NCBI GenBank assembly: GCA_020436165.1
Contig: JAGQYI010000035.1
Span: forward strand, 92,458-156,457
Reading direction: 5' to 3'
DNA from: Cyclobacteriaceae bacterium
Lineage (GTDB): Bacteria; Bacteroidota; Bacteroidia; Cytophagales; Cyclobacteriaceae
Length of the DNA stretch: 64,000 bases
Under the pieces are notes generated by a model, which ran no database searches, was not told the origin of the DNA, and worked only from the letters and a program-made list of their open reading frames with translations. Positions 1-64,000 of this stretch are shown here, piece by piece. Position numbers and translations under genes: made by a program. Position 1 is the stretch's first letter. Every line of letters starts with the position of its first letter.

Positions 1-1
1 G

Positions 2-127
2 GAGGAGTTGGTAGTTGGCGCTAAATTCAGGCTGGCATACGAGTTTGATGAAAAGGGCCAATCCTATCTGCCGGTAGATAAATTTAATGATTTTGATCAG
101 GTGGAATTTAATGGGTTGAACGCATAA
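2..127 (+). CDS. 3' end of an unidentified gene
   Basis: An open frame enters from the left edge and ends at TAA 125-127, giving the last 41 residues of a protein. The tail is acidic, ends in Asn-Ala and has no membrane segment or recognisable motif. It is not identified. The next gene begins two bases after its stop, so the two are probably cotranscribed. Confidence 0.55.
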   Translation, partial: EELVVGAKFRLAYEFDEKGQSYLPVDKFNDFDQVEFNGLNA

Positions 128-129
128 GA

Positions 130-315
130 ATGAAGACACTATCCATCTTGCTGCTCACACTGGGAACTGCCTTAATTCTTTTGGCCAGTGCATTTTTTAT
201 TCTGGGGCACACAGAATTAGAGAAGTACATGCCGAGAAATTTTGTTTTAATTGGTGCACTTATCCTTCTTGCTGCTTCCAGGTATTTAAAGAACAAGTTC
301 GTTAATGAGGATTAA
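130..315 (+). CDS. small two-helix membrane protein, unknown function
   Basis: This 61-residue protein has two hydrophobic segments, about residues 5-25 and 38-52, and a basic C-terminus (RYLKNK). It could be a hairpin membrane protein, or a signal-anchored protein with one further helix. Its ATG lies two bases after the stop of the preceding partial gene, so translational coupling is likely. No family is recognised. A reading frame on the opposite strand covers the same bases, but the plus frame is preferred for its coherent hydrophobic pattern and its operon position. Confidence 0.5.
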   Translation: MKTLSILLLTLGTALILLASAFFILGHTELEKYMPRNFVLIGALILLAASRYLKNKFVNED

Positions 316-384
316 TTTCAACAACGAAAACCATTGATATCATTCCCGTTAATTCGTGAATTCTATAAAAGAATACATTAAATT

Positions 385-490
385 GAGATTCCCCGGTTAG
401 ACCGAGGAATGACGGCAGTGTTAAACGTCATTCTCGCGAAGGCGGGAATCTCATCTAAAGAAAGAATCCCTGCCTTCGCAGGGATGACGG
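385..490. repeat. cluster of three REP-like palindromic units
   Basis: Three related units of about 27 bases lie at 385-414, 427-452 (inverted) and 464-490. The outer copies begin GARATYCC and end in ATGACG; the middle one is the reverse complement of that pattern. Unit three holds a perfect hairpin, CCCTGC-CTTC-GCAGGG. This is the form of a repetitive extragenic palindrome. The cluster sits between the small membrane gene and the TonB-like gene. The rest of the 281-base gap (316-596) is AT-rich and shows nothing else. Confidence 0.7.
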
Positions 491-596
491 TAAAACCAGG
501 AGGAGACTTTTCAATAATTTATTGATTTTATTAAATCGAATATTTGATAAAAACCAATCCTTTTCGTTACTTACAAAATATTGGAGTTATTAATTA

Positions 597-1259
597 ATGA
601 GTAAAATCAAAAATATTAATCTTGAATTTAGTTGTCCTGAAAGCAGGAATACTCTCAAACAAACTGTGGAAGTATACAGTTGTGACAAATGTTCGAAGGA
701 GGTCATAGACTTCACGAATAAGTCCGACAAGGAATTCCAAAGAATAATATCAGAATCCATTGAACCAGTTTGTGGAATTTTCAAACGATCACAATTAAGT
801 CAAAAGTTTGTTAAATATGCTGCAGCTACGTTCATAGCAACTGCAACTTCACTTAGTTTAAAAGGCCAGAATATTATAGTGAAAGACAGTATTGCAGATG
901 CTTGTCTCCACCTTGAAGAAGAACACGAGGAGGATGGTGAATTCTTCGGGACAATTATTGAAACTCAAGCAGAACCTATTGGTGGATATCCTAAATTTTT
1001 TGAAGCCATTTCTCAAACAATTAAATATCCTTCTGAACTCACAGAAAAAGGTAAAGTGTTTATCGAGTTTACCGTTGATACTCTTGGTAGAATCGGTGAA
1101 TTTAAGATTGTAAGAAGCTACAACAAACTTGCCGATCAAGTAGCGTTAGATGCTATTAAAAACCTTAATTTTACTTTTAATCCAGGTAAACAACGTGGTA
1201 AGACTGTGAAAACAAGATTAGTAATCCCAATAGCTTTTAACCCAAAAGATGAGGAATAG
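597..1259 (+). CDS. TonB C-terminal domain protein with Cys-containing N-terminus
   Basis: The 220-residue protein has a single hydrophobic segment at about residues 72-88 and a C-terminal TonB-like domain at about 130-215 (GKVFIEFTVDTLGRIGEF, then VALDAIKNLNFTFNPGKQRGK). The N-terminal part carries Cys13, Cys29, Cys32 and Cys59 in the pattern CxxCxxxVxDFTNxSxxE...CG. From memory, that module precedes TonB or carboxypeptidase-like domains in many Bacteroidota proteins. The expected topology is a cytoplasmic Cys domain, one membrane anchor and a periplasmic TonB domain. It may transduce energy to an outer-membrane receptor, but no receptor, ExbB or ExbD gene is nearby. It stands alone between the repeat cluster and a convergent operon. 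Confidence 0.75.
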   Translation: MSKIKNINLEFSCPESRNTLKQTVEVYSCDKCSKEVIDFTNKSDKEFQRIISESIEPVCGIFKRSQLSQKFVKYAAATFIATATSLSLKGQNIIVKDSIADACLHLEEEHEEDGEFFGTIIETQAEPIGGYPKFFEAISQTIKYPSELTEKGKVFIEFTVDTLGRIGEFKIVRSYNKLADQVALDAIKNLNFTFNPGKQRGKTVKTRLVIPIAFNPKDEE

Positions 1260-1285
1260 ATAGTCTTTGTGTGAAGTAAAAATAA

Positions 1286-1894
1286 CTAATTCCTCCTGCT
1301 TAACTCATCCCTGATCTTAGCGGCACGCTCGTAGTCTTCTTTTTCAAGGGCCTCGTTGAGCATTTTATTAAGATTTTCAGTGGAAAAGTCCTTTAATGTC
1401 TTTTCAGGAGAAGGCTTGCTGGCTTCAACAGCAGGTTCTTTCTTTGGTGTGGCAGCCTCTTTCAGATCAACTTCCTCATCATCTTCAGAAAGCACCACTC
1501 CTGCCTCATTCAGAATTTTCTCATAGGTGTAAATGGATGACCCAAACCGCAACCCAATGGCTATTGCATCTGACGGGCGTGAGTCAATCTCAACCGTTCT
1601 GTTTCCACTCTTGCACACAATGCGAGCAAAAAATACGCCCTCCTTCAAATCGTAGATCACGATCTCTTCCACCATAAATTCAAACTGATGTGCAAACGAT
1701 TTGAACAAATCGTGGGTCATAGGGCGGTTAGGAATGATCTTCTCGATCTCAATGGCAATGGCCTGCGCCTCGAACATCCCAATAATAATGGGCAATCGTC
1801 TAACCCCTCCTTCTTCTCCCAACACCAATGCAAACGAACCGCTTTGCGATTGGCTAGACGATAACCCGAGTATTTCTAATTTTATTTTGTCCAC
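1286..1894 (-). CDS. bifunctional nuclease (BFN/DUF151) domain protein with C-terminal UVR motif
   Basis: Residues 1-135 form the BFN domain (DUF151), including the conserved DSRPSDAIAIGLR stretch at about 104-116. BFN proteins have been reported to have DNase and RNase activity; their cellular role is poorly known. An acidic, Ala/Pro-rich linker (about 136-165) leads to a UVR-type motif at about 170-200 (LNKMLNEALEKEDYERAAKIRDEL), like the UvrB-UvrC interaction motif. The 202-residue length suits this two-part architecture. It is the last gene of a minus-strand run after etfB and etfA, starting 11 bases after the etfA stop. The link with electron transfer flavoprotein is contextual only. Confidence 0.85.
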   Translation of the reverse strand: MDKIKLEILGLSSSQSQSGSFALVLGEEGGVRRLPIIIGMFEAQAIAIEIEKIIPNRPMTHDLFKSFAHQFEFMVEEIVIYDLKEGVFFARIVCKSGNRTVEIDSRPSDAIAIGLRFGSSIYTYEKILNEAGVVLSEDDEEVDLKEAATPKKEPAVEASKPSPEKTLKDFSTENLNKMLNEALEKEDYERAAKIRDELSRRN

Positions 1895-1905
1895 AAAAAA
1901 TGGTT

Positions 1906-2844
1906 TTACTTAAGCGCCTTTATTGCTTCTGTTAATTTCGGAACAACTTCAAATGCGTCTCCAACAATGCCATAATCAGCGGCTTTAAAAAACGGAGCCT
2001 CTTCATCTTTATTGATTACTACAATGTATTTAGAAGAGTTAACCCCGGCTAAATGTTGGATAGCTCCTGATATTCCGATGGCAATATACAACGTTGGCGC
2101 CACTTTTATACCTGTTTGGCCCACGTGTTCGCTATGAGGTCGCCAATCCATATCTGAAACCGGCTTGCTGCAACCGGTAGCCGCTCCCAGTGTTTTAGCC
2201 AGGTCTTCCACCATTCCCCAGTTTTCAGGGCCTTTAAGGCCTCTTCCTCCAGAAACCACGATCTCTGCATCCGTAAGTAAAATATCGCCCGATGCTTTTT
2301 CTTCACCTGTTACTTTCACTTTCGAATCAGGCAACGAAACAGAAAATGCTTCTACATTGGCACTTCCTCCCTCCTCTTTAACATCTACAGTATTTTTACT
2401 CACAATAAGAATTTTCTTATCCTTTTTAAGCGCAACGTGCGCAAATGCTTTTGATGAAAAGATACTAACCTTAACAGAGAACCCATTGGTTGTATCAGGA
2501 AGCCCAACCACATTGGAAACCAACGCTGCATCCTGCTTTACCGCCACGCGGCCACCAATCATATCAGCTTTGGCTGATTGTGCCATTACCAAAAGGTTTG
2601 CATCTATGCTATTCATGGCCTCTGAAACCGCCACGGCAGCTTCTTCACTGGAAGAAAAGCTTCCTGCAACATTCAGCACTTTGCTTGCTCCATTGGCACC
2701 CAAGGTGGCCAGCTCTGCTTCAGGTGTATCACCTAAAGAAAGAGCTATTACATCACCTCCAACCTGTGCTGCATAACATACTGCCTCACGCGAAGCTTTT
2801 TTTAATTTTCCTTCCGAACTTTCAACTACTACTAGTATCGACAT
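1906..2844 (-). CDS. etfA: electron transfer flavoprotein alpha subunit
   Basis: EtfA forms a heterodimer with EtfB. The FAD it holds accepts electrons from acyl-CoA and other dehydrogenases and passes them towards the quinone pool. The 312-residue length is usual. The C-terminal FAD-binding domain shows VSGGRGLKGPENWG (near 196), then DWRPHSEHVGQTG and YIAIGISGAIQHLAG, the classical family signatures. The N-terminal half is the variable alpha/beta domain. The gene lies 22 bases downstream of etfB on the same strand, the standard pair order. Confidence 0.95.
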   Translation of the reverse strand: MSILVVVESSEGKLKKASREAVCYAAQVGGDVIALSLGDTPEAELATLGANGASKVLNVAGSFSSSEEAAVAVSEAMNSIDANLLVMAQSAKADMIGGRVAVKQDAALVSNVVGLPDTTNGFSVKVSIFSSKAFAHVALKKDKKILIVSKNTVDVKEEGGSANVEAFSVSLPDSKVKVTGEEKASGDILLTDAEIVVSGGRGLKGPENWGMVEDLAKTLGAATGCSKPVSDMDWRPHSEHVGQTGIKVAPTLYIAIGISGAIQHLAGVNSSKYIVVINKDEEAPFFKAADYGIVGDAFEVVPKLTEAIKALK

Positions 2845-2866
2845 ATCTTGAATTTCTTAAAGTGAA

Positions 2867-3598
2867 TTATAATACCTTGGCATCGTTTTTTAACAGGTCA
2901 ACCAACTCCTCAACCGAATGTGCCATTTTTACTCCTGCTTTAGGTGCAGGCTGCTCATATTTTACATAAGCCACAGCCTCATCTGTTGCAACAGGCTCAA
3001 CCACATTTAGCGGTTTGGTACGAGCTGTCATAATACCACGCATATTAGGTATTCTCCACTCAGCAATTGGCTCCTGGCATCCTGCCACAAATGGCATGGC
3101 TACTTCAACAAATTCTTTGCCGCCTTCTACCTCTCTCGACATCTTAGCAGCATTGCCATCTACCTCCAGTTTCATAACAGGCGAAAGCGATGGTATTCCA
3201 AGCAACTCACCCACCATGGCGTGTACTTGCCCTCCGTTATAATCAATGGATTCGCGTCCCATCAATATCATATCGTATCCACCATTCTTAGCAACATTTG
3301 CAATTTGTTTTGCCACAAAAAGAGCATCCGTAGGAGCTGCATTTACACGAACAGCATCATCTGCTCCAATAGCCAATGCTTTTCGTATGGTAGGCTCGGT
3401 TTCGGCTCCTCCCACATTAAGCACGGTTACAGATGCACCGTTAGATTCTTTCAACTCAACAGCCCTTGCTATCGCATAATCATCGTATGGGCCAATAATG
3501 TACTGCACACCGCTGCTATCAAATTTAGTATTGCCATCGGTAAACGCGATCCTGGAAGTGGTGTCTGGTACATGGGTGATACATACCAATATTTTCAT
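2867..3598 (-). CDS. etfB: electron transfer flavoprotein beta subunit
   Basis: This 243-residue protein matches EtfB: it starts MKILVCITHVPDTTSRI, and contains GPYDDYAIARAVELKE, IRKALAIGADDAVRV and the LMGRESIDYNGGQVHAMVGE segment. EtfB binds AMP structurally and is the partner of EtfA. It heads the operon etfB-etfA-BFN. The 75-base gap to the divergent TPR gene must contain both promoters; no clear TAnnTTTG box was found there on the minus strand. Function in fatty-acid or branched-chain amino-acid oxidation is expected from the family. Confidence 0.95.
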   Translation of the reverse strand: MKILVCITHVPDTTSRIAFTDGNTKFDSSGVQYIIGPYDDYAIARAVELKESNGASVTVLNVGGAETEPTIRKALAIGADDAVRVNAAPTDALFVAKQIANVAKNGGYDMILMGRESIDYNGGQVHAMVGELLGIPSLSPVMKLEVDGNAAKMSREVEGGKEFVEVAMPFVAGCQEPIAEWRIPNMRGIMTARTKPLNVVEPVATDEAVAYVKYEQPAPKAGVKMAHSVEELVDLLKNDAKVL

Positions 3599-3674
3599 GT
3601 GTTTATTCTTAGTGTTTGAATTTATTTTGTAGGGCGAAGTTAGTTAATTTGGTTCGATTTTAAAGTTCCTACCT

Positions 3675-3998
3675 ATGAATAATGACCGCCTTTCCATGCT
3701 TGAAAGCTATATTGAATCTGACCCCGATGATCCCTTTAATTGGTATGCTTTGGGAATGGAATACAAACCCATAGATGTGCAAAAATCTTTAGGTTATTTC
3801 ATTCATTTGCTGGAAAAGTTCCCAGAGTACCTGGCCACCTATTATCAGGCTGCAGAACTCTTGCTGGCAATAAATGAAAAAGACAAAGCCGAGGAAACTT
3901 TGAAAGCTGGAATTCTGCTGGCACAAAAGCAAGGGAACTCCAATACACTTCGTGAGCTACAGAATGAGTTGAATAATCTCCTTTTCGATGACGAGTAA
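3675..3998 (+). CDS. small tetratricopeptide-repeat protein
   Basis: The 107-residue protein has no signal peptide and consists of about three TPR-like helical pairs: DDPFNWYALGMEY, YLATYYQAAELLLAINEKDKAEETLKAGI and a C-terminal helix. Such short cytoplasmic TPR proteins are scaffolds for protein contacts; no partner can be named. It is divergent from etfB and 62 bases upstream of mpl, from which it may be transcriptionally separate because mpl has its own promoter-like box. Confidence 0.75.
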   Translation: MNNDRLSMLESYIESDPDDPFNWYALGMEYKPIDVQKSLGYFIHLLEKFPEYLATYYQAAELLLAINEKDKAEETLKAGILLAQKQGNSNTLRELQNELNNLLFDDE

Positions 3999-4027
3999 GT
4001 TTTGGCTCATAGTTAATTTCACATTAC

Positions 4028-4055
4028 CAATTGTCAATTGTTAATTCTATTTTTG
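4028..4055 (+). promoter_or_regulatory. palindrome plus TAnnTTTG box ahead of mpl
   Basis: A 13-base palindrome, CAATTGTCAATTG, lies at 4028-4040, followed by TATTTTTG at 4048-4055, a match to the Bacteroidota -7 box. The ATG of mpl is at 4061, six bases past the box, so the transcript may be nearly leaderless. An upstream in-frame TTG at 4031 would fall before the transcription start, which favours the ATG. No -33 TTTG at the right spacing was seen. Confidence 0.4.
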
Positions 4056-4060
4056 ACGAT

Positions 4061-5419
4061 ATGCAGAAGAACAAGTTGAATATACATTTAATTGCCATGG
4101 GTGGCAGCGTAATGCATGCACTTGCCTTAGCCCTTAAAACTCAGGGGCACACCATTACAGGTTCTGACGATCAGTTTTTTGACCCTTCCAAATCGGCTTT
4201 AAAAAATGCGGGTATTTTGCCTGAGCAAACCGGTTGGGATCCGGATAAAATTACCAACAGCCTCAATATGGTTATTTTAGGAATGCATGCTCAAAAGGAC
4301 AATCCTGAACTTTTGAAAGCTCAGGAATTGAATGTGCCTGTTTATTCATTTCCTGAATTTATCTATCAGCAATCGCAAAATAAGCAGCGGATCGTAATTG
4401 CCGGAAGCCATGGTAAAACCACCATTACCTCCATGATCATGCATGTGCTTAAATACCATAAAAAGTCATTCGACTACGTGGTTGGAGCTGATGTAAAAGG
4501 ATTTGAAAGCCGTATTCGCTTATCTGATGCACCAATGATTGTAATTGAAGGCGATGAATACCTTTCTTCGCGTATTGATGCAACGCCCAAAATGCTGCGC
4601 TATCAGCACCACATAGGGGTTGTGAGCGGAATTGCCTGGGATCACATTAATGTATTCAAAACAGAGAAAGAGTACATCGATCAGTTTAAGCAATTTGCGA
4701 ATGCTACACCAAAGGCAGGTACCATAGCTTACAACCAGGAAGATACTATTGCCAACGAAATAGGTTCACAGGAACGAGAAGATGTTGTTCGATTGCCATT
4801 TAATGCATTGCCAGCTAAAGTAAAAAATGGAACAACCTACCTGGAAACATCTGACGGTGAAATAGCACTTAAAGTGTTTGGTAAGCATAATTTGATTAAT
4901 ATGGCAGCCGCCAAAGAGGTTGTTTCACGATTCAGTATAAACGACAATGAGTTCTACGAAGCCATTGCATCCTTTGAATTGCCGTCTCTGCGCCTACAAA
5001 CCCTCATTAAAAAGGATGGACTTACCGTTTACAGAGACTATGCACATGCTCCATCAAAAGTGAAAGCTACTGTTAATGCAGTAACTGAGCATGAAAATAA
5101 TAGAGAGGTAACTGCAATACTTGAACTACATACCTACAGCAGTCTCAACAAGGCTTTTCTACCGCATTACAAAGGTTCTCTGGATGGCGCTGGCAAGGCA
5201 ATTGTTTTCTTTGATCCCGAAGCCATTGCGCTGAAAAAACTGGAACCTATTTCCGAAAAAGATGTTTTAGATGCTTTCGGAAACTCCAAAATCAAGGTAG
5301 TCAATTCTGCCGAGGCACTTTCCAATGAATTGAAAAATGCTAACACTTCAAACGCAACTATTTTATTGATGAGTTCCGGTAATTTCGGTGGACTCGATCT
5401 CAAATCACTTTTTATTTAA
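4061..5419 (+). CDS. mpl: UDP-N-acetylmuramate:L-alanyl-gamma-D-glutamyl-meso-diaminopimelate ligase (Mpl)
   Basis: Mpl joins recycled murein tripeptide to UDP-MurNAc in peptidoglycan recycling. The 452-residue product starts with the Rossmann-like domain (KLNIHLIAMGGSVMHALALAL), followed by the ATP-binding loop GSHGKTT (residues 115-121) of the Mur ligase central domain and GDEYLSSRIDATPKM. The C-terminal domain (about 310-450) includes YRDYAHAPSKVKATV. The ATG at 4061 is preferred over a TTG at 4031 because of the promoter-like box between them. The exonuclease gene follows after two bases. Distinction from MurC rests on the N-terminal IHLIAMGG/MHALA pattern and EGDEYLSSRID, both typical of Mpl. 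Confidence 0.9.
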   Translation: MQKNKLNIHLIAMGGSVMHALALALKTQGHTITGSDDQFFDPSKSALKNAGILPEQTGWDPDKITNSLNMVILGMHAQKDNPELLKAQELNVPVYSFPEFIYQQSQNKQRIVIAGSHGKTTITSMIMHVLKYHKKSFDYVVGADVKGFESRIRLSDAPMIVIEGDEYLSSRIDATPKMLRYQHHIGVVSGIAWDHINVFKTEKEYIDQFKQFANATPKAGTIAYNQEDTIANEIGSQEREDVVRLPFNALPAKVKNGTTYLETSDGEIALKVFGKHNLINMAAAKEVVSRFSINDNEFYEAIASFELPSLRLQTLIKKDGLTVYRDYAHAPSKVKATVNAVTEHENNREVTAILELHTYSSLNKAFLPHYKGSLDGAGKAIVFFDPEAIALKKLEPISEKDVLDAFGNSKIKVVNSAEALSNELKNANTSNATILLMSSGNFGGLDLKSLFI

Positions 5420-5421
5420 TC

Positions 5422-6225
5422 ATGCCTTTAAAGCTTAAAAGCCCGCTTGCCATATTCGACCTGGAAACAACAGGAACTTCAATAGCCAACGACAGAATCA
5501 TAGAGTTATCCTTTGTAAAAGTTGGAATTAAGGGAGAAAAAGAGGTTAAAACAATGCGCATCAATCCTGAAATGCCTATACCCTACGAGTCAAGTGTTGT
5601 GCATGGCATATATGATGAAGATGTGAAAGATGCTCCAACGTTTAAGTCTGTAGCCAAGAACCTTGGCAAATGGCTGGAAGGATGCGACTTAGGAGGCTTT
5701 AATGCCATTAAGTTTGATGTGCCTATCTTGGTGGAAGAGTTCTTGCGCGCGGATGTGGATTTTGAAGTTACCAATCGAAGGTTAATTGATGCGCAGCGCA
5801 TTTTCCATATGATGGAAAAACGTACCCTCTCGGCAGCTTACCAGTTTTATTGTGGTAAAGAGCTGGTGGGCGCTCATGGTGCCGAAGCAGACACATTGGC
5901 GACTTTAGAAGTACTTGAGGCCCAGGTAGAGCGCTATGATGGCCAGGATGTAACCGATAATCTTGGAAATAAAATCGGAGTAATTGCCAATGACATGGAT
6001 AAGCTGCATGAACTAACATTCAACAAACTAGTGGACCTTGCAGGTAGACTGGGCTATAACAGCAAAGACGAGGTAATCTTCAAATTTGGCAAACATAAGG
6101 ACAAGCTTGTGTCCGATGTTTTTAAACAAGAACCCTCCTATTACGATTGGATGATGAATGCAGAGTTCCCCCTAGACACCAAAAGAAAGCTAACAGAGAT
6201 CCGTTTAAAGGAAATGAAGTTGTAG
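5422..6225 (+). CDS. DEDDh 3'-5' exonuclease, DNA polymerase III epsilon-like
   Basis: A 267-residue exonuclease of the DnaQ superfamily. ExoI is FDLETTGT with Asp13 and Glu15; ExoII is GGFNAIKFD with Asp99; ExoIII is HGAEAD with His152 and Asp157, so all catalytic residues are present. After the nuclease core (about 8-170) comes an extra C-terminal module (about 200-267) ending FKFGKHKDKLVSDVFKQEP, of the kind found in exonuclease-X-like proteins. Whether it acts as a polymerase proofreading subunit or as a standalone DNA or RNA trimming enzyme cannot be told. It lies two bases after mpl and is probably cotranscribed. Confidence 0.85.
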   Translation: MPLKLKSPLAIFDLETTGTSIANDRIIELSFVKVGIKGEKEVKTMRINPEMPIPYESSVVHGIYDEDVKDAPTFKSVAKNLGKWLEGCDLGGFNAIKFDVPILVEEFLRADVDFEVTNRRLIDAQRIFHMMEKRTLSAAYQFYCGKELVGAHGAEADTLATLEVLEAQVERYDGQDVTDNLGNKIGVIANDMDKLHELTFNKLVDLAGRLGYNSKDEVIFKFGKHKDKLVSDVFKQEPSYYDWMMNAEFPLDTKRKLTEIRLKEMKL

Positions 6226-6251
6226 TCACATTTCTTTCCAAAAGAAGTCTT

Positions 6252-6259
6252 TACTTTTG
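6252..6259 (+). promoter_or_regulatory. TAnnTTTG -7 box of moaA
   Basis: TACTTTTG matches the Bacteroidota -7 consensus and ends four bases before the moaA ATG at 6264, which would give a leaderless or nearly leaderless transcript. No convincing -33 TTTG is present 19-21 bases upstream, so the assignment is tentative. Confidence 0.35.
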
Positions 6260-6263
6260 AATT

Positions 6264-7253
6264 ATGAGTGATTTTTTTACCGACAGTTTTGGACGGCCAC
6301 TTAACTACCTCCGTTTAGCCGTTACCGATAGATGCAACTTGCGTTGTTTCTATTGCATGCCCGCGGAAGGTATTGATTATGTCGATCGTAAGGATCTGCT
6401 TTCCTATGAGGAAATGCTTCGTCTTACACGCATTTTTGTATCGCTTGGTGTAAATAAAATTCGATTGACAGGCGGAGAACCATTTGTTCGAAGGAATTTT
6501 TATGGTTTTCTGAAACGATTAACCAAAATTGAAGGCTTGGATAAAATTGCTATCACCACCAATGGAGCAGTTGCAAGCAAACATATTCCCTTCTTAAAGG
6601 AAATTGGCATTACTTCCATTAACCTTAGCCTGGATACGCTTAACAAAGACCGTTATACCCAAATTACAAGAAGAGATTTCTTTGACCAGGCCATGGAGAC
6701 CTATCATGCTGTGTTAGCAGCTGGCATTAAGTTGAGTGTTAACATGGTGGTAATGGAAGGTAAAAACATTGAGGATATTGTGCCAATGGCCATGCTGACC
6801 AAGAACGATAATGTAACAGTTCGATTCATTGAAGAAATGCCCTTCAATGGCATTGGAGCTCGTTACACAATAGGTTTTAATCATAAAAAAATTCTAGAAA
6901 CGCTAAAAGAAGATCTTCCTGAACTGGCTCCAATTCCTTTTAAAGATGGAACAACCGCGCAGGAATATACAATTGACGGCTACAAAGGTAAAATAGGAAT
7001 TATAGCTGCTTATACGCGTACTTTCTGCGGGTCATGCAATAGGATACGAGTTACTGCCACAGGTGAAATGAAAAACTGTCTCTACGACCAGGGAGTGCTT
7101 AATCTCAAGCGAATGCTTTCGGATGGCTCATCCGATCAAATGATTTGCGAAGCCATCAAAGCGGGATATAGCAAAAAGCTCAAGGATGGTCGCGAGGCTG
7201 AGGCTGCCCGAATGACATCTGTTTCAGAATCTATGTCGAGTATTGGAGGGTAA
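6264..7253 (+). CDS. moaA: GTP 3',8-cyclase MoaA (molybdenum cofactor biosynthesis)
   Basis: MoaA is a radical-SAM enzyme that converts GTP to 3',8-cyclo-GTP, the first step of molybdopterin synthesis. The 329-residue length is standard. The N-terminal [4Fe-4S] motif CNLRCFYC gives Cys24, Cys28 and Cys31. The C-terminal cluster ligands are Cys255 and Cys258 (FCGSCNRIR) and Cys272 (KNCLYD). The SAM-binding LTGGEPF motif is at 68-74. The protein ends in Gly-Gly, as active MoaA does. No other mo- gene is in the window, so the rest of the pathway must be encoded elsewhere. Confidence 0.95.
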   Translation: MSDFFTDSFGRPLNYLRLAVTDRCNLRCFYCMPAEGIDYVDRKDLLSYEEMLRLTRIFVSLGVNKIRLTGGEPFVRRNFYGFLKRLTKIEGLDKIAITTNGAVASKHIPFLKEIGITSINLSLDTLNKDRYTQITRRDFFDQAMETYHAVLAAGIKLSVNMVVMEGKNIEDIVPMAMLTKNDNVTVRFIEEMPFNGIGARYTIGFNHKKILETLKEDLPELAPIPFKDGTTAQEYTIDGYKGKIGIIAAYTRTFCGSCNRIRVTATGEMKNCLYDQGVLNLKRMLSDGSSDQMICEAIKAGYSKKLKDGREAEAARMTSVSESMSSIGG

Positions 7254-7331
7254 AAATATATTAAATATTTTCTTATTATTTTAATATTTGATTATATATG
7301 CAGTAAGGTATATGATTAAATATAATATAAA

Positions 7332-8555
7332 ATGTCAATAAAGCATTTTTTGCTCGTCTCAACAATCTTAACTACATTACTGTTATCCTGTAAGAAAGAA
7401 GAAGAATTACCGAAGGTAAGCGCTGATTTTAATGCCTCAAGCAAGGTTGTTTTAGTGGATGAAGCAATTCAATTTTCTGATAATTCGGTTGGAGACCCAA
7501 CAAAGTGGGAATGGTCATTTGAAAATGGTAATCCTGTTGAATCTGTAGATCAAAATCCTGAAGTCTCCTATTCATCTCCAGGCAATTATACCGTTTCTCT
7601 AATTGCTTCTAATGAACAACATACTGGGTCAATAATAAAAGAAAACTATATTACTATTCTAAGTGAAATATCTGCAGATTTCACAATCTCAGATGGAGTA
7701 ATTGGTCAATATGATCCAATACGATTCTCTGATATTTCATTGGGAAACCCAACAGCCTGGGAATGGGAGTTTGATGGAGGAATACCAGATATGTCGGACG
7801 TGCAAAATCCAACCATAATATATAAAGAGGCAGGAAATTATAATGTTACCTTAATAGCTAGCAACCAATTAAGTTCTGATTCTAAAACCACACAAGTAAC
7901 CGTCTTTCCCACCGAAGGATTGCTCCTTCACTATCCATTCAATGGCAATGCAAATGATATAAGTGGTAATGGAAACGATGGAATTATAAACGGTGCCACC
8001 TTAGTTTCAGATAGAAATGGCAATTTTGATAAAGCGTATAATTTTAACGGAACAGGTAATCAAATTAAATTCCCTGCAATAAGTGATTTCAACAATTTGC
8101 CTGTTAGCTTTTCATTCTGGGCATCATTTGATCAATTAAACTCGGTAATACTTGGAAATGATATTGTAGACAATATAGAAACCGGTGTATGGTTTAGTGT
8201 AGGCCAAAGCGCAGAGTATTTAAATAAGTTAGCTTTAAATTATGGCAATGGTGGTGGTCCAATGTCAACAAGTAGAAAATCATTTGTTAGTGATTTTACA
8301 TTGGAAACAAACAAATGGTACCATATTGTAGGAATAATAAGAGACCTAAATACAATACAATTGTTTGTAGATGGAGTTGAAGTCACTGGTACTTACACTG
8401 GCAGTTCAACAACATATAAATATTCAGGTAACGAAGGTAGCGTTGGAAGAGCGTGGGATCCAAACTCTTTCTTTGCAGGAAAAATGGACGATATCAGAAT
8501 TTATAATCGAATATTGAATTCAACAGAAATCAATATTCTGTATAATGAAAAATAA
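7332..8555 (+). CDS. surface lipoprotein with two PKD domains and a LamG/concanavalin-like domain
   Basis: The 407-residue protein begins with a lipoprotein signal (LLLSC, Cys20) followed by KKEEE, an acidic/lysine stretch of the kind that directs Bacteroidota lipoproteins to the cell surface. Two PKD-type beta-sandwich repeats follow, about 30-108 and 112-192, each with an SxGNPTxWEWxF core and PGNYTVSLIASN-like end. The C-terminal 200 residues form a LamG/concanavalin-A-like fold (LLLHYPFNGNANDISGNGNDG to GKMDDIRIYNRIL). Such modules bind glycans or proteins at the surface; no catalytic residues are evident. The upstream 78 bases are strongly AT-rich. The gene converges on a glycosyltransferase with a four-base gap. 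Confidence 0.85.
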   Translation: MSIKHFLLVSTILTTLLLSCKKEEELPKVSADFNASSKVVLVDEAIQFSDNSVGDPTKWEWSFENGNPVESVDQNPEVSYSSPGNYTVSLIASNEQHTGSIIKENYITILSEISADFTISDGVIGQYDPIRFSDISLGNPTAWEWEFDGGIPDMSDVQNPTIIYKEAGNYNVTLIASNQLSSDSKTTQVTVFPTEGLLLHYPFNGNANDISGNGNDGIINGATLVSDRNGNFDKAYNFNGTGNQIKFPAISDFNNLPVSFSFWASFDQLNSVILGNDIVDNIETGVWFSVGQSAEYLNKLALNYGNGGGPMSTSRKSFVSDFTLETNKWYHIVGIIRDLNTIQLFVDGVEVTGTYTGSSTTYKYSGNEGSVGRAWDPNSFFAGKMDDIRIYNRILNSTEINILYNEK

Positions 8556-8559
8556 TCTT

Positions 8560-9762
8560 TTAAGATTTGAATTGAGCAAACGAATCGTAATGATTGATCA
8601 ATTCAATTGAGGTAACATCCCAATTCCATCGTTCTTGGGAAGCACCTTTTGCGTTCTCTCCCATTCTATTTGCCAAATCAGGATTAGAAAGGACCTCAAT
8701 TAATTTATTAGCAAGATCTTTTTCATCTTCTGCTATATGCACCAATCCACAATGCTCAGCTTCAATAACATGTTGCTGAGCAGGACAATCGCTAACCACT
8801 TGGGGTTTACCCATGGCCATATATTGAAATATTTTATTGGCATAGGTGGTATCATGATGCGGGTTTCGTTTTATTGGAGAAATGCAAACACTTGACGCTT
8901 TGATATATGATGGGAATAATGAAACATCCTGCCATCCTTCAAAAAATACATTGTCTTCCAGATTTAATTCTTGAACTATTTTTTTTAGGATACTATCTTC
9001 TGAATTCTTACCAACTAAAACAAGTTTAGCATCAGGAACCTCTTTTAAGACATAAGGCATTGCTTTAATTGCTGTATCTGTACCTCTCCTAAGGCCAGTA
9101 TCTCCTAAATATAAAATAACAGAATGTTTTGTATATCTATCAACCAATTCATTATCAATAGAATACTGAAGAAAAATTTGAGGATTGATAGTATTCGGAA
9201 CCACAGTGATTTTTTTCATTAGCTGAGGGTATGTGGTACTGAATTTTCCCTTGGCCTCTTTTGTTACTAAAATTACCTTATCTGCCTTCTTCATCAACTC
9301 TACCTGTTTTTTTGCCCATTTTTTGGGTGAAATCAATAGTTTTCCTGGTAACTTATTTAGATGCGGATAAAACTTCATTATCTCAGGTCTATCTTCATGT
9401 AGGTCCAATGTTAATGGCAAACCAAACTGCTTATTCAAATGCATCACGCTTTCAGCTAAAGGCATATCGTGAACATGCAATGTATCCGGTTTAACTAGGC
9501 TAATAAAGTCTTTTAATTTGGGTTTAACCAAATTAGAGAAAAACGGAAATGTGTAAACTAAGGCAGATAGTTTGTACAATAATTTGCTTCCACTATACCG
9601 AAAGACATGTATTCCATTAACTACCTCATCCTTATTCTTAAATGGTTTATAGCTCAACGAAAACAGAAATACTTCATGTCCCTTTTTAATAAGACTAACA
9701 GCTTCATTCTCCACCCTGGAATCAGGTGGAAAATCAGTATCCAGAAACATGGCTATCCGCAT
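8560..9762 (-). CDS. glycosyltransferase family 4 protein
   Basis: The 400-residue enzyme has a GT-B fold: an N-terminal half beginning MRIAMFLDTDFPPDSRVENEA and a GT1-type C-terminal domain with VILYLGDTGLRRGTDTAIKA, VLVGKNSED and the donor-binding region ANKIFQYMAMGKPQVVSDCPAQQ. It probably transfers a sugar from a nucleotide-sugar onto a growing surface glycan at the cytoplasmic face. A start 63 bases upstream is possible, but the ATG at 9762 opens directly into the first Rossmann strand. It is divergent from the methyltransferase-like gene and flanks a polysaccharide region. Specificity is unknown. Confidence 0.85.
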   Translation of the reverse strand: MRIAMFLDTDFPPDSRVENEAVSLIKKGHEVFLFSLSYKPFKNKDEVVNGIHVFRYSGSKLLYKLSALVYTFPFFSNLVKPKLKDFISLVKPDTLHVHDMPLAESVMHLNKQFGLPLTLDLHEDRPEIMKFYPHLNKLPGKLLISPKKWAKKQVELMKKADKVILVTKEAKGKFSTTYPQLMKKITVVPNTINPQIFLQYSIDNELVDRYTKHSVILYLGDTGLRRGTDTAIKAMPYVLKEVPDAKLVLVGKNSEDSILKKIVQELNLEDNVFFEGWQDVSLFPSYIKASSVCISPIKRNPHHDTTYANKIFQYMAMGKPQVVSDCPAQQHVIEAEHCGLVHIAEDEKDLANKLIEVLSNPDLANRMGENAKGASQERWNWDVTSIELINHYDSFAQFKS

Positions 9763-9818
9763 AAAAGAATAGGTTGAAATGTTTAAAAGTTTTATGTTTG
9801 AGCCCTTATTTAAAGCAT

Positions 9819-10529
9819 ATGTCAAAAGATTCGTTGCTTAAACAGGCTTCTAATATCTCACAATTTTTCTTCTTAATAAAAAGCAATATTGTTGTACCTA
9901 AATCTTTCTCATTTTCATATTTAAAATACCGCATATTACGCCCTGTCTTAAAAGGCTATTACAAGCTTTTTAACTTGTTTTATCCTGGGCGCCCATGGAC
10001 AACTCCGGCTTCAATCTTATTTTTTGAAAGGGCTCTTACCAAAGATATGATTGGGATTGAATATGGAAGCGGTAGAAGTACTATGTTTTTTGCAAAGAAA
10101 TTAAAGAAATTAATTAGCATCGAACATTATCCGGGTTGGTATGAAAAGGTAAAAAAAGAGCTTGAAAATAAAGGAGTTCATAATGTAGACTACTTTCTCA
10201 TTCTAAAACAAGATACACCAGATGCTATTGAAGATATCGACACTGAACTTGATAAACTCGAAGGGTCGGAACTAAGAAATGACTTTGCAAACTATTACAA
10301 TAAGGTAAACGAATACTCCAATGGATATTTTGATTTTGTGCTGATTGATGGGCGAGCACGTGTAAAATGTGGACTAAATGCTATGAACAAACTGAAGTCA
10401 GGTGGCATATTTGTGTTGGACAATTCGGAAAGAAAAAGATATGCTCCTCTTCGTAATGCGTTGAAGGACTGGCCAATGGTAAACACTACCACAGGGTTGA
10501 CAAACACCACCATCTGGATAAAACCTTAA
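9819..10529 (+). CDS. class I SAM-dependent methyltransferase-like protein
   Basis: The 236-residue protein has a Rossmann methyltransferase pattern: MIGIEYGSGRSTMFFAKKL (motif I, about 90-108), KLISIEHYPGWYEKV (acidic residue at the end of strand two), FDFVLIDGRAR (motif IV) and GGIFVLDNSERKRY. It resembles family members found in polysaccharide clusters. The acceptor could be a sugar or a lipid-linked glycan, but this is inference. An alternative start at 9774 would add 15 residues. The flippase gene begins one base after its stop, so the two are cotranscribed. Confidence 0.65.
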   Translation: MSKDSLLKQASNISQFFFLIKSNIVVPKSFSFSYLKYRILRPVLKGYYKLFNLFYPGRPWTTPASILFFERALTKDMIGIEYGSGRSTMFFAKKLKKLISIEHYPGWYEKVKKELENKGVHNVDYFLILKQDTPDAIEDIDTELDKLEGSELRNDFANYYNKVNEYSNGYFDFVLIDGRARVKCGLNAMNKLKSGGIFVLDNSERKRYAPLRNALKDWPMVNTTTGLTNTTIWIKP

Positions 10530-10530
10530 T

Positions 10531-12015
10531 ATGGGAATCATTATCAGACAAAGCATAACCTCAACTATTTTCACCTATTTAGGTGTAGTTGTAGGCTATG
10601 TAAACATCTTAATCCTTTTCCCAAAGTACATGAGTCCGGAAGAAGTGGGGCTAACCCGTACCATTCAGGATGCAGCCATGTTACTGGTGCCATTTGTGCA
10701 ATTGGGAGTGAGTCAGCTAACCATCAAGTATTTTCCTAAGTATTATGGGAAAACATTCTACGGTGAGTTTGTATCTCTCATTTTTGGTCTTTTCTTGATA
10801 GCCGCCATAATATTCACTATATTTTTTCTCTTATTTAAAAATGAAATTGCCGGTTATTTTTCAACTAATTCAGAACTTGTAAACAATTACCTTTTCTACA
10901 TTTTAGGGCTTGCCTTGTTACTTTCATTGCACCAGGTTTTGGTAGCCTACGCGCAATCGTTGCACAATATTGTATTACCCAATTTTTTAAAGGAGGTAAC
11001 CCTTAGAGCTTTTACGCTGATTGACATATTGCTATTTGCGTTAAAAGTGATCAACTTTCATACATTTATTAATGTACTAGTTGTTGCATATGCCTTCAAC
11101 CTGGTAATTCTCGCAATTTATCTCACTTCTAGAAATGCCTTACAGTATTCATTTAATTGGAGATTCATACAATGGGGAGTTGTTAAAGAAATGATTACCT
11201 ACTCCTTGTTCACTTTTTTAGGTGCAGGAGGAATTCTAATTATTGGTAAGGTAGATAGTATAATGGTTGCAGGAATGATAAATCTTGATGCCAACGCTGT
11301 TTATACTACAGCCTTTTATATTGCTGTTCTTATTGAATTGCCCAAAAGGGCGGTTGCACAAATCGGAATGCCAATCGTTTCAAAAGCATTTAAAGATAAT
11401 AATATTGAAGAGGTACAATCCATTTATGCAAAAAGCTCTATTAACAATCTTATTATAGGCTCCCTGCTTTTCATTGGTATTTGGATCAACCTTGATAACA
11501 TCTTTTTGCTTATTCCAAACAACGAAGTGTACGCCCTGGGTAAATATGTTGTTTTAATTGTTGGAGCAGGAAAACTAATTGATATGGCAGCCGGAATAAA
11601 TGGAGAAATCATCGTGATGTCGAAACATTATCGTGTCAACGTATATCTGATTGTTTTAATGACCATTTTTACAATAACTGCCAATTACTATCTAATACCT
11701 CTCTACGGGCTCGAAGGAGCAGCGATTGGCTCGGCAGTAGCTTTATTACTTTTCAATTTTGGCAAGTACCTCTTTTTGCTGTTAAAGGAAAAGATTCAGC
11801 CTTTCTCTGTTCAAACACTCAAAGTCGTGCTCATTGCCGCTATCACAGCTTTTGTAGGCTTAGAACTACCTTACATGGGCAATGTAATTATTGATATCCT
11901 GGTAAGATCAACCATCGCCACTACTGTATTTGCCGGACTGATTATTTGGCTAAAACCTAGTGAAGATGTGGAAATGCTTTTAAAACAGGCTTTGGTTAGA
12001 TTTAAAAATAGTTAA
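10531..12015 (+). CDS. polysaccharide flippase, Wzx/MVF-type
   Basis: The 494-residue integral membrane protein has about 12-14 hydrophobic segments spread along its length and belongs to the oligosaccharide flippase/polysaccharide biosynthesis (RfbX-like) family. Recognisable features are the N-terminal STIFTYLGVVVGYVNILIL, the LTIKYFPKYYG segment after helix two, and GKVDSIMVAGMI in the middle. Wzx proteins flip undecaprenyl-linked glycan units across the inner membrane. Neighbouring glycosyltransferases agree with that role, but no Wzy polymerase or initiating transferase is in the window. Confidence 0.8.
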   Translation: MGIIIRQSITSTIFTYLGVVVGYVNILILFPKYMSPEEVGLTRTIQDAAMLLVPFVQLGVSQLTIKYFPKYYGKTFYGEFVSLIFGLFLIAAIIFTIFFLLFKNEIAGYFSTNSELVNNYLFYILGLALLLSLHQVLVAYAQSLHNIVLPNFLKEVTLRAFTLIDILLFALKVINFHTFINVLVVAYAFNLVILAIYLTSRNALQYSFNWRFIQWGVVKEMITYSLFTFLGAGGILIIGKVDSIMVAGMINLDANAVYTTAFYIAVLIELPKRAVAQIGMPIVSKAFKDNNIEEVQSIYAKSSINNLIIGSLLFIGIWINLDNIFLLIPNNEVYALGKYVVLIVGAGKLIDMAAGINGEIIVMSKHYRVNVYLIVLMTIFTITANYYLIPLYGLEGAAIGSAVALLLFNFGKYLFLLLKEKIQPFSVQTLKVVLIAAITAFVGLELPYMGNVIIDILVRSTIATTVFAGLIIWLKPSEDVEMLLKQALVRFKNS

Positions 12016-12054
12016 ACCAAAAACTCGTTGTTGCATAAAGGGATTCATTAACAT

Positions 12055-12540
12055 ATGAGAAAAACATACAAATTATCGATAATCAAAAACTTTCTGTATT
12101 TTATACCCTCGCTTTTATTTTTCATATCATCTTTTGCTTTTCTAAAATACTTAATACCAACATTTGAATTTGTTGATTTTTTTAGTTTTCCAACATTTTT
12201 TGTACTTATAGCTTTACTTCCTGCTCCGATAATTCATATCTCCTATTTAGTAAACGACCTAGGACTTCGTCTAATCATAGACGACAATAAAATAATATTT
12301 AAAAAATTTAGATCTGAAAAAGCTATTGATAATCATAAAATTGAAAAGCTAACTCTCGTAACAGTTCCTCTAAATAATATTATACCTTATGCGATGTATA
12401 GCTATTCAATAATAGAACTTCAAAGCGAAGAAAAATTTTATATCTCATGTTTGACAATTGCCCCGATGGATTTAGTAAAAAGTCTCAATCTTAATAAATT
12501 TAAGGTCATTGAATTATCTTCCACTTTCCCTCTTATGTAA
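12055..12540 (+). CDS. two-helix membrane protein, unknown function
   Basis: The 161-residue protein has two hydrophobic segments (about 14-34 and 44-66) separated by a short loop, then a soluble domain of about 90 residues with alternating beta strands (LRLIIDDNKIIFKKF, KIEKLTLVTVPL, YSIIELQSEEKFYI). This resembles membrane-anchored PH-like proteins, but no family can be named with confidence. It is 39 bases after the flippase gene on the same strand and has a markedly higher A+T content than its neighbours. Confidence 0.55.
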   Translation: MRKTYKLSIIKNFLYFIPSLLFFISSFAFLKYLIPTFEFVDFFSFPTFFVLIALLPAPIIHISYLVNDLGLRLIIDDNKIIFKKFRSEKAIDNHKIEKLTLVTVPLNNIIPYAMYSYSIIELQSEEKFYISCLTIAPMDLVKSLNLNKFKVIELSSTFPLM

Positions 12541-12565
12541 ATAATCTTGATTACGATTTAATTGG

Positions 12566-12603
12566 AGAGTTTAAAAACAAATTCCAATCAGCAAAACTCT
12601 TTT
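12566..12603 (+). terminator. possible weak terminator between convergent genes
   Basis: AGAGTTT at 12566-12572 can pair with AAACTCT at 12594-12600, followed by TTT. The loop is long (21 bases) and the structure reaches into the 3' end of the convergent aminotransferase gene, so this is only a candidate. Confidence 0.3.
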
Positions 12604-13673
12604 ATCAAATTAGCCACATAATCAACCTGACCTCTGGTCAACTCAGCATACATAGGAAACGATATCAATTTGCCCGACATTTCATCTGAAACTGGAAATG
12701 TACCCTGAACATCAAATATTCCTAACTGGTTTAGGGGCTTGGGGTAATGAATCTGGGTATCTATACCATTCTTTTTTAAATGCTCCCTCAATCCATCTCT
12801 GTCTTCGGACTGAATTACATACAAATGATACACATGTGAGAATCCTTCCGGAACGGAAGGTAATTTAACCGATGCACCCTTTAAGGCTTCATTATAACAT
12901 TTTGCAACCTGCTGACGGCCTTTTGTCCATGCACCCAAGTGTTGGAGTTTAACTTGTAAAATGGCAGCCTGCAGCGTATCTAAACGACTATTGCGGCCAA
13001 TGGCCACATGGTTGTGCTTGCCTTGTTGCCCTAAACGGGCAATCACACTTACTTTTAAAGCCAGGTCCTGATTGTTGGTTACAATTGCACCACCATCACC
13101 GTAAGCACCCAGATTTTTACCCGGGTAAAAACTAAAAGTGGCTATATCACCAAAAGTTCCCACCTTTTGCCCATTAATCGTGGCTCCATGTGCCTGTGCA
13201 CAATCTTCTACAACCAATAAGTCGTGCTTTTTAGCCAATGAGAGAATAGTAGGCATATCTGCAGGTAGTCCATAAAAATGCACAGGCAGAATAGCTCTTG
13301 TTTTTGAAGTGATCTTCTCCTCAATTTTGGAAACATCCATGGTATAAAAATCCGGATGCACATCCACAAAAACAGGCTGTGCTCCTACTCGACTCACAGC
13401 GCTTGCTGTAGAAACCCACGTATAAGATGGCACAAGCACTTCGTCACCATTACCTATCCCTAGTGCTTCAAGGGCTATTTCAATTGCATCTGTGCCATTG
13501 GCGCAACTTACGCAATGGCTAACTCCCAAATAATCAGCAAAGCTGTTTTCAAATTGTTCAACAGCGCTGCCACCAATAAAAGAAGTATTTGTCAATACAG
13601 TTGATATAGCATCATCGATTTCCTTCTTAATGGAAATATACTGTACGTGAAGATCGACAAAGGGTATGTGCAT
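12588..13673 (-). CDS. DegT/DnrJ/EryC1/StrS sugar aminotransferase (WbpE/WlbC-like)
   Basis: A PLP-dependent aminotransferase of 361 residues that places an amino group on a keto-sugar nucleotide. Visible features are the N-terminal PFVDLHVQYISIKKEI, the cofactor loop CANGTDAIEIALEALGIG, the VVEDCAQAHGAT segment with the PLP-contacting Asp, and SFYPGKNLGAYGDGGAI, whose lysine is the expected Schiff-base residue. The ATG at 13673 gives MHIPFVDL, the usual family start; an upstream start would overlap the acetyltransferase gene. The order oxidoreductase, acetyltransferase, aminotransferase suggests a UDP-3-acetamido-sugar pathway of the WbpB/D/E type. The precise sugar is inferred. Confidence 0.85.
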   Translation of the reverse strand: MHIPFVDLHVQYISIKKEIDDAISTVLTNTSFIGGSAVEQFENSFADYLGVSHCVSCANGTDAIEIALEALGIGNGDEVLVPSYTWVSTASAVSRVGAQPVFVDVHPDFYTMDVSKIEEKITSKTRAILPVHFYGLPADMPTILSLAKKHDLLVVEDCAQAHGATINGQKVGTFGDIATFSFYPGKNLGAYGDGGAIVTNNQDLALKVSVIARLGQQGKHNHVAIGRNSRLDTLQAAILQVKLQHLGAWTKGRQQVAKCYNEALKGASVKLPSVPEGFSHVYHLYVIQSEDRDGLREHLKKNGIDTQIHYPKPLNQLGIFDVQGTFPVSDEMSGKLISFPMYAELTRGQVDYVANLIKEFC

Positions 13674-13674
13674 A

Positions 13675-14133
13675 TTATTGAATTTTTTTAGCCGGATTGC
13701 CAACATAAACTCCCGGTTTGGTTATGTTTTTAGTAACAACTGCACCTGCTCCAATTATAACGTTATCACAAACTGACACAGGCAAAATGGTAGCATTAGA
13801 GCCAATCGAAACATGGTTCCCAATTGTAGTTTCTTTCCAAAGACTTTTGTCTCCTCTTGCTGGCCCACCCTTTGAAAAGATATCATTTATAAACATTACC
13901 CCATGCCCAACAAAGCAATCAGAGCCTATACTTACCAATTCGCAAATAAAACAATGTGATTGCACTTTGGTCCTTTCTCCAATTTTTACACCTTTTTGTA
14001 TTTCTACAAAAGGTCCTACAAAACATTCATTTCCAATTTCACACTCGTAGAGGTTTACAGGTTCTACAACCGTAACATTCCGGCCAAAAGTAACATCCCG
14101 AATACTGCTCTGTATGATCATTGGTTTAGGCAT
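13675..14133 (-). CDS. left-handed beta-helix sugar N-acetyltransferase (WbpD/WlbB-like)
   Basis: The 152-residue protein is almost entirely hexapeptide repeats ([LIV]GxxxxV patterns such as IGNECFVGPFVEI, IGSDCFVGHGVMF and IGNHVSIGSNATILPV), giving a left-handed beta helix that works as a trimer. It ends GVYVGNPAKKI, the usual tail of sugar O- or N-acetyltransferases. In context it most likely acetylates the amino group introduced by the neighbouring aminotransferase, using acetyl-CoA. Its start overlaps the end of the oxidoreductase gene by eight bases, and its stop is one base from the aminotransferase start. Confidence 0.85.
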   Translation of the reverse strand: MPKPMIIQSSIRDVTFGRNVTVVEPVNLYECEIGNECFVGPFVEIQKGVKIGERTKVQSHCFICELVSIGSDCFVGHGVMFINDIFSKGGPARGDKSLWKETTIGNHVSIGSNATILPVSVCDNVIIGAGAVVTKNITKPGVYVGNPAKKIQ

Positions 14134-15136
14134 TAGCTCCCTTATAAATGGTTTCTATTGCTTCTATTGACTTGGCTCCTTCCAGGCCCTCTACAATATT
14201 CGAACGTTCTCCATTCAGGTCTTTAACAACCTCCTCAATTACCTTATGGTGATTGGAGCTTGAGCCTTGGTATTTACCATAATTGTTAGGTAAATCTACA
14301 AACGATATATTCTCCGGCAATGGGTAAGATTTCACATCCCAAAATTCAACTTTATTCAAATAAGCCCCTCCAACCTTAACTGTTCCATTCTCACCAATAA
14401 TGGTAATACTCCCCTCAAAATTCTTATTGTACACATTAGTTGTCCAGGAAATAGATCCAATAACTCCGGAGTCAAACTTAACAGAAGTCTGTCCGCAATC
14501 TTCAATTTCAATGTTATGGGCTTGGGTGTCCATTACTGTTTTTGCATCTGTTATTTTGCCAAACCACCAAACCAGAATATCAATAAAATGGCTCGCCTGC
14601 GTAAACAAAGCTCCTTGCTCCTTTTCTTTATTTCCTCTCCAATCAGACTGATCGTAATACTCCTGATGCCTGTTCCACAATACATTACACTGCACCATGT
14701 ATATTTTCCCTAAACGATTGTTCTTTAAAGCTTCCTCCACTAATTGAATAGGCACATTGTAGCGGTTCTGTTTTACCACATATAATTTTAAACCTGCATC
14801 CTTAGCCGCTTGGGTCATCTCAGAAGCATCTCTGGAAGAAAGAGCCATTGGTTTTTCAACTACCACATGTTTGCCGGTTTTTATCGCAGCCAATGCCATT
14901 GGCTTATGCAAATGATGCGGAGTACAAATACTTACCACATCAAAATCTTCTTTTATGAAATCTTCGAAGTTTTTAAAAACGGATATACCCCCGTAAAGCT
15001 CAGCCTGTTCTCTTGCCCGATCTTCAACTATATCGCACACCGAAACAGGCTGAGCAAATTCATAATGATCTAAAACCGCTGCATGTCGCCTACCTATATG
15101 TCCGCACCCAACAATTCCAAATTTCTTAACATCCAT
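14126..15136 (-). CDS. Gfo/Idh/MocA-family NAD(P)-dependent sugar oxidoreductase (WbpB/WlbA-like)
   Basis: The 336-residue enzyme has an N-terminal dinucleotide-binding motif (GIVGCGHIGRRHAAV), the EKPMAL motif with the catalytic lysine, and KQNRYNVPI, which is characteristic of the WlbA/WbpB subgroup that oxidises C3 of UDP-GlcNAcA. The ASHFIDILVWWFG segment supplies the expected active-site histidine. Together with the next two genes it forms the three-enzyme set oxidise, aminate, acetylate. The gene follows the glycosyltransferase by 38 bases on the minus strand. Substrate assignment is by analogy. Confidence 0.85.
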   Translation of the reverse strand: MDVKKFGIVGCGHIGRRHAAVLDHYEFAQPVSVCDIVEDRAREQAELYGGISVFKNFEDFIKEDFDVVSICTPHHLHKPMALAAIKTGKHVVVEKPMALSSRDASEMTQAAKDAGLKLYVVKQNRYNVPIQLVEEALKNNRLGKIYMVQCNVLWNRHQEYYDQSDWRGNKEKEQGALFTQASHFIDILVWWFGKITDAKTVMDTQAHNIEIEDCGQTSVKFDSGVIGSISWTTNVYNKNFEGSITIIGENGTVKVGGAYLNKVEFWDVKSYPLPENISFVDLPNNYGKYQGSSSNHHKVIEEVVKDLNGERSNIVEGLEGAKSIEAIETIYKGANA

Positions 15137-15174
15137 ACCTAAAAAATGAGATGTAAAGATAAAGACTGCATATG

Positions 15175-16479
15175 CTATGAAACAAGCTGTTCCATCATGT
15201 CAACTAACTCACCGGTTAGTTTTTTCCTTTCATACGCTTCCATTCTTTCCGAATCGACCTCAAACTCATTCTTTCTGAAGTTTAAAAATAATTCTATGAT
15301 CCTATTTTCTATTTCTTCTTCGGATGCTGCAAATGAAAATACACCAGAATAACCGCATTGCTGCAATAGATCATTTGCATCACTTTCTGGAATACCAAAT
15401 GCTAAAATCGGTCTTCTCGTGGAAAGATATTCGAATAGTTTACCTGGCAATATCCAGGATGAATTGGTTGTATTGTTTACCAGTAAAAGCAGAACTGCAG
15501 AGTTTGCATAGAGAGTTAAAACGTCAGTATGTGACATATAATCCGGCACAACCACTTTTTCTCGTAAATGCTCAAATCTGCTTATCTCATTTGTAACAGA
15601 TTGCTCTACAGTGCCCACTAAAATCACTTCGAGCATTTCAGCAAGATCAGGTTTTTCAACGCAAAGTTTTTCCAATACGCGCCAGAGCACTTTTGGGTCC
15701 CTTCCTTCATTTAATAGCCCTACATGGGCAATCCTAAATTTATCTGGTTTCACATTAACAGAAGATTCAAAGTCTTCGGAATCAAAGCCATTTGTTACAA
15801 CTTTTACTTCAGGAATACCTCCTGTTTTAGCAAGCTGCATCGATAAGCGATTTGTGACCGTTAAAACCAAATCAGCGGTATGCATTACCTCATGTTCCAA
15901 TTTTTTGTGGTATTTCCAGGCCCTTTTACCAAGATTAAGCTGTGGCAACACGTCCCAGTCAGTCCAGGGGTCACGAAAGTCAGCTACCCATTTAACACCT
16001 GTACGCCTTTTTACTTCCATACCAATAAGATGCATGCTGTGAGGTGGCCCGGTTGTTACAATCACATCCACAGGATTAGCAGAGAGATATTTGGTCAAAT
16101 AATTCACTGCTGGCCTCACCCAAAAAACACGAGCATCAGGTATAAACCAATTACCTCGTATCCAAAGGGCCAACCTACCCAAAAAAGATTTATCCTTTTT
16201 ATCAACTACTCCCTGTTGTTGCACAGCCTTCTTTCCCAACAACTTTTTATACAAACCAAATGGCTCCCATATGGGCAATTTTATAACTTCAGCCTCTTTA
16301 GGAATATCCTTTATAAGAGATTCATCACGTAATTCAAAATCTGGATTTTCCGGTGTAAAAACGATTGGGTACCAACCAAATTGAGGAAGATATTTTGCCA
16401 TTTTAAGCCATCGTTGCACACCACCTCCTCCACTGGGAGGCCAGTAGTATGTGATAATAAGCACCCTCTTTTTATTCAT
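15175..16479 (-). CDS. glycosyltransferase, GT4-like
   Basis: A 434-residue GT-B glycosyltransferase. The ATG at 16479 opens with KKRVLIITYYWPPSGGGGVQ, the typical family start with a Gly-rich acceptor loop. VIVTTGPPHSMHLIG and WVADFRDPWTDWD are characteristic mid-protein segments. The C-terminal GT1-type domain contains FRIAHVGLLNEGRDP and LPGKLFEYLSTRRPILAFG, the nucleotide-sugar binding region with its acidic residue. It heads the minus-strand operon that makes the amino sugar, so it may transfer that sugar. An ATG 27 bases upstream is possible but adds an atypical leader. Confidence 0.85.
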   Translation of the reverse strand: MNKKRVLIITYYWPPSGGGGVQRWLKMAKYLPQFGWYPIVFTPENPDFELRDESLIKDIPKEAEVIKLPIWEPFGLYKKLLGKKAVQQQGVVDKKDKSFLGRLALWIRGNWFIPDARVFWVRPAVNYLTKYLSANPVDVIVTTGPPHSMHLIGMEVKRRTGVKWVADFRDPWTDWDVLPQLNLGKRAWKYHKKLEHEVMHTADLVLTVTNRLSMQLAKTGGIPEVKVVTNGFDSEDFESSVNVKPDKFRIAHVGLLNEGRDPKVLWRVLEKLCVEKPDLAEMLEVILVGTVEQSVTNEISRFEHLREKVVVPDYMSHTDVLTLYANSAVLLLLVNNTTNSSWILPGKLFEYLSTRRPILAFGIPESDANDLLQQCGYSGVFSFAASEEEIENRIIELFLNFRKNEFEVDSERMEAYERKKLTGELVDMMEQLVS

Positions 16480-16675
16480 AATTTGGTAACTAGCAAACGC
16501 CCACAAATATAAAAATTGTTAGCAGCCGTTCTGAGTATAAATTATTCTTATGCAAATATTTACTCTATTACATATCGAAAACGTTTGCAAGAAAATTAAT
16601 TGAGATATAATGCTTTTTAAGGTTCAACAATTAAAAAGATTATGCCACTTTTGTGGCGAATTTTAAGAGAAAGAA

Positions 16676-17647
16676 ATGAAACGAATTGCGGTTTTTACCT
16701 CAGGAGGAGATGCGCCCGGAATGAATGCATGCATTAGAGCAGTAGTTAGGGGCGCCATTTATTATGAGGTTGAGGTATATGGAATTTATCAAGGCTATCA
16801 GGGAATGATTGCCGGAGATATGGTGAAAATGGAATCCTATTCGGTTAGCAATATACTTCAAAGAGGAGGTACCATATTAAAATCGGCAAGAAGTGATGAT
16901 TTTAAGACAAAAGCAGGCAGAAAACTGGCATACAACAATCTGAATGCTAAAGGAATTGAAGGAGTTATTGCCATTGGTGGTGACGGTTCATTTACTGGAG
17001 CTACTATTTTTTACGAAGAGTATGGCATTCCAATTATTGGTATACCAGGAACCATCGATAACGATATTTATGGAACAGATAAAACCATAGGGTTTGATAC
17101 AGCTGTAAATACGACACTTGACGCAATTGACAAAATCAGGGATACGGCAGATTCCCATGGTCGCATTTTCTTTATCGAGGTTATGGGTCGCGACTCCGGT
17201 TATATTGCCATCCAGTCGGCTATTGGTGGTGGTGCTGAAAGCGTTATTTTGCCCGAAAGAGATGTTACAGCAGAAGATGTTGTCAGCAACCTTCAGGACG
17301 GAATACGAAGAGATAAGTCTTTTTCAATTGTTGTGGTAGCAGAAAAAGACGATCCAGGTTATTCAGTGGAGCTGGCAAATGCGGTTAAAGAGGCAATTAC
17401 AGATAAGGATATACGTGTTACCATTTTAGGGCATATACAACGTGGAGGTGCACCTACAGCTACGGATAGAACTCTGGCAAGCCGTTTGGGACTTGGCGCA
17501 GTTGAAGGGCTTTTGGATGGAAAAAAAGACGTTATGGTTGGAATAGTAAATGATGATATGATATACACGCCTTTAAAAGATGCCATCTCTAAGGATAAAC
17601 CATTGAATCCTGATTTGATACGCGCAATGAAAATCCTAAGTCTGTAG
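16676..17647 (+). CDS. pfkA: ATP-dependent 6-phosphofructokinase
   Basis: PfkA phosphorylates fructose 6-phosphate to the 1,6-bisphosphate, the committed step of glycolysis. The 323-residue length is that of the bacterial ATP form. GGDGS at 101-105 and PGTIDND at 124-130, with the catalytic Asp at 128, indicate ATP rather than pyrophosphate specificity. FIEVMGRDSGYIA and GHIQRGGAPTATDR are further signatures. The 196-base upstream region is AT-rich and has a small hairpin, GCCAC-TTTT-GTGGC, at 16644-16657. It converges on miaA with a five-base gap. Confidence 0.95.
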   Translation: MKRIAVFTSGGDAPGMNACIRAVVRGAIYYEVEVYGIYQGYQGMIAGDMVKMESYSVSNILQRGGTILKSARSDDFKTKAGRKLAYNNLNAKGIEGVIAIGGDGSFTGATIFYEEYGIPIIGIPGTIDNDIYGTDKTIGFDTAVNTTLDAIDKIRDTADSHGRIFFIEVMGRDSGYIAIQSAIGGGAESVILPERDVTAEDVVSNLQDGIRRDKSFSIVVVAEKDDPGYSVELANAVKEAITDKDIRVTILGHIQRGGAPTATDRTLASRLGLGAVEGLLDGKKDVMVGIVNDDMIYTPLKDAISKDKPLNPDLIRAMKILSL

Positions 17648-17652
17648 TCAAC

Positions 17653-18549
17653 TCAGGACGTAATAAGCTCAACAATTTCATCGAACTGAGTCGGTTCAAA
17701 CCAATGAATCGACTCATTTTTTTTGAACCAGGTTAACTGTCTTTTGGCATAACGCCTCGAATTACGTTTGAGTAAGCGAATCGCTTCCGACATGTCATAC
17801 TTTCCATCCAAATAGCCGAAAATTTCGGAATAGCCTACCGTTTGCAACGCATTGTGTTCTCTGAATGGCAACATTTGCCTTGCTTCTTCAAAAAGGCCAT
17901 TCTCAATCATTCGATCCATTCTTTTATTAATGCGCTCGTAAAGAACTTCTCTGGGTAATTCCAGACCAATAAAATGTAATGTAAAATCGCGCTCTGTAGC
18001 ACTTCCGGTTCTGAAAGAAGAAAACGGCTTACCTGTTCCTAAACATACCTCAAGCGCTCTAACAATTCTTTGCTGGTTATCCGGGTCAATGCTTTCAGCG
18101 TAAGCAGGATCAAGTTCTTTAAGCTCAAGGTACAATGCATTTAATCCATCTGTTTGAACCCGTGACTTCAATTTGGTTCTGACTTTATCATCAACTTTTG
18201 GTATATCACTAAATCCGTAGCAAAGGGCATCTATATATAAACCGGAGCCTCCGCTTACAATAGCCATTTCATCCTTTTCAAAAAGTTTATGTAAAACCTC
18301 GAGACCTTCTTTCTCAAAATGTCCTGCACTGAACTCTTCAGTAATACTTCTATCATCAACAAAATAATGCGTTATTCCATCCATCTCCTCTTTGGTGGGC
18401 TTGGCTGTTCCTATATTCAGCTCCTTAAATACCTGCCTTGAATCGGCATTAAGAACACTTACTCCAAAATTTTTCGCTAAGTCGACAGTAAGCTTGGTTT
18501 TTCCCACTGCAGTAGGCCCCACAATTACCAGTACTTTCTTTGAACACAT
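17653..18549 (-). CDS. miaA: tRNA dimethylallyltransferase
   Basis: MiaA transfers a dimethylallyl group from DMAPP to N6 of A37 in tRNAs reading UNN codons. The 298-residue protein has the P-loop GPTAVGKT at 11-18, the DSRQVFKELNIGTAKP segment, GGSGLYIDALCYG, and the C-terminal RRYAKRQLTWFKK, all family signatures. The start is ATG at 18549, and the gene is divergent from the hybrid histidine kinase with 98 bases between. Confidence 0.95.
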   Translation of the reverse strand: MCSKKVLVIVGPTAVGKTKLTVDLAKNFGVSVLNADSRQVFKELNIGTAKPTKEEMDGITHYFVDDRSITEEFSAGHFEKEGLEVLHKLFEKDEMAIVSGGSGLYIDALCYGFSDIPKVDDKVRTKLKSRVQTDGLNALYLELKELDPAYAESIDPDNQQRIVRALEVCLGTGKPFSSFRTGSATERDFTLHFIGLELPREVLYERINKRMDRMIENGLFEEARQMLPFREHNALQTVGYSEIFGYLDGKYDMSEAIRLLKRNSRRYAKRQLTWFKKNESIHWFEPTQFDEIVELITS

Positions 18550-18647
18550 TTAGGCATAGATTTCATTCAAAATTATCGCAATAAGTTACTAAATCACTAA
18601 TTTTAAGTTTGAAATAACCCTTAATTGTTGGCTTCATATAAACACTA

Positions 18648-21600
18648 GTGGAAAGAGAAGTATCTACACCGATTAGTTATACAAGCTTATTGGCTTTAAT
18701 GGTTAACCCGGATGGAGTAATTAATTTTGTGACCCAGCCAATGGCTCAAATCCTGGGATACAAGGTAGCAGAACTAATTGGACAAAATGTACTGAATTGC
18801 CTTATAGCTGACAAAGAAAAATCGAACGTATCTAAGCTCATTTTGGCTGAACAATCACAAATTATCAGTTTAAATACTTCATTGATAAGTAAACAAAATG
18901 AACCGATTGACCTCAGGCTTCAATTAATTTCACTAAAGAATAATTTACTTAATGAACACAAAACTGTTTTTGTAAGTGACAACATTATTTTCGGAAGTAT
19001 AATTAAGAAAGCGCTGGATAAAAGAAAAAACGAGCTTTTTGAACTCTTTGATTTAACGGAAGAACTTATCGTTATTCTGAATTCCAGAAAAGAAATTGTG
19101 TATACAAATCCTTCCTGGGATTCTAAACTTGGCCAGGGATGCAACAAAAAAGGCATTAGAAACTTTGAAAACTGCTTTGAGAAACAATCTGCACTATCAC
19201 TTTATAATTCACTAGAAAAACTTAATTCTCAAAATAGATTTACAAACATTGAACTTTCTATAAAGTCAAAATCAAATGGCAAAGTATATCATTTAAGAGG
19301 GTATGCCATTGCTGAAGAGAAAAACAGGCAGGAATATCTGTATCAATGCATTTTTAATGACATTACCGAAGATGTTCGGGCTGAAAAAGTTAAAAACCTC
19401 TATTACAATGTGTCAAGCCAAATTGTTGAAAATGCAGACCTTCCTGCCATTTATAAGAATATTCATAAAGAATTGATGGAGGCAATCGATTGCCCCAACT
19501 TGTACATAGCACTTTATAATCCTGGTGCTAACGAAAACACCATTCAGTTTCCATATTACATAGATGACGGTGGGATTGACCGAGGAGTTATTGAGCGCCC
19601 TTTATCCAACGGAATTACAGAATACGCAATAAAAAACGGGACTCCACTAAGTATTGACAGAGACGAGTTCCAAAGACTCGATTCAATTGGAAAAATTACC
19701 ATAATTGGGAAAATACCTGAGTACTGGATGGGAGTTCCTTTAACGATTTCGGGCAGAGTGATTGGGGTATTGGCCGTTCAATCTTATTCTCCGGAAATAA
19801 AATATACACAAAAAGACCTCGAACTTTTGGATTTTGCCTCTTCTCAAATTGCCCTTGCCATTGAAATGGCCAGAACCAGAGAAGAACTTCAAAGTCAAAC
19901 TGCAAGGCTCAACTCCATATTTGAAAGCAGCTCACTTTTGATTTGGTCGGTTAATAAAGACCTTGAAGTTACCTCTTTTAACAAAAACTATTTTGAAGCC
20001 AACTTTATCAATTATGATGCTGACTCAAATAAATCGAGGGGTAAATCCGATAAAACATACTCTCTTGACAGGTTTTGGCAGGATAAATACAAAAAGGCCT
20101 TTAAGGGAGAAAAACTGCAATTTGAAATCAAACTTAAAGATGAAAGCGGCAAGGATATATGGAAAGAAATCTACCTGAATCCGATTTATACAGGAATCAA
20201 TAAGATTGAAGAGGTTTCTGGTATAGCTCATGACGTTACACAAAAGAAGCGATCTGAGCTTGCCCTCCTAAAAAGTGAAGAAAAATTCAGAAACATTTTT
20301 GAATCCTTCCAGGATTTATACTTTCGGTGCAATCTCCACGGAAAATTATTAATGGTAAGCCCATCTGTGCTAGAGCTAACCGGATACCGATCTAAAGAAG
20401 TGATAGGTAAACACATTGATGATTATTACCTCTATAACCCACGTGTTAAACGAATAATAAAAGAACTAAGAACAAAGAAAAACCTTAAAAACGTTGAAGT
20501 TTCAATCGTAAAGCAAAATGGAGAGGTAAGACAATGTATATGTAACATACGAATGGTTCAAACCAACAAGAGCGAACCATTTGAAATAGAGGGCGTTGTG
20601 CGCGACATTACACAACTCAAACTAACAAATCAGCAACTGATAGAAGCAAATGAAACTACGGAGAACTCTTTAAGAATAAAAGAACAATTCCTGGCCAATA
20701 TGAGTCACGAGATCAGGACCCCAATGAATGGCATCATAGGAATGATTGATTTGCTGGAGCAATCGGTTTTAGACAAAAAGCAAAAAAACTATGTTGGTAC
20801 CCTGAAAAAATCCTCTTCCATATTGATGGAAATACTCAACGATATTCTTGATATCTCCAAAATAGAAGCAGGAAGAATGGAATTGAAACCCCACACATTC
20901 TTTCCTGTTCAGCTGGTAAATAAAATAAAGGCGCTCTTTAGCCCCATTGCCGCTACAAATCATATCAGCCTGAGTTATTATATCGATAAATCGGTGCCAG
21001 AGCAAATAATCGGTGATGAAACCCGCTTGATCCAGGTGCTCTCCAATTTGATATCCAATGCCTTGAAGTTTACAGAAAGCGGAGGTTCAATTGATATAAG
21101 CCTGGATCTGCTAAGAAAGATTGATAAAAAAATATACATCCGCGTAGAAGTTACCGACTCAGGTATTGGTATTTCGAGGGAGGATCAAAAAAGGCTTTTT
21201 AGTAGTTTCACACAATTAGATAATTCCACAACAAAACCCTACTCAGGCACGGGCCTTGGCCTGTCTATTTCCAAACAATTGGTAAATCTTATGGGAGGTA
21301 AAATCGGGGTATACTCTAACCTGGGTAAAGGAAGCACATTTTGGTTTACATTCGAAGCTTTAATTTCTGATAAAGAAACAGTTCTGGAGAACACAATCTC
21401 ATTGTTAAAAGAAACAGAAACCCCTGTACATTCACTGTCACAAAATGTTCTTGTGGTAGATGATAACCTTATTAACAGGGAGGTTGCCGGTGAAATACTC
21501 TCCCAGTCAGGATGCAATGTAAAGCTAGCCCAAAGTGGCCTTGAAGCTATCGAATTAGTGGAAGAAAATGATTTTGATATTGTTTTTATGGATATCCAAA

Positions 21601-22193
21601 TGCCTGAAATGGATGGAATACAAACAACCAGAAGAATAAAAAAACTAAATAAAAGACCGCTTCCAAAAATAATTGCAATGACTGCCTATGCCATGAAGGA
21701 AGACGAAGAAAAGTTTATTAAAAAGGGGTTAGACGATTACCTGGCTAAGCCAATAAGAGCCCAGGAGCTTATAGACAAAGTGGTAAAGTGGAGTGGAACA
21801 ATTATAGAGAAAAACGGTTCGGCAAATGGCAAAAAAGCAAATAATACACCAAAGGTTATTAATAAAGATGTTTTGGAGCAACTTGAAAAATATGGAGGAA
21901 AAGAGCTGATTGACAGTGTTTATGATGAGTTTGAAGTAGAAACGATGGAACAATTAGAAGCATGCAAAAAAGCTTTAACTAATAGCAATTGGATTGATAT
22001 TCAGAAACTTCTGCATACAATAAAAGGAACTTCAGGCACCTTGGGGATTGAGAAAATTTCAGAAAAAGCCAAACAGATTGAATTTAGGTTGAAGAAAAAT
22101 GACAACAAGGGAATTGAGAAAGATTTTTCAGAACTAATAGATAATTTTGTTGAATTTCAAGATAACTTTAGGGGCATAATTCGAAACAACTAA
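18648..22193 (+). CDS. multi-PAS/GAF hybrid histidine kinase with REC and Hpt domains
   Basis: The 1181-residue kinase starts at GTG. In order it has a PAS domain (about 10-110), a second PAS (127-245), GAF (255-410), two more PAS domains (415-535 and 545-660), HisKA with phospho-acceptor His687 in MSHEIRTPMNG, HATPase (about 790-905, with the GTGLGLSISKQLV box), a receiver domain with Asp982 (FMDIQMPEMDG) and an Hpt domain with His1123 (HTIKGTSGTLG). There is no transmembrane segment, so it senses cytoplasmic cues. It can run a complete internal phosphorelay His-Asp-His. A single-domain receiver gene begins two bases after its stop, making that protein the likely terminal acceptor. The inducing signal is unknown. 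Confidence 0.9.
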   Translation: MEREVSTPISYTSLLALMVNPDGVINFVTQPMAQILGYKVAELIGQNVLNCLIADKEKSNVSKLILAEQSQIISLNTSLISKQNEPIDLRLQLISLKNNLLNEHKTVFVSDNIIFGSIIKKALDKRKNELFELFDLTEELIVILNSRKEIVYTNPSWDSKLGQGCNKKGIRNFENCFEKQSALSLYNSLEKLNSQNRFTNIELSIKSKSNGKVYHLRGYAIAEEKNRQEYLYQCIFNDITEDVRAEKVKNLYYNVSSQIVENADLPAIYKNIHKELMEAIDCPNLYIALYNPGANENTIQFPYYIDDGGIDRGVIERPLSNGITEYAIKNGTPLSIDRDEFQRLDSIGKITIIGKIPEYWMGVPLTISGRVIGVLAVQSYSPEIKYTQKDLELLDFASSQIALAIEMARTREELQSQTARLNSIFESSSLLIWSVNKDLEVTSFNKNYFEANFINYDADSNKSRGKSDKTYSLDRFWQDKYKKAFKGEKLQFEIKLKDESGKDIWKEIYLNPIYTGINKIEEVSGIAHDVTQKKRSELALLKSEEKFRNIFESFQDLYFRCNLHGKLLMVSPSVLELTGYRSKEVIGKHIDDYYLYNPRVKRIIKELRTKKNLKNVEVSIVKQNGEVRQCICNIRMVQTNKSEPFEIEGVVRDITQLKLTNQQLIEANETTENSLRIKEQFLANMSHEIRTPMNGIIGMIDLLEQSVLDKKQKNYVGTLKKSSSILMEILNDILDISKIEAGRMELKPHTFFPVQLVNKIKALFSPIAATNHISLSYYIDKSVPEQIIGDETRLIQVLSNLISNALKFTESGGSIDISLDLLRKIDKKIYIRVEVTDSGIGISREDQKRLFSSFTQLDNSTTKPYSGTGLGLSISKQLVNLMGGKIGVYSNLGKGSTFWFTFEALISDKETVLENTISLLKETETPVHSLSQNVLVVDDNLINREVAGEILSQSGCNVKLAQSGLEAIELVEENDFDIVFMDIQMPEMDGIQTTRRIKKLNKRPLPKIIAMTAYAMKEDEEKFIKKGLDDYLAKPIRAQELIDKVVKWSGTIIEKNGSANGKKANNTPKVINKDVLEQLEKYGGKELIDSVYDEFEVETMEQLEACKKALTNSNWIDIQKLLHTIKGTSGTLGIEKISEKAKQIEFRLKKNDNKGIEKDFSELIDNFVEFQDNFRGIIRNN

Positions 22194-22195
22194 CT

Positions 22196-22567
22196 ATGGG
22201 TAAAAAAATACTGATAGCAGAAGATAGTTCAGTTATATTAAACCTAACAAAGAAAATTCTTGTACAACAGCATTTTGATATAACTACAGTAAAAAATGGC
22301 AAGGCTGTTTTAGATAAACTTGACAAAGAATCGTACGATTTAATTCTTATGGATATAAACATGCCTGTTCTTGATGGTATGGAAACAACCAAAAGAATTA
22401 GGGAAATGTCCGACAAAGTAAAATCCTCCATCCCAATATTTGCCATAACGGGAAATGCCGGTAACTATTCAGTTGATGAATTTAAGGCGGTGGGCATAAA
22501 CGAGTACCTTCAAAAACCGCTTGATTTCGACCGATTGGTTACAATGGTTAACCAATACACAAACTAA
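22196..22567 (+). CDS. single-domain response regulator (CheY-like)
   Basis: The 123-residue protein is a lone receiver domain: acidic pocket AEDSS near residues 9-12, phospho-acceptor Asp53 (LILMDINMPVLDG), a conserved Thr in FAITGN and a Lys in LQKPLDF. It has no output domain, so it acts by protein interaction or as a phosphorelay intermediate. It lies two bases downstream of the hybrid kinase and abuts the next gene with no gap, so the three are expected to be expressed together. Confidence 0.9.
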   Translation: MGKKILIAEDSSVILNLTKKILVQQHFDITTVKNGKAVLDKLDKESYDLILMDINMPVLDGMETTKRIREMSDKVKSSIPIFAITGNAGNYSVDEFKAVGINEYLQKPLDFDRLVTMVNQYTN

Positions 22568-22843
22568 ATGGCCGTCAAATATTCTAAACAATATTTGCAC
22601 AAGCTTGAGGATTTAATGGCGGAGACAGATTACATTCTTCGTTACGAAAAAGGAAACTTTCAGTCGGGGTATTGTATACTCAATAGCAAAAAGGTAGCTA
22701 TTGTGAATAAGTACTTTACCCATGAAGGCAAAATAAATGCACTGATCGATATTCTTAAATCCATTGAAATTGATAGAGAGAAATTGAGCCCCAAGAACAA
22801 AATCTTGTTCACAGAGCTTTCTCAAACAGATCTGAAAATTTGA
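22568..22843 (+). CDS. conserved hypothetical protein, 91 residues
   Basis: The sequence has no signal peptide or membrane segment. It appears to be alpha/beta, with an N-terminal helix (YSKQYLHKLEDLMAET), a beta hairpin (ILRYEKGNFQSGYCILNSKKVAIVNKYF) and a helical tail. The pattern is reminiscent of small proteins seen beside metallo-beta-lactamase-fold hydrolase genes in other Bacteroidota, but that is recollection and no function is known. The stop overlaps the TTG start of the hydrolase gene by four bases (TTGA), which implies translational coupling. Confidence 0.75.
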   Translation: MAVKYSKQYLHKLEDLMAETDYILRYEKGNFQSGYCILNSKKVAIVNKYFTHEGKINALIDILKSIEIDREKLSPKNKILFTELSQTDLKI

Positions 22844-23601
22844 CAATTACATTCTTGGGCACCGGCACCTCTCAGGGTATTCCAGTTATTGCATGCTCCT
22901 GCCCTGTTTGCCAATCAATGGACTACAAGGACAAGAGGTTGCGCACCTCGGTGCACATCGAATCGGAGGGCGTTCATTTAAACATAGATGTTGGTCCCGA
23001 TTTTAGACAGCAAATGCTAACAAATGGCATAAGTAAAATGGATGCCATTTTACTAACCCATGAGCATAAAGACCACACTGCCGGACTAGACGAAGTGCGT
23101 TCGTTCAATTTTGCCCAAGAAAAGGATATGCCAGTCTATGGTCGCAAAAAGGTGCTGGATCAAATAACCAATGAGTTTGCTTACATTTTCTCAGAAAAGA
23201 AATACCCAGGCACTCCACATGTAGAAAAGAAGGTTATCACCAATAAAAAATTTACGATTGAAGGAATTGAGATAACTCCAGTTGAGGTAATGCACTTTAA
23301 ATTACCGGTATTTGGTTTTAGGATTAAGGACTTTGCCTACATTACTGACGCCAATTTTATAAGTGAAACCGAAAAGCAAAAACTGAAAAAACTGAAAGTA
23401 TTGGTAGTTAATGCATTGCAGATTAAAAAACATATCTCACATTTTACGCTTTCAGAAGCCGTTGAGCTAATTCAAGAGCTAAAACCAGAAAAGGCATTCT
23501 TAACACATATAAGTCACAACCTGGGATTTGCCAGAGAAGTAGAGCTGTCTCTTCCCCAAAATGTGCATCTGGCCTATGACGGTCTTAAGTTGGTAGTATA
23601 A
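22840..23601 (+). CDS. MBL-fold metallo-hydrolase (PhnP/YycJ-like)
   Basis: The 253-residue protein has the metallo-beta-lactamase signature LLTHEHKDHTAG, giving His74, His76, Asp78 and His79, and a later conserved histidine in LTHISHNLG. The N-terminus reads FLGTGTSQGIPVIACSCPVC, with the Cys-x-Cys-x-x-Cys pattern found in PhnP-like phosphodiesterases that carry an extra zinc. It probably hydrolyses a phosphodiester or nucleotide substrate. The start is TTG, overlapping the upstream stop by four bases, and its stop overlaps the ATG of the NFACT gene by one base. Confidence 0.85.
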   Translation: MTITFLGTGTSQGIPVIACSCPVCQSMDYKDKRLRTSVHIESEGVHLNIDVGPDFRQQMLTNGISKMDAILLTHEHKDHTAGLDEVRSFNFAQEKDMPVYGRKKVLDQITNEFAYIFSEKKYPGTPHVEKKVITNKKFTIEGIEITPVEVMHFKLPVFGFRIKDFAYITDANFISETEKQKLKKLKVLVVNALQIKKHISHFTLSEAVELIQELKPEKAFLTHISHNLGFAREVELSLPQNVHLAYDGLKLVV

Positions 23602-25148
23602 TGCACAACAACTACTATTTCTTACGACAATTGGTGCCTCAATTGGAAGCCCAGCTTAAAGGCTCTGTTTTGGCTGAATGTTTCAGCCAAAACAAGGACG
23701 AACTGATCTTAAGCTTTCGCAAACCGGATGCCTCAGAGTTTTTTATCAAAGCATATCTCAAAAGTCATTTTTCATGCCTTTCTTTTCCTACTGATTTCAA
23801 AAGGGCTAAAAAAAACTCTGCTTCCATATTCGATCCAATTATTGGGCAGCAGGTTTCTCATTTGCATCTTTTCAAAAACGAAAGGTCCTTTACTATTCAC
23901 TTTAAAAGTACATTTTCAATTCTTTTCAAATTGCATGGAAACAGATCGAATATAATTCTGTTGGAACAAAGCAGTCCTGTTGATCTTTTTAAAAACAGTC
24001 TTAGAAAAGATTTGACAATAGACATCAAAATACTAGAAAGGCCACTTGATATATCCTTTGAGAACTTGCTGGCAAACGATTGGAACATTCGAAAAGTGTG
24101 GCCGACACTGGACAAAAGCTCAGGCGATCTCCTCCTCAATTCTTTACCAGGGCAACCGGCAGATCAACAGGAGAACATATTTAATACCTACAAAAATAAG
24201 GTAGAGTCACCCGGCAAATATTTCGTTCTAAAGACCGAAAAAGGATTTGAATTAAGCCTGTTAAACCCTGGTGGAGTTGACTTTGAAGAATACCCGGATC
24301 CTATTGAAGCAATTAATACGTTCTTTCATCAGCAAGTTAGCTTTCAGACCATAGCTGGCTTGCGGGAAAAAGCTATAGCTAATTTGAACGCACAACTTGT
24401 TAAGGCAGGTAATTATGTAATCAAATCGAAACAAAAACTTGAGCAGCTTTTAACAGGGGCCTCCAATAAGCAAATAGCCGATGTACTTATGGCAAACATT
24501 TATGCTATTGAAAAGGGAAGTAAAGAAGCCAAACTTCATAACTTTTATACAGATCAACCTATACTCATAAAGTTAAACCCACTTTTGAGCGTTCAAAAAA
24601 ATGCCGAAAGATATTACAGAAAGGCAAAGAACGAAGCAAAGGAAATTGCAATCCTGGAAGGTAATATTAAATCCAAAGAACAGCTTATTGAAAAGCTTCG
24701 TATGGATTTGGAAAGTTTGGAATGGCTGGAAGATATAAAGGAGTTAAAAAAGTGGCTGGCTACAGAAGTTTCAACAAAAATAGATGCGCCATTACCGTAC
24801 AAAGAATTTGTTATTGACGGATACCGGATTTTGGTCGGAAAGAATGCAAAACAAAATGACGAGTTAACTTTGAAAATTGCCAAGAAAGAAGACTTATGGC
24901 TTCACGCAAAGGACGTATCAGGCTCACATGTGGTTGTAAGACAAATACCGGGAACTCCCTATCCAAAGTACATAATAGAAAAGGCCGCCCGGTTGGCAGC
25001 CTATTATTCTAAACGCAAAACCGACTCGCTTTGCCCTGTTATGTATACCCCTAAAAAATATGTTCGTAAAGTAAAAGGTGCCCCTGCAGGAGCTGTTTTA
25101 GTTGAAAAAGAAAAGGTTCTTTTGGTTGAACCCTCTCCTAATCCCTAA
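23601..25148 (+). CDS. NFACT-family protein, RqcH-like ribosome quality control factor
   Basis: A 515-residue member of the NFACT family (RqcH/Tae2/NEMF). The N-terminal NFACT-N region spans about 1-230, a helical and coiled-coil region about 245-395, and the C-terminal NFACT-R (DUF814) domain about 410-510, with LWLHAKDVSGSHVVV and the CPVMYTPKKYVRKVKGAPAG end typical of that domain. RqcH binds obstructed 50S subunits and directs C-terminal alanine tailing of stalled peptides. The coupled start (ATG at the last base of the preceding stop) places it in the same operon as the MBL hydrolase. Family membership is firm; activity is inferred. Confidence 0.85.
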   Translation: MHNNYYFLRQLVPQLEAQLKGSVLAECFSQNKDELILSFRKPDASEFFIKAYLKSHFSCLSFPTDFKRAKKNSASIFDPIIGQQVSHLHLFKNERSFTIHFKSTFSILFKLHGNRSNIILLEQSSPVDLFKNSLRKDLTIDIKILERPLDISFENLLANDWNIRKVWPTLDKSSGDLLLNSLPGQPADQQENIFNTYKNKVESPGKYFVLKTEKGFELSLLNPGGVDFEEYPDPIEAINTFFHQQVSFQTIAGLREKAIANLNAQLVKAGNYVIKSKQKLEQLLTGASNKQIADVLMANIYAIEKGSKEAKLHNFYTDQPILIKLNPLLSVQKNAERYYRKAKNEAKEIAILEGNIKSKEQLIEKLRMDLESLEWLEDIKELKKWLATEVSTKIDAPLPYKEFVIDGYRILVGKNAKQNDELTLKIAKKEDLWLHAKDVSGSHVVVRQIPGTPYPKYIIEKAARLAAYYSKRKTDSLCPVMYTPKKYVRKVKGAPAGAVLVEKEKVLLVEPSPNP

Positions 25149-26579
25149 TTACTCCGTAATTTTCAATTTCATCATGTTGGTGCGATACTTCTTCGCAATT
25201 GGCATACTGGCCATAGTTATGTAGGCATCTCCTTTCTTTAGATAACCATCCTTCTTAAGTATTTTCTCCACCTCAGCCATAGTTCCATCTGTGGTATCGT
25301 TTGATTCGAAATAATAGCCACGCACACCCCAAATCAGATTCATAATTGTTAAAAGCTTCTTGTTACCAGTAAAAATAAAAATATTGGCTTTGGGCCTGTT
25401 GGCAGAGAGCCTCCATGCAGTAAATCCCGACCATGTCATACCTGCAATAACCTCTGCCTGGGTTTCAAAACTCAATCGCACAGAGCTCTGTATCAAACTA
25501 GAAGGATAGTAATCGGGCGACTCCGGATTAGGTTCTGAATATTTAAAGTAAATGCTGCTATAATTAGCTTCAACAGATTTAATTATGCGGGTCATACTTT
25601 TAACTGCCAATACAGGAAATTTACCTGCTGCAGTTTCTGCCGAAAGCATAACAGTATCAGCCCCATCTATCACTGAATTGGCAACATCATTGGTTTCTGC
25701 GCGGGTTGGGCGCGCATTCTCAATCATACTTTCGAGCATTTGAGTCGCTACAATTACTGGTTTTGCTGCTGCATTACATTTTTTAATAATCCTCTTTTGA
25801 ATTATCGGAACATCCTCCATTTCTATCTCCACTCCAAGGTCTCCCCTTGCCACCATTACTGCATCAGTGGCATCAATTATGGCATCAATTTTTTTAACTG
25901 CCTCCGGTTTTTCTATTTTGGCAACAACGCGAATATCCTTTCCGGCAGCTTCAATTCGAATTTTTAGATCGATAATATCAAGTGCATCTCGTACAAAGGA
26001 AAGAGCGATCCAGTCTACATCGTTTTCAATCCCAAAATTCAAATCCTCCAAATCCTTTTCGGTAAGTGACGGTGCTGAAACATTACTTGATGGCAGATTA
26101 ATACCTTTTTTCGATAACAATGGACCGCCATGAACAACCTTAGTTGTTACATCTGACCCTTTAACAGATTCTACCTTAAGCTCAATCTTGCCATCATCAA
26201 TCAAAATTGTCTCGCCCGGCTTAACATCTGCAGTTAACCCCTGGTAAGTTGTACTAACTTTTTTTGAATTTCCTAAAACCTTGTTAGTTGATATTACTAG
26301 TTTATCACCTTCTTTTACTTCACAACCCTCCTCAACCATATTAAGGCGGATTTTGGGTCCCTGGAGGTCCTGAAGAATAGAGACAAATGTTCCCATTTCC
26401 TTATTCAACTCACGAATAATGGCAATAACTTTCGCATGGTCATCATGCGAGCCATGAGAAAAATTTAACCGGAATACATCTACACCGGCTATTATAAGTT
26501 CTTTAAGTGTTTCTTTCGAATTTGAAGCAGGGCCAACAGTTGCAATAACCTTGGTCTTATTGAAAATGATTTTTTCCAT
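25149..26579 (-). CDS. pyk: pyruvate kinase
   Basis: Pyruvate kinase makes pyruvate and ATP from phosphoenolpyruvate and ADP. The 476-residue protein shows TKVIATVGPAS at the N-terminus, LRLNFSHG-like substrate residues (FRLNFSHGSHDDH), the VVAKIEKPEAV motif with the catalytic lysine, and VMVARGDLGVEIEMEDVP, which holds the metal-binding acidic residues. The length and C-terminal domain are normal. It lies three bases after the IPExxxVDY gene and abuts the convergent NFACT gene with no spacer. Confidence 0.95.
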   Translation of the reverse strand: MEKIIFNKTKVIATVGPASNSKETLKELIIAGVDVFRLNFSHGSHDDHAKVIAIIRELNKEMGTFVSILQDLQGPKIRLNMVEEGCEVKEGDKLVISTNKVLGNSKKVSTTYQGLTADVKPGETILIDDGKIELKVESVKGSDVTTKVVHGGPLLSKKGINLPSSNVSAPSLTEKDLEDLNFGIENDVDWIALSFVRDALDIIDLKIRIEAAGKDIRVVAKIEKPEAVKKIDAIIDATDAVMVARGDLGVEIEMEDVPIIQKRIIKKCNAAAKPVIVATQMLESMIENARPTRAETNDVANSVIDGADTVMLSAETAAGKFPVLAVKSMTRIIKSVEANYSSIYFKYSEPNPESPDYYPSSLIQSSVRLSFETQAEVIAGMTWSGFTAWRLSANRPKANIFIFTGNKKLLTIMNLIWGVRGYYFESNDTTDGTMAEVEKILKKDGYLKKGDAYITMASMPIAKKYRTNMMKLKITE

Positions 26580-26582
26580 TAG

Positions 26583-27005
26583 TTAGAATATAAAATTATC
26601 CTTCGATTTAAGTTTGTTTATATCAATCAGCTGAACAAAGGAAATACCTTCAACTTCCTTAAGCCGGCTCACAGTCTCCTTTACACTACCAAAAAACTCT
26701 TCTCCGGTTATCAGCATGAAATAATCAATTTGCGGAAGTTCGGGGACCAAGTAAGTAGCCTTTGCTTTGTCCATTCCTTTATTCTTAATCAAATTGATCT
26801 GCATAAAATCAGTTTGATAACAATAATTACTGACCACAATTCTAGAATTATTGGCCATGCTGATTACAAGATCCTCATCCATAATCAGTTCTATCTTAAA
26901 TACTTGGTTAATCTTCCAGGCGAGCTTGTAGTCCTTAAGAGAAGAAACCACCCCTATTACAGCAGCTTCAACTCCTATTTCTACATCTAGTTTCTTCTTG
27001 CTCAT
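26583..27005 (-). CDS. IPExxxVDY-family protein
   Basis: The 140-residue protein contains VPELPQIDYF, a variant of the IPExxxVDY motif that names a Bacteroidota-restricted family of unknown function. It appears soluble, with alternating strands and helices (LAWKINQVFKIELIMDEDLVI, and FVQLIDINKLKSKDNFIF at the end). The family is commonly seen next to pyruvate kinase and the acpP-fabF genes, exactly as here, so the context supports the call. No catalytic residues are evident. It is cotranscribed with pyk and divergent from acpP. Confidence 0.85.
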   Translation of the reverse strand: MSKKKLDVEIGVEAAVIGVVSSLKDYKLAWKINQVFKIELIMDEDLVISMANNSRIVVSNYCYQTDFMQINLIKNKGMDKAKATYLVPELPQIDYFMLITGEEFFGSVKETVSRLKEVEGISFVQLIDINKLKSKDNFIF

Positions 27006-27160
27006 GCAATGCGCAAAGATATGTTTATACCAGTAGAAAATACCAAAGATTTGGGGACTAAATACCAGAGAGTGAAATCACAAATCCCAATTTATTTGTT
27101 TGAGATTATAGGTTAATGTTATTTCTTTGCATCGAATTTTCACCAAACAAATAGAAGAAA

Positions 27161-27397
27161 ATGTCTGAAATTGCACAAAAAGTAAAAAGCATCATTATTG
27201 ACAAGCTTGGAGTTGAGGAATCAGAAGTAACTAATGAAGCTAGCTTCACTAACGACTTGGGTGCTGACTCACTTGACACAGTTGAACTTATCATGGAATT
27301 CGAAAAAGAATTCAACATCTCTATTCCAGATGATCAGGCAGAGAATATTGGCACTGTAGGCCAAGCTATTTCTTATCTTGAGGAAAACGTAAAATAA
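27161..27397 (+). CDS. acpP: acyl carrier protein
   Basis: The 78-residue acidic helical protein is a standard ACP. Ser37 in [10 protein letters not shown] is the site of 4'-phosphopantetheine attachment by AcpS. It carries growing acyl chains for fatty-acid, lipid A and phospholipid synthesis. The gene directly precedes fabF (five bases), the usual arrangement, and the lpx genes at 42.8-46.1 kb draw acyl groups from it. Confidence 0.97.
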
Positions 27398-27402
27398 GAC
27401 TT

Positions 27403-28656
27403 TTGAAATTACGAAGAGTAGTAGTAACCGGACTTGGAGCCCTTACTCCAATAGGTAATACTGTCGATGAGTATTGGCAGGGATTGTCTAATGGAGTAAG
27501 CGGTGCTGCCCGGATCACCTTATTTGACCCGGAAAAATTCAAAACCCAATTTGCGTGCGAAGTAAAAAACTTTAATCCGGAGGATTTCCTGGATAGAAAG
27601 GAAGCACGTAAGATGGACCGTTTCACCCAGCTTGCAATGGTTGCGGTGGACGAAGCCATTAACGATTCGGGGGTTGATATCGAGAAAATCGATGGAGACA
27701 GAGCCGGTGTTATTTGGGGTTCCGGTATCGGAGGTATTAATACTTTTCAAACAGAAGTTGAGAATTACATTGAGGGAGGAAGAATACCACGGTTTAATCC
27801 GTTCTTTATTCCTAAAATGATCGCAGATATAGCTGCCGGCTATATCTCCATCAGATATGGGTTCAGAGGGCCCAATTTTGTAACGGTTTCCGCATGCGCA
27901 TCTGCTACCAATGCGATCATTGACGCACTTAACTACATTCGACTAGGTCACATGGATATTGCTATTACCGGTGGTTCCGAAGCTTCTGTAAACGAAGCAG
28001 GGGTTGGTGGTTTTAGCTCAATGAAAGCCCTTTCTGAAAGAAACGACTCTCCCGAAACAGCTTCAAGGCCATTCGACAAGAACAGAGATGGCTTTGTGCT
28101 TGGTGAGGGATCAGGCGCCCTTATTCTGGAAGAATACGAACACGCCAAGGCAAGAGGTGCAAAAATTTATGCAGAAGTAATTGGTGGTGGGATGTCTGCT
28201 GATGCTCACCATATTACTGCTCCACACCCGGAAGGCAAGGGAGCTCGTAACGTAATGACCAATGCCTTGAGAGATGCTGGCATTGACCCTACAGAAGTTG
28301 ATTACATCAACGTGCATGGCACTTCCACTCCACTCGGAGATATCAGTGAAGTAAAAGCCATACAAAACGTATTTGGAGAGCATGCCTATAAATTGAATGT
28401 AAGCTCTACCAAATCCATGACAGGCCACTTGTTAGGCGCTGCTGGAGCCATTGAGGCAGTTGCTGCCATTAAGGCAATACAGAACTCGCTGGTTCCTCCT
28501 ACAATTAATCACGAAACCGTGGATGAGGGTCTCGATCCTAAAATTAATTTCACCCTTAACAAGGCTCAGGCCAGGGAAGTTAATGTGGCTTTAAGCAACA
28601 CCTTCGGTTTTGGTGGTCATAACGCTTCGCTCGTATTTCGTAAACTGAAAGAATAG
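27403..28656 (+). CDS. fabF: beta-ketoacyl-ACP synthase II
   Basis: FabF condenses malonyl-ACP with acyl-ACP during fatty-acid elongation. The 417-residue protein has the thiolase-fold Cys-His-His triad at Cys165 (SACASATNA), His305 (HGTSTPLGD) and His342 (TGHLLGAAG). The start is TTG at 27403, giving KLRRVVVTGLGALTPIG, which matches the family beginning; no ATG occurs nearby in frame. Its stop overlaps the GTG of rnc by one base. Confidence 0.96.
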   Translation: MKLRRVVVTGLGALTPIGNTVDEYWQGLSNGVSGAARITLFDPEKFKTQFACEVKNFNPEDFLDRKEARKMDRFTQLAMVAVDEAINDSGVDIEKIDGDRAGVIWGSGIGGINTFQTEVENYIEGGRIPRFNPFFIPKMIADIAAGYISIRYGFRGPNFVTVSACASATNAIIDALNYIRLGHMDIAITGGSEASVNEAGVGGFSSMKALSERNDSPETASRPFDKNRDGFVLGEGSGALILEEYEHAKARGAKIYAEVIGGGMSADAHHITAPHPEGKGARNVMTNALRDAGIDPTEVDYINVHGTSTPLGDISEVKAIQNVFGEHAYKLNVSSTKSMTGHLLGAAGAIEAVAAIKAIQNSLVPPTINHETVDEGLDPKINFTLNKAQAREVNVALSNTFGFGGHNASLVFRKLKE

Positions 28657-29396
28657 TGCACAAAGCTTTTAGGCGAGTCCTGAATGTTTTTCATTCTTAT
28701 TCTTTAGAAGATAAAAAATTTCGCGCGGTTGTTAATTCAATAACCGGCAAAAATCCTATAACCCTAAAGCTCTATAAGCTTTCCATTAAGCATTCATCGG
28801 CTTCTGAACCCGATAAATTTGGCCGCAAGGAGTCGTATGAGCGGTTAGAATACCTTGGAGATGCCTACCTTGGAGCAGTGGTGGCTGAATATTTGTATAA
28901 AAAGTACCCCTATAAAGACGAAGGCTTTTTAACAGACATTCGCTCTCGACTTGTTAACAGAGAATCACTTAATCAACTTGGTAAGAAACTTGGATTGGAT
29001 GACCTTATTGCCTTTGAGCAAAAGAATGGCCTTAAAATGCACCGTTCTATTTATGGTGATGTGCTGGAAGCACTTGTAGGAGCCATCTATCTCGACCATG
29101 GGTTTAAAGTATGCAAGCATTTTGTGCTTCACAGATTGATAGAACCAAATTTTAATATTAACAAAATAGTAACCGAAAACCCCAATTATAAAAGCCAGAT
29201 AATTGAATGGAGCCAGAAGAATGGCAAGGAAATTACTTTTGAAACCGAAAACGTGGAAACCAAAGGTAATTTCAAGGAATTTGAGGTTTCCTTGTTTATT
29301 GAAGGTAAGTTTGTAGTAAACGGGCATGGGCCTAACAAGAAAAAAGCCGAGCAGTCAGCAGCCCGAAAAGCGCTGGAGAAAATATCTCCCGAATAG
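28656..29396 (+). CDS. rnc: ribonuclease III
   Basis: RNase III cleaves double-stranded RNA in rRNA processing and mRNA turnover. Residues 62-71 carry the signature ERLEYLGDAY with the metal-binding Asp, and DVLEALVGAIYLD supplies the second catalytic acidic residue. A dsRNA-binding domain occupies about 165-245 (YKSQIIEWSQKNG to KKAEQSAARKALE). The 246-residue length is normal. The start is GTG, coupled to the fabF stop. The order acpP-fabF-rnc is common in bacteria. Confidence 0.95.
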   Translation: MHKAFRRVLNVFHSYSLEDKKFRAVVNSITGKNPITLKLYKLSIKHSSASEPDKFGRKESYERLEYLGDAYLGAVVAEYLYKKYPYKDEGFLTDIRSRLVNRESLNQLGKKLGLDDLIAFEQKNGLKMHRSIYGDVLEALVGAIYLDHGFKVCKHFVLHRLIEPNFNINKIVTENPNYKSQIIEWSQKNGKEITFETENVETKGNFKEFEVSLFIEGKFVVNGHGPNKKKAEQSAARKALEKISPE

Positions 29397-29406
29397 ATTT
29401 TTTAGA

Positions 29407-31263
29407 ATGAAAATTGCCGGTGCCACCTTAAATCAGACCCCCCTGGATTGGTCAAACAACCTGACCAATATAAAAAATGCGATTGTACAGGCTAAAAAAG
29501 ATAACGTTTCTATTCTATGTCTGCCCGAGTTATGCATTACAGGCTATGGTTGTGAAGATATGTTCTTGTACCCATGGGTGGCTGAAAGGGCCTTAGATGA
29601 GCTAAAAAAGGCACTTCCTCTAACTTCAGGTATTACAGTTACGTTGGGTCTGCCCATGTGGTACCAAACCAAAATTTATAACACCATATGCCTGGTAAAG
29701 GATGGTCAAATACTAGGTTTTCAGGCCAAGCAAACATTGCCTAATTACGGGGTGCATTACGAGCAGCGCTGGTTTACACCATGGAATCAGGGTCAGCAAA
29801 AGTTAGAAATTAATGGAATCAGCTACCAGTTCGGGGATTACATCTATAATATCGATGAAGCCGTAATTGGCTTTGAAATTTGCGAAGAAGCCTGGATTGA
29901 AGATAGGCCAGCATGCAGACTGGTTGAGCAGAAAGTAAACCTGATCCTGAATCCCAGTGCAAGTCATTTTGCACTAAACAAAGAAAAGAGCCGGGAAAAT
30001 CTGGTGATAAGTAGCTCCAAAGATTTTAACTGTACCTATGTATATGCCAATCAGTTGGGGAATGAGGCTGGAAGAATTATTTACGATGGCGATGTGATTA
30101 TTGGGCAAAAAGGACAACTATTGGCTCTGGGTAATCGATTTAGTAAAAAATCATTTTGTTTAACAAGTACGGAAGTATATTTAAACGGACATCAGAATAG
30201 CTCTGGTGATGAAAGAAGAAGCCTTAGCTTGTTTCAGCAATTTACTAAGGCAGTAACCCTGGGTTTATTCGATTATTTACGAAAAAGTTACAGCAAGGGA
30301 TTTGTGCTCTCACTAAGTGGTGGAGCAGACTCTTCTTCTTTGCTGGTTCTGGTAGCTGAAATGGTAAAGTCCGGAGTTGATGAGCTTGGAGTGGAAGGCT
30401 TTTTGAAACAGGTGAATAGAGAAGATCTGCTTACCCAGGTTTCCTCTTCTGAAGAAATTATCAGCAAATTATTGATTGCTGCATACCAGGGCTCTAAAAA
30501 CTCATCTGAAGCTACGCTTCAGTCGGCTAAAAGCCTTGCTGAATCGGTTGGAGCAACCTTCTACCACTGGACCATCGACCAGCCCGTAGAGGTGGCTGTA
30601 CAGGTGGTTGAAAAGGAACTTGGACGCAAACTAAGCTGGGATACGGACGATATTGCCCTACAGAACATTCAGGCACGTAGCCGTTCGCCTATTATCTGGA
30701 TGCTGGCCAACATTACAAGCTCCATTTTACTAACTACTTCTAACCGAAGCGAAGGAAGTGTAGGCTACACCACCATGGACGGTGACTCAAGCGGCAGCCT
30801 TGCTCCCATTGCGGGTATAAATAAATCGTTTTTGGTTGAGTGGCTGCGTTGGGCTGAAAAGGAGCTTGGCTACACAGGACTAAGCTATGTGAATAAGCTG
30901 ATCCCTACCGCTGAATTGCGCCCGAAGGAGAACCTGCAAACGGACGAACAAGACCTTATGCCCTACCCTGTTTTGCAGCAAATCGAAATGCTGTTTATCC
31001 GGGAACGGCTTAGCCCAAAAGCCATTTTCGATAAATTAAACACAGAAATCGATAAACAGCGAATTGCCGGTTATATTGTAAAGTTCTTTAAACTTTGGAC
31101 ACGCAACCAGTGGAAAAGAGAACGAATTGCTCCATCCTTCCATCTGGACGATTATAATGTGGACCCGCGGTCCTGGTTCCGCTTCCCTATTCTTTCCGGG
31201 GGCTTTTATGACGAACTGAAAGAGTTGGAACAAATAGCAAAAGGTAATCAAAGCATCACATAA
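29407..31263 (+). CDS. nadE: glutamine-dependent NAD(+) synthetase
   Basis: NadE makes NAD from nicotinic acid adenine dinucleotide, with nitrogen from glutamine. The 618-residue protein joins an N-terminal nitrilase-like glutaminase domain, with triad Glu41, Lys108 and Cys159, to a C-terminal synthetase domain with the ATP-pyrophosphatase loop SLSGGADSS (near 302-310) and TSNRSEGSVGYTTMDGD. The ATG at 29407 opens directly into MKIAGATLNQ; an in-frame ATG 81 bases earlier lies inside rnc and adds a basic leader with no family match. The gene follows rnc by 10 bases. Confidence 0.94.
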   Translation: MKIAGATLNQTPLDWSNNLTNIKNAIVQAKKDNVSILCLPELCITGYGCEDMFLYPWVAERALDELKKALPLTSGITVTLGLPMWYQTKIYNTICLVKDGQILGFQAKQTLPNYGVHYEQRWFTPWNQGQQKLEINGISYQFGDYIYNIDEAVIGFEICEEAWIEDRPACRLVEQKVNLILNPSASHFALNKEKSRENLVISSSKDFNCTYVYANQLGNEAGRIIYDGDVIIGQKGQLLALGNRFSKKSFCLTSTEVYLNGHQNSSGDERRSLSLFQQFTKAVTLGLFDYLRKSYSKGFVLSLSGGADSSSLLVLVAEMVKSGVDELGVEGFLKQVNREDLLTQVSSSEEIISKLLIAAYQGSKNSSEATLQSAKSLAESVGATFYHWTIDQPVEVAVQVVEKELGRKLSWDTDDIALQNIQARSRSPIIWMLANITSSILLTTSNRSEGSVGYTTMDGDSSGSLAPIAGINKSFLVEWLRWAEKELGYTGLSYVNKLIPTAELRPKENLQTDEQDLMPYPVLQQIEMLFIRERLSPKAIFDKLNTEIDKQRIAGYIVKFFKLWTRNQWKRERIAPSFHLDDYNVDPRSWFRFPILSGGFYDELKELEQIAKGNQSIT

Positions 31264-31290
31264 TTTCGGGCATTATCCCAATACTAATTT

Positions 31291-31298
31291 TATATTTG
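31291..31298 (+). promoter_or_regulatory. TAnnTTTG -7 box of lgt
   Basis: TATATTTG matches the Bacteroidota -7 box 15 bases before the lgt ATG at 31314. An in-frame TTG at 31296 lies inside the box, so it cannot be the start if this promoter is used. A near -33 element (TTTCG at about 31264) sits 22 bases upstream. lgt may thus have its own promoter in addition to readthrough from nadE. Confidence 0.4.
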
Positions 31299-31313
31299 AG
31301 CCAAATTCAACTT

Positions 31314-32492
31314 ATGCATCTTTTTAGTTTTATCATCTGGAATTTCGACCCCACCTTTTTTACTATAAACCTTACAGGTATTGGCTTGGGAGAATATCCT
31401 ATTCGCTGGTACGGGTTGTGCTGGGCACTTGGTTTTTTAATAAGCCAGCAAATTATGTTTTATGTGTATAAAACAGAAGCAGGGACAGAACTCGCTAAAA
31501 AGAAACAAGCAGAAGCATTTGTAGAAAGCCTTACGGTGTACATGATCGTGGCCAGTATTGTGGGCGCTCGATTAGGACACGTGCTTTTTTACCAGCCTAT
31601 GGACTACCTTACTCACCCGCTACGTATCCTTAATTTGCGCGAAGGTGGCCTTGCCAGCCATGGAGGTGCTATTGGCATTTTATTGGCTTTGTGGATATTC
31701 TCCAAATATAGAATCAATACCAAAAAAGGGACAAAAAGAGGCGTGTTCCTTATCAAAACCAATCGTGGGTACAATTACATGCAGATATTGGACAGGATCG
31801 TGATCGTGGTTGCGCTTACCGGTGCGCTTATCCGTTTTGGTAATTTCATGAACTCTGAAATAATTGGTAAGCCAACCAACTCTGACTGGGGGGTAGTTTT
31901 TGGCCATGAAGTAACAGAAGCCCTTACCTACGACCCAAGTGGTGACGGATGGATTGAAGACGTATCTTTTGAAAAAGACGATAGCCGGCAAATGGAAAAT
32001 GGTCATGTGCCCATTATTGTTGATGTTGACTTTAAAAAGAAAAATTATGATGAAGCTCAACTCAAAAGCTTCCTCAATTCCGGGGTTAACAGAGCCCTGG
32101 CACGTTCCTCAATGCACATTTACGAGCCGCTGGACCACCCGCTGGATTACATGCTTACTCAAAAGCAAGGGCAATATGTGGCTTCTATTAAAACCTATGG
32201 AGTAGCTCGCCAACCTTCGCAACTATATGAATCGGCCTCCAGTTTCTTGCTGTTTTTATTGCTGTTTTACCTTTGGAGTAGAAAGAAAAGAGAAACCCCT
32301 GATGGACAACTCATTGGGCTGTTCCTGGTGATTTTATTTACACTCAGGTTTGTGTACGAATTCACCAAAGAAAATCAGGTAGCCTTTGAAGACAAAATGG
32401 CGTTGAATATGGGGCAATGGCTAAGCATTCCGTTTGTGTTGATTGGTATTTTTGTTTTGGTTTGGTCTAATAGAAAGAGTAAAGCCAGCTGA
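31314..32492 (+). CDS. lgt: prolipoprotein diacylglyceryl transferase with an inserted periplasmic segment
   Basis: Lgt moves a diacylglyceryl group from phosphatidylglycerol to the lipobox cysteine of prelipoproteins in the inner membrane. The family hallmarks are present: YPIRWYGLCWALGF, the GGLASHGGAIGI loop, and RFGNFMNSEIIGKPT, with Arg and Asn of the Lgt signature. At 392 residues it is about 100 longer than the E. coli enzyme. The extra length is an acidic, soluble-looking segment between about residues 185 and 295, between the signature and RQPSQLYES. Several lipoproteins in this window are its presumed substrates. Confidence 0.93.
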   Translation: MHLFSFIIWNFDPTFFTINLTGIGLGEYPIRWYGLCWALGFLISQQIMFYVYKTEAGTELAKKKQAEAFVESLTVYMIVASIVGARLGHVLFYQPMDYLTHPLRILNLREGGLASHGGAIGILLALWIFSKYRINTKKGTKRGVFLIKTNRGYNYMQILDRIVIVVALTGALIRFGNFMNSEIIGKPTNSDWGVVFGHEVTEALTYDPSGDGWIEDVSFEKDDSRQMENGHVPIIVDVDFKKKNYDEAQLKSFLNSGVNRALARSSMHIYEPLDHPLDYMLTQKQGQYVASIKTYGVARQPSQLYESASSFLLFLLLFYLWSRKKRETPDGQLIGLFLVILFTLRFVYEFTKENQVAFEDKMALNMGQWLSIPFVLIGIFVLVWSNRKSKAS

Positions 32493-32583
32493 CAGCGCCA
32501 AGCTAATCTCATTACTTTGAAAAAATGGTAATTTTCAAAAACAGCAATAGACCCTTCACATATTAAACTAACTGGCCAACGTT

Positions 32584-32882
32584 ATGAAAAAAAAATTTTA
32601 TTGTTAATGTATTTTGTTGTAATTGTTTTTTTAAGCAACTGCGCAAAAGAAAAAACGGGTGATCTTAGCATAACTTATCTTGACGAAAGAAGTGATCCTA
32701 TTATGGGCGCTGAAGTATTTATTTATGATAGCCAGGACAACTTTGATAAAGCCCTCTACTTCACTTCATTGCGTACAAACAGCGAGGGAGTTGTGGTGTT
32801 CACGGGTCTTACCCCTCAAATTTATTATTTTGATGTTACGCACAAACGACCGGGTGGTTTTTTACAAACTTTAAAAGGCTAG
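32584..32882 (+). CDS. small lipoprotein, start disrupted by a poly-A run
   Basis: The continuous frame from 32601 encodes MYFVVIVFLSNC (from 32607), ending in a lipobox cysteine, then an Ig-like domain (DERSDPIMGAEVFIYDSQ ... GLTPQIYYFDVTHK) of the carboxypeptidase-regulatory type. A strong start, ATG at 32584 followed by nine A, is out of frame and stops after seven codons. With ten A it would read MKKKILLLMYFVVIVFLSNC, an excellent lipoprotein signal. So this is either a sequencing or genuine one-base deletion, or a site of polymerase slippage. The mature domain is about 75 residues and looks complete. Confidence 0.55.
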
Positions 32883-33137
32883 GCGGCTACTGTATTTGAA
32901 GGGTAGGTTACCAGTGCCATCTTGCATCATTAACCCTTCTTTCAAGGTAGCTTAGTTTTGGAAATAAGGCATTTCCTGTTGGTAGTAAGGCATAAGCCAC
33001 ACTGCATATTTGGTCAACCATAGAGTTCAAAAACCGTACAATCAAAGACTGGATAATTTTATTTGGAAGCTTCGTGATTTTTCCAGACAATAGCAGATTG
33101 TTCACACCGTAGCAATGCGTAATAAAAAGTACCTTCT
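32883..33137. other. 255-base non-coding stretch with an inverted repeat
   Basis: GAAGGGT near 32898 can pair with ACCCTTC near 32936. A minus-strand frame of 65 codons (32908-33105) has no signal, motif or operon context and is not called. No promoter box was found. The stretch could hold a decayed gene fragment; nothing firmer can be said. Confidence 0.3.
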
Positions 33138-34325
33138 ATGGAATATGAAGGATTAGTTCATAATGACTACAATAAAATAGCTGATGCATTTTCAGAAAAC
33201 TTCATTTCTTATGGAGAAATAGGTGCCTCCTTATGCGTTTATCATAAAAATAAGAAGGTGGTAGATGTTTGGGGTGGGTTTAAAGACCTAAACAAAAAAG
33301 TAAGGTGGGATAAAGATACTGTTGTTCCAGTTTTTTCAACTACAAAAGCTATTAGCTCCGCTTGTCTTTCGTTGCTGCACAGTAAAGGATTGTTTGATTA
33401 TAAGGACAAAGTCTGCGAACACTGGGAAAATTTCGGAGTCAACGGAAAAGAAGCGATAACCATTGAAGAGCTAATGCAGCATAGGGCCGGATTATCAGCA
33501 ATAGATAAAAAGCTTGGTATTGATACAATTGGCAACCATGCACTATTGGAACAAATAATAGAGTCTCAGAAGCCACATTGGAAACCAGGAGACTATCAGG
33601 GATATCATGTGTGGAATATTGGCTGGTATATAAGTTCGTTAATCTCCAAAATAGATATTGAAAACAGATATTTAAAGGGCTTCATAGAGCAGGAAGTGCT
33701 ACCTAAAATAGAAGGAGAAATAAGAATTAGAATTGACAAAGAATATGACATATCCAACGTTGCCCAATTAAAGCCATTCTCAAAGATAAAAGGCCTCTTA
33801 ATGATGCCTTTTAGGTTCGCTGTTGAGTTTTTCAAACCTTGGTCCCTGACATTTAAGTCTATGCTTAACCCTTCTTTTGTCAAGAACCATTCAAATTTTA
33901 ATAAACCTCAAATATTACAACTAGAAATGGGAGCTGGAGGTGGAATTGCAAATGCCAGAGGATTGGCCTCTTTCATTGATGCATTGACCAATAAAAATCA
34001 CGAATTATGTTTGAGCAGAGATACCCTTAATTACATAATGGAGTATCCAAAAGAACCGACAAACGGGTTTAGAGATATTGTTTCTAAACTGGATTTATTT
34101 CGATTTCATGCGGGCTTTTTAAAGCCATCAGAGAATCACAATTTTTCGCAAAGCCAAAAAGCCTTTGGCGGATTTGGTGCTGGAGGCAGTTTCGTATTTC
34201 ACGACCCTGACAAAGAAGTAACTATTGCATACGCTATGAACAATATGTCTTCGCAAATGATTAATATGGATAGAGAGGTGAACATTAGGAGATCAGTGTA
34301 TGAAACTATTGCTAACAAAATTTAA
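33138..34325 (+). CDS. serine hydrolase, class C beta-lactamase/EstB-like family
   Basis: The 395-residue protein has the Ser-x-x-Lys motif as STTK (Ser67, Lys70) in VFSTTKAISSACLSLLHSKG, the HRAGL segment, GYHVWNIGWYISSLI at the position of the second catalytic tyrosine, and FGGFGAGGSFVFHDPDKEV near the C-terminus, the equivalent of the third motif in EstB-type esterases. It has no signal peptide, so it is probably a cytoplasmic esterase or amidase rather than a secreted beta-lactamase. It begins an accessory block of plus-strand genes; nearby genes give no clue to the substrate. Confidence 0.8.
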   Translation: MEYEGLVHNDYNKIADAFSENFISYGEIGASLCVYHKNKKVVDVWGGFKDLNKKVRWDKDTVVPVFSTTKAISSACLSLLHSKGLFDYKDKVCEHWENFGVNGKEAITIEELMQHRAGLSAIDKKLGIDTIGNHALLEQIIESQKPHWKPGDYQGYHVWNIGWYISSLISKIDIENRYLKGFIEQEVLPKIEGEIRIRIDKEYDISNVAQLKPFSKIKGLLMMPFRFAVEFFKPWSLTFKSMLNPSFVKNHSNFNKPQILQLEMGAGGGIANARGLASFIDALTNKNHELCLSRDTLNYIMEYPKEPTNGFRDIVSKLDLFRFHAGFLKPSENHNFSQSQKAFGGFGAGGSFVFHDPDKEVTIAYAMNNMSSQMINMDREVNIRRSVYETIANKI

Positions 34326-34375
34326 GAATACTAACGACATAAATCAGGTTGCAAGAAACGAGTTTTACGTCAGGT

Positions 34376-34404
34376 TATATTTGTAAATTTATTAATTTGC
34401 AAAT
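34376..34404 (+). promoter_or_regulatory. promoter box and palindrome at the araC-type gene
   Basis: TATATTTG at 34376-34383 matches the -7 box, and a perfect 10-base palindrome, ATTTGCAAAT, at 34395-34404 abuts the ATG at 34405. A palindrome between the transcription start and the start codon would suit autoregulation, but this is inference. Confidence 0.35.
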
Positions 34405-35544
34405 ATGGATAGCACAGGTATTATTTCTTTAATTGGTGTAATACAGGCTACATTTATTTTGGCTCTATTAATTCCCCAAATTAAAAACAACCGACCGCCT
34501 TTCTTTGCCTTTCTGTTGATTCTGGTTTTTATACTCGATTTAGCTACATACGGGCTTTTTAGGGCGAATGTAAACAACAGGTTTTGGATGTTGGTCGGTT
34601 TAGGAGAATCAACCCTTTTTCTTTATGGTCCTATACTTTATTTATACGTCTCTTCTATTCTAAATGATAATAGGCCAATAAGCCTTAAACGTAATATTCT
34701 CCATTTTATCCCGGCCATTGTTGTTTACTTACTTTTATCCCCGCTCTTCTTCAGAGAATATACGCTTTCAGGCCTGGCCCATCTAAAACAAAGTTTACCT
34801 CTTTCATTTTCCAAATACCATTTTAAACAACTCATTTTTGATCAGATAATTTGGTATGTTCATGTTGTAGCCTATTTTTTGGGCTGTCTTTTGCTTTTGA
34901 AAAAGAACAGATCGCATGAACTTAAAAGCTCAAAAGCCGTCAAAAAAATAAGGTTGGTTCATTTTAGATGGCTTGGCTACTTACTACTTGGCTATCTTGT
35001 ATTTCCGGTATTAGGTCTTTTAAGTTTTAGCTTAAACCAATTTGCCGGGGCAACCATTAATACTATACCTCTACTTTCCTCCCTCCTCGTCTTTCATGTT
35101 TTTGGAATAAGCTATATAGGTTTTTACAACCAAAAACTGTTAACAAACCCGATGGGTATGATCAAGTATCGAAAATCTTCATTGGATCAGGAAACCATGC
35201 ACAAGTACCTTGCAAAACTTGAAGAGTATTTTGAAACAGAGTCACCATACTTAGAACCAGAGATTACAATTAAACAAGTTGCCCGGGAAATAAACGTAAA
35301 CGCGCACCACCTCTCTCAAGCCATCAACGAATTTTATGGCTCAGGTTTTAACGATTATGTAAACGGCTATAGAATAAATCTTGCCAAGGAGCTAATTATA
35401 GCTCCTGAAAAACAAATCTTCACAATAGAGGCTATCGCCAACCAGGTTGGTTTTAAGTCCAAATCCGTATTCAATTCCGCATTCAAGAAAGTTGTTGGAA
35501 AAACACCAACAGAATATAAACGACAAGGCCCCAAACAAAAGTGA
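34405..35544 (+). CDS. membrane-anchored AraC-family transcriptional regulator
   Basis: Residues 1-225 hold about six or seven hydrophobic helices, and residues 275-375 form an AraC-type double helix-turn-helix (ITIKQVAREINVNAHHLSQAINEF, then IFTIEAIANQVGFKSKSVFNSAFKKVVGKTPTEYK). This layout is common in Bacteroidota: a sensor helix bundle in the membrane with a cytoplasmic DNA-binding domain. The ligand and targets are unknown. It could control its neighbours in the accessory block, such as the serine hydrolase and the secreted protein, but no shared operator was identified. Confidence 0.85.
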   Translation: MDSTGIISLIGVIQATFILALLIPQIKNNRPPFFAFLLILVFILDLATYGLFRANVNNRFWMLVGLGESTLFLYGPILYLYVSSILNDNRPISLKRNILHFIPAIVVYLLLSPLFFREYTLSGLAHLKQSLPLSFSKYHFKQLIFDQIIWYVHVVAYFLGCLLLLKKNRSHELKSSKAVKKIRLVHFRWLGYLLLGYLVFPVLGLLSFSLNQFAGATINTIPLLSSLLVFHVFGISYIGFYNQKLLTNPMGMIKYRKSSLDQETMHKYLAKLEEYFETESPYLEPEITIKQVAREINVNAHHLSQAINEFYGSGFNDYVNGYRINLAKELIIAPEKQIFTIEAIANQVGFKSKSVFNSAFKKVVGKTPTEYKRQGPKQK

Positions 35545-35662
35545 CATTAAATTGCCGGGTCTCAATTTGTTCGGGATTATAAATCTGTACGTATTATGCA
35601 CTCATTTTTTACCAAAACAATGCGGTTAAGCGTAACATTGGAACGAAATCAACTATCTATTT

Positions 35663-36214
35663 ATGAAATGTAAAGTATCTGCGTTTTTTCTTATGGTTAG
35701 TATTAGTATTTTGCTTCCCGGAAAGCTCTCCGCTCAAAATAACAACCTGTCAGACTTTGAACGATTAGCTGATGTTAAGGTAGGAAAATGGAAGTGGAAA
35801 ATCAGGGGGTATGCCAAAGCCGGTGACCCAACTATTTATAATGGAGTTGGATATTCTAATCATTATTATGCGAACGATTCTTTAGCGCTTATTGATGACC
35901 ATCGTTTTGAATGGGAAAACGGAATGGTTTATAGGGCCATTACTTATCGAACCTACGACACATTAAACAATAATTTTCTTGTAGTTTGGGCGCAGGCCAA
36001 TACCAGCAACACCTCCAAAATAATTGGCGTTTGGCAGGGAGAAGAGTTTTTGGAAAAAAGCAGCGGAACAGATCAGTATGGCAATTGGACAGACCTATTA
36101 AGACTTTACGATATTGAGAAAAATTCGCATAAGGCTAAACTCGTAAGAACTTATGAAAGTGGATTTAAAATAACGATTCTGGAATATGAGGCAACACGCT
36201 TAAGCGACAACTAA
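35663..36214 (+). CDS. secreted protein of unknown function, DUF1579-like
   Basis: The 183-residue protein has a Sec signal peptide (cleavage likely after KLSAQ, about residue 25) and a beta-rich mature part with LADVKVGKWKWKIRGYAKAG, HRFEWENGMVYRAITYRTYD and KIIGVWQGEEFLEKSSG, a lipocalin-like pattern similar to the DUF1579 group. No catalytic residue is evident. It is followed nine bases later by the CPBP protease gene, so the two are probably cotranscribed. The upstream gap of 118 bases contains an imperfect hairpin (CAAT-gcg-GTTA-agcg-TAAC-ATTG) just before the start. Confidence 0.65.
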   Translation: MKCKVSAFFLMVSISILLPGKLSAQNNNLSDFERLADVKVGKWKWKIRGYAKAGDPTIYNGVGYSNHYYANDSLALIDDHRFEWENGMVYRAITYRTYDTLNNNFLVVWAQANTSNTSKIIGVWQGEEFLEKSSGTDQYGNWTDLLRLYDIEKNSHKAKLVRTYESGFKITILEYEATRLSDN

Positions 36215-36223
36215 AAAACATAG

Positions 36224-36766
36224 ATGAATTTCAACAATATTTTGTTTATAGTAGCCATGCAATTAACAGCCCTATTGCTGGTTGTGTTTTTTGTTCGTAG
36301 GAAAAGGCTTTCTTTCAGAACTGACATTGGAATTAAACTTCCCAGGCTTGAACAGGCCATCTATTGGTCCATTTTGTTTTTTATACTTATTCAAATAGAG
36401 GAATATACGTTTTACGCCAATGAAGCAAAGAATTCCGAGCCCTGGGCCTTAAAGTACACTCATTTTGAAATTCTATTTCGGGCAATAGCTATTGTTATTC
36501 TGGCGCCTTTATCTGAAGAATTACTCTTTAGAGGGTTGTTCTACTCCAGATTATTGAAAACCAAACTTAGAACCGTTGGTGCCATTTTAATACCTGCCAT
36601 TGTGTTCACTGCAATTCATGTTCAATACTCAGAAATATTAATACTTATGGCCATATTCATAGATGGTATTTTCTATGGGCTTGCAAGGCACTACTCCAAA
36701 TCAGTAGTTCTTACATTTTTTTTGCACGCCAGCGCCAACCTCATGGCTATTTTTCATCAACTTTAA
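36224..36766 (+). CDS. CPBP-family intramembrane glutamic protease
   Basis: The 180-residue membrane protein has about five hydrophobic helices and the three CPBP (Rce1/Abi) motifs: EE at 98-99 with Arg103 (SEELLFRG), His132 in FTAIHVQYSE, and His168/Asn172 in FFLHASANL. These proteins cleave prenylated proteins in eukaryotes, and in bacteria act in peptide export, immunity or signalling. The substrate here is unknown. The adjacent secreted protein could be a partner, but only proximity supports that. Confidence 0.85.
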   Translation: MNFNNILFIVAMQLTALLLVVFFVRRKRLSFRTDIGIKLPRLEQAIYWSILFFILIQIEEYTFYANEAKNSEPWALKYTHFEILFRAIAIVILAPLSEELLFRGLFYSRLLKTKLRTVGAILIPAIVFTAIHVQYSEILILMAIFIDGIFYGLARHYSKSVVLTFFLHASANLMAIFHQL

Positions 36767-36820
36767 AACTTAGGCAAACAGTTAAATATTCTAAAATCAA
36801 AAAAAACGCATTTACGGGCC

Positions 36821-37171
36821 ATGAAAAATAAAATAGACTACGACAATTACATACTGCCAGCAAATAATTTGAACAAAGCAAAAAAATTCTACAGGGATCT
36901 GCTTGGGCTTCCCATTAAATTCGACTTCTCAGAAAAGGGTATGGTTGCTTTTAAAGTCGGTAACAATGAGCCTGCCATAATACTACGAGAGGGAAAAAAC
37001 GTACAGCCCACTATTATCCTTAAAGTGGAAGATGTGAAAACCTCCTTTCAGGAACTGAAAGAGTTGGGTGTCCAGTTCTTATCTCAACCATTTAAGATTA
37101 CAACAGGGCTTTTCGTTGAATTCCTGGATCCTTTTGGTAATAAATTAGCAATAACAGATTATTCCAAATAG
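36821..37171 (+). CDS. VOC-superfamily (glyoxalase/bleomycin-resistance fold) protein
   Basis: The 116-residue protein has two beta-alpha-beta-beta-beta units: NLNKAKKFYRDLLGLPIKFDFSEKGMVAFKVGN, then VEDVKTSFQELKELGVQFLSQPF and GLFVEFLDPFGNKLAITDY. The final Glu of FVEFLDPFGN is the usual metal ligand, but the first-strand His ligand is absent (NYILPANN), so a complete metal site is doubtful. It may bind or shield a small molecule rather than catalyse. It is a single gene in the accessory block. Confidence 0.8.
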   Translation: MKNKIDYDNYILPANNLNKAKKFYRDLLGLPIKFDFSEKGMVAFKVGNNEPAIILREGKNVQPTIILKVEDVKTSFQELKELGVQFLSQPFKITTGLFVEFLDPFGNKLAITDYSK

Positions 37172-37342
37172 AAAGCATTTCCAATTTGGCCAAAGAAGTT
37201 TTCTGCGCCTCATCATTGGCAAATAAAAAGAAGCTATATTTAAAAGAATTAAATCACTTAAATAAACATTGGATTACACAGTTGATGGCAACTAAATTCC
37301 ATGGAAATGTTGTTTATCAGGTTTAAGGGTACTAGCGGCTCA

Positions 37343-37522
37343 ATGGAAAAAAGAAAGAAGAGAACAGTTGTTATGGCTATGATGGGTGCCATTATAGGAA
37401 CGATGTTTAGCATAGTTTTTAGTAACTCCAATAATATGATGACTATAATTCCTGTAGCATTCATTATTGGCGGATTAATAGGTACAATAATTGACAGAAG
37501 AAAAAGCAAGGACTCGTCTTGA
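37343..37522 (+). CDS. small two-helix membrane protein, unknown function
   Basis: From ATG 37343 the product is 59 residues: a basic N-terminus (MEKRKKRTVV), two hydrophobic segments (about 8-24 and 31-50) and the basic tail DRRKSKDSS. Upstream in-frame ATGs at 37301 and 37307 would add 12-14 residues. It looks like a glycine-zipper-type small membrane protein, but no family is named. It stands alone with 171 bases upstream and 51 downstream. Confidence 0.45.
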   Translation: MEKRKKRTVVMAMMGAIIGTMFSIVFSNSNNMMTIIPVAFIIGGLIGTIIDRRKSKDSS

Positions 37523-37573
37523 CTTCCCTGCCATCAGCAAAATGTATTCAATTTTAAATATTAATAACCACTC

Positions 37574-38002
37574 ATGCCGTCAGAATTTATAGAATACCGT
37601 TCTGGTTATAAGTATCAACTCGCAAGCGATTTTAATATACAGATTTCAATAAAACCTGATGACGATATTGATAATCAATTCATTGCATTAGACAAACTAG
37701 GTAACCTAAGGGTTAAAAGCGGTTACGCATGGGATGGCACCTCAGGGCCCGTGGTAGATACGAATAGAAATCTAAGAGCCTCGCTGGTGCACGATGCGCT
37801 CTACCAGTTAATGCGAAAGAAAGCAATTTCTGCCGCTAAATTTAAGGACAAAGCAGACAGACTGTTTAAAAAATTGTGCAAAGAGGACGGAGTCTCTCCT
37901 GCTATCGCTCAGGTGTACTATGAGGCATTGAAAGCTTTAGGCAGACCCGCAACTGATCCCAAAAATGCAAAGGAGATTAAGAGGGCTCCAAATATGCAGT
38001 AA
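37574..38002 (+). CDS. DUF1353-like protein
   Basis: The 142-residue protein matches the DUF1353 pattern: a beta-rich N-terminal half, then KSGYAWDGTSGPVVDTN and LRASLVHDALYQLMR, with a conserved HDALY. DUF1353 is best known from phages and prophages and has no established function. The context here is not phage-like, so this may be a domesticated gene. It ends 16 bases before the convergent yidD stop. Confidence 0.65.
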   Translation: MPSEFIEYRSGYKYQLASDFNIQISIKPDDDIDNQFIALDKLGNLRVKSGYAWDGTSGPVVDTNRNLRASLVHDALYQLMRKKAISAAKFKDKADRLFKKLCKEDGVSPAIAQVYYEALKALGRPATDPKNAKEIKRAPNMQ

Positions 38003-38018
38003 AGGCTAAAGAAATATT

Positions 38019-38246
38019 TCATGGCACCGGATCATACCCGCTCCCACCCCAGGGGTGGCAACTGCTTATACGTTTAATGGCCAGCTTGCCTCCTTTCCAT
38101 AGCCCATGTTTCATTACCGCTTGTTTGGAGTATTCTGAGCAAGTAGGCGTATAGCGGCAAGAGGCAGGAAACAAAGGAGAAATAGCATACTGGTAAAAAA
38201 GTATGGGCCATGTGGCTACTTTACGAATGGCAGTTTTTGTTGTCAT
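38019..38246 (-). CDS. yidD: membrane protein insertion efficiency factor YidD
   Basis: YidD is a small peripheral membrane protein that aids YidC-dependent insertion. The 75-residue product has the family core [27 protein letters not shown] and the ending [18 protein letters not shown], with its three conserved cysteines. The ATG at 38246 is chosen because longer versions read into the ald gene; the start lies one base after the ald stop. Usually yidD is near rnpA and yidC; here it closes the porX-tsaE-ald operon. Confidence 0.92.
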
Positions 38247-38247
38247 C

Positions 38248-39471
38248 TTACATCCTTGCTGCGCGTAGCAAAGATAAATCTTTAAAAGGCAAACTATACT
38301 TATCAGCCGTAAATCGGCTTGTAATTGCCCCCTTGTAGGCATATACCCCACTCATAAACCAGTCGTGGTTAAAAATCATATCTTCAATGCCCTCTTCTGC
38401 AGCACGGAGCAATGTAGGAGTAAAAATATTACTAAGTACATAAGAAGCAGTGCGCGCCACCCTTGAAGTAATATTTGGCACGCCATAGTGGATAACTCCG
38501 TGTTTGGTAAAAACTGGGTGTTCGTGTGTGGTAAGCTCCGAGGTTTCCACACAACCACCATGATCTATACTCAAATCTATAATAATGGAGCCTTCCTTCA
38601 TTTCCTCTACCATTTCCTCCGTAACTACTATTTTGTTCTTGCCCCGCTCAGGCCGTAAGGCACCAATAACCACATCTGCATCTTTCAGAGCGCTTTTCAG
38701 ATTATAAGAATCGAGTGTGCTGGTAAATACCTGAAAATTAAGCATATGCTTAATCCTTCGAAGCTTATAAATATGGTTATCAAAGATCATGATCTCTGCT
38801 CCCAGGCCAGAAGCTGACCGGGCAGCATACTCTGCAACTGTTCCCGCTCCGAGAATTACCACCTTGGTAGGTGGCACACCAGTAATACCACCCACAATAA
38901 TCCCTAATCCATTATTGGTAGTGGTAAGGTATTCTGCGGCTATTTGCATAACCGTATTACCTGCAATCTCGCTCATTGCCCGAATGATAGGCCTGCCTCC
39001 GACTTTATCCTCCACCATTTCATAACCAACTGCAATTACTCTCTTGGCCATTAGTTTTTTAAAATACTCTTTGCTTTGAGTGGCCATTTGCAAGGCGGAG
39101 AAAATGATTTGGTTGGGCTTAAAAAACTCTATTTCAGGAAACGTTGGTGGTTCAATTTTCAAAATAACATCCGCCTTATATACTTCCTCCCTGCTTTGTA
39201 CGATGGTAGCACCTGCTTCGCTGTATTCCTGGTCGGAAAAATTGGCTTTTACACCTGCACCACGTTCAATCCACACCTTGTGACCATTGCTAACAATCAC
39301 TGAAACAGCATCGGGTGTGAGGCTGATCCTATTCTCCTGTAAGGATATTTCTTTGGGCAAGCCCATAAATAGAGAATGAGGCTTATTTGAAACGGTTGCC
39401 AACTGCTCTTTGGGATACAGGCTGGTTTTTTGAGCCAATTGTTCAAAACCAGTGCGTTTTTTTTCACTCAT
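38248..39471 (-). CDS. ald: alanine dehydrogenase
   Basis: The 407-residue protein belongs to the alanine dehydrogenase/transhydrogenase alpha family. [18 protein letters not shown] at about 36-53 is the substrate domain start, and the NAD-binding fold has [15 protein letters not shown] followed by [27 protein letters not shown] matches the active-site region. It catalyses reversible conversion of alanine to pyruvate and ammonia with NAD. An N-terminal extension of about 35 residues is typical of Bacteroidota homologues. It overlaps tsaE by eight bases. A transhydrogenase subunit is less likely because no pntB-type gene is adjacent. Confidence 0.85.
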
Positions 39472-39910
39472 ACCTGGTCAGGTTAAATATGCGCTTTTCG
39501 CCTTTACCGCTTTCGATGCGAACAAGCAACAAAGCCTCAGGCAAAAGCCTTTCTATTTTTTCAGGCCATTCAATAAAACAATAATCGCCAGAATAAAAAT
39601 ACTCCTCAACTCCGATATCCACAGCCTCTTCTTCATTTTTAATTCGATAAAAATCAAAATGATACACCGAATTACCCGTAACATCCTTGTATTCATTCAC
39701 TATAGAAAAGGTAGGGCTGGCTATGGCATCTCCTACACCTAGTTGAATGCACAACTCTTTTATAAGTGTGGTTTTTCCGGCACCAAGTTCACCTGCAAAA
39801 ATCAGTACTTTAATATTGTCTGCAAACCCCAGTATTTTTTGCGCAATATCAGGTAGTTCAGCTTTACGCTCACACGTTAATTGCAGCGAATCCAATTGCA
39901 GATTATCCAT
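39464..39910 (-). CDS. tsaE: tRNA threonylcarbamoyladenosine biosynthesis ATPase TsaE
   Basis: TsaE is the ATPase that works with TsaB and TsaD to make t6A37 in tRNA. The 148-residue protein has the P-loop GELGAGKT at 40-47 (Lys46) and the SPTFSIVNEY and HFDFYRIKNEEE segments, followed by FIEWPEKI, all characteristic. It overlaps porX upstream by eight bases and ald downstream by eight, which indicates tight translational coupling in a porX-tsaE-ald-yidD operon. Confidence 0.95.
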   Translation of the reverse strand: MDNLQLDSLQLTCERKAELPDIAQKILGFADNIKVLIFAGELGAGKTTLIKELCIQLGVGDAIASPTFSIVNEYKDVTGNSVYHFDFYRIKNEEEAVDIGVEEYFYSGDYCFIEWPEKIERLLPEALLLVRIESGKGEKRIFNLTRYE

Positions 39911-41459
39911 TACGTGAAGTTACGGAAATAACCGGAATTATCATTTCTTCCAAGGATACTCCACCGTGCTGAAACGTATCTCGATAGTATTTTACGTAAT
40001 AATTGTAATTGTTAGGGTACGCAAAAAACTGGTCTTTTAGTGCAAAAACATAGGAAGAAGATACATTTACCTTTGGAAGCATGAATTTTTCAGGATCTGT
40101 TGCCACCAGCACATCGCCTTCATCGTATCCCAGATTTTTGCCTTGTTTATAACGTAAATTGGTATTTGTATTTCGGTCGCCAATTATTTTAAAAGGGCGC
40201 TTAACACGCATGGTACCATGATCAGTTGTTATGATTAGGGTAGCATCTTTGGCGCTAATTCTTCGTATGGCTTCTAAAAGTGGTGAATGCTGAAACCAGG
40301 AACTAGTCAGCGACCTGTAAGCCGATTCGTCAGGTGCCAGTTCTTTTATCATTGCCATATCTGTTCGCGCATGCGAAAGCATATCCACAAAATTATAAAC
40401 CACCACATTCAGGTCGTTGGTCATTAACCGGTTGATGCTCTCAACCAGATTTTTACCTTGGTTGATATGCGATACTTTCTGATAATCCCATTTAATGTTG
40501 TAACCCGCCCTTGCCAAATGAGCCTGCAGGAACTTGTCCTCGAAATTGTTTTTACCATCATCGGTATCTTCGCCTACCCAAAAATTCGGATGTTTACGCG
40601 CCATATCAAGGGGCATCATACCTGAAAAAATGGAATTGCGGGCATAGGCGGTTGTAGTAGGCAAAATTGAATAATAGGTCTCCTCCTCGTTAAGATTAAA
40701 GTACTCCAGAATAAACGGCTTCAAGATCAGCCATTGATCGTATCGCAGGTTATCAATAACCAAAAAGAAGACGGGTTTCCCTTTTCCGATATGAGGAAAT
40801 ACCTTTTCTTTCATGAGTTCATGCGAAAGCATGGGCCTTTCCTCCTTACCACTCATCCATCCTTCATAATGGTCAGCAATATAGCGGGCAAAGTAATTGT
40901 TTGCTTCCACTTTCTGAGTTTCTAGCACTTCCATCATATTGCCTTCTTCCTGCTGGTCCAGAGCCAGTTCCCAACCCACCAGTTTTTTATAAATTTCTGC
41001 CCACTCGTTAAAATCGAGGTAATCGTTTAATGCCATCGAAATATCCCTGAATTCCTGCTGGTATCCCATGTTGGTATGTTCTGAAACCAAACGCTTATTG
41101 TCCAGTATCTTTTTTACTGACATCAATATCTGGTTAGGGTTCAAAGGCTTTATCAGGTAATCCGATATCTGGGCCCCTATTGCCTCTTCCATTATGCGTT
41201 CTTCCTCACTTTTCGTAATCATAACCACCGGAAGATTGGGCAACCTCGATTTTATTAAATTAAGTGCCTCCAGGCCTGTCATTCCAGGCATATTTTCATC
41301 TAAAAAAACTACATCATAATACTCTTTTTCGCAATGCTCCACAGCATCAGAACCACTGTTAACAGGAGTTACTTCGTATCCTTTATTCTCCAAAAAAAGG
41401 ATGTGTGGTCTTAGCAAATCAATCTCATCATCTGCCCAAAGTATTTTGTAGGTCTGCAT
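39903..41459 (-). CDS. porX: PorX-type response regulator with PglZ domain
   Basis: PorX is the response regulator that, with PorY, controls type IX secretion genes in Bacteroidota. The 518-residue protein has a receiver domain (1-120) with phospho-acceptor Asp54 in VFLDENMPGMTG, a helical linker (about 125-200) and a C-terminal PglZ domain, an alkaline-phosphatase-superfamily fold. There, FFLVIDNLRYDQW, TTAYARNSIFSGMMP and IITTDHGT supply the metal and nucleophile residues. In other species PorX has been shown to act as a zinc-dependent phosphodiesterase on oligonucleotides. No por or gld structural gene is in the window. It diverges from the HD hydrolase gene with 111 bases between. Confidence 0.93.
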   Translation of the reverse strand: MQTYKILWADDEIDLLRPHILFLENKGYEVTPVNSGSDAVEHCEKEYYDVVFLDENMPGMTGLEALNLIKSRLPNLPVVMITKSEEERIMEEAIGAQISDYLIKPLNPNQILMSVKKILDNKRLVSEHTNMGYQQEFRDISMALNDYLDFNEWAEIYKKLVGWELALDQQEEGNMMEVLETQKVEANNYFARYIADHYEGWMSGKEERPMLSHELMKEKVFPHIGKGKPVFFLVIDNLRYDQWLILKPFILEYFNLNEEETYYSILPTTTAYARNSIFSGMMPLDMARKHPNFWVGEDTDDGKNNFEDKFLQAHLARAGYNIKWDYQKVSHINQGKNLVESINRLMTNDLNVVVYNFVDMLSHARTDMAMIKELAPDESAYRSLTSSWFQHSPLLEAIRRISAKDATLIITTDHGTMRVKRPFKIIGDRNTNTNLRYKQGKNLGYDEGDVLVATDPEKFMLPKVNVSSSYVFALKDQFFAYPNNYNYYVKYYRDTFQHGGVSLEEMIIPVISVTSRNG

Positions 41460-41570
41460 ACACTAAATTTTGTGTGAAGTTACTAATGAATAACGTATAT
41501 CTTCTTCAATCTCGTAGGTTACACGTATTTTTTTAATCAAATTTATCACGTCAAATACTAAACCACTTAT

Positions 41571-42806
41571 GTGTTGAACAAGAAAAAGATTTTCAACGAC
41601 CCTATTTATGGGTTTATTAGCATACCCAGCGAGCTTATCTACGATATTATTGAAACTCCCTACTTTCAACGGCTGCGCAGGATTAAGCAAACCGGATTGG
41701 CTGATCTGGTTTATCCGGGTGCATTGCATACCCGCTTTCATCATGCATTGGGGGCAATGCACTTAATGTCACGTACGTTAGACAATCTCAGGGAAAAGGG
41801 TCACAGAATAAGCAATGAAGAATACGAAGCTGCCCTGATTGCTATCTTATTGCACGATACGGGTCACGGTCCTTTCTCTCATACACTCGAATTTTCATTA
41901 CTGAACAATGTTAGTCATGAGGCGATTTCGCTTTTAGTAATGAAAAAGCTCAATCAGCTATTTGACAATCAACTTGAGCTGGCAATCAGAATATTTACCA
42001 ATACTTATGAGCGTCCCTTTTTTCATCAATTGGTTTCCAGCCAGCTGGATATTGATCGCCTGGATTATTTGAAAAGAGATAGTTTCTTTACCGGAGTATC
42101 CGAAGGCACCATAGGTTCAGACCGTATTATCAAGCTTTTTGACGTTGTGGACGACCAAATTGTAATAGAAGAGAAAGGAATTTACAGTGTTGAGAATTTT
42201 TTAAGCGCCCGAAGGTTAATGTACTGGCAGGTATATCTCCATAAAACAGGTGTAGCGGCTGACGCAATGCTCAATAATATTATTACAAGGGCCAAATGGC
42301 TGGTTCAAAACAGTACCGATCTTTACGCCTCACCTGCCTTGCAAACTTTTCTGGCCAAGAATATATCGCTGGCAACCTTTGAGTCAGAAAGTGACGTACT
42401 CAGCACATTTATTCAATTGGACGATTACGATATTTGGGCATCTATTAAAAGCTGGAGTCATGAAAAAGATACCGTTTTGGCTTACCTCTCCCACTCTTTG
42501 CTAAACCGAAACTTATACAAGATCAAACTTGGCAATGAACCGTATAATGAGCTTAAAGACAAGCTTATGGGTAAATTACTTGAACAAGGTAAACCTGAAC
42601 AAGAACTTAGCTATTATATATCCGATGGTTCTATTTCCAATGCCGCCTACATGGCCCATAATCAAAAAATAAAGCTATTGAAAAAGAATGGTTCAATCGT
42701 TGATATCGAAGAAACAGCAGACCTTCCTAATATTAAGGCCATGAGTAAAATTGTAACCAAATATTACCTATGCTGGCCTAAAGAATTAAATTTGCCAACT
42801 AATTAA
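41571..42806 (+). CDS. HD-domain phosphohydrolase, dGTPase-like
   Basis: The 411-residue protein has HTRFHHALGAMHLM and the metal-binding HD pair in LLHDTGHGPFSHTLEF, then SSQLDIDRLDYLKRDSFFTG, the pattern of the dNTP triphosphohydrolase/SAMHD1-like family. It probably dephosphorylates nucleotides, most plausibly dGTP or dNTPs. The start is GTG 41571 or TTG 41574, since the preceding ATG is out of frame and stops at once. It is placed directly before lpxD by nine bases and is probably cotranscribed with the lipid A genes. Confidence 0.85.
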   Translation: MLNKKKIFNDPIYGFISIPSELIYDIIETPYFQRLRRIKQTGLADLVYPGALHTRFHHALGAMHLMSRTLDNLREKGHRISNEEYEAALIAILLHDTGHGPFSHTLEFSLLNNVSHEAISLLVMKKLNQLFDNQLELAIRIFTNTYERPFFHQLVSSQLDIDRLDYLKRDSFFTGVSEGTIGSDRIIKLFDVVDDQIVIEEKGIYSVENFLSARRLMYWQVYLHKTGVAADAMLNNIITRAKWLVQNSTDLYASPALQTFLAKNISLATFESESDVLSTFIQLDDYDIWASIKSWSHEKDTVLAYLSHSLLNRNLYKIKLGNEPYNELKDKLMGKLLEQGKPEQELSYYISDGSISNAAYMAHNQKIKLLKKNGSIVDIEETADLPNIKAMSKIVTKYYLCWPKELNLPTN

Positions 42807-42815
42807 CTTTTAAGA

Positions 42816-43844
42816 ATGGAATTTAGTGTAAATCAGATTGCCCAATTGTTGAATGGCATTGTTGAAGGCGATGGTGAAAGAAAAATATCAGGATTAGGTA
42901 AAATCCAGGAGGCTTTGAGCCATCAACTAGCGTTTCTTTCCAACCCAAAGTATGAGCAATTTATTTATACTACCAAGGCCGGGGCAGTTATGGTTAGAAA
43001 GGATTTTGCACCTGAAAACCAAATTGAAACCACACTTATTAAAGTAGAAGATCCTTATGCCAGCTTTACGGTACTTCTTGAAGAATACCACAAAGCGGTA
43101 ACATATAGTAAATCAGGTGTTGAAGAACCCTGCTTTTTAGGTGAAAACAGCACTGTAGGAGACGATGTTTACCGGGGTGCATTTTCATATATTGGCAAAA
43201 ATGTAACCATTGGTAAAAATGTAAAAATCTATCCGAATGCATACATTGGCAGTAATTGTAAAGTAGGTGATAATTCAATCATTTATGCAGGGGCCAAACT
43301 GTATGAAGGCACAATAATTGGCAACAATTGTACGATCCATTCGGGAGCTGTTCTGGGTAGCGATGGTTTTGGTTTTGCCCCTCAACAAGACGGTACCTAT
43401 AAGGCTATTCCGCAAATGGGCCATGTGGTTCTGGAAGATAATGTAAGCATTGGAGCCAATACAGTTATTGATTGTGCCACCTTCCAGGGAGACGCAACCA
43501 CCATTAAAAATGGAACTAAACTGGATAATTTGATCCAGATAGCGCATAATGTTACCATTGGCAAAAACACCGTAATTGCTGCGCAAACGGGCATTTCCGG
43601 CTCCACTGAGGTGGGTGACAATTGTGTTTTTGCGGGCCAGGTAGGTGTGGTTGGTCACATTAAAATAGCAAATAAAACTACGATTGGAGCCAAAGCCGGA
43701 ATTCCTAAATCGAACAAGAAAGAAGGTGAGGTTCTATTCGGTGAAATAGCATTTGATATTAAGGATTACATGAAATGCTACGCAATATTCAAGAAGCTCC
43801 CTGATATTAACAACAGGCTCCGGGAACTTGAGAAAAAAAGCTAA
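42816..43844 (+). CDS. lpxD: UDP-3-O-(3-hydroxyacyl)glucosamine N-acyltransferase
   Basis: LpxD adds the second 3-hydroxyacyl chain to UDP-glucosamine in lipid A synthesis, using acyl-ACP. The 342-residue protein has a uridine-binding N-terminal domain (1-100, ALSHQLAFLSNPKYEQFIYTTKAGAVMV), a left-handed beta helix of hexapeptide repeats (about 105-305) with the catalytic His244 in IQIAHNVTIG, and a C-terminal helix. It is the first of three lpx genes in order lpxD-lpxC/fabZ-lpxA. Confidence 0.95.
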   Translation: MEFSVNQIAQLLNGIVEGDGERKISGLGKIQEALSHQLAFLSNPKYEQFIYTTKAGAVMVRKDFAPENQIETTLIKVEDPYASFTVLLEEYHKAVTYSKSGVEEPCFLGENSTVGDDVYRGAFSYIGKNVTIGKNVKIYPNAYIGSNCKVGDNSIIYAGAKLYEGTIIGNNCTIHSGAVLGSDGFGFAPQQDGTYKAIPQMGHVVLEDNVSIGANTVIDCATFQGDATTIKNGTKLDNLIQIAHNVTIGKNTVIAAQTGISGSTEVGDNCVFAGQVGVVGHIKIANKTTIGAKAGIPKSNKKEGEVLFGEIAFDIKDYMKCYAIFKKLPDINNRLRELEKKS

Positions 43845-43849
43845 ATTTG
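43842..43849 (+). promoter_or_regulatory. possible internal -7 box before lpxC
   Basis: TAAATTTG matches the Bacteroidota -7 consensus and overlaps the lpxD stop codon, 22 bases before the lpxC start. No -33 element at good spacing was seen, so it is only a candidate for an internal promoter. Confidence 0.25.
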
Positions 43850-43870
43850 TCGGCTGAATACTAATAACCT

Positions 43871-45262
43871 ATGCATATAAAGCAACATACTATAAAGAAA
43901 GAAGTCACATTATCTGGCGTTGGATTGCATACTGGAGTTGACACAAATATGACATTTGTCCCTGCTCCTGCTGGCCATGGCATTAAATTTCAGCGAACAG
44001 ATCTGGAAGGTCAACCAATTGTAGATGCAGATGTGGACAATGTGGTAGACGTTTCAAGAGGCACCAGTATAGAACAAAGCGGAGCACGAATTAATACAGT
44101 GGAGCATACACTGGCAGCTCTGGTTGGTTTGCAAATAGATAATGTACTTATTAAGCTGGATGGACCGGAGCCACCTATTATGGACGGAAGCTCAATTGAG
44201 TATGTTGAAATTCTGAAACAAGCCGGCTTGGAAGAGCAAAATGCACTTAGAGACTTTCTGGAAGTAACTGACAGTGTATTTTATAAGGAGCCTGAAAGAA
44301 ATGTTGAAATGGCTGCCTTACCTTTGGATGACTACCGAATTACGGTAATGGTAGATTACAATTCTCCGGTATTAGGAAGCCAGCATGCCTCATTAAATGA
44401 TATAAGCCAGTTTGAAAATGAAATTGCTTCCTGCCGAACATTTTGTTTTCTCCATGAGCTTGAAATGCTGCACAAAAACAACTTGATTAAAGGGGGCGAC
44501 CTCAACAATGCAATTGTTGTGGTAGATAGAGTAGTTAAAGAGGACGAGTTGGATCATTTGGCATCACTTTTCAATAAACCTAAGGTGGAGGTTAAAACAG
44601 AAGGGATTCTGAATAATGTTGATCTTAGGTATAAAAATGAACCAGCCCGCCACAAACTTTTGGATGTTGTGGGCGACCTCGCATTGGTCGGAAGACCAAT
44701 CAAAGCTCAGATTTTAGCTGCCCGTCCTGGACATGCGGCTAACGTAGCCTTTGCTAAAAAACTAAAAAAGGCAATGTTAAAGGGAGTAACCAATATACCT
44801 AAATATGACCCGAATATACCTCCTGTTTACGACATCAACGAAATTGCTAACATTTTACCCCATAGATATCCTTTCTTGCTAATTGATAAGATTATTCATT
44901 TGGATGAAAAAACAGTGGCAGGAGTAAAAAATGTAAGCATGAATGAGCCTTTTTTTCAAGGGCATTTTCCTGATAATCCTTTATATCCAGGGGTGTTACA
45001 AATTGAGACTATGGCTCAGATAGGCGGCATCTTGGTGCTCAATACGGTTCCTGATCCTGAAAACTACTGGACATATTTCTTAGGAGTTGAAGGGTTCCGA
45101 TTTAGAAAAATGGTTTTACCCGGAGACACCATGGTTATTAAATGTGACTTACTTGCCCCCATTAAAAGGGGCATTGCTAAGATGTCAGGAAAAGCATATG
45201 TAGGAAACACCCTTGTTTGCGAAGGAACAATGACTGCAAGTATCGTTAGAAAAGACGCCTGA
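43871..45262 (+). CDS. lpxC/fabZ: bifunctional LpxC deacetylase / FabZ dehydratase
   Basis: A natural fusion of two enzymes in one 463-residue chain, characteristic of Bacteroidota. Residues 1-300 are LpxC, the zinc deacetylase that commits UDP-acylglucosamine to lipid A, with the zinc ligands in VEHTLAALVG and in HKLLDVVGDL plus its Asp. Residues 315-463 are FabZ, the 3-hydroxyacyl-ACP dehydratase, with His365 in GHFPDNPLYPG and Glu379 in LQIETMAQ. Fusion ties fatty-acid elongation to lipid A production, which compete for 3-hydroxyacyl-ACP. It lies between lpxD and lpxA. Confidence 0.97.
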   Translation: MHIKQHTIKKEVTLSGVGLHTGVDTNMTFVPAPAGHGIKFQRTDLEGQPIVDADVDNVVDVSRGTSIEQSGARINTVEHTLAALVGLQIDNVLIKLDGPEPPIMDGSSIEYVEILKQAGLEEQNALRDFLEVTDSVFYKEPERNVEMAALPLDDYRITVMVDYNSPVLGSQHASLNDISQFENEIASCRTFCFLHELEMLHKNNLIKGGDLNNAIVVVDRVVKEDELDHLASLFNKPKVEVKTEGILNNVDLRYKNEPARHKLLDVVGDLALVGRPIKAQILAARPGHAANVAFAKKLKKAMLKGVTNIPKYDPNIPPVYDINEIANILPHRYPFLLIDKIIHLDEKTVAGVKNVSMNEPFFQGHFPDNPLYPGVLQIETMAQIGGILVLNTVPDPENYWTYFLGVEGFRFRKMVLPGDTMVIKCDLLAPIKRGIAKMSGKAYVGNTLVCEGTMTASIVRKDA

Positions 45263-45277
45263 CAAAAAACGTAAAGA

Positions 45278-46057
45278 ATGAATCAACCATTAGCATATAT
45301 ACACCCTCAAGCTAAAATTGCTCGAAATGTAGTTATTGAGCCATTCACCACTATAGATAAAAATGTAGAAATAGGTGAAGGCACCTGGATAGGCTCCAAT
45401 GTTACTATTATGGAAGGGGCAAGAATCGGCAAGAATTGCCGCATATTTCCGGGAGCCGTCATTTCAGCTATTCCACAAGATCTGAAATTTGCCGGTGAAG
45501 AAACTCTTGCTATTATAGGAGACGGTTCAACCATTCGTGAATGCGCAACCATTAACAGGGGCACAATAGATAAAAATAAAACCGAGGTAGGTAAAAACTG
45601 TTTGGTAATGGCTTATGTTCACCTTGGGCATGATTGTATAATTGGAGACAATTGCATTTTAGGGAATGCCTCTCAGTTTGCAGGTCATGTTATTGTAGAA
45701 GACAACGTAATTTTTGGAGGTAGCTGTGCGGTTCAACAGTTTTCAAGAATTGGTGCGCATGCTTATATCGCAGGAGGTTCTTTGGTAAGAAAAGATGTGC
45801 CTCCTTATACCAAGGCTGCCCGTGAACCAATATCATACAGTGGAATAAACTCTATAGGTTTAAGAAGAAGAGGCTTTACCTCGGAGAAAATAAACGAAAT
45901 TCAGGAAGTTTACAGATACCTGTTTCTCAAAGGGTTAAATAATACAAAAGCCATTGATTTAGTTGAGCTTGAACTTCCTCCTTCAAAAGAAAGAGATGAG
46001 ATTTTGAAGTTTGTTAGAAACTCCGATAGAGGGATTATGAAAGGTTATATGAGTTAA
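45278..46057 (+). CDS. lpxA: UDP-N-acetylglucosamine acyltransferase
   Basis: LpxA performs the first acylation of lipid A synthesis. The 259-residue protein is a left-handed beta helix (residues 1-185, repeats such as IGEGTWIGSNVTIMEGARIG), with the catalytic histidine in MAYVHLGHDC and the acyl-chain ruler region, followed by a helical tail (LRRRGFTSEKINEIQEVYRYL). It ends the lpxD-lpxC/fabZ-lpxA cluster, 15 bases after the fusion gene. Confidence 0.96.
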   Translation: MNQPLAYIHPQAKIARNVVIEPFTTIDKNVEIGEGTWIGSNVTIMEGARIGKNCRIFPGAVISAIPQDLKFAGEETLAIIGDGSTIRECATINRGTIDKNKTEVGKNCLVMAYVHLGHDCIIGDNCILGNASQFAGHVIVEDNVIFGGSCAVQQFSRIGAHAYIAGGSLVRKDVPPYTKAAREPISYSGINSIGLRRRGFTSEKINEIQEVYRYLFLKGLNNTKAIDLVELELPPSKERDEILKFVRNSDRGIMKGYMS

Positions 46058-46169
46058 CAAAAACAAAACATAGTACTTTGGAGTAAAAATATTGTATGTA
46101 ATTTAATTTTTTAGTTACTTTTAAAGGTCAAAACATATTAATTCAATTAGAACGTCAAACTATTAAAAT

Positions 46170-46622
46170 ATGAAATATTCTCGAGTAATCGCTTTATTAT
46201 TTTTAGCAGGAACATTGGCTGTAACCGGGTGTAAGAAAAATAAGAATCCCGAACCAACCGCTAAGGAAAAACAAACAGATTTATTAGCAAAAGCCTGGAC
46301 GGTAGAAGGTAGTGCTTTATCTGTAACTTTAGATGGGACAGATGAAATTGATAACTGGCCAAGTTTTACTGTTACTTTTACTAAGGAAGGTACATACAGT
46401 GCTTCTAATGTAGCCAGCGGAAGAGATGTTGTTTGGCCAGAAACAGGTACCTGGGAATTCAAAAGCGATGACAATTTGAATACTATCGTTAGAGACGATG
46501 GAACTGAGATTGGAATTGTAGTGGATGAGGCTACTTTAAAAATGACATTTAACTTTTCTTCTACCGGAGGAAGAACAAATGGAACTGATGGAGCTTGGTT
46601 CTTTAGTATGGTAACTAATTAG
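46170..46622 (+). CDS. lipoprotein of unknown function
   Basis: The 150-residue protein starts with a strong lipoprotein signal (lipobox VTGC, Cys21) followed by KKNKN. The mature part has a lipocalin-like beta pattern (LLAKAWTVEGSALSVTLDG, SFTVTFTKEGTYSASN, TGTWEFKSDDNLNTIVRDDGTEIGI, ATLKMTFNFSS). No family is named. The 112-base upstream region is strongly AT-rich. It is followed by a clear hairpin terminator and is transcribed alone. Confidence 0.75.
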   Translation: MKYSRVIALLFLAGTLAVTGCKKNKNPEPTAKEKQTDLLAKAWTVEGSALSVTLDGTDEIDNWPSFTVTFTKEGTYSASNVASGRDVVWPETGTWEFKSDDNLNTIVRDDGTEIGIVVDEATLKMTFNFSSTGGRTNGTDGAWFFSMVTN

Positions 46623-46643
46623 AACTTGTTTCTTACAATATTT

Positions 46644-46670
46644 AAAAGGGGTGATTTCATCCCTTTTTTT
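46644..46670. terminator. rho-independent terminator between the lipoprotein gene and mutS2
   Basis: AAAAGGGGTGA and TCATCCCTTTT form an 11-pair stem (one G-U) with a two-base loop, followed by a T run to 46670. The flanking A and T runs let it act in both directions, closing the lipoprotein gene on the plus strand and mutS2 on the minus strand. Confidence 0.8.
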
Positions 46671-46677
46671 ATGCACT

Positions 46678-49071
46678 TTAAGCTAAAGTAATCACAGTTA
46701 TTCCGGAACCTCCTCTTTCCACATGCTCATCTTCAAAATGCGCTACAAAATTGTACTGTCGCAACTGTTGTCTTACCAAATCCCTTAAAATACCATTGCC
46801 CTTTCCGTGCAGAACCCTTATCTCCGTTTGACTCAACATAAGCGCATCATCCAAAAACCCATCCAACAAAACGATAACCTCTTCCCCTCTTTTGCCCCTC
46901 ACATCAAGAACAGATGAGAACTCAGCTTTCTTATTCACAAGGTTTATATGCTTTTTCGAATATTGGGTTTTTCGCTCTGTGGTTCTTGCCTCTTTAGCAG
47001 ATATTTTCTGGAGTCTGTTCAGTTTTACATACGAAGTAAAATCGCCCGCTAATATTTTAGCTTCCTTACCTTTTAATTCAAGTACCTCAACCGGAGTTGT
47101 AGAGCCGTCCAACAGTGCAAAGCTGCCAGGCACTATATCACCTTCCTCAACTTTTTGTATTGTCTTTTGTTTTTCTTTTCTAATGGGTTGACTGACCTTT
47201 TCTTTAAAGGTAGAGAGGGACTGCCGCACCTTCTTAGTTTCCTTCTTCTCGGCTTTACTTTCTTTTATATGACGAATTGTTGTTTCAATTTTTTTATTCG
47301 TATCCTTCAAAAGGTTGGAAGCCTCTAATCGCGCTTTTTCCAAAATATCCTGTTTCTTTCCTTCCAATGTATCGAGCAATTCGCTGTATTTCTTCTCAAG
47401 TTGCGTTGCCTTAACTTCTTGCAGCTTGAGCTTTTTCTCCCTTTCTGTGAGCTCTTGCTTTTGACGCTCGAGTTTATTCAGGAGTTTCTCTATATCCAAC
47501 TGTCCTGCTCCCAGCTTTTCTTTGGCGCTGCGTATTACCTCACCCTGAACCCCTGATTTTTGAGCAAGCTCCAAGGCAAAAGAACTTCCTGGTCTTCCCA
47601 GCTCCAAAGCATACTCAGGCTCTAAATGTTGCATATCGAATCGCATAGCACCATTTATAACACCATTGGTTTTCTCAGCAAATGTTTTCAGGTTTCCGTA
47701 GTGGGTTGTTATAGCACCGTAGCATTTGTTTTCAACAAATTGTTCAAGCATGGCTTCGGCTATGGCACCTCCGAACATTGGGTCCGTACCAGTTCCAAAT
47801 TCATCAATCAGTATCAAAGAATGCTGGCCGGCATGCTTTAGCATATTTCGCATGTTTCTTAAATGCGAGCTGTAGGTACTAAGGTCATTTTCAATAGACT
47901 GTTCATCCCCAATATCGATGAAGATATCCTTAAAAAGGACCATTTTTGAATCTGGATCCACCACAGGCAACAGTCCACACTGCATCATATATTGGTTAAT
48001 ACCAATCGTTTTCAAAGCAACGCTCTTGCCTCCGGCATTTGGTCCCGAAATTAAAAGTAACCGATCGTCAGCATCTAATAGTAATGACAACGGAACGACT
48101 TTTCGATTATCCTTTGCAAAGGCTACAACCAGTTGAGGATGCCTGGCATTAACCAAACGTATGCCCATTTTCTTTTGCAGGTCTGGCATGGATGCATTCA
48201 GATTGACAGCAAGCTTTGCTTTGGCCCATATAAAATCGAAAATGGATAAGAAAAGCACAGAGGACTTAACCTGTGGTAAGTTATCATGTACCAGCTGGGT
48301 CAGTTCAGATAATATCCGATGTATTTCTCTGCGCTCAGCTAATTTGAGTTCTCTTAGTTTATTATTCGTTTCCAGCGACTCCACCGGTTCCATGTACACA
48401 ATGTTGCCCGAAGCCGACTCATCGTGCACAAAACCGTTCAAATGGCGTTTATTGCCTGCATGTATAGGAATAACCATCCTATCTTCCCGTATCGAAATCG
48501 TAGTTCCGTCAGGAACAAAGCCGTCTTTCTGAGCCTGTTTAAATGCCTTATGAACAATTGAGCGAAGCCTTCCTTCCTCGATTCTGAAATCCTGGCGAAT
48601 TTGCTTTAGTTCCTTACTTGCCGAATCCTTTATGGTTCCATCCGTCTCAAATACTTTTTCCAATCGTAGCAGCAATGGTTTGGGAAACTCTACTTTGCTG
48701 TAAAGGGACCTTAGTTCAGGAAATTCTTCTTCAGGTAGCCCGCTTGCAAATAGCCACAATGAAAAACCCGCATCTAATGTTTGATAAATGGCAAAAAGTG
48801 CTTCAGTTTCAAGTACCGCTCCTTCTATCTCTGTTTGTTTAAGTTCTTCATTTACATCAAAAAAAGAATTTAAAGCAGGGGTTAAACCTTGTCCTATTGC
48901 TTGTTTGAGTTCTGAAGTTTGCGTCAACCATTGACGTACCTGATCAAAACCGAATGAAGGTTTCATCCTGAGAACGAATTTCTTACCCAAGTCGGAGTGA
49001 CAATTAGACAAAAGCAGTTCACGCACTCCATCAAATCCCAATTTCTGTTCTATACTTTCCGGGTAGATCAT
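46678..49071 (-). CDS. mutS2: endonuclease MutS2 with Smr domain
   Basis: The 797-residue protein lacks the MutS1 mismatch-binding domain. It begins with the helical lever/clamp regions, then the ABC-type ATPase with Walker A GPNAGGKS at 343-350 and the LILIDEFGTGTDP Walker B. A long charged coiled coil (about 505-630) is followed by a C-terminal Smr endonuclease domain (about 720-797) with LDVRGKRGEE and VLHGKGNGILRDLV. MutS2 is linked to suppression of homologous recombination and, in some bacteria, to rescue of collided ribosomes. It overlaps the upstream DUF4296 gene by four bases. Confidence 0.95.
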   Translation of the reverse strand: MIYPESIEQKLGFDGVRELLLSNCHSDLGKKFVLRMKPSFGFDQVRQWLTQTSELKQAIGQGLTPALNSFFDVNEELKQTEIEGAVLETEALFAIYQTLDAGFSLWLFASGLPEEEFPELRSLYSKVEFPKPLLLRLEKVFETDGTIKDSASKELKQIRQDFRIEEGRLRSIVHKAFKQAQKDGFVPDGTTISIREDRMVIPIHAGNKRHLNGFVHDESASGNIVYMEPVESLETNNKLRELKLAERREIHRILSELTQLVHDNLPQVKSSVLFLSIFDFIWAKAKLAVNLNASMPDLQKKMGIRLVNARHPQLVVAFAKDNRKVVPLSLLLDADDRLLLISGPNAGGKSVALKTIGINQYMMQCGLLPVVDPDSKMVLFKDIFIDIGDEQSIENDLSTYSSHLRNMRNMLKHAGQHSLILIDEFGTGTDPMFGGAIAEAMLEQFVENKCYGAITTHYGNLKTFAEKTNGVINGAMRFDMQHLEPEYALELGRPGSSFALELAQKSGVQGEVIRSAKEKLGAGQLDIEKLLNKLERQKQELTEREKKLKLQEVKATQLEKKYSELLDTLEGKKQDILEKARLEASNLLKDTNKKIETTIRHIKESKAEKKETKKVRQSLSTFKEKVSQPIRKEKQKTIQKVEEGDIVPGSFALLDGSTTPVEVLELKGKEAKILAGDFTSYVKLNRLQKISAKEARTTERKTQYSKKHINLVNKKAEFSSVLDVRGKRGEEVIVLLDGFLDDALMLSQTEIRVLHGKGNGILRDLVRQQLRQYNFVAHFEDEHVERGGSGITVITLA

Positions 49072-49406
49072 TCCTTTACTTCATCAACCGAACTTCTCAC
49101 ACTTATACTATCCACTACAACAGCATAAATTTCTTCCAGCTCTTTTGGGTGCCTCAAATAATAATTGTAGCTGTTAATGAAAAGAGTATCGGAAATACCG
49201 TTCTTCTCCGAGAGATAGTTCTCATAAATATCGAATACTACTTCAGCAGAATCTCTTTTCAATCTCAGGTTTTGAACCTCAGCCTCGGCTATGTGTAAAT
49301 TGATTAGATAAGAAGCCATATCTTCCTTGGACATGACCGTTTCATTGCTTCCTTGCTGGCAAGCAACTGCCGTTAACATAATTAAAGAAAAAATCGTCTT
49401 CCTCAC
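49068..49406 (-). CDS. DUF4296 lipoprotein
   Basis: The 112-residue protein has a lipobox cysteine (LTAVACQQG, Cys16) and a helical domain with the DUF4296 pattern: MASYLINLHIAEAEVQNLRLKRDS, then YENYLSEKNGISDTLFINSYNYYLRHPKELEEIY. The family is restricted to Bacteroidota and its role is unknown. It starts the two-gene minus-strand unit with mutS2 and is divergent from the DUF58 gene, with 53 bases between the starts. Confidence 0.85.
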   Translation of the reverse strand: MRKTIFSLIMLTAVACQQGSNETVMSKEDMASYLINLHIAEAEVQNLRLKRDSAEVVFDIYENYLSEKNGISDTLFINSYNYYLRHPKELEEIYAVVVDSISVRSSVDEVKE

Positions 49407-49459
49407 AGGGCAAAAATACTATTATTGCAGTTAACTTTTTGAGCAATAAACTTGCCAGC

Positions 49460-50338
49460 ATGAAGGCTTTAGTTAAAAAGCTAAGAAAATACGAAATTCA
49501 GATACGAAAAGCCATTAATTCACAAATGCAGGGTGATTTTCATTCTGTGTTTAAAGGTTCAGGCTTAGAGTTTGACGACATACGCCCATACCAGTATGGA
49601 GACGATATACGCTCCATAGATTGGCGTTCTACGGCCAAATACGATCACACATTTGTTAAAAAATACAAAGAGACCAAAGAGCAAACCGTATTTTTCCTTC
49701 TCGATATAAGTGCCTCACAGGAAATAGGATCTAAAGGAAAACAGAAAATTGATATTGGTAAAGAGATCTGTGGCGTTCTGGCTCTGGTTGGATTAAAGGA
49801 GTCGAGCCAGGTAGGGCTTATTTCTTTTTCGGATGTAAAAGAGAAGTTTGTAAAGGCAGGAAAAGGAGAAAAACATTCCAGTGAGATTCTCAGCTCTATT
49901 TTTGAGCACGAACGAATATCTAGAAAAACAGACCTGAATAAGTGCATTATGTATGCACTTAATGCCATAAAAAGAAGAAGTATTATCATTTTCATTTCCG
50001 ATTTTATTGACGAAGGATATGAAAATAACCTGAAAGCGCTTGCAAAGCGCCACGACCTCATTACCATTCAAATAAACGACCGCAGAGAGACACATATTCC
50101 ACGTTTGGGCATTATTCCCGTTTGGGATAAGGAAAATGGCAAGAAAATATGGGTCAATACTTCTTCAGCCGGATTTAGAAATAGCCTCAACAAAACTTAT
50201 AAAGAAAATAAAACACACCTAGCCAACTTCTGTAGAAAGCATCAGATCAACTACCTGTCAATTGACACTGAAGAGGATTATGTACCTCAGTTGATAAAAA
50301 TGTTTAAAGTAAGAAATAAATCATTGAAACGTGCGTAG
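49460..50338 (+). CDS. DUF58-domain protein
   Basis: The 292-residue protein matches the DUF58 family: HSVFKGSGLEFDDIRPYQYGDDIRSIDW near the N-terminus is the family hallmark, followed by a von Willebrand-like fold with VFFLLDISASQEIGS, a degenerate MIDAS. A TTG at 49439 would add seven residues; the ATG at 49460 is preferred. DUF58 proteins usually work with a MoxR ATPase and Bat proteins in envelope homeostasis, but no moxR precedes it here. It overlaps the next gene by eight bases. Confidence 0.85.
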   Translation: MKALVKKLRKYEIQIRKAINSQMQGDFHSVFKGSGLEFDDIRPYQYGDDIRSIDWRSTAKYDHTFVKKYKETKEQTVFFLLDISASQEIGSKGKQKIDIGKEICGVLALVGLKESSQVGLISFSDVKEKFVKAGKGEKHSSEILSSIFEHERISRKTDLNKCIMYALNAIKRRSIIIFISDFIDEGYENNLKALAKRHDLITIQINDRRETHIPRLGIIPVWDKENGKKIWVNTSSAGFRNSLNKTYKENKTHLANFCRKHQINYLSIDTEEDYVPQLIKMFKVRNKSLKRA

Positions 50339-51206
50339 AAAGGTATTTTTACTTCTTAACATAATTTTTCTATACTCATTTGCTCAGGCGCAAAGTATTA
50401 CTCCAAAAGGAGAATTCTTAAAAGACAGTATTCAAATCGGGGAGCCGGTTGCCTATTCTTTAGTTGTTAGGTACCCAAAATTTCTTGAAGTTGTATTTCC
50501 AGACTCGCTTTACAATTTCTCCCCCTTTGAGCTTACAAAAAAAGTCTATTTTCCCACGCGCTCAGATAGCACATATAGTGTGGACAGCGCTGTTTATTAC
50601 CTAAGTACGTTTGAAATTGATACCGTACAGTACCTTAAAATGCCGGTGTATTTAGTTAATGAATTTGACAGCACAACTTTATGGACAGGCACAGATTCGG
50701 TAATACTTAAGCAAGTAGTTGAGGCTATTCCCGATTCTCTGGCAATGAAAACCAATACCAAATATGTAGAAGTGCCAATGGAATTTAATTACCCCTATTA
50801 TTCCATTGGTTTAGGCGCTCTGGTTCTTTTACTAGTAATTGTGTGGCTGGTTTTTGGAAAGACCATTAGAAAAAGAGTAAAAATAAACAGGCTTAAAAAA
50901 CGCTATAGCCGTTTTACAGCTGATTTTGATTACAAGGTTGAAAAATCATTTAACAATTGTGAGGCCATTCTTAAATTGTGGAAAGCCTACATGGAAACAG
51001 TTTCGGATGCTCCCTACAAGAAATTAACCTCTAAAGAGATTATTCAGATTACAAAAGATAAATCGATCGAGGAAGCACTGATACATATTGACCGTAATAT
51101 TTACGGCCCTAAGGACGAATCCTTATTGGCTGATGCATATCAGAAAATTAAGGAAATGGCAATTCGTTCGTACCATCAAAAAATAGAAGAGATATCAAAT
51201 GGATAA
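50331..51206 (+). CDS. membrane protein of the DUF58-BatA operon (BatD-like)
   Basis: The 291-residue protein starts at GTG with a signal peptide (to about residue 20, ending AQAQ), a periplasmic beta-sandwich (about 25-150), a transmembrane segment at about 158-176 (SIGLGALVLLLVIVWLVF) and a basic cytoplasmic C-terminal helical domain of about 110 residues. That topology resembles BatD-related proteins found between DUF58 and BatA genes. Its role is presumably to support the von Willebrand proteins at the inner membrane. It overlaps both neighbours by eight bases. Confidence 0.7.
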   Translation: MRRKVFLLLNIIFLYSFAQAQSITPKGEFLKDSIQIGEPVAYSLVVRYPKFLEVVFPDSLYNFSPFELTKKVYFPTRSDSTYSVDSAVYYLSTFEIDTVQYLKMPVYLVNEFDSTTLWTGTDSVILKQVVEAIPDSLAMKTNTKYVEVPMEFNYPYYSIGLGALVLLLVIVWLVFGKTIRKRVKINRLKKRYSRFTADFDYKVEKSFNNCEAILKLWKAYMETVSDAPYKKLTSKEIIQITKDKSIEEALIHIDRNIYGPKDESLLADAYQKIKEMAIRSYHQKIEEISNG

Positions 51207-52248
51207 TTTGGAGACTTCAGTAAACTGGTTTTCGCTCCATTGGTTTGAGCCCTCTACCCTTTCGGCTTTTGATTGGGAGAACAGAATTATGCTGCTACTG
51301 GCACTCCTCTTACCAATCGTTTTTATTATTAAGTGGATCGTTAGCAAAAGTGTGGGGCAAAAACTGCCAGTTGCATTACCAAAAGAGCAGATAAAGTGGT
51401 CACCCTTGGTTATGTTAAGGCACTTGCCCGGGTTATTCATGCTCCTGGCCTTGGGATGTATCATTATTGCATTGGCACGACCACAAAAAACCAATGAAAA
51501 GGTGGAGCAGTGGACCGAAGGAATTGATATCATGCTGGTTATTGATATTTCAGAATCTATGCAAATAGAAGACTTCAAGCCCAATCGGTTAGAAGCAGCT
51601 AAAGAAGTAGCTGAGAACTTTATTGGCGGGCGTTTTCAGGACAGAATTGGTATTGTGGTCTTTTCAGGAGATGCCTATTCGCTCTCTCCTTTAACCACAG
51701 ATTACGACTTGCTAAAAGCCCATTTGGAAGATATAGATTTTGACATGATTCAAAACAGGGGAACAGCCATTGGGAGTGCCCTGGCCGTAGCCACTAACCG
51801 CATGCGCGAATCGGAAGCACCTTCTAAAGTAATTATTCTTCTAAGTGATGGAGAGAACACCGCTGGTAATATCGACCCTGTAACAGCAGCAGAGCTGGCA
51901 GATGCTTACAACATAAAGATATACACCATTGCTGTGGGTAAAGAAGGCAGAGTGCCCTTTGGCAAAGATTTTTTTGGTCAGCCAAAGTATATAGAAAACT
52001 CGCTGGACGAAACAACTCTCAGGAAGATCGCTGAAATCGGGCATGGTAAGTTTTTCAGGGTTTCAAATAATCAGGCATTAGAAGAAGTTTTCAAACGTAT
52101 TGATACGTACGAAAAGGCGGAGATCAAAGAAAATCGCTACAAAGACACCAACGATTTTTACCAGGTGTATCTCAAATGGGCCATTTTATTTTTCCTGATC
52201 TGGTTATTACTCAAATCCACCTTTGTTAGCAACGTGCTTCAGGATTAA
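51199..52248 (+). CDS. batA: von Willebrand factor type A domain membrane protein (BatA-like)
   Basis: The 349-residue protein has two N-terminal hydrophobic segments (about 30-48 and 75-92), a vWA domain (about 108-300) with an intact metal-binding DISES motif and later LSDGENTAGN, and a C-terminal transmembrane segment at about 328-345. This is the standard BatA/BatB layout. The expected partners BatB, BatC and BatD are not downstream: yggS follows instead. The family is implicated in aerotolerance and envelope stress in Bacteroides, but the mechanism is not settled. Confidence 0.85.
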   Translation: MDNLETSVNWFSLHWFEPSTLSAFDWENRIMLLLALLLPIVFIIKWIVSKSVGQKLPVALPKEQIKWSPLVMLRHLPGLFMLLALGCIIIALARPQKTNEKVEQWTEGIDIMLVIDISESMQIEDFKPNRLEAAKEVAENFIGGRFQDRIGIVVFSGDAYSLSPLTTDYDLLKAHLEDIDFDMIQNRGTAIGSALAVATNRMRESEAPSKVIILLSDGENTAGNIDPVTAAELADAYNIKIYTIAVGKEGRVPFGKDFFGQPKYIENSLDETTLRKIAEIGHGKFFRVSNNQALEEVFKRIDTYEKAEIKENRYKDTNDFYQVYLKWAILFFLIWLLLKSTFVSNVLQD

Positions 52249-52253
52249 CTTTG
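52222..52253 (+). promoter_or_regulatory. promoter of yggS
   Basis: TTTG at 52222-52225 and TAACTTTG at 52246-52253 are separated by 20 bases, matching the Bacteroidota -33/-7 consensus and spacing. The -7 box overlaps the stop codon of the batA-like gene and ends eight bases before the yggS ATG at 52262. Confidence 0.55.
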
Positions 52254-52261
52254 CTTAGGAT

Positions 52262-52942
52262 ATGATAGTAGAGTCATTAAAAAACTTTTGGGAAGAACTG
52301 GAGCCGTACCAGGCCAAGCTAGTTGCTGTAAGCAAGACCAAACCGGTAAGTAACCTAATGGAAGCCTATAATGCAGGCAACCGGATTTTTGGCGAAAACA
52401 AAGTACAGGAGTTAGTTGAAAAAGCTGAAGAAATGCCTGAAGATACAGAATGGCATTTTATTGGCCATTTACAACGTAATAAGGTAAAGTACATTGCCCC
52501 TTTCGTGCGTTTGATCCATGCGGTTGACTCTGTGAGATTACTTAAAGAAATTGACAAACAGGCTGCTAAGAACAATCGTGTAATTGATTGCCTGTTACAA
52601 GTGCATATAGCCCAGGAAGAAGCCAAGTTCGGCTTTGACGAAGCAGAATTAAAAGCAGCTTTAACGGACCCTGAAATAACGGAATTGAGAAATATTCGTG
52701 TGCTTGGATTGATGGGAATGGCTACCAATACGGAAAACAAGGAGCAAATTCGTAAGGAATTCAGAGGGCTTAAAGGGCTCTTTGACCACCTGAAAGCCGG
52801 TGAGTTACCGGAAAATGTTAAAATGGAAGAGCTTTCGATGGGAATGAGTGGTGATTATACCATTGCACTGGAAGAAGGGAGCACTATGATTCGGATTGGA
52901 AGTTCTATTTTTGGATTAAGAAGTTGTCAGATAAATGCATAA
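52262..52942 (+). CDS. yggS: PLP homeostasis protein, YggS/PROSC family
   Basis: The 226-residue protein is the alanine-racemase N-terminal-like TIM barrel that binds pyridoxal phosphate. Lys25 in LVAVSKTKP is the cofactor lysine; HFIGHLQRNKVKYI, LLQVHIAQEEAKFGF and ELSMGMSGDYTIALEEGSTMIRIGSSIFG are family signatures. It has no racemase activity and buffers PLP. It overlaps the DUF423 gene by eight bases and has its own promoter. Confidence 0.95.
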   Translation: MIVESLKNFWEELEPYQAKLVAVSKTKPVSNLMEAYNAGNRIFGENKVQELVEKAEEMPEDTEWHFIGHLQRNKVKYIAPFVRLIHAVDSVRLLKEIDKQAAKNNRVIDCLLQVHIAQEEAKFGFDEAELKAALTDPEITELRNIRVLGLMGMATNTENKEQIRKEFRGLKGLFDHLKAGELPENVKMEELSMGMSGDYTIALEEGSTMIRIGSSIFGLRSCQINA

Positions 52943-53309
52943 ACTATTTTTACTTGCAGGAAGCATTTCAGGAATGCTAAGCGTAATGATTGGTGCTTTT
53001 GGTGCTCATGCCCTAAAAGCCACGTTGGAAGCTACAAATAGGCTAGAAACCTTTGAGACAGCGGTTAAATACCAGTTTTATCATTCATTGGCCCTAATTC
53101 TTTTAGGGATATTGATGGTTCAATTTCAAAACAAAGCCTTTAATGTGTCAGGGTACGGATTTATAGTGGGTATTATTATTTTCTCTGGTTCACTCTATGC
53201 ATTATCCCTTACCGGCATTACTAAATTTGGCGCAATTACTCCAGTAGGAGGTTTAGCGCTTATCCTTGGCTGGGCAGCGTTGGCCTGGGGGATATTTAAG
53301 ACGGTATAG
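52935..53309 (+). CDS. DUF423 membrane protein (YgdD-like)
   Basis: The 124-residue protein has four hydrophobic helices and the DUF423 motifs MIGAFGAHALKATLE near the N-terminus and FETAVKYQFYHSLALI before helix two, with GITPVGG-like ending (GAITPVGGLALILGWAAL). The family is widespread, small and of unknown function. It is coupled to yggS by an eight-base overlap and followed by a cluster of hairpins. Confidence 0.9.
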   Translation: MHKLFLLAGSISGMLSVMIGAFGAHALKATLEATNRLETFETAVKYQFYHSLALILLGILMVQFQNKAFNVSGYGFIVGIIIFSGSLYALSLTGITKFGAITPVGGLALILGWAALAWGIFKTV

Positions 53310-53330
53310 ACGAATTACTGATACTTTCTA

Positions 53331-53425
53331 GTGCGCGTTTGGCAAAGCGCAACGCGTACAAAAGTATTGTAATATATCACCTTAGAAATGTGATATATCC
53401 AAAGATGCTGAATCAAGTTCAGCAT
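53331..53425. repeat. three successive hairpins in a convergent intergenic gap
   Basis: Hairpin one, 53331-53359, has a nine-pair stem (one G-U) around CGCGTT/AACGCG. Hairpin two, 53372-53398, pairs ATATATCAC with GTGATATAT. Hairpin three, 53405-53425, pairs ATGCTGAA with TTCAGCAT around TCAAG and is followed by GACG, like the REP units at 385-490, which also end in GACG. They may act as terminators for the convergent genes and as dispersed repeat units. Confidence 0.6.
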
Positions 53426-53436
53426 GACGTATAGTT

Positions 53437-54294
53437 TTATTGATACTTCCCAAACACCTCTTCAGAAGCTATTCGCTCAGCTTCCTTAAAAGCATTCATA
53501 TCCACTGGCAGATCAACACCACTAGCATGAATTTCGCTGAGAATGGTGCGGGTATTTATGTTACCCACTAGCGCATCTTCTGCCATAGGACAACCGCCAA
53601 AGCCCAATATGGCTCCATCAAAACGCTGGCAGCCAGCTTCTAAAGCTGCTTTTATCTTCTCTCCTGCCGTTTCAGAGGTTGAGTGCAAATGAACACCAAA
53701 CTGAACCTCGGGATACTTCTTACTTAATGTAGAAAACAAAGAGTTGATCTGGTTGGGCTGTGCGACTCCAATGGTATCTGAAAGCGAAATGATTTTCACA
53801 CCCAAAGTCACAAGAATATCGGTAAACTGGTCCACAATCTCAACCGAATAGGGATCTCCATAAGGATTGCCAAAACCCATGGAAATATAGGTCACCAACT
53901 CCCTCCCTGCCTTCACACACATTTCCTGAATTAGGGAGACATCCGTAATGGCATCTGCTATCGAACGGTTGGTATTGCGCTGCTGAAACGTTTCTGAAAT
54001 AGATAACGGATAGCCCAGGTAACTAATTTGCGGATACTCCAGTGCTTCATTGGCACCTCTTTGGTTGGCAATAATCGCAAGTAGTTTTGTTTTAATACCT
54101 TCCAGTTCCAAACCGGCCAATACTTCTTTGGTGTCACTTAGCTGCGGTATGGCTTTGGCGGAAACAAAGCTCCCAAAATCGAGTGTATGAAACCCGATCT
54201 TTAGTATGGCATTGAGGTATTTAACTTTAGTTTTAGTTGGGATAAATTCCTTTATGCCTTGCATGGCATCCCGTGGGCATTCAATTATCTGCAT
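53437..54294 (-). CDS. hydroxymethylglutaryl-CoA lyase-family protein
   Basis: The 285-residue TIM-barrel protein has the HMG-CoA lyase elements: IIECPRDAMQGIKEFIPT (with the arginine and aspartate of the active site), FGSFVSAKAIPQLSDT, ISLSDTIGVAQP, FGVHLHSTSETAGEKIKAAL with the metal-binding His-x-His, and the LGFGGCPMAEDALVGN loop carrying the catalytic cysteine. The enzyme cleaves HMG-CoA to acetoacetate and acetyl-CoA in leucine breakdown. The ATG at 54294 is preferred to a TTG six bases upstream. Its nearest neighbours are unrelated; the etf genes at 2-3.6 kb could serve the same catabolism. Confidence 0.88.
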   Translation of the reverse strand: MQIIECPRDAMQGIKEFIPTKTKVKYLNAILKIGFHTLDFGSFVSAKAIPQLSDTKEVLAGLELEGIKTKLLAIIANQRGANEALEYPQISYLGYPLSISETFQQRNTNRSIADAITDVSLIQEMCVKAGRELVTYISMGFGNPYGDPYSVEIVDQFTDILVTLGVKIISLSDTIGVAQPNQINSLFSTLSKKYPEVQFGVHLHSTSETAGEKIKAALEAGCQRFDGAILGFGGCPMAEDALVGNINTRTILSEIHASGVDLPVDMNAFKEAERIASEEVFGKYQ

Positions 54295-54328
54295 ACCCAA
54301 AAATAACTCTTTACAGAGCAGCTAAAAA

Positions 54329-54787
54329 CTATTCTGTAAGTTGTTTGGCCTGCGAGGAAACAATGACCTGTACCCGATTGTAAAGAGATTGCGCAACAAA
54401 GCCAAAGACATAAAACATAGGAAACTGTGCCCAATATAAATAAGGCTGTTGTTTAAAGAACAACCAGTTGAAATCGCCAGTAGCCAAAAAAGGTATAAGA
54501 ATTATTAATAACAATACATCCAGGGCAAAATTAAGAATAGCCCAGTAGCTCATTAACTTAACCACAGATTTCCAATGTAAAGACTTTCCGGGTTCACAAA
54601 TACGTTTAAAGAAACGGTAGCCAAAATCAACAAATACAACCGAAGCAACCACCATGCCTATACTTGCTCTTATTGAAACAGGTAGCTGGTAAGTTGCCAC
54701 TGTAGCTGCAATAATAATTGCATATCCCATCACGAAATAAGTAGTAGCCCAGTAAACCTTTTGCATCCTTTTAGTAATTGAGTACAC
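54329..54787 (-). CDS. four-helix membrane protein, unknown function
   Basis: The 152-residue protein has four hydrophobic segments (about 12-30, 36-54, 80-103 and 115-135) and a polar C-terminus. No signature was recognised. An alternative start at residue eight (54766) is possible. It is 34 bases upstream of the HMG-CoA-lyase-type gene on the same strand and 129 bases downstream of nothing on that strand; this gap is featureless apart from a short GGTAT/ATACC inverted repeat. Confidence 0.55.
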   Translation of the reverse strand: MYSITKRMQKVYWATTYFVMGYAIIIAATVATYQLPVSIRASIGMVVASVVFVDFGYRFFKRICEPGKSLHWKSVVKLMSYWAILNFALDVLLLIILIPFLATGDFNWLFFKQQPYLYWAQFPMFYVFGFVAQSLYNRVQVIVSSQAKQLTE

Positions 54788-54916
54788 TTATCAGACGCAC
54801 TCCAGACGCCCATAGTTGCACTTGTTTACATAAAAGAGACAAAAATTGTGATAAATGGTATCAATTTTAAGAATACCTCTTAAAACACCCCTATTAAATA
54901 GTTAGTTTGTTTCCCG

Positions 54917-55510
54917 CTATCTGCGGCAGTATTTTTTTATAGCCACCTCTGCTTCGCCAATGCCCAACTCCTTGGCTCGCTTAAAATCGTCACAAGCTGC
55001 AGATTTATTCTTCTGAGAAAGATATAAGGTTCCCCTGTAAAAGTGAGCCATCCCATTGCCGGCATCCAACCTGATGGCCAATGCATAATCTTCAAAAGCC
55101 TGTTTTACCTGTCCTAGTTTTTGATTGGCCTTAGCCCTGTAGGCTGCTGCCACACTACTTTCCTTATGAGCAGTCACCGCTTTGTCAAACTCGTAAAATG
55201 CCTTTTCATAATTACCTGCCTGAAAATCCATTTCACCTAGTGTTATTCGCCCTTGCAAATGATCAGGATCAAGCTTTAGAACCTTTTCCAAGTCTTGTCT
55301 GGCCATTCTGTCATTATCCAGCTTTTGGTAGGTTCTTGCCCTGTTATAAAGTGTTTTTATATTTCGGGGATATATATTTAAATACTCATTATAGGATTCC
55401 AGTGCTTTTTGGTATTCTCCGTTATCGTAGAATTTATCGCCCTCAACTGTTTTACCACCCGTACAAGAAATCAATACTAGCAGAAGGCTAATACTCACAA
55501 AATATTTCAT
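54917..55510 (-). CDS. TPR-repeat lipoprotein
   Basis: The 197-residue protein has a lipoprotein signal (lipobox LISC, Cys16) and four to five tetratricopeptide repeats from residue 28 on: FYDNGEYQKALESYNEYLNIYP, TLYNRARTYQKLDNDRMARQDLEKVLKLDP, LGEMDFQAGNYEKAFYEFDKAV, then AYRAKANQKLGQVKQAFEDYALAI and HFYRGTLYLSQKNKSAACDDFKRA. It is likely a periplasmic or outer-membrane scaffold. It is in a minus-strand run after dapD, the DUF3108 gene and the hydrolase gene. Confidence 0.85.
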   Translation of the reverse strand: MKYFVSISLLLVLISCTGGKTVEGDKFYDNGEYQKALESYNEYLNIYPRNIKTLYNRARTYQKLDNDRMARQDLEKVLKLDPDHLQGRITLGEMDFQAGNYEKAFYEFDKAVTAHKESSVAAAYRAKANQKLGQVKQAFEDYALAIRLDAGNGMAHFYRGTLYLSQKNKSAACDDFKRAKELGIGEAEVAIKKYCRR

Positions 55511-55535
55511 ATCTACTCTTTTGCAGTTTAACTGC

Positions 55536-56279
55536 CTATTTTACTTTATTTAGAAAATTTTCAACAGCCTCCCAATAATATACGGAATCACCAAAACTAT
55601 TCCATAAAGCTTTAGAACCGTGGTTCCCTGCTGTTGGCGGAATAAAAAACTCCTTCTTATTCGACTGAATGGCCGCAAATATACCTGACCAACTCGACTT
55701 TTCGCTTTTGGCAGAGGTAATAAACACCGGCTGTATAATATTGGCCGCTGATTCTGATATCCATTGTTTGGATTTACCCTGGCCTGAAAAATACTCCCCA
55801 GGAGAAAAAGACAGAATAGCATCTACATTTTCGACATTATCACCTGCATATTTCAGCACGAGGGCAGAAGAATAAGAACTACCCCATAGAATGATCTTAC
55901 CCTGTGCATAAAACTTCTTTGCATAGGCAACTGCACTTTCAATATCCTGATAAGCATCTACATAGTTCGTAGGCTTCATTTCCTCCTGGGCAAGAATAAA
56001 CGACTGGTTTTTTACTCCGTTTACTTCACCACCTGAACGGAGATCAACCGCCATGCAATTGAAACCCATCATATTAAGCCGTGGGGCTATCTCTTCGTCT
56101 TCTCCTCTGCTCCACCTTGCCTGATGAAAAAGAAGGATGAATGGAGCAGTTTTGTCATGCATCATGTACACGTCTGCAGTTAACATCAGTCCATCCTTTG
56201 AAGGAAATGTAATTGTTTTTACATTTTGATCTTTAGTAAATAATGTACTAAGGGTGAGTAAAAGAAAATATCCAAACAT
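55536..56279 (-). CDS. secreted alpha/beta hydrolase
   Basis: The 247-residue protein has a short N-terminal hydrophobic segment that could serve as a signal peptide, and an alpha/beta hydrolase fold. The nucleophile elbow is WGSSYSS (central Ser), the oxyanion loop LLFHQARWSRGE, and a His near the C-terminus in AGNHGSKAL is the likely triad histidine. It resembles dienelactone-hydrolase-type enzymes, but the substrate is unknown. It follows the DUF3108 gene by 13 bases and precedes the TPR lipoprotein gene. Confidence 0.75.
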   Translation of the reverse strand: MFGYFLLLTLSTLFTKDQNVKTITFPSKDGLMLTADVYMMHDKTAPFILLFHQARWSRGEDEEIAPRLNMMGFNCMAVDLRSGGEVNGVKNQSFILAQEEMKPTNYVDAYQDIESAVAYAKKFYAQGKIILWGSSYSSALVLKYAGDNVENVDAILSFSPGEYFSGQGKSKQWISESAANIIQPVFITSAKSEKSSWSGIFAAIQSNKKEFFIPPTAGNHGSKALWNSFGDSVYYWEAVENFLNKVK

Positions 56280-56292
56280 GATGTATTAAATT

Positions 56293-57123
56293 CTAGTAAA
56301 CCAATCCGGGTGGGCGACTCAAATTCTGGTAACCGGTTAACTCTATTCCGGCATGGCCAATAAACATTTTTGCTTCCACCTTCAAAGGTATCTTATTCCC
56401 ATCATCCGAAAACCATGCAACAATAGAATCTTCGCCTTCAAAAATTGAGTTGTCGGGCATAACTGGTATAAATTTAATGCTCTTGAATTTACCTGCCTTG
56501 GTTTTAAGCACTTCTCTGCCGTACATTACCACTTTAAAATTATAAAAAGTGTCTTCAAGAAAAGAACTGATTGTGATGGTATCTCCTTTATTCAATTTGC
56601 TAAAATCAAGTGTACGCATCCACAAAAAACCTGAAAACATATCTCTGGTAACATCATTCATTGAATATGATTTAGGCTCTTTGTATTTGCCTGCTTCAAA
56701 ATCAAAGTCCTTTACGCGTATCGAGTCCTGATTAAAGTCGAAATAAGCTACCTCATTCTTTTTATAGCGCCCTTCCCTCAAGGTGCGGTAAGCGACATGC
56801 GTAACCAACGAACTCGTATCCACATAAGCTCCCCAATGGTCATCTACACTCGCCAGCCAATCGATTATACCACTGGTTTTACCGTAGGCATCTACCTTAT
56901 AGCAAATCCTGTCATTTATGCTATGCAATGTATTCTGCACCTGAAAGGTGCCTTTTCCGACCGTAAAAAAACCAAAGGTTGCTTTATAATCAAGGTATTC
57001 TCCCCTTTTAAACTCGTCTTTGGGAAGATAGGTGAATACCGAATCCTCCTCCATTGGCTGACCAAATACCCAGCTCGCATTCAAAAAGAACAGAATAAAT
57101 AGTTTACTTGTTAGCGGTTTCAT
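56293..57123 (-). CDS. DUF3108 secreted protein
   Basis: The 276-residue protein has a signal peptide (to about residue 20, ending VFGQ) and a beta-rich mature domain with the DUF3108 pattern: FKRGEYLDYKATFGFFTVGKGTFQV, CYKVDAYGKTSGIIDWLASVDDHWGAYVD, and GKFKSIKFIPVMPDNSIFEGEDSIVAWFSDDGNKIPLKVEAKMFIGHAGIEL. It is thought to be a periplasmic or outer-membrane-associated protein of unknown role. ATG 57123 starts the signal peptide better than one 18 bases upstream. It follows dapD by 32 bases. Confidence 0.85.
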   Translation of the reverse strand: MKPLTSKLFILFFLNASWVFGQPMEEDSVFTYLPKDEFKRGEYLDYKATFGFFTVGKGTFQVQNTLHSINDRICYKVDAYGKTSGIIDWLASVDDHWGAYVDTSSLVTHVAYRTLREGRYKKNEVAYFDFNQDSIRVKDFDFEAGKYKEPKSYSMNDVTRDMFSGFLWMRTLDFSKLNKGDTITISSFLEDTFYNFKVVMYGREVLKTKAGKFKSIKFIPVMPDNSIFEGEDSIVAWFSDDGNKIPLKVEAKMFIGHAGIELTGYQNLSRPPGLVY

Positions 57124-57155
57124 ATCAATTTCAGTAAACAAAGTTAGTGCCAGGC

Positions 57156-57968
57156 CTAAACTGATACATTATGATCCCTCAAGGCATCATTTAAAGATGT
57201 TTTCTTATTTGTGCTTTCCTTTCGGGTTCCGATTATTAACGCACAAGGCACATTATAAGTGCCTGCTGGAAACTCCTTGGGATAAGACCCCGGGATTACT
57301 ACTGAACGAGGAGGCACATACCCGTTATATATTTTAGGTTCTTTGCCTGTAACATCTATTATTTTAGAACTTGCTGTCAGAGTTACGTTCGCCCCTAAAA
57401 CAGCTTCTTTACCTATCCTTACTCCTTCCACCAAAATACATCTTGATCCAATAAAAGCATCATCTTCAATAATAACCGGTGCAGCTTGAACTGGTTCCAA
57501 CACCCCCCCGATACCAACTCCTCCACTCAAATGCACATTTTTACCCACTTGAGCGCAGCTTCCCACCGTGGCCCAGGTGTCTACCATGGTTCCTGAATCA
57601 ACATTAGCACCAATATTAACATACGAAGGCATCATAACAACACCTTTGTTTATAAAGGCCCCGTAACGTGCTACTGCATGTGGAACTACACGTACTCCCA
57701 GCTCAGCATATCCTGATTTCAATTTTATTTTATCATGAAATTCCAAAGGACCTACTTCAATGGTTTCCATTTGCTGAAGAGGGAAATAAAGGATGACTGC
57801 TTTTTTCACCCAGTCGTTCACTATCCAATCCTCTCCGTTTGGTTCTGCTACCCTCAAACGTCCCTTGTCCAATTCTTCTATAACGGCTTCAATCGATTGA
57901 ACAGTTGCTGAATCTTTTAAAAGTTCTCTGTTTTCCCACGCTGCCTCTATTAATTGTTTGTCAATCAT
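57156..57968 (-). CDS. dapD: 2,3,4,5-tetrahydropyridine-2,6-dicarboxylate N-succinyltransferase
   Basis: DapD transfers succinyl from succinyl-CoA to tetrahydrodipicolinate in lysine and meso-diaminopimelate synthesis. The 270-residue protein has the N-terminal helical domain (LIEAAWENRELLKDS) and a left-handed beta helix with GVVMMPSYVNIGANVDSGTMVDTWATVGSCAQVG and HLSGGVGIGGVLEP, the enzyme's strongest signature. It supplies diaminopimelate for the peptidoglycan that Mpl helps recycle. Its start lies eight bases from that of a divergent glycosyltransferase gene. Confidence 0.96.
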   Translation of the reverse strand: MIDKQLIEAAWENRELLKDSATVQSIEAVIEELDKGRLRVAEPNGEDWIVNDWVKKAVILYFPLQQMETIEVGPLEFHDKIKLKSGYAELGVRVVPHAVARYGAFINKGVVMMPSYVNIGANVDSGTMVDTWATVGSCAQVGKNVHLSGGVGIGGVLEPVQAAPVIIEDDAFIGSRCILVEGVRIGKEAVLGANVTLTASSKIIDVTGKEPKIYNGYVPPRSVVIPGSYPKEFPAGTYNVPCALIIGTRKESTNKKTSLNDALRDHNVSV

Positions 57969-57976
57969 AATTCTGT

Positions 57977-59107
57977 ATGTATCTTACAAATGTGAAAAGA
58001 AAAATACTCATTGCCTCATTCCTTAAACCTGTAAACGACATTCGAGCGTTTGAGAAGATGGCAGTGAGTATTGCCAAAAATAATAGATATGAGGTTTACA
58101 TAACCGGATACCCTTCATCTGTTAACACAAGTACTAAAAACATAACATTGTTACCCCTGCATTCCTTTAAAAGAAGAGGAGTTTCAAGAATTGTGGGTAG
58201 AGTAAGTGTTTTTAATTTATATATTAAACTAAAACCTGAAGTAGTAATAGTTAATTCGCCTGATTTATTATTAGTTACGATGCTATACAAAATATTATTT
58301 GGCAGCAAAATTATCTATGATATCAGGGAAAATTACGCGTTGAACCTCAGGTTTCAGTCTAACTACCCAATGGTAATAAAACATGTTTTGGCTTCTACCG
58401 TACGAATGAAAGAAACCATTTGTTCCTTATTTTTTAATCACTTTTTACTTGCTGAAAAAGTATACAAAGATCAACTGAAGTTCCTTGGTAAAAGGTATAC
58501 AATAATTGAAAACAAAAGTCTTGATACGACAAAGCATGCCGGAAGCATACACACGAAAAAGAGGATGCAATTTCTGATAAGCGGAACGATTGCGAAAGAA
58601 TATGGAGTATTTGAAGGTATCGATTTTTTTAAGCTAATTCATAAAGAATATCCTGAAAGCAGCCTTATCATAGTTGGCCATTGCGCCAATTCAAAAACCT
58701 TTGATTTGCTAAAAAACATTGCCTCAAAGAATAGTTCAGTTCAACTCAACATAACCAAGGAACCTGTACCTCATGTTACGATCGAAAAAGCTGTACTTCA
58801 ATCCAACTTTGGGCTTCTACCCTATTTGCCCAATAAAAGTACCGATGGAAAATGGCCAACAAAACTCTTTGAGTATATGGCCTTTCACCTACCCATTATT
58901 TTGCAGACCAATTCAACATGGAATTACTTTATAGAAGAACACCAGGCAGGATTCGTTCTTGATTTTACCAACCTAATGCACTATTCTAACCAATCGTTTA
59001 AAGCACAACTTCATTCAAACTATTACGAGAAGGAATTGCCACGATCAATTTTTTGGACAGAAGAAGAACCCAAACTTTTTAATATAATAGACAATCTTGT
59101 CAATTAG
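57977..59107 (+). CDS. glycosyltransferase, GT4-like
   Basis: The 376-residue protein has a GT-B pattern: KRKILIASFLKPVNDIRAFEKMAVSIAKN at the N-terminus, VIVNSPDLLLVTMLYKILFGSKIIYDIREN mid-protein, and a C-terminal domain with LIIVGHCANSKT and WPTKLFEYMAFHLPIILQTN, the nucleotide-sugar site with its acidic residue. It is orphaned from the main polysaccharide region, so its acceptor is unknown. The ATG at 57977 leaves only eight bases to dapD; a GTG at 57992 is an alternative. Confidence 0.8.
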   Translation: MYLTNVKRKILIASFLKPVNDIRAFEKMAVSIAKNNRYEVYITGYPSSVNTSTKNITLLPLHSFKRRGVSRIVGRVSVFNLYIKLKPEVVIVNSPDLLLVTMLYKILFGSKIIYDIRENYALNLRFQSNYPMVIKHVLASTVRMKETICSLFFNHFLLAEKVYKDQLKFLGKRYTIIENKSLDTTKHAGSIHTKKRMQFLISGTIAKEYGVFEGIDFFKLIHKEYPESSLIIVGHCANSKTFDLLKNIASKNSSVQLNITKEPVPHVTIEKAVLQSNFGLLPYLPNKSTDGKWPTKLFEYMAFHLPIILQTNSTWNYFIEEHQAGFVLDFTNLMHYSNQSFKAQLHSNYYEKELPRSIFWTEEEPKLFNIIDNLVN

Positions 59108-59108
59108 A

Positions 59109-59151
59109 CTAAATTAATTTTTAGATTAAGCTAAATTAATTTTTATATTTG
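59109..59151 (+). promoter_or_regulatory. operator and promoter of the mntR-mntH pair
   Basis: A 15-base direct repeat (CTAAATTAATTTTTA) occurs at 59109-59123 and 59131-59145. The palindrome TTTAG-ATTAAG-CTAAA spans 59120-59135, a form like DtxR/MntR-family boxes. The -7 box TATATTTG follows at 59144-59151, so the palindrome covers the -33 region. Metal-bound regulator there would block transcription of itself and the transporter. Confidence 0.55.
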
Positions 59152-59171
59152 CATAAATAATTTTATACCGC

Positions 59172-59828
59172 ATGCTAACGCATTCAGAAGAAAATTACCT
59201 GAAAACGATCCATCATCTCTCTGAGGAAACGAACAAGTCTGTGAGCACCAACGCTATTGCAGACAAGCTATCAACCAAAGCAGCCTCGGCTACAGATATG
59301 GTCCAGAAACTGGCTGCAAAGGGGTTTGCATCCTACTACAAGTACAAAGGGGTACGATTAACAGATAAGGGCACAAAGGAGGCTCTCAAGGTAGTCAGGA
59401 AACATAGGCTGTGGGAGGTTTTTCTGGTAAAGAAGCTTAATTTCAAATGGGACGAAGTTCATGAAATAGCCGAGCAGTTGGAACACATCAAGTCACCGAT
59501 GCTTATAGAGCGCCTTGATGAACATCTTGGGTTTCCAAAATTTGATCCACACGGTGACCCTATACCCAACAGAGAAGGAATAATGGCAGCAACCAAGCAG
59601 TTGCTCCTTTCAGAATTAGCCATTGGAAACAGTGGTATTATAACGGCTGTTAAAGACGGCAATACAGCGTTTCTTCAATACCTGGAAAAAATCGGGGCCT
59701 TTATAGGGGCTGAGCTACAGGTACTTGACAAAGTAGAATTTGACGATTCGCTGGAAGTTTCAATAAACGGGAAACCAGCTCAATTTATATCAAAAGAAGC
59801 ATCACAGAATATATTAATTACTGAATAG
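59172..59828 (+). CDS. DtxR/MntR-family metal-dependent transcriptional regulator
   Basis: The 218-residue protein has a winged helix (residues 1-65, LTHSEENYLKTIHHLSEE ... STNAIADKLSTKAASATDMVQKLA), a dimerisation and metal-binding domain (about 70-145, with EIAEQLEHIKSPMLIERLDEHLGFPKFDPHGDPIP) and a C-terminal SH3-like/FeoA-type domain (150-215). Metal ligands are expected among Glu and His of the second domain. It senses Mn2+ or Fe2+ and represses uptake when replete. The coupling with an Nramp transporter gene one base downstream favours manganese. An operator-like palindrome lies upstream. Confidence 0.88.
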   Translation: MLTHSEENYLKTIHHLSEETNKSVSTNAIADKLSTKAASATDMVQKLAAKGFASYYKYKGVRLTDKGTKEALKVVRKHRLWEVFLVKKLNFKWDEVHEIAEQLEHIKSPMLIERLDEHLGFPKFDPHGDPIPNREGIMAATKQLLLSELAIGNSGIITAVKDGNTAFLQYLEKIGAFIGAELQVLDKVEFDDSLEVSINGKPAQFISKEASQNILITE

Positions 59829-59829
59829 T

Positions 59830-61698
59830 ATGAATAAATCTCTTTCAGAAGTAAATGAAAGCATTGATACCACTGTCCAAAAAAGTGGGTGGAGAAGGCT
59901 ATTGGCATTTTTAGGCCCTGCCTACCTTATTAGTGTTGGATATATGGACCCAGGTAACTGGGCAACAGATATTGCAGGCGGAAGCCAGTTTGGATACAAA
60001 TTGATTTGGGTTCTGCTAATGTCGAACCTCATGGCATTGTTACTGCAAAGTTTAAGTGCACGCCTAGGTTTGGTTCGTAAAATGGATCTAGCCCAGGCAT
60101 CGAGAGTTACCTATCCTAAAGCAGTCAATTTCTTCCTGTACATACTGGCAGAAATTGCCATTGCTGCCTGCGATCTGGCTGAAGTTCTGGGAATGGCAAT
60201 CGGTCTCCAGTTGCTTTTTGGCCTTCCTTTGCTTTGGGGGGTAAGCATAACGGTTCTTGATACGTTGCTAATACTAGTGCTGCAAGGATACGGAATGCGT
60301 AAAATGGAAGCATTTATACTTGGTATGGTGGCCATAATTGGTGGGGCCTTTTTTGTAGAAATGTTTTTTGCCAAACCTGATATGGGAGAATTGGTTACCG
60401 GATTTATCCCTTCCCTACCCAATAACAAGGCGCTTTATATTGCCATTGGAATAATAGGAGCTACTGTAATGCCCCATAATCTTTACCTGCATTCTTCATT
60501 AGTGCAAACGCGAAGAATTGACAACTCAAACAAAGGACTTTGGCAGGCAATAAAATACAATATCATTGATTCATTTCTTGCGCTTAATATGGCATTTTTT
60601 GTAAATGCTGCTATTCTGGTGCTGGCTGCAGCCACATTCTATAAAATTGGAATGCATCATGTTGAAGAGATACAAGATGCCCACAAATTGCTGGCACCAT
60701 TACTTGGTACCAAGTGGGCTGCTGTTTTGTTTGCAGTGGCTTTAATTGCAGCAGGACAAAGCTCTACAATTACAGGAACATTGGCCGGGCAAATTGTAAT
60801 GGAAGGTTACCTTAACTTACGTATTGCCCCATGGCTCCGCAGGTTGATGACCCGTCTTATTGCCATTATACCAGCCTTTTTGGTTATTCTTTACTTCGGT
60901 GAAAAAGAAACAGGTCCTCTTTTGGTTCTTAGCCAGGTAATTCTCAGCCTTCAATTAGGTTTTGCTATAATTCCCCTTATTCACCTGGTAAGCGACAAGA
61001 AAAAAATGGGTGAATTTGTTATTGGAATCTGGACAAGAATCGGAGCCTGGCTAATAGCACTGATTATTGTTACGCTGAACATAAAATTGGTAATTGACGA
61101 AATTAATGGATGGCTTGCAGCAGCAGGTGAACACAAACTTCTCTTACAACTAACTGTAATACCTGTTGCATGGGCAAGTGGAATATTACTGCTTTATATT
61201 ACATTTAAACCAATAATCAGGAAAGCCAAACACGTTCGTAAGGTACCACATTTAACAGAGCAGCTCATAGAATTCACAGAAGTTCCATCTTTCAAAAAAC
61301 TTGCTATAACCATCGACTTTTCCGATGTGGATGAAAAAGCAATTAATAATGCCTTGAAACAAGGAGGTAAAGGTGCAGAATATACACTCATTCATATTGT
61401 GGAAACAGCTGGCGCGTACATGATGGGCAGTGAAATATCTGATTTTGAGACGAAATCGGACAAGGAGAACCTGGAACACTATGCCGATCAACTTATTTCC
61501 AAAGGCTATAAAGTAAGCACATTAATAGGGCATGGTAATCCTAAGCGCGTAATTCCAAAATTAGTTAACGAAATAAATGCAGACCTTCTTGTAATGGGTG
61601 CTCATGGCCATGGGCTTATCAAAGACCTTGTTTTTGGAACAACCGTAGGAGCCGTTCGGCATAAAGTATCTGTTCCTGTTTTGGTTATCAGTGCATAA
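59830..61698 (+). CDS. mntH: Nramp-family divalent metal transporter fused to a UspA domain
   Basis: The first 470 residues are an Nramp/MntH transporter with about eleven helices. The metal-site motifs are intact: DPGNW at 40-44 in helix one and MPHN (Met214-Pro-His216) in helix six. Residues 488-622 are a universal stress protein domain (FKKLAITIDFSDVDEKAI ... LLVMGAHGHGLIKDLVFGTTVGA), with the GxxGx9GT nucleotide-binding loop. The fusion suggests proton-coupled Mn2+ or Fe2+ uptake gated or sensed by ATP. The gene is cotranscribed with the regulator one base upstream. Confidence 0.9.
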   Translation: MNKSLSEVNESIDTTVQKSGWRRLLAFLGPAYLISVGYMDPGNWATDIAGGSQFGYKLIWVLLMSNLMALLLQSLSARLGLVRKMDLAQASRVTYPKAVNFFLYILAEIAIAACDLAEVLGMAIGLQLLFGLPLLWGVSITVLDTLLILVLQGYGMRKMEAFILGMVAIIGGAFFVEMFFAKPDMGELVTGFIPSLPNNKALYIAIGIIGATVMPHNLYLHSSLVQTRRIDNSNKGLWQAIKYNIIDSFLALNMAFFVNAAILVLAAATFYKIGMHHVEEIQDAHKLLAPLLGTKWAAVLFAVALIAAGQSSTITGTLAGQIVMEGYLNLRIAPWLRRLMTRLIAIIPAFLVILYFGEKETGPLLVLSQVILSLQLGFAIIPLIHLVSDKKKMGEFVIGIWTRIGAWLIALIIVTLNIKLVIDEINGWLAAAGEHKLLLQLTVIPVAWASGILLLYITFKPIIRKAKHVRKVPHLTEQLIEFTEVPSFKKLAITIDFSDVDEKAINNALKQGGKGAEYTLIHIVETAGAYMMGSEISDFETKSDKENLEHYADQLISKGYKVSTLIGHGNPKRVIPKLVNEINADLLVMGAHGHGLIKDLVFGTTVGAVRHKVSVPVLVISA

Positions 61699-61712
61699 AG
61701 CCAGTAGTTTTG
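61680..61712 (+). promoter_or_regulatory. promoter of mnmE
   Basis: TTTG at 61680-61683 and TAGTTTTG at 61705-61712 are separated by 21 bases, a good match to the Bacteroidota -33/-7 pattern. The -7 box ends four bases before the mnmE ATG at 61717, so the transcript may be leaderless. It overlaps the 3' end of the transporter gene. Confidence 0.55.
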
Positions 61713-61716
61713 CACC

Positions 61717-63087
61717 ATGCACGGCACTGAATTCGATGATACAATTGTTGCATTGGCAACTCCTCAGGGAGTTGGCGCCCTGGCGATTGTTCGTTTAAGT
61801 GGAAATAATGCTATTACTATAGCCAATTCGGTCTTCAAAGGAAGTGATCTTACGCAAGCAAATTCGCATACTTTGCACTTTGGTACCATCAGGGATGGAG
61901 AAAAAGTAATTGATGAAGTGCTGGTATCCGTTTTCAAGGCGCCTAATTCCTTTACCAAGGAGGATTCGATTGAAATTTCGTGTCATGGCTCTATGCTCAT
62001 AGTACAGGAGATCATCAAGCTGTTAATGGAAAAAGGTTCGCGCCTGGCTAAGCCCGGAGAATTTACACAAAGGGCTTTTCTTCATGGAAAATTTGATCTT
62101 GCCCAGGCAGAGGCAGTTGCAGATTTGATCCATGCTGACTCAGAAGCAGCCCGAAAAACAGCCATGGACCAAATGCGCGGTGGCTTTTCAAAAGAAATCG
62201 CTCACCTAAGAGAAGAGCTTATCCATTTTGCGTCCATGATTGAGTTGGAGCTTGATTTTAGTGAAGAAGATGTTGAGTTTGCAGATCGGGCTGCCCTAAA
62301 AACGCTTATCGAAAATCTTCTGATGAAAATAGATGCCCTTATTGGAAGCTTTGATTTGGGTAATGTGATCAAAAATGGAGTACCAACAGTAATTGCAGGT
62401 AAACCCAATGCAGGCAAATCAACTCTGCTCAATGCGTTGCTTAAAGAAGAAAAAGCCATTGTTTCCGAAATTGCAGGCACTACACGCGACACCATTGAAG
62501 ATGAAATTAATTTGGGCGGGGTAACCTTTCGATTTATTGATACGGCAGGCTTGCGCGATACTGTAGACACTATTGAAGCCATTGGAGTGAAGCGTGCCAA
62601 AGAGCAAATGGAGAAAGCCAGCCTTATTCTCTATATGTTTGATGTTTCTACCGAACCTGTGGAAGAAATTAAAAAGACATTGAATTCATTAAAAGAGCAG
62701 CCCATACCCTTCCTGGCAATAGGTAATAAAATGGACCTGGTTGATGAATCAACAAAGAGCCAATTAGAAAACATTCGTATTCATCCTCTCGTTGCCAAAA
62801 CAAGTGAAGGCTTAAAGCAACTGGAAGATGCCATATTAGATAAAGTAAATGCCCGGGAACTGAATACGGGAGACACTGTGGTGACGAACCTGCGCCACCA
62901 TCAGGAACTGATCCTGACTAAAGATTCATTACTAACCGTGATCAAAAGCATAGATTCCGGCATTTCCAATGATTTTGTGGCGCAAGATATACGCCATGCT
63001 CTTCACCACCTTGGATTGATCACAGGCCAGATCACAACGGATGATCTGTTGGAAAACATCTTTTCGAAATTTTGTATCGGGAAGTAA
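61717..63087 (+). CDS. mnmE: tRNA-5-carboxymethylaminomethyl-2-thiouridine GTPase MnmE
   Basis: MnmE works with MnmG to modify U34 of tRNAs. The 456-residue protein has the N-terminal tetrahydrofolate-binding domain (1-118), helical domain (119-215 and C-terminus) and an inserted G domain with GKPNAGKST at 228-236, GTTRDT, DTAGLRD and NKMD motifs. It ends in CIGK, the conserved catalytic-cysteine tail. The last 63 coding bases plus one preceding base (63024-63087) are duplicated 795 bp downstream; the gene itself is intact. Its 3' end is a known island integration site. Confidence 0.97.
   Translation: MHGTEFDDTIVALATPQGVGALAIVRLSGNNAITIANSVFKGSDLTQANSHTLHFGTIRDGEKVIDEVLVSVFKAPNSFTKEDSIEISCHGSMLIVQEIIKLLMEKGSRLAKPGEFTQRAFLHGKFDLAQAEAVADLIHADSEAARKTAMDQMRGGFSKEIAHLREELIHFASMIELELDFSEEDVEFADRAALKTLIENLLMKIDALIGSFDLGNVIKNGVPTVIAGKPNAGKSTLLNALLKEEKAIVSEIAGTTRDTIEDEINLGGVTFRFIDTAGLRDTVDTIEAIGVKRAKEQMEKASLILYMFDVSTEPVEEIKKTLNSLKEQPIPFLAIGNKMDLVDESTKSQLENIRIHPLVAKTSEGLKQLEDAILDKVNARELNTGDTVVTNLRHHQELILTKDSLLTVIKSIDSGISNDFVAQDIRHALHHLGLITGQITTDDLLENIFSKFCIGK
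63024..63087 (+). repeat. mnmE 3'-end direct repeat, copy 1 (in gene)
   Basis: The 64 bases ending at the mnmE stop recur at 63819-63882. The first 45 bases match exactly. Only three bases differ, at 63069, 63078 and 63081, and each is a synonymous third-position change (AAA/AAG, ATC/ATT, GGG/GGA). The last 18 bases correspond to the trmE/mnmE attachment site of SGI1-type islands. Confidence 0.9.
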
Positions 63088-63108
63088 GTGTTCCTCCTAA
63101 AGAAATTA

Positions 63109-63750
63109 TCAAAAACTTAATCCGAATCCTACATAGGCTAATTCCGGAACGCCTACACCAATTCTAAATATCCCGCCAGTAGATTTCTGGTATCTATATC
63201 CAATAGAGCCTGAAACAAAATAGGGGTTATCTCCTTCTGAAGTTTCAACTGTGTACATACCTCCAATTCCTAGCTCAAAGTGTGATGCTTTTCCCCCAAA
63301 TAATGCACCCAACTGAAGTATGCAACGGTGCCAATTGGTGTCATTAGCCGGATAATGATCAAACTCATAGCCCGCCCTTACAAATGCACTTGGAAAATTT
63401 GACTTGATCATTCGTTCATAGTAGATGCTCTTAGTTGTACCTAGCATTGGTAATCCTCCAATGTTACCAAATATTGCATTCTGTCGTACTTTCGAGTTAT
63501 ATCGATTACGTTGTCTATTATCCAAATGATGAATGAAAGAAGCATCTTGTTGGGGTCCAAAATTTGATATTTCGGAATGATCAACCGTTTCAAAAATTTT
63601 TATTAAAATACTGTCCTCACAAATAATTAAAGTTGGCTTTTGGGTTTCTTTAAAACCTGGCTCTACTTGTACATTTTGAGCTAACTGAAATGCTATACAG
63701 CTTTGAAGAAGTAAAATAGCTAAAAGAAAAGTTGAAATAAACCTTTTCAT
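63109..63750 (-). CDS. secreted protein of unknown function, sole gene between mnmE tail repeats
   Basis: The 213-residue protein has a Sec or lipoprotein signal (LLLQSC at about 13-18). The mature part includes CEDSILIKIFETVDHSEISNF and, from about residue 100, strand patterns with aromatic ends (SAFVRAGYEFDHYP, ILQLGALFGG, GGMYTV, VSGSIGYRYQKSTGGIFRIGVG, YVGFGLSF), ending in Phe like an outer-membrane beta-barrel. No family is named. It is transcribed against mnmE and is the only gene inside the 795-bp unit bounded by the two mnmE tail copies, so it is probably cargo. Confidence 0.6.
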   Translation of the reverse strand: MKRFISTFLLAILLLQSCIAFQLAQNVQVEPGFKETQKPTLIICEDSILIKIFETVDHSEISNFGPQQDASFIHHLDNRQRNRYNSKVRQNAIFGNIGGLPMLGTTKSIYYERMIKSNFPSAFVRAGYEFDHYPANDTNWHRCILQLGALFGGKASHFELGIGGMYTVETSEGDNPYFVSGSIGYRYQKSTGGIFRIGVGVPELAYVGFGLSF

Positions 63751-63798
63751 ACATTCGTTTTGGCATCATTAATTTACTTAATACTAAGAGACATTCCT

Positions 63799-63882
63799 AT
63801 GATAAATGTCAGAGCTCAAGGCCAGATCACAACGGATGATCTGTTGGAAAACATCTTTTCGAAGTTTTGTATTGGAAAGTAA
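63799..63882 (+). pseudogene. duplicated mnmE 3'-end fragment (att-like site), copy 2
   Basis: Bases 63819-63882 repeat the end of mnmE with three synonymous differences and still end in TAA after CIGK. By chance or design an in-frame ATG at 63799 gives a 27-codon frame whose last 20 residues equal the MnmE C-terminus. It lacks any functional domain and is read as a displaced mnmE end or attachment-site copy, not as a working gene. Confidence 0.8.
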
Positions 63883-63946
63883 TTACTTTTCTTTTACTTA
63901 GCTAAACCCTTCTTTTAGTGCATTTTAAGCGGTTTTTACTTCTTTT

Positions 63947-64000
63947 ATTTGTTGCTAATCTTCCCTTATTTTCGTATATTTCGTTTCTAATTTGTTGCTA
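63947..64000 (+). repeat. pair of 11-base direct repeats beside the second mnmE tail
   Basis: ATTTGTTGCTA occurs at 63947-63957 and at 63990-64000, 43 bases apart in AT-rich DNA without an open frame. Paired short repeats next to an attachment core are what arm-type integrase sites look like, but the role is inferred and the right edge of the window cuts the region off. Confidence 0.45.

Follow-up and report, generated by a model that had tools for sequence, protein, structure and literature searches.

The two copies of the mnmE 3' end near the close of the analysed DNA probably record that foreign DNA has inserted at this gene end in two or more separate events; integrase genes of one family adjoin the site in many genomes of Bacteroidota. 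The window, that is, the whole analysed stretch of 64,000 nucleotides, comprises positions 92458-156457 of contig C2 in the G000 assembly of 87 contigs, and its position 64000 is the final base of that contig. The features discussed below are collected in Table 1.

Table 1. Coordinates of mnmE, its two tails and the adjoining elements in the window
Feature	Position	Strand	Evidence or property
mnmE (tRNA modification GTPase), 456 aa	61717..63087	+	ORF; Pfam TrmE_N, MnmE_helical and MMR_HSR1 above cut-offs
Tail 1, working mnmE 3' end	63024..63087	+	64-nt direct repeat
Last 18 bp of mnmE (FCIGK stop), holding the core common to the island ends of relatives	63070..63087	+	attL/attR pairs of relatives
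Integrase-less unit between the tails, 731 bp	63088..63818	.	G+C 0.357
Orphan cargo gene, 213 aa	63109..63750	-	Sole ORF of at least 60 aa between the tails
Tail 2, mnmE 3' end in displaced position; attL of an integrase island (likely)	63819..63882	+	Repeat; island match of the flank
Stretch with all three tail differences	63864..63882	+	Comparison with tail 1 and with the junctions of relatives
Likely left end of an integrase island that the contig end truncates	63883..64000	+	118/118 identical to the DNA after mnmE of G105
ATTTGTTGCTA, direct repeat copy 1	63947..63957	+	Repeat search
ATTTGTTGCTA, direct repeat copy 2	63990..64000	+	Repeat search

The mnmE gene of the window is complete and ordinary. 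A repeat search of the window revealed its last 64 nt a second time at a spacing of 795 and with 95% identity, 61 of the 64 bases agreeing and the first 45 being identical throughout. Mismatches were confined to 63069/63864 (A/G), 63078/63873 (C/T) and 63081/63876 (G/A). All of them are synonymous, and both tails translate to GQITTDDLLENIFSKFCIGK*. A preceding sequence-only reading of this DNA had given the same repeat coordinates, the same 45 identical bases and the same three synonymous differences, all of which were borne out by the recomputed alignment. On the plus strand of the window, the runner-up ungapped match to the 64-mer covered only 33 of 64 bases, so that the repeat lies far beyond chance. 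Elsewhere in the window, positions 59172-61698 carry an ORF for a DtxR-like regulator followed by one for a 622-aa Nramp-type transporter which, judged by eye, is seemingly fused to a universal-stress domain.

The DNA behind tail 2 has close counterparts in other genomes. In G105, a member of another genus of the Cyclobacteriaceae, all 118 bases between tail 2 and the contig end recur directly after mnmE, and 116 of the 118 are identical in G149; 300 shuffled flanks, run over the compared loci, reached a best value of 61 against 118 in G105. In G306, which belongs to the same family, the flank of tail 2 aligned directly after mnmE with a score of 124, the maximum of 500 shuffles being 35, while the flank of tail 1 scored 15 against the same island start. 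The DNA directly downstream of mnmE in G105 is an island of about 32 kb, predicted to be mobile, which encodes a tyrosine integrase with the domains Arm-DNA-bind_5, Phage_int_SAM_5 and Phage_integrase, all above the Pfam cut-off. In genomes with a left end of the tail 2 type, the integrase gene lies 596 bp beyond the mnmE match. Tail 2 therefore likely represents the attL of an island with an integrase, truncated by the contig end, its flank being completely identical and the final ~15-18 bp of mnmE being common to the island ends of relatives. Repeats similar to ATTTGTTGCTA are present in many related island ends, and the two copies in the window are possible arm-binding sites of the integrase. 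The G000 assembly yielded neither a right end of the G105 type nor a close integrase elsewhere, the best of four matches by E-value having 28% identity.

Complete islands could be delimited in the relatives. Seven of eight genomes assembled from neighbouring stretches showed the core at both island ends, the second core, of the form TGYATYGGRAARTAR, lying 19.6 to 43.3 kb downstream; the islands thus measure 19.6-43.3 kb. In the eighth genome, G149, the contig is too short for a right end, and in G105, where an extra pattern match occurred at 56.5 kb of the stretch, the nearer one was used. A TAACTAnnTGATA motif ahead of the right core is common to G105, G092, G332, G211 and G306; another sequence, shared by G130 and G366, takes this place in those two genomes. 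Six more genomes, five of them with an integrase spacing of ~170 bp, were scanned for a right core, which was found in G336 at 22.7 kb and in G268 at 25.7 kb; that scan returned none for the other four. The left and right cores of G306, TTTTGCATCGGAAAGTAA and TATTGCATCGGGAAGTAA, point to an exchange within the last ~16 bp of mnmE. Tandem islands were observed in G268 (L305/L306) and G273 (L308/L309), with a second integrase 20-26 kb downstream on the same strand and, in each case, behind a displaced mnmE core.

Ten ORFs of the G105 island were scanned with Pfam and revealed the integrase, Piwi, DUF3987, PriCT_2, BT4734-like, HTH_17 and DUF families, with HTH_17 in three proteins; no relaxase was seen among these ten. 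The Piwi domain belongs to a prokaryotic Argonaute at ~8.3-10.3 kb of the oriented stretch (L258-L259; PADLOC pAgo, 2e-273), which is accompanied by a small HTH-like gene. Metal-efflux genes were recognized by eye from the translations of this island, as was a gene on the G306 island resembling the G105 Argonaute. A prophage origin was considered and rejected, the integrase having no relative among 22 pattern-matching stretches of viral_contigs; an exact match to 53 bp of the island left end was likewise absent from viral_contigs. A plasmid search with the integrase gave 19 records at E ≤ 1e-40, every one below 60% identity and the best listed at 41.9%.

For SGI1-type islands of Gammaproteobacteria, the last 18 bp of trmE/mnmE are described as the target (PMC9035990, PMC8409611), and tandem arrays at this site, called a 'known hot spot', are reported (PMC9035990, PMC8409611, PMC6531882). 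The sequence-only reading had likened the repeat to islands with this target, and the comparison gained support from the island ends of the relatives, which have the last ~15-18 bp of mnmE in common. Judged by tail 2 and by the attL/attR pairs of the relatives, elements enter the final 18 bp of the gene as SGI1 does; target gene, its last ~18 bp, a tyrosine integrase and stacking are all shared. SGI1 has its hosts among Gammaproteobacteria, whereas the present host belongs to Bacteroidota, and in contrast to the SGI1 type the islands described here add small integrase-less units between the tails. SGI1 backbone genes such as mpsA, mpsB, traG and sgaC were not named among the ten Pfam-scanned ORFs of the G105 island, whose other ORFs were read by eye. 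Members of the SGI1 family are mobilised by IncA/IncC plasmids. Composite stacks that combine elements carrying recombinase genes with elements lacking them, between repeats of a gene end, are also known from SCC-type arrays at the rlmH 3' end, which differ from the mnmE islands in their serine recombinases and in the gene used. Integrase islands occur in Bacteroidota too, but at other target genes: PvCTn integrates at ppdK (PMC11005914) and the Riemerella 10K island at tRNA-Arg (PMC6764341), both with a site-specific integrase and a fixed attB. A text search met no mention of mnmE in the former paper and none of trmE in the latter.

The three differences between the tails are confined to their final 19 bases, in which the islands of relatives meet mnmE. 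At 63876, tail 2 reads GGAAAG as at the G105 junction, and tail 1 GGGAAG. The form GGAAAG also occurs in 20 of 28 listed island-bearing mnmE ends, while GGGAAG stands in G149, whose island is almost identical to that of G105. Position 63873 is a T in tail 2 and a C in tail 1, G105 and G149, and 63864 lies one base beyond the last 18 bp. The island arm was therefore rejected as the origin of all three differences, as it accounts for 63876 alone. At 63873 and 63864, one of the tail ends may thus have come from another mnmE lineage, as the sequence-only reading had suggested; the base at 63876 is that of the G105 junction. Had the island inserted first and the unit followed, bringing an mnmE tail of its own, the three could be understood as allele differences and no extra mutation would be needed; insertion of the unit before the island would require at least one mutation.

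The unit between the tails has a G+C content below that of mnmE (0.426), but its composition is not distinctive, since 16% of the 731-bp stretches of the window are equally low. No recombinase is encoded in the 795-bp unit. The start of the cargo protein looks, by eye, like that of a signal peptide or lipoprotein. With the whole protein, no Pfam family was found up to E = 5 and no PADLOC family was obtained; a search against 5.77 billion proteins returned only the protein itself. Weak matches occurred in five of 38 other genomes searched, the best covering 64 residues in the C-terminal part of a G028 protein (5.1e-7). The 795-bp unit is likely a separate, integrase-less insertion. The attachment-site duplication proposed from the sequence is supported by the flank of tail 2, with which, in relatives, an island encoding a tyrosine integrase begins. 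The 795-bp unit itself, whose flanks are unlike those of integrase islands, may have moved by site-specific recombination or otherwise. We consider it improbable that the unit is what remained of a larger island after an internal deletion had removed the integrase. Such an origin would suit the site and family that integrase islands and integrase-less units have in common, as well as the tandem islands of relatives. It is disfavoured by the edges of the unit, which do not resemble island ends: the left one is unlike the island left end by the alignment scores given above, and the right one consists of 45 identical mnmE bases where an island right arm would be expected.

Units bounded by mnmE tails were also present in relatives. 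Among 390 genomes of the family, 28 had at least two matches to the mnmE tail (E ≤ 0.01), the extra tail being located on the mnmE contig in 16 of them and on another contig in 12; G269, one of these 12, has two long mnmE frames. The order of tail, unit and tail was found in the single-contig genomes G156, G187 and G221 as well. That the mnmE end was simply duplicated in place, or that the metagenome assembly contains a misjoin here, is on these grounds very improbable. The assembly does consist of 87 contigs, the contig stops 118 bp beyond tail 2, and an exact repeat of 45 bp might lead to a wrong path in assembly, as with a separate 795-bp circle. However, the DNA ahead of tail 2, on the side of the unit, is unrelated to mnmE, so that some read should link unit and tail, and the layout recurs in relatives including the three single-contig genomes.

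G004, which belongs to the genus of the window, has two further tails behind mnmE (L039:2596-7038), and the ~45 bp upstream of the displaced tails are alike in both and unlike mnmE. The first unit of this genome encodes an ATPase assigned to the PADLOC family PDC-S27 (4.5e-198), a candidate defence protein, and the second a HicA toxin together with an HTH gene; HipA/HTH genes lie beyond the last tail. G004 is the sole other genome of the genus with a matched mnmE end, and its downstream DNA differs from that of the window. No mnmE tail was obtained from G001-G003, and an empty site within the genus was not found. Close relatives all carrying the same tails and cargo had been named in the sequence-only reading as evidence that would count against a mobile unit; G004 instead differs at this place, and the cargo protein has no second bearer in the protein search.

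Genes in other units encode a YafQ toxin (G005), an FGGY sugar kinase (G198), a TIR protein (G289) and an alpha/beta hydrolase (G205). In G119 (L096; oriented 1733-2400 and 6682-7303), a similar minus-strand gene follows both tails and the 15 bases after the stop are identical; the block of tail and gene is duplicated in this genome. An insertion of 13,563 bp separates mnmE from the displaced tail in G187. In G261, which belongs to the genus of G187 and is free of the insertion, the DNA found past the displaced tail of G187 follows mnmE from base 2 and so represents the empty site. Homologous DNA begins 130 and 172 bp after mnmE in G082 and G207, respectively, matching ~0.8 kb beyond the displaced tail of G187. 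One gene pair adjoins mnmE in G205 and lies ~4 kb further out in G299, positions that fit the entry of new DNA beside mnmE; a loss in G205 would look alike.

Local alignment of 21 displaced tails with the mnmE of their own genome gave starts at -54 to -69 from the stop in seven cases and at -120 to -472 in ten; two further tails started at -84 and -86 and one at -42, and one aligned another stretch. The averaged identity of the displaced tails climbs at about -66, and several of them retain decayed mnmE sequence upstream of a better-kept end. The idea that every integrase-less unit used one crossover zone near -57 was rejected, as a recount placed only 7 of the 21 there. The varying starts suggest that the integrase-less units are a mixed set. 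Homologous recombination of a circle or fragment bearing an mnmE tail and a gene, with no site-specific enzyme involved, is a possible origin of the 795-bp unit, to which we give some weight but not our preference. The displaced tails span ~40 to 470 nt, 14 of the 21 starting outside -54 to -69, and variable length is expected if the available homology sets it. The unit's want of a recombinase gene agrees with this route, as does cargo that is often ordinary (the sugar kinase and the hydrolase named above and, by eye, signalling genes). Free homologous recombination does not, however, predict the clustering of seven starts at -54 to -69, which involves six genomes besides that of the window, nor the rise of identity at about -66.

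A third core was encountered on another contig of the same assembly. Positions 51233-51250 of G000 contig C55 (L145) contain the last 17 bases of the mnmE end of tail 1, with one mismatch in the 18-base pattern. This core is situated ~1.25 kb from the contig end and is preceded by a 62-aa ORF and TTGTTGCCCA repeats; the arm-like stretch with these repeats matches the end of the G335 island over 23 bp. At up to two mismatches the core pattern gave 26 matches against 13 for the control, and a looser pattern at up to one mismatch gave 11 against 1. By its sequence, this host-type core at an element-like end is a probable further attachment scar of G000. Its identification as the right end of the island at tail 2 was rejected, as 1.5 kb at this end of C55 were without a blastn match to G105 or seven other islands. 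Shared neighbours provided no link between C55 and mnmE: tblastn at 1e-8 gave one cytochrome-like protein outside C55, found with 34-39% identity at three places, all inside islands. Membership of the window's unit in an array, which the sequence-only reading had raised, is strengthened by the island left end at tail 2 and by this probable third core in G000.

The distribution of the integrase was assessed with the G306 protein as query in a sample of 390 Cyclobacteriaceae genomes. Relatives at E ≤ 1e-60 were present in 82 genomes at 87 places, and at 76 of these the integrase gene lies 163-3559 bp downstream of the mnmE 3' end on the same strand. The presence of mnmE was checked on DNA sequence at 63 places and by coordinates at 24. 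It adjoined the integrase in 30 of 30 cases for L148-L177 (L148 via the core at its contig start, the other 29 via mnmE itself), in 22 of 33 for L296-L328 and in all 24 of the coordinate set. Among the 11 misses, L306, L309 and L326 follow a displaced mnmE core, L318 follows an mnmE tail at the contig start, L328 has only 295 bp of contig ahead, and six lie elsewhere. Integrase proteins of nine genomes from several genera are 99.7-100% identical. The mnmE end of G213 (L158, L329) matches the MnmE of the window over residues 327-456 only, with 41.5% identity, and this mnmE is possibly altered; its integrase, counted among the 76, is 98.6% identical to that of G306.

An order-level sample gave an integrase match in 55 of 390 genomes, 38 of them outside the Cyclobacteriaceae. 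Eighteen places from those 38 genomes were returned as loci and checked, and 16 adjoin mnmE. L358 has ~0.6 kb of contig ahead of the integrase gene and an mnmE-like core at the contig start; at L367, no mnmE was seen in the ~1.5 kb ahead of the integrase. The same integrase family was encoded directly downstream in 21 of the 80 named mnmE loci of Bacteroidota that were best by mnmE similarity, with representatives in Sporocytophaga, Pontibacter, Fulvivirga, Sphingobacterium, Pedobacter, Mucilaginibacter, Aquimarina, Winogradskyella, Myroides, Flavobacterium and one Saprospiraceae genome. These best 80 comprise no record of Bacteroidales or Bacteroides; L180 represents a short fragment, L182 runs into a contig end, and the closest named locus is a Cyclobacteriaceae MAG with 77% identity. 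When tblastn was applied to the 80 loci (the best two matches at most per locus, E ≤ 1e-10), every match lay on the downstream side of mnmE, the upstream flank giving none. These position counts show the mnmE 3' end to be a putative island hot spot in several orders of Bacteroidota. The literature searched, which was mostly open-access and without preprints, offered trmE islands of Gammaproteobacteria and islands of Bacteroidota at other sites; no title or abstract opening among the papers listed described an mnmE site in Bacteroidota.

At such a site, the integrase would recombine a circular island with a core in the last bases of mnmE. The island arm would supply new final bases, leaving MnmE intact, and the old end would be displaced to the far side. 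Each insertion would thus leave a fresh or displaced core that could be used again, and elements would stack. Among these, the 795-bp unit would represent a small insertion lacking an integrase, acquired either by homologous recombination or with the help of a trans-acting integrase. Entry of the island first, followed by the unit bringing its own mnmE tail, is one possible order of insertions. A more far-reaching proposal, which we hold to be rather unlikely, is that the mnmE end of Bacteroidota serves as a cassette dock, where tail-ended, integrase-less units are stacked by trans-acting integrases with the newest next to the gene.

The integrase family is carried by about one fifth of the sampled family genomes (82 of 390), indicating a heavily used docking site. 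Since the ends of the islands are defined, a rule can be given by which to find them. In another phylum, SGI1-type islands are reported to target this gene end as well, and the question of why mnmE is favoured becomes directly testable. The stacks carry defence-like cargo, namely a prokaryotic Argonaute, the PDC-S27 candidate and toxin-antitoxin genes. If the cassette dock existed, a conserved host gene would have its final codons exchanged and its tail would act as a recombination site, and defence, toxin-antitoxin and metabolic genes would be carried much as they are by integron cassettes.
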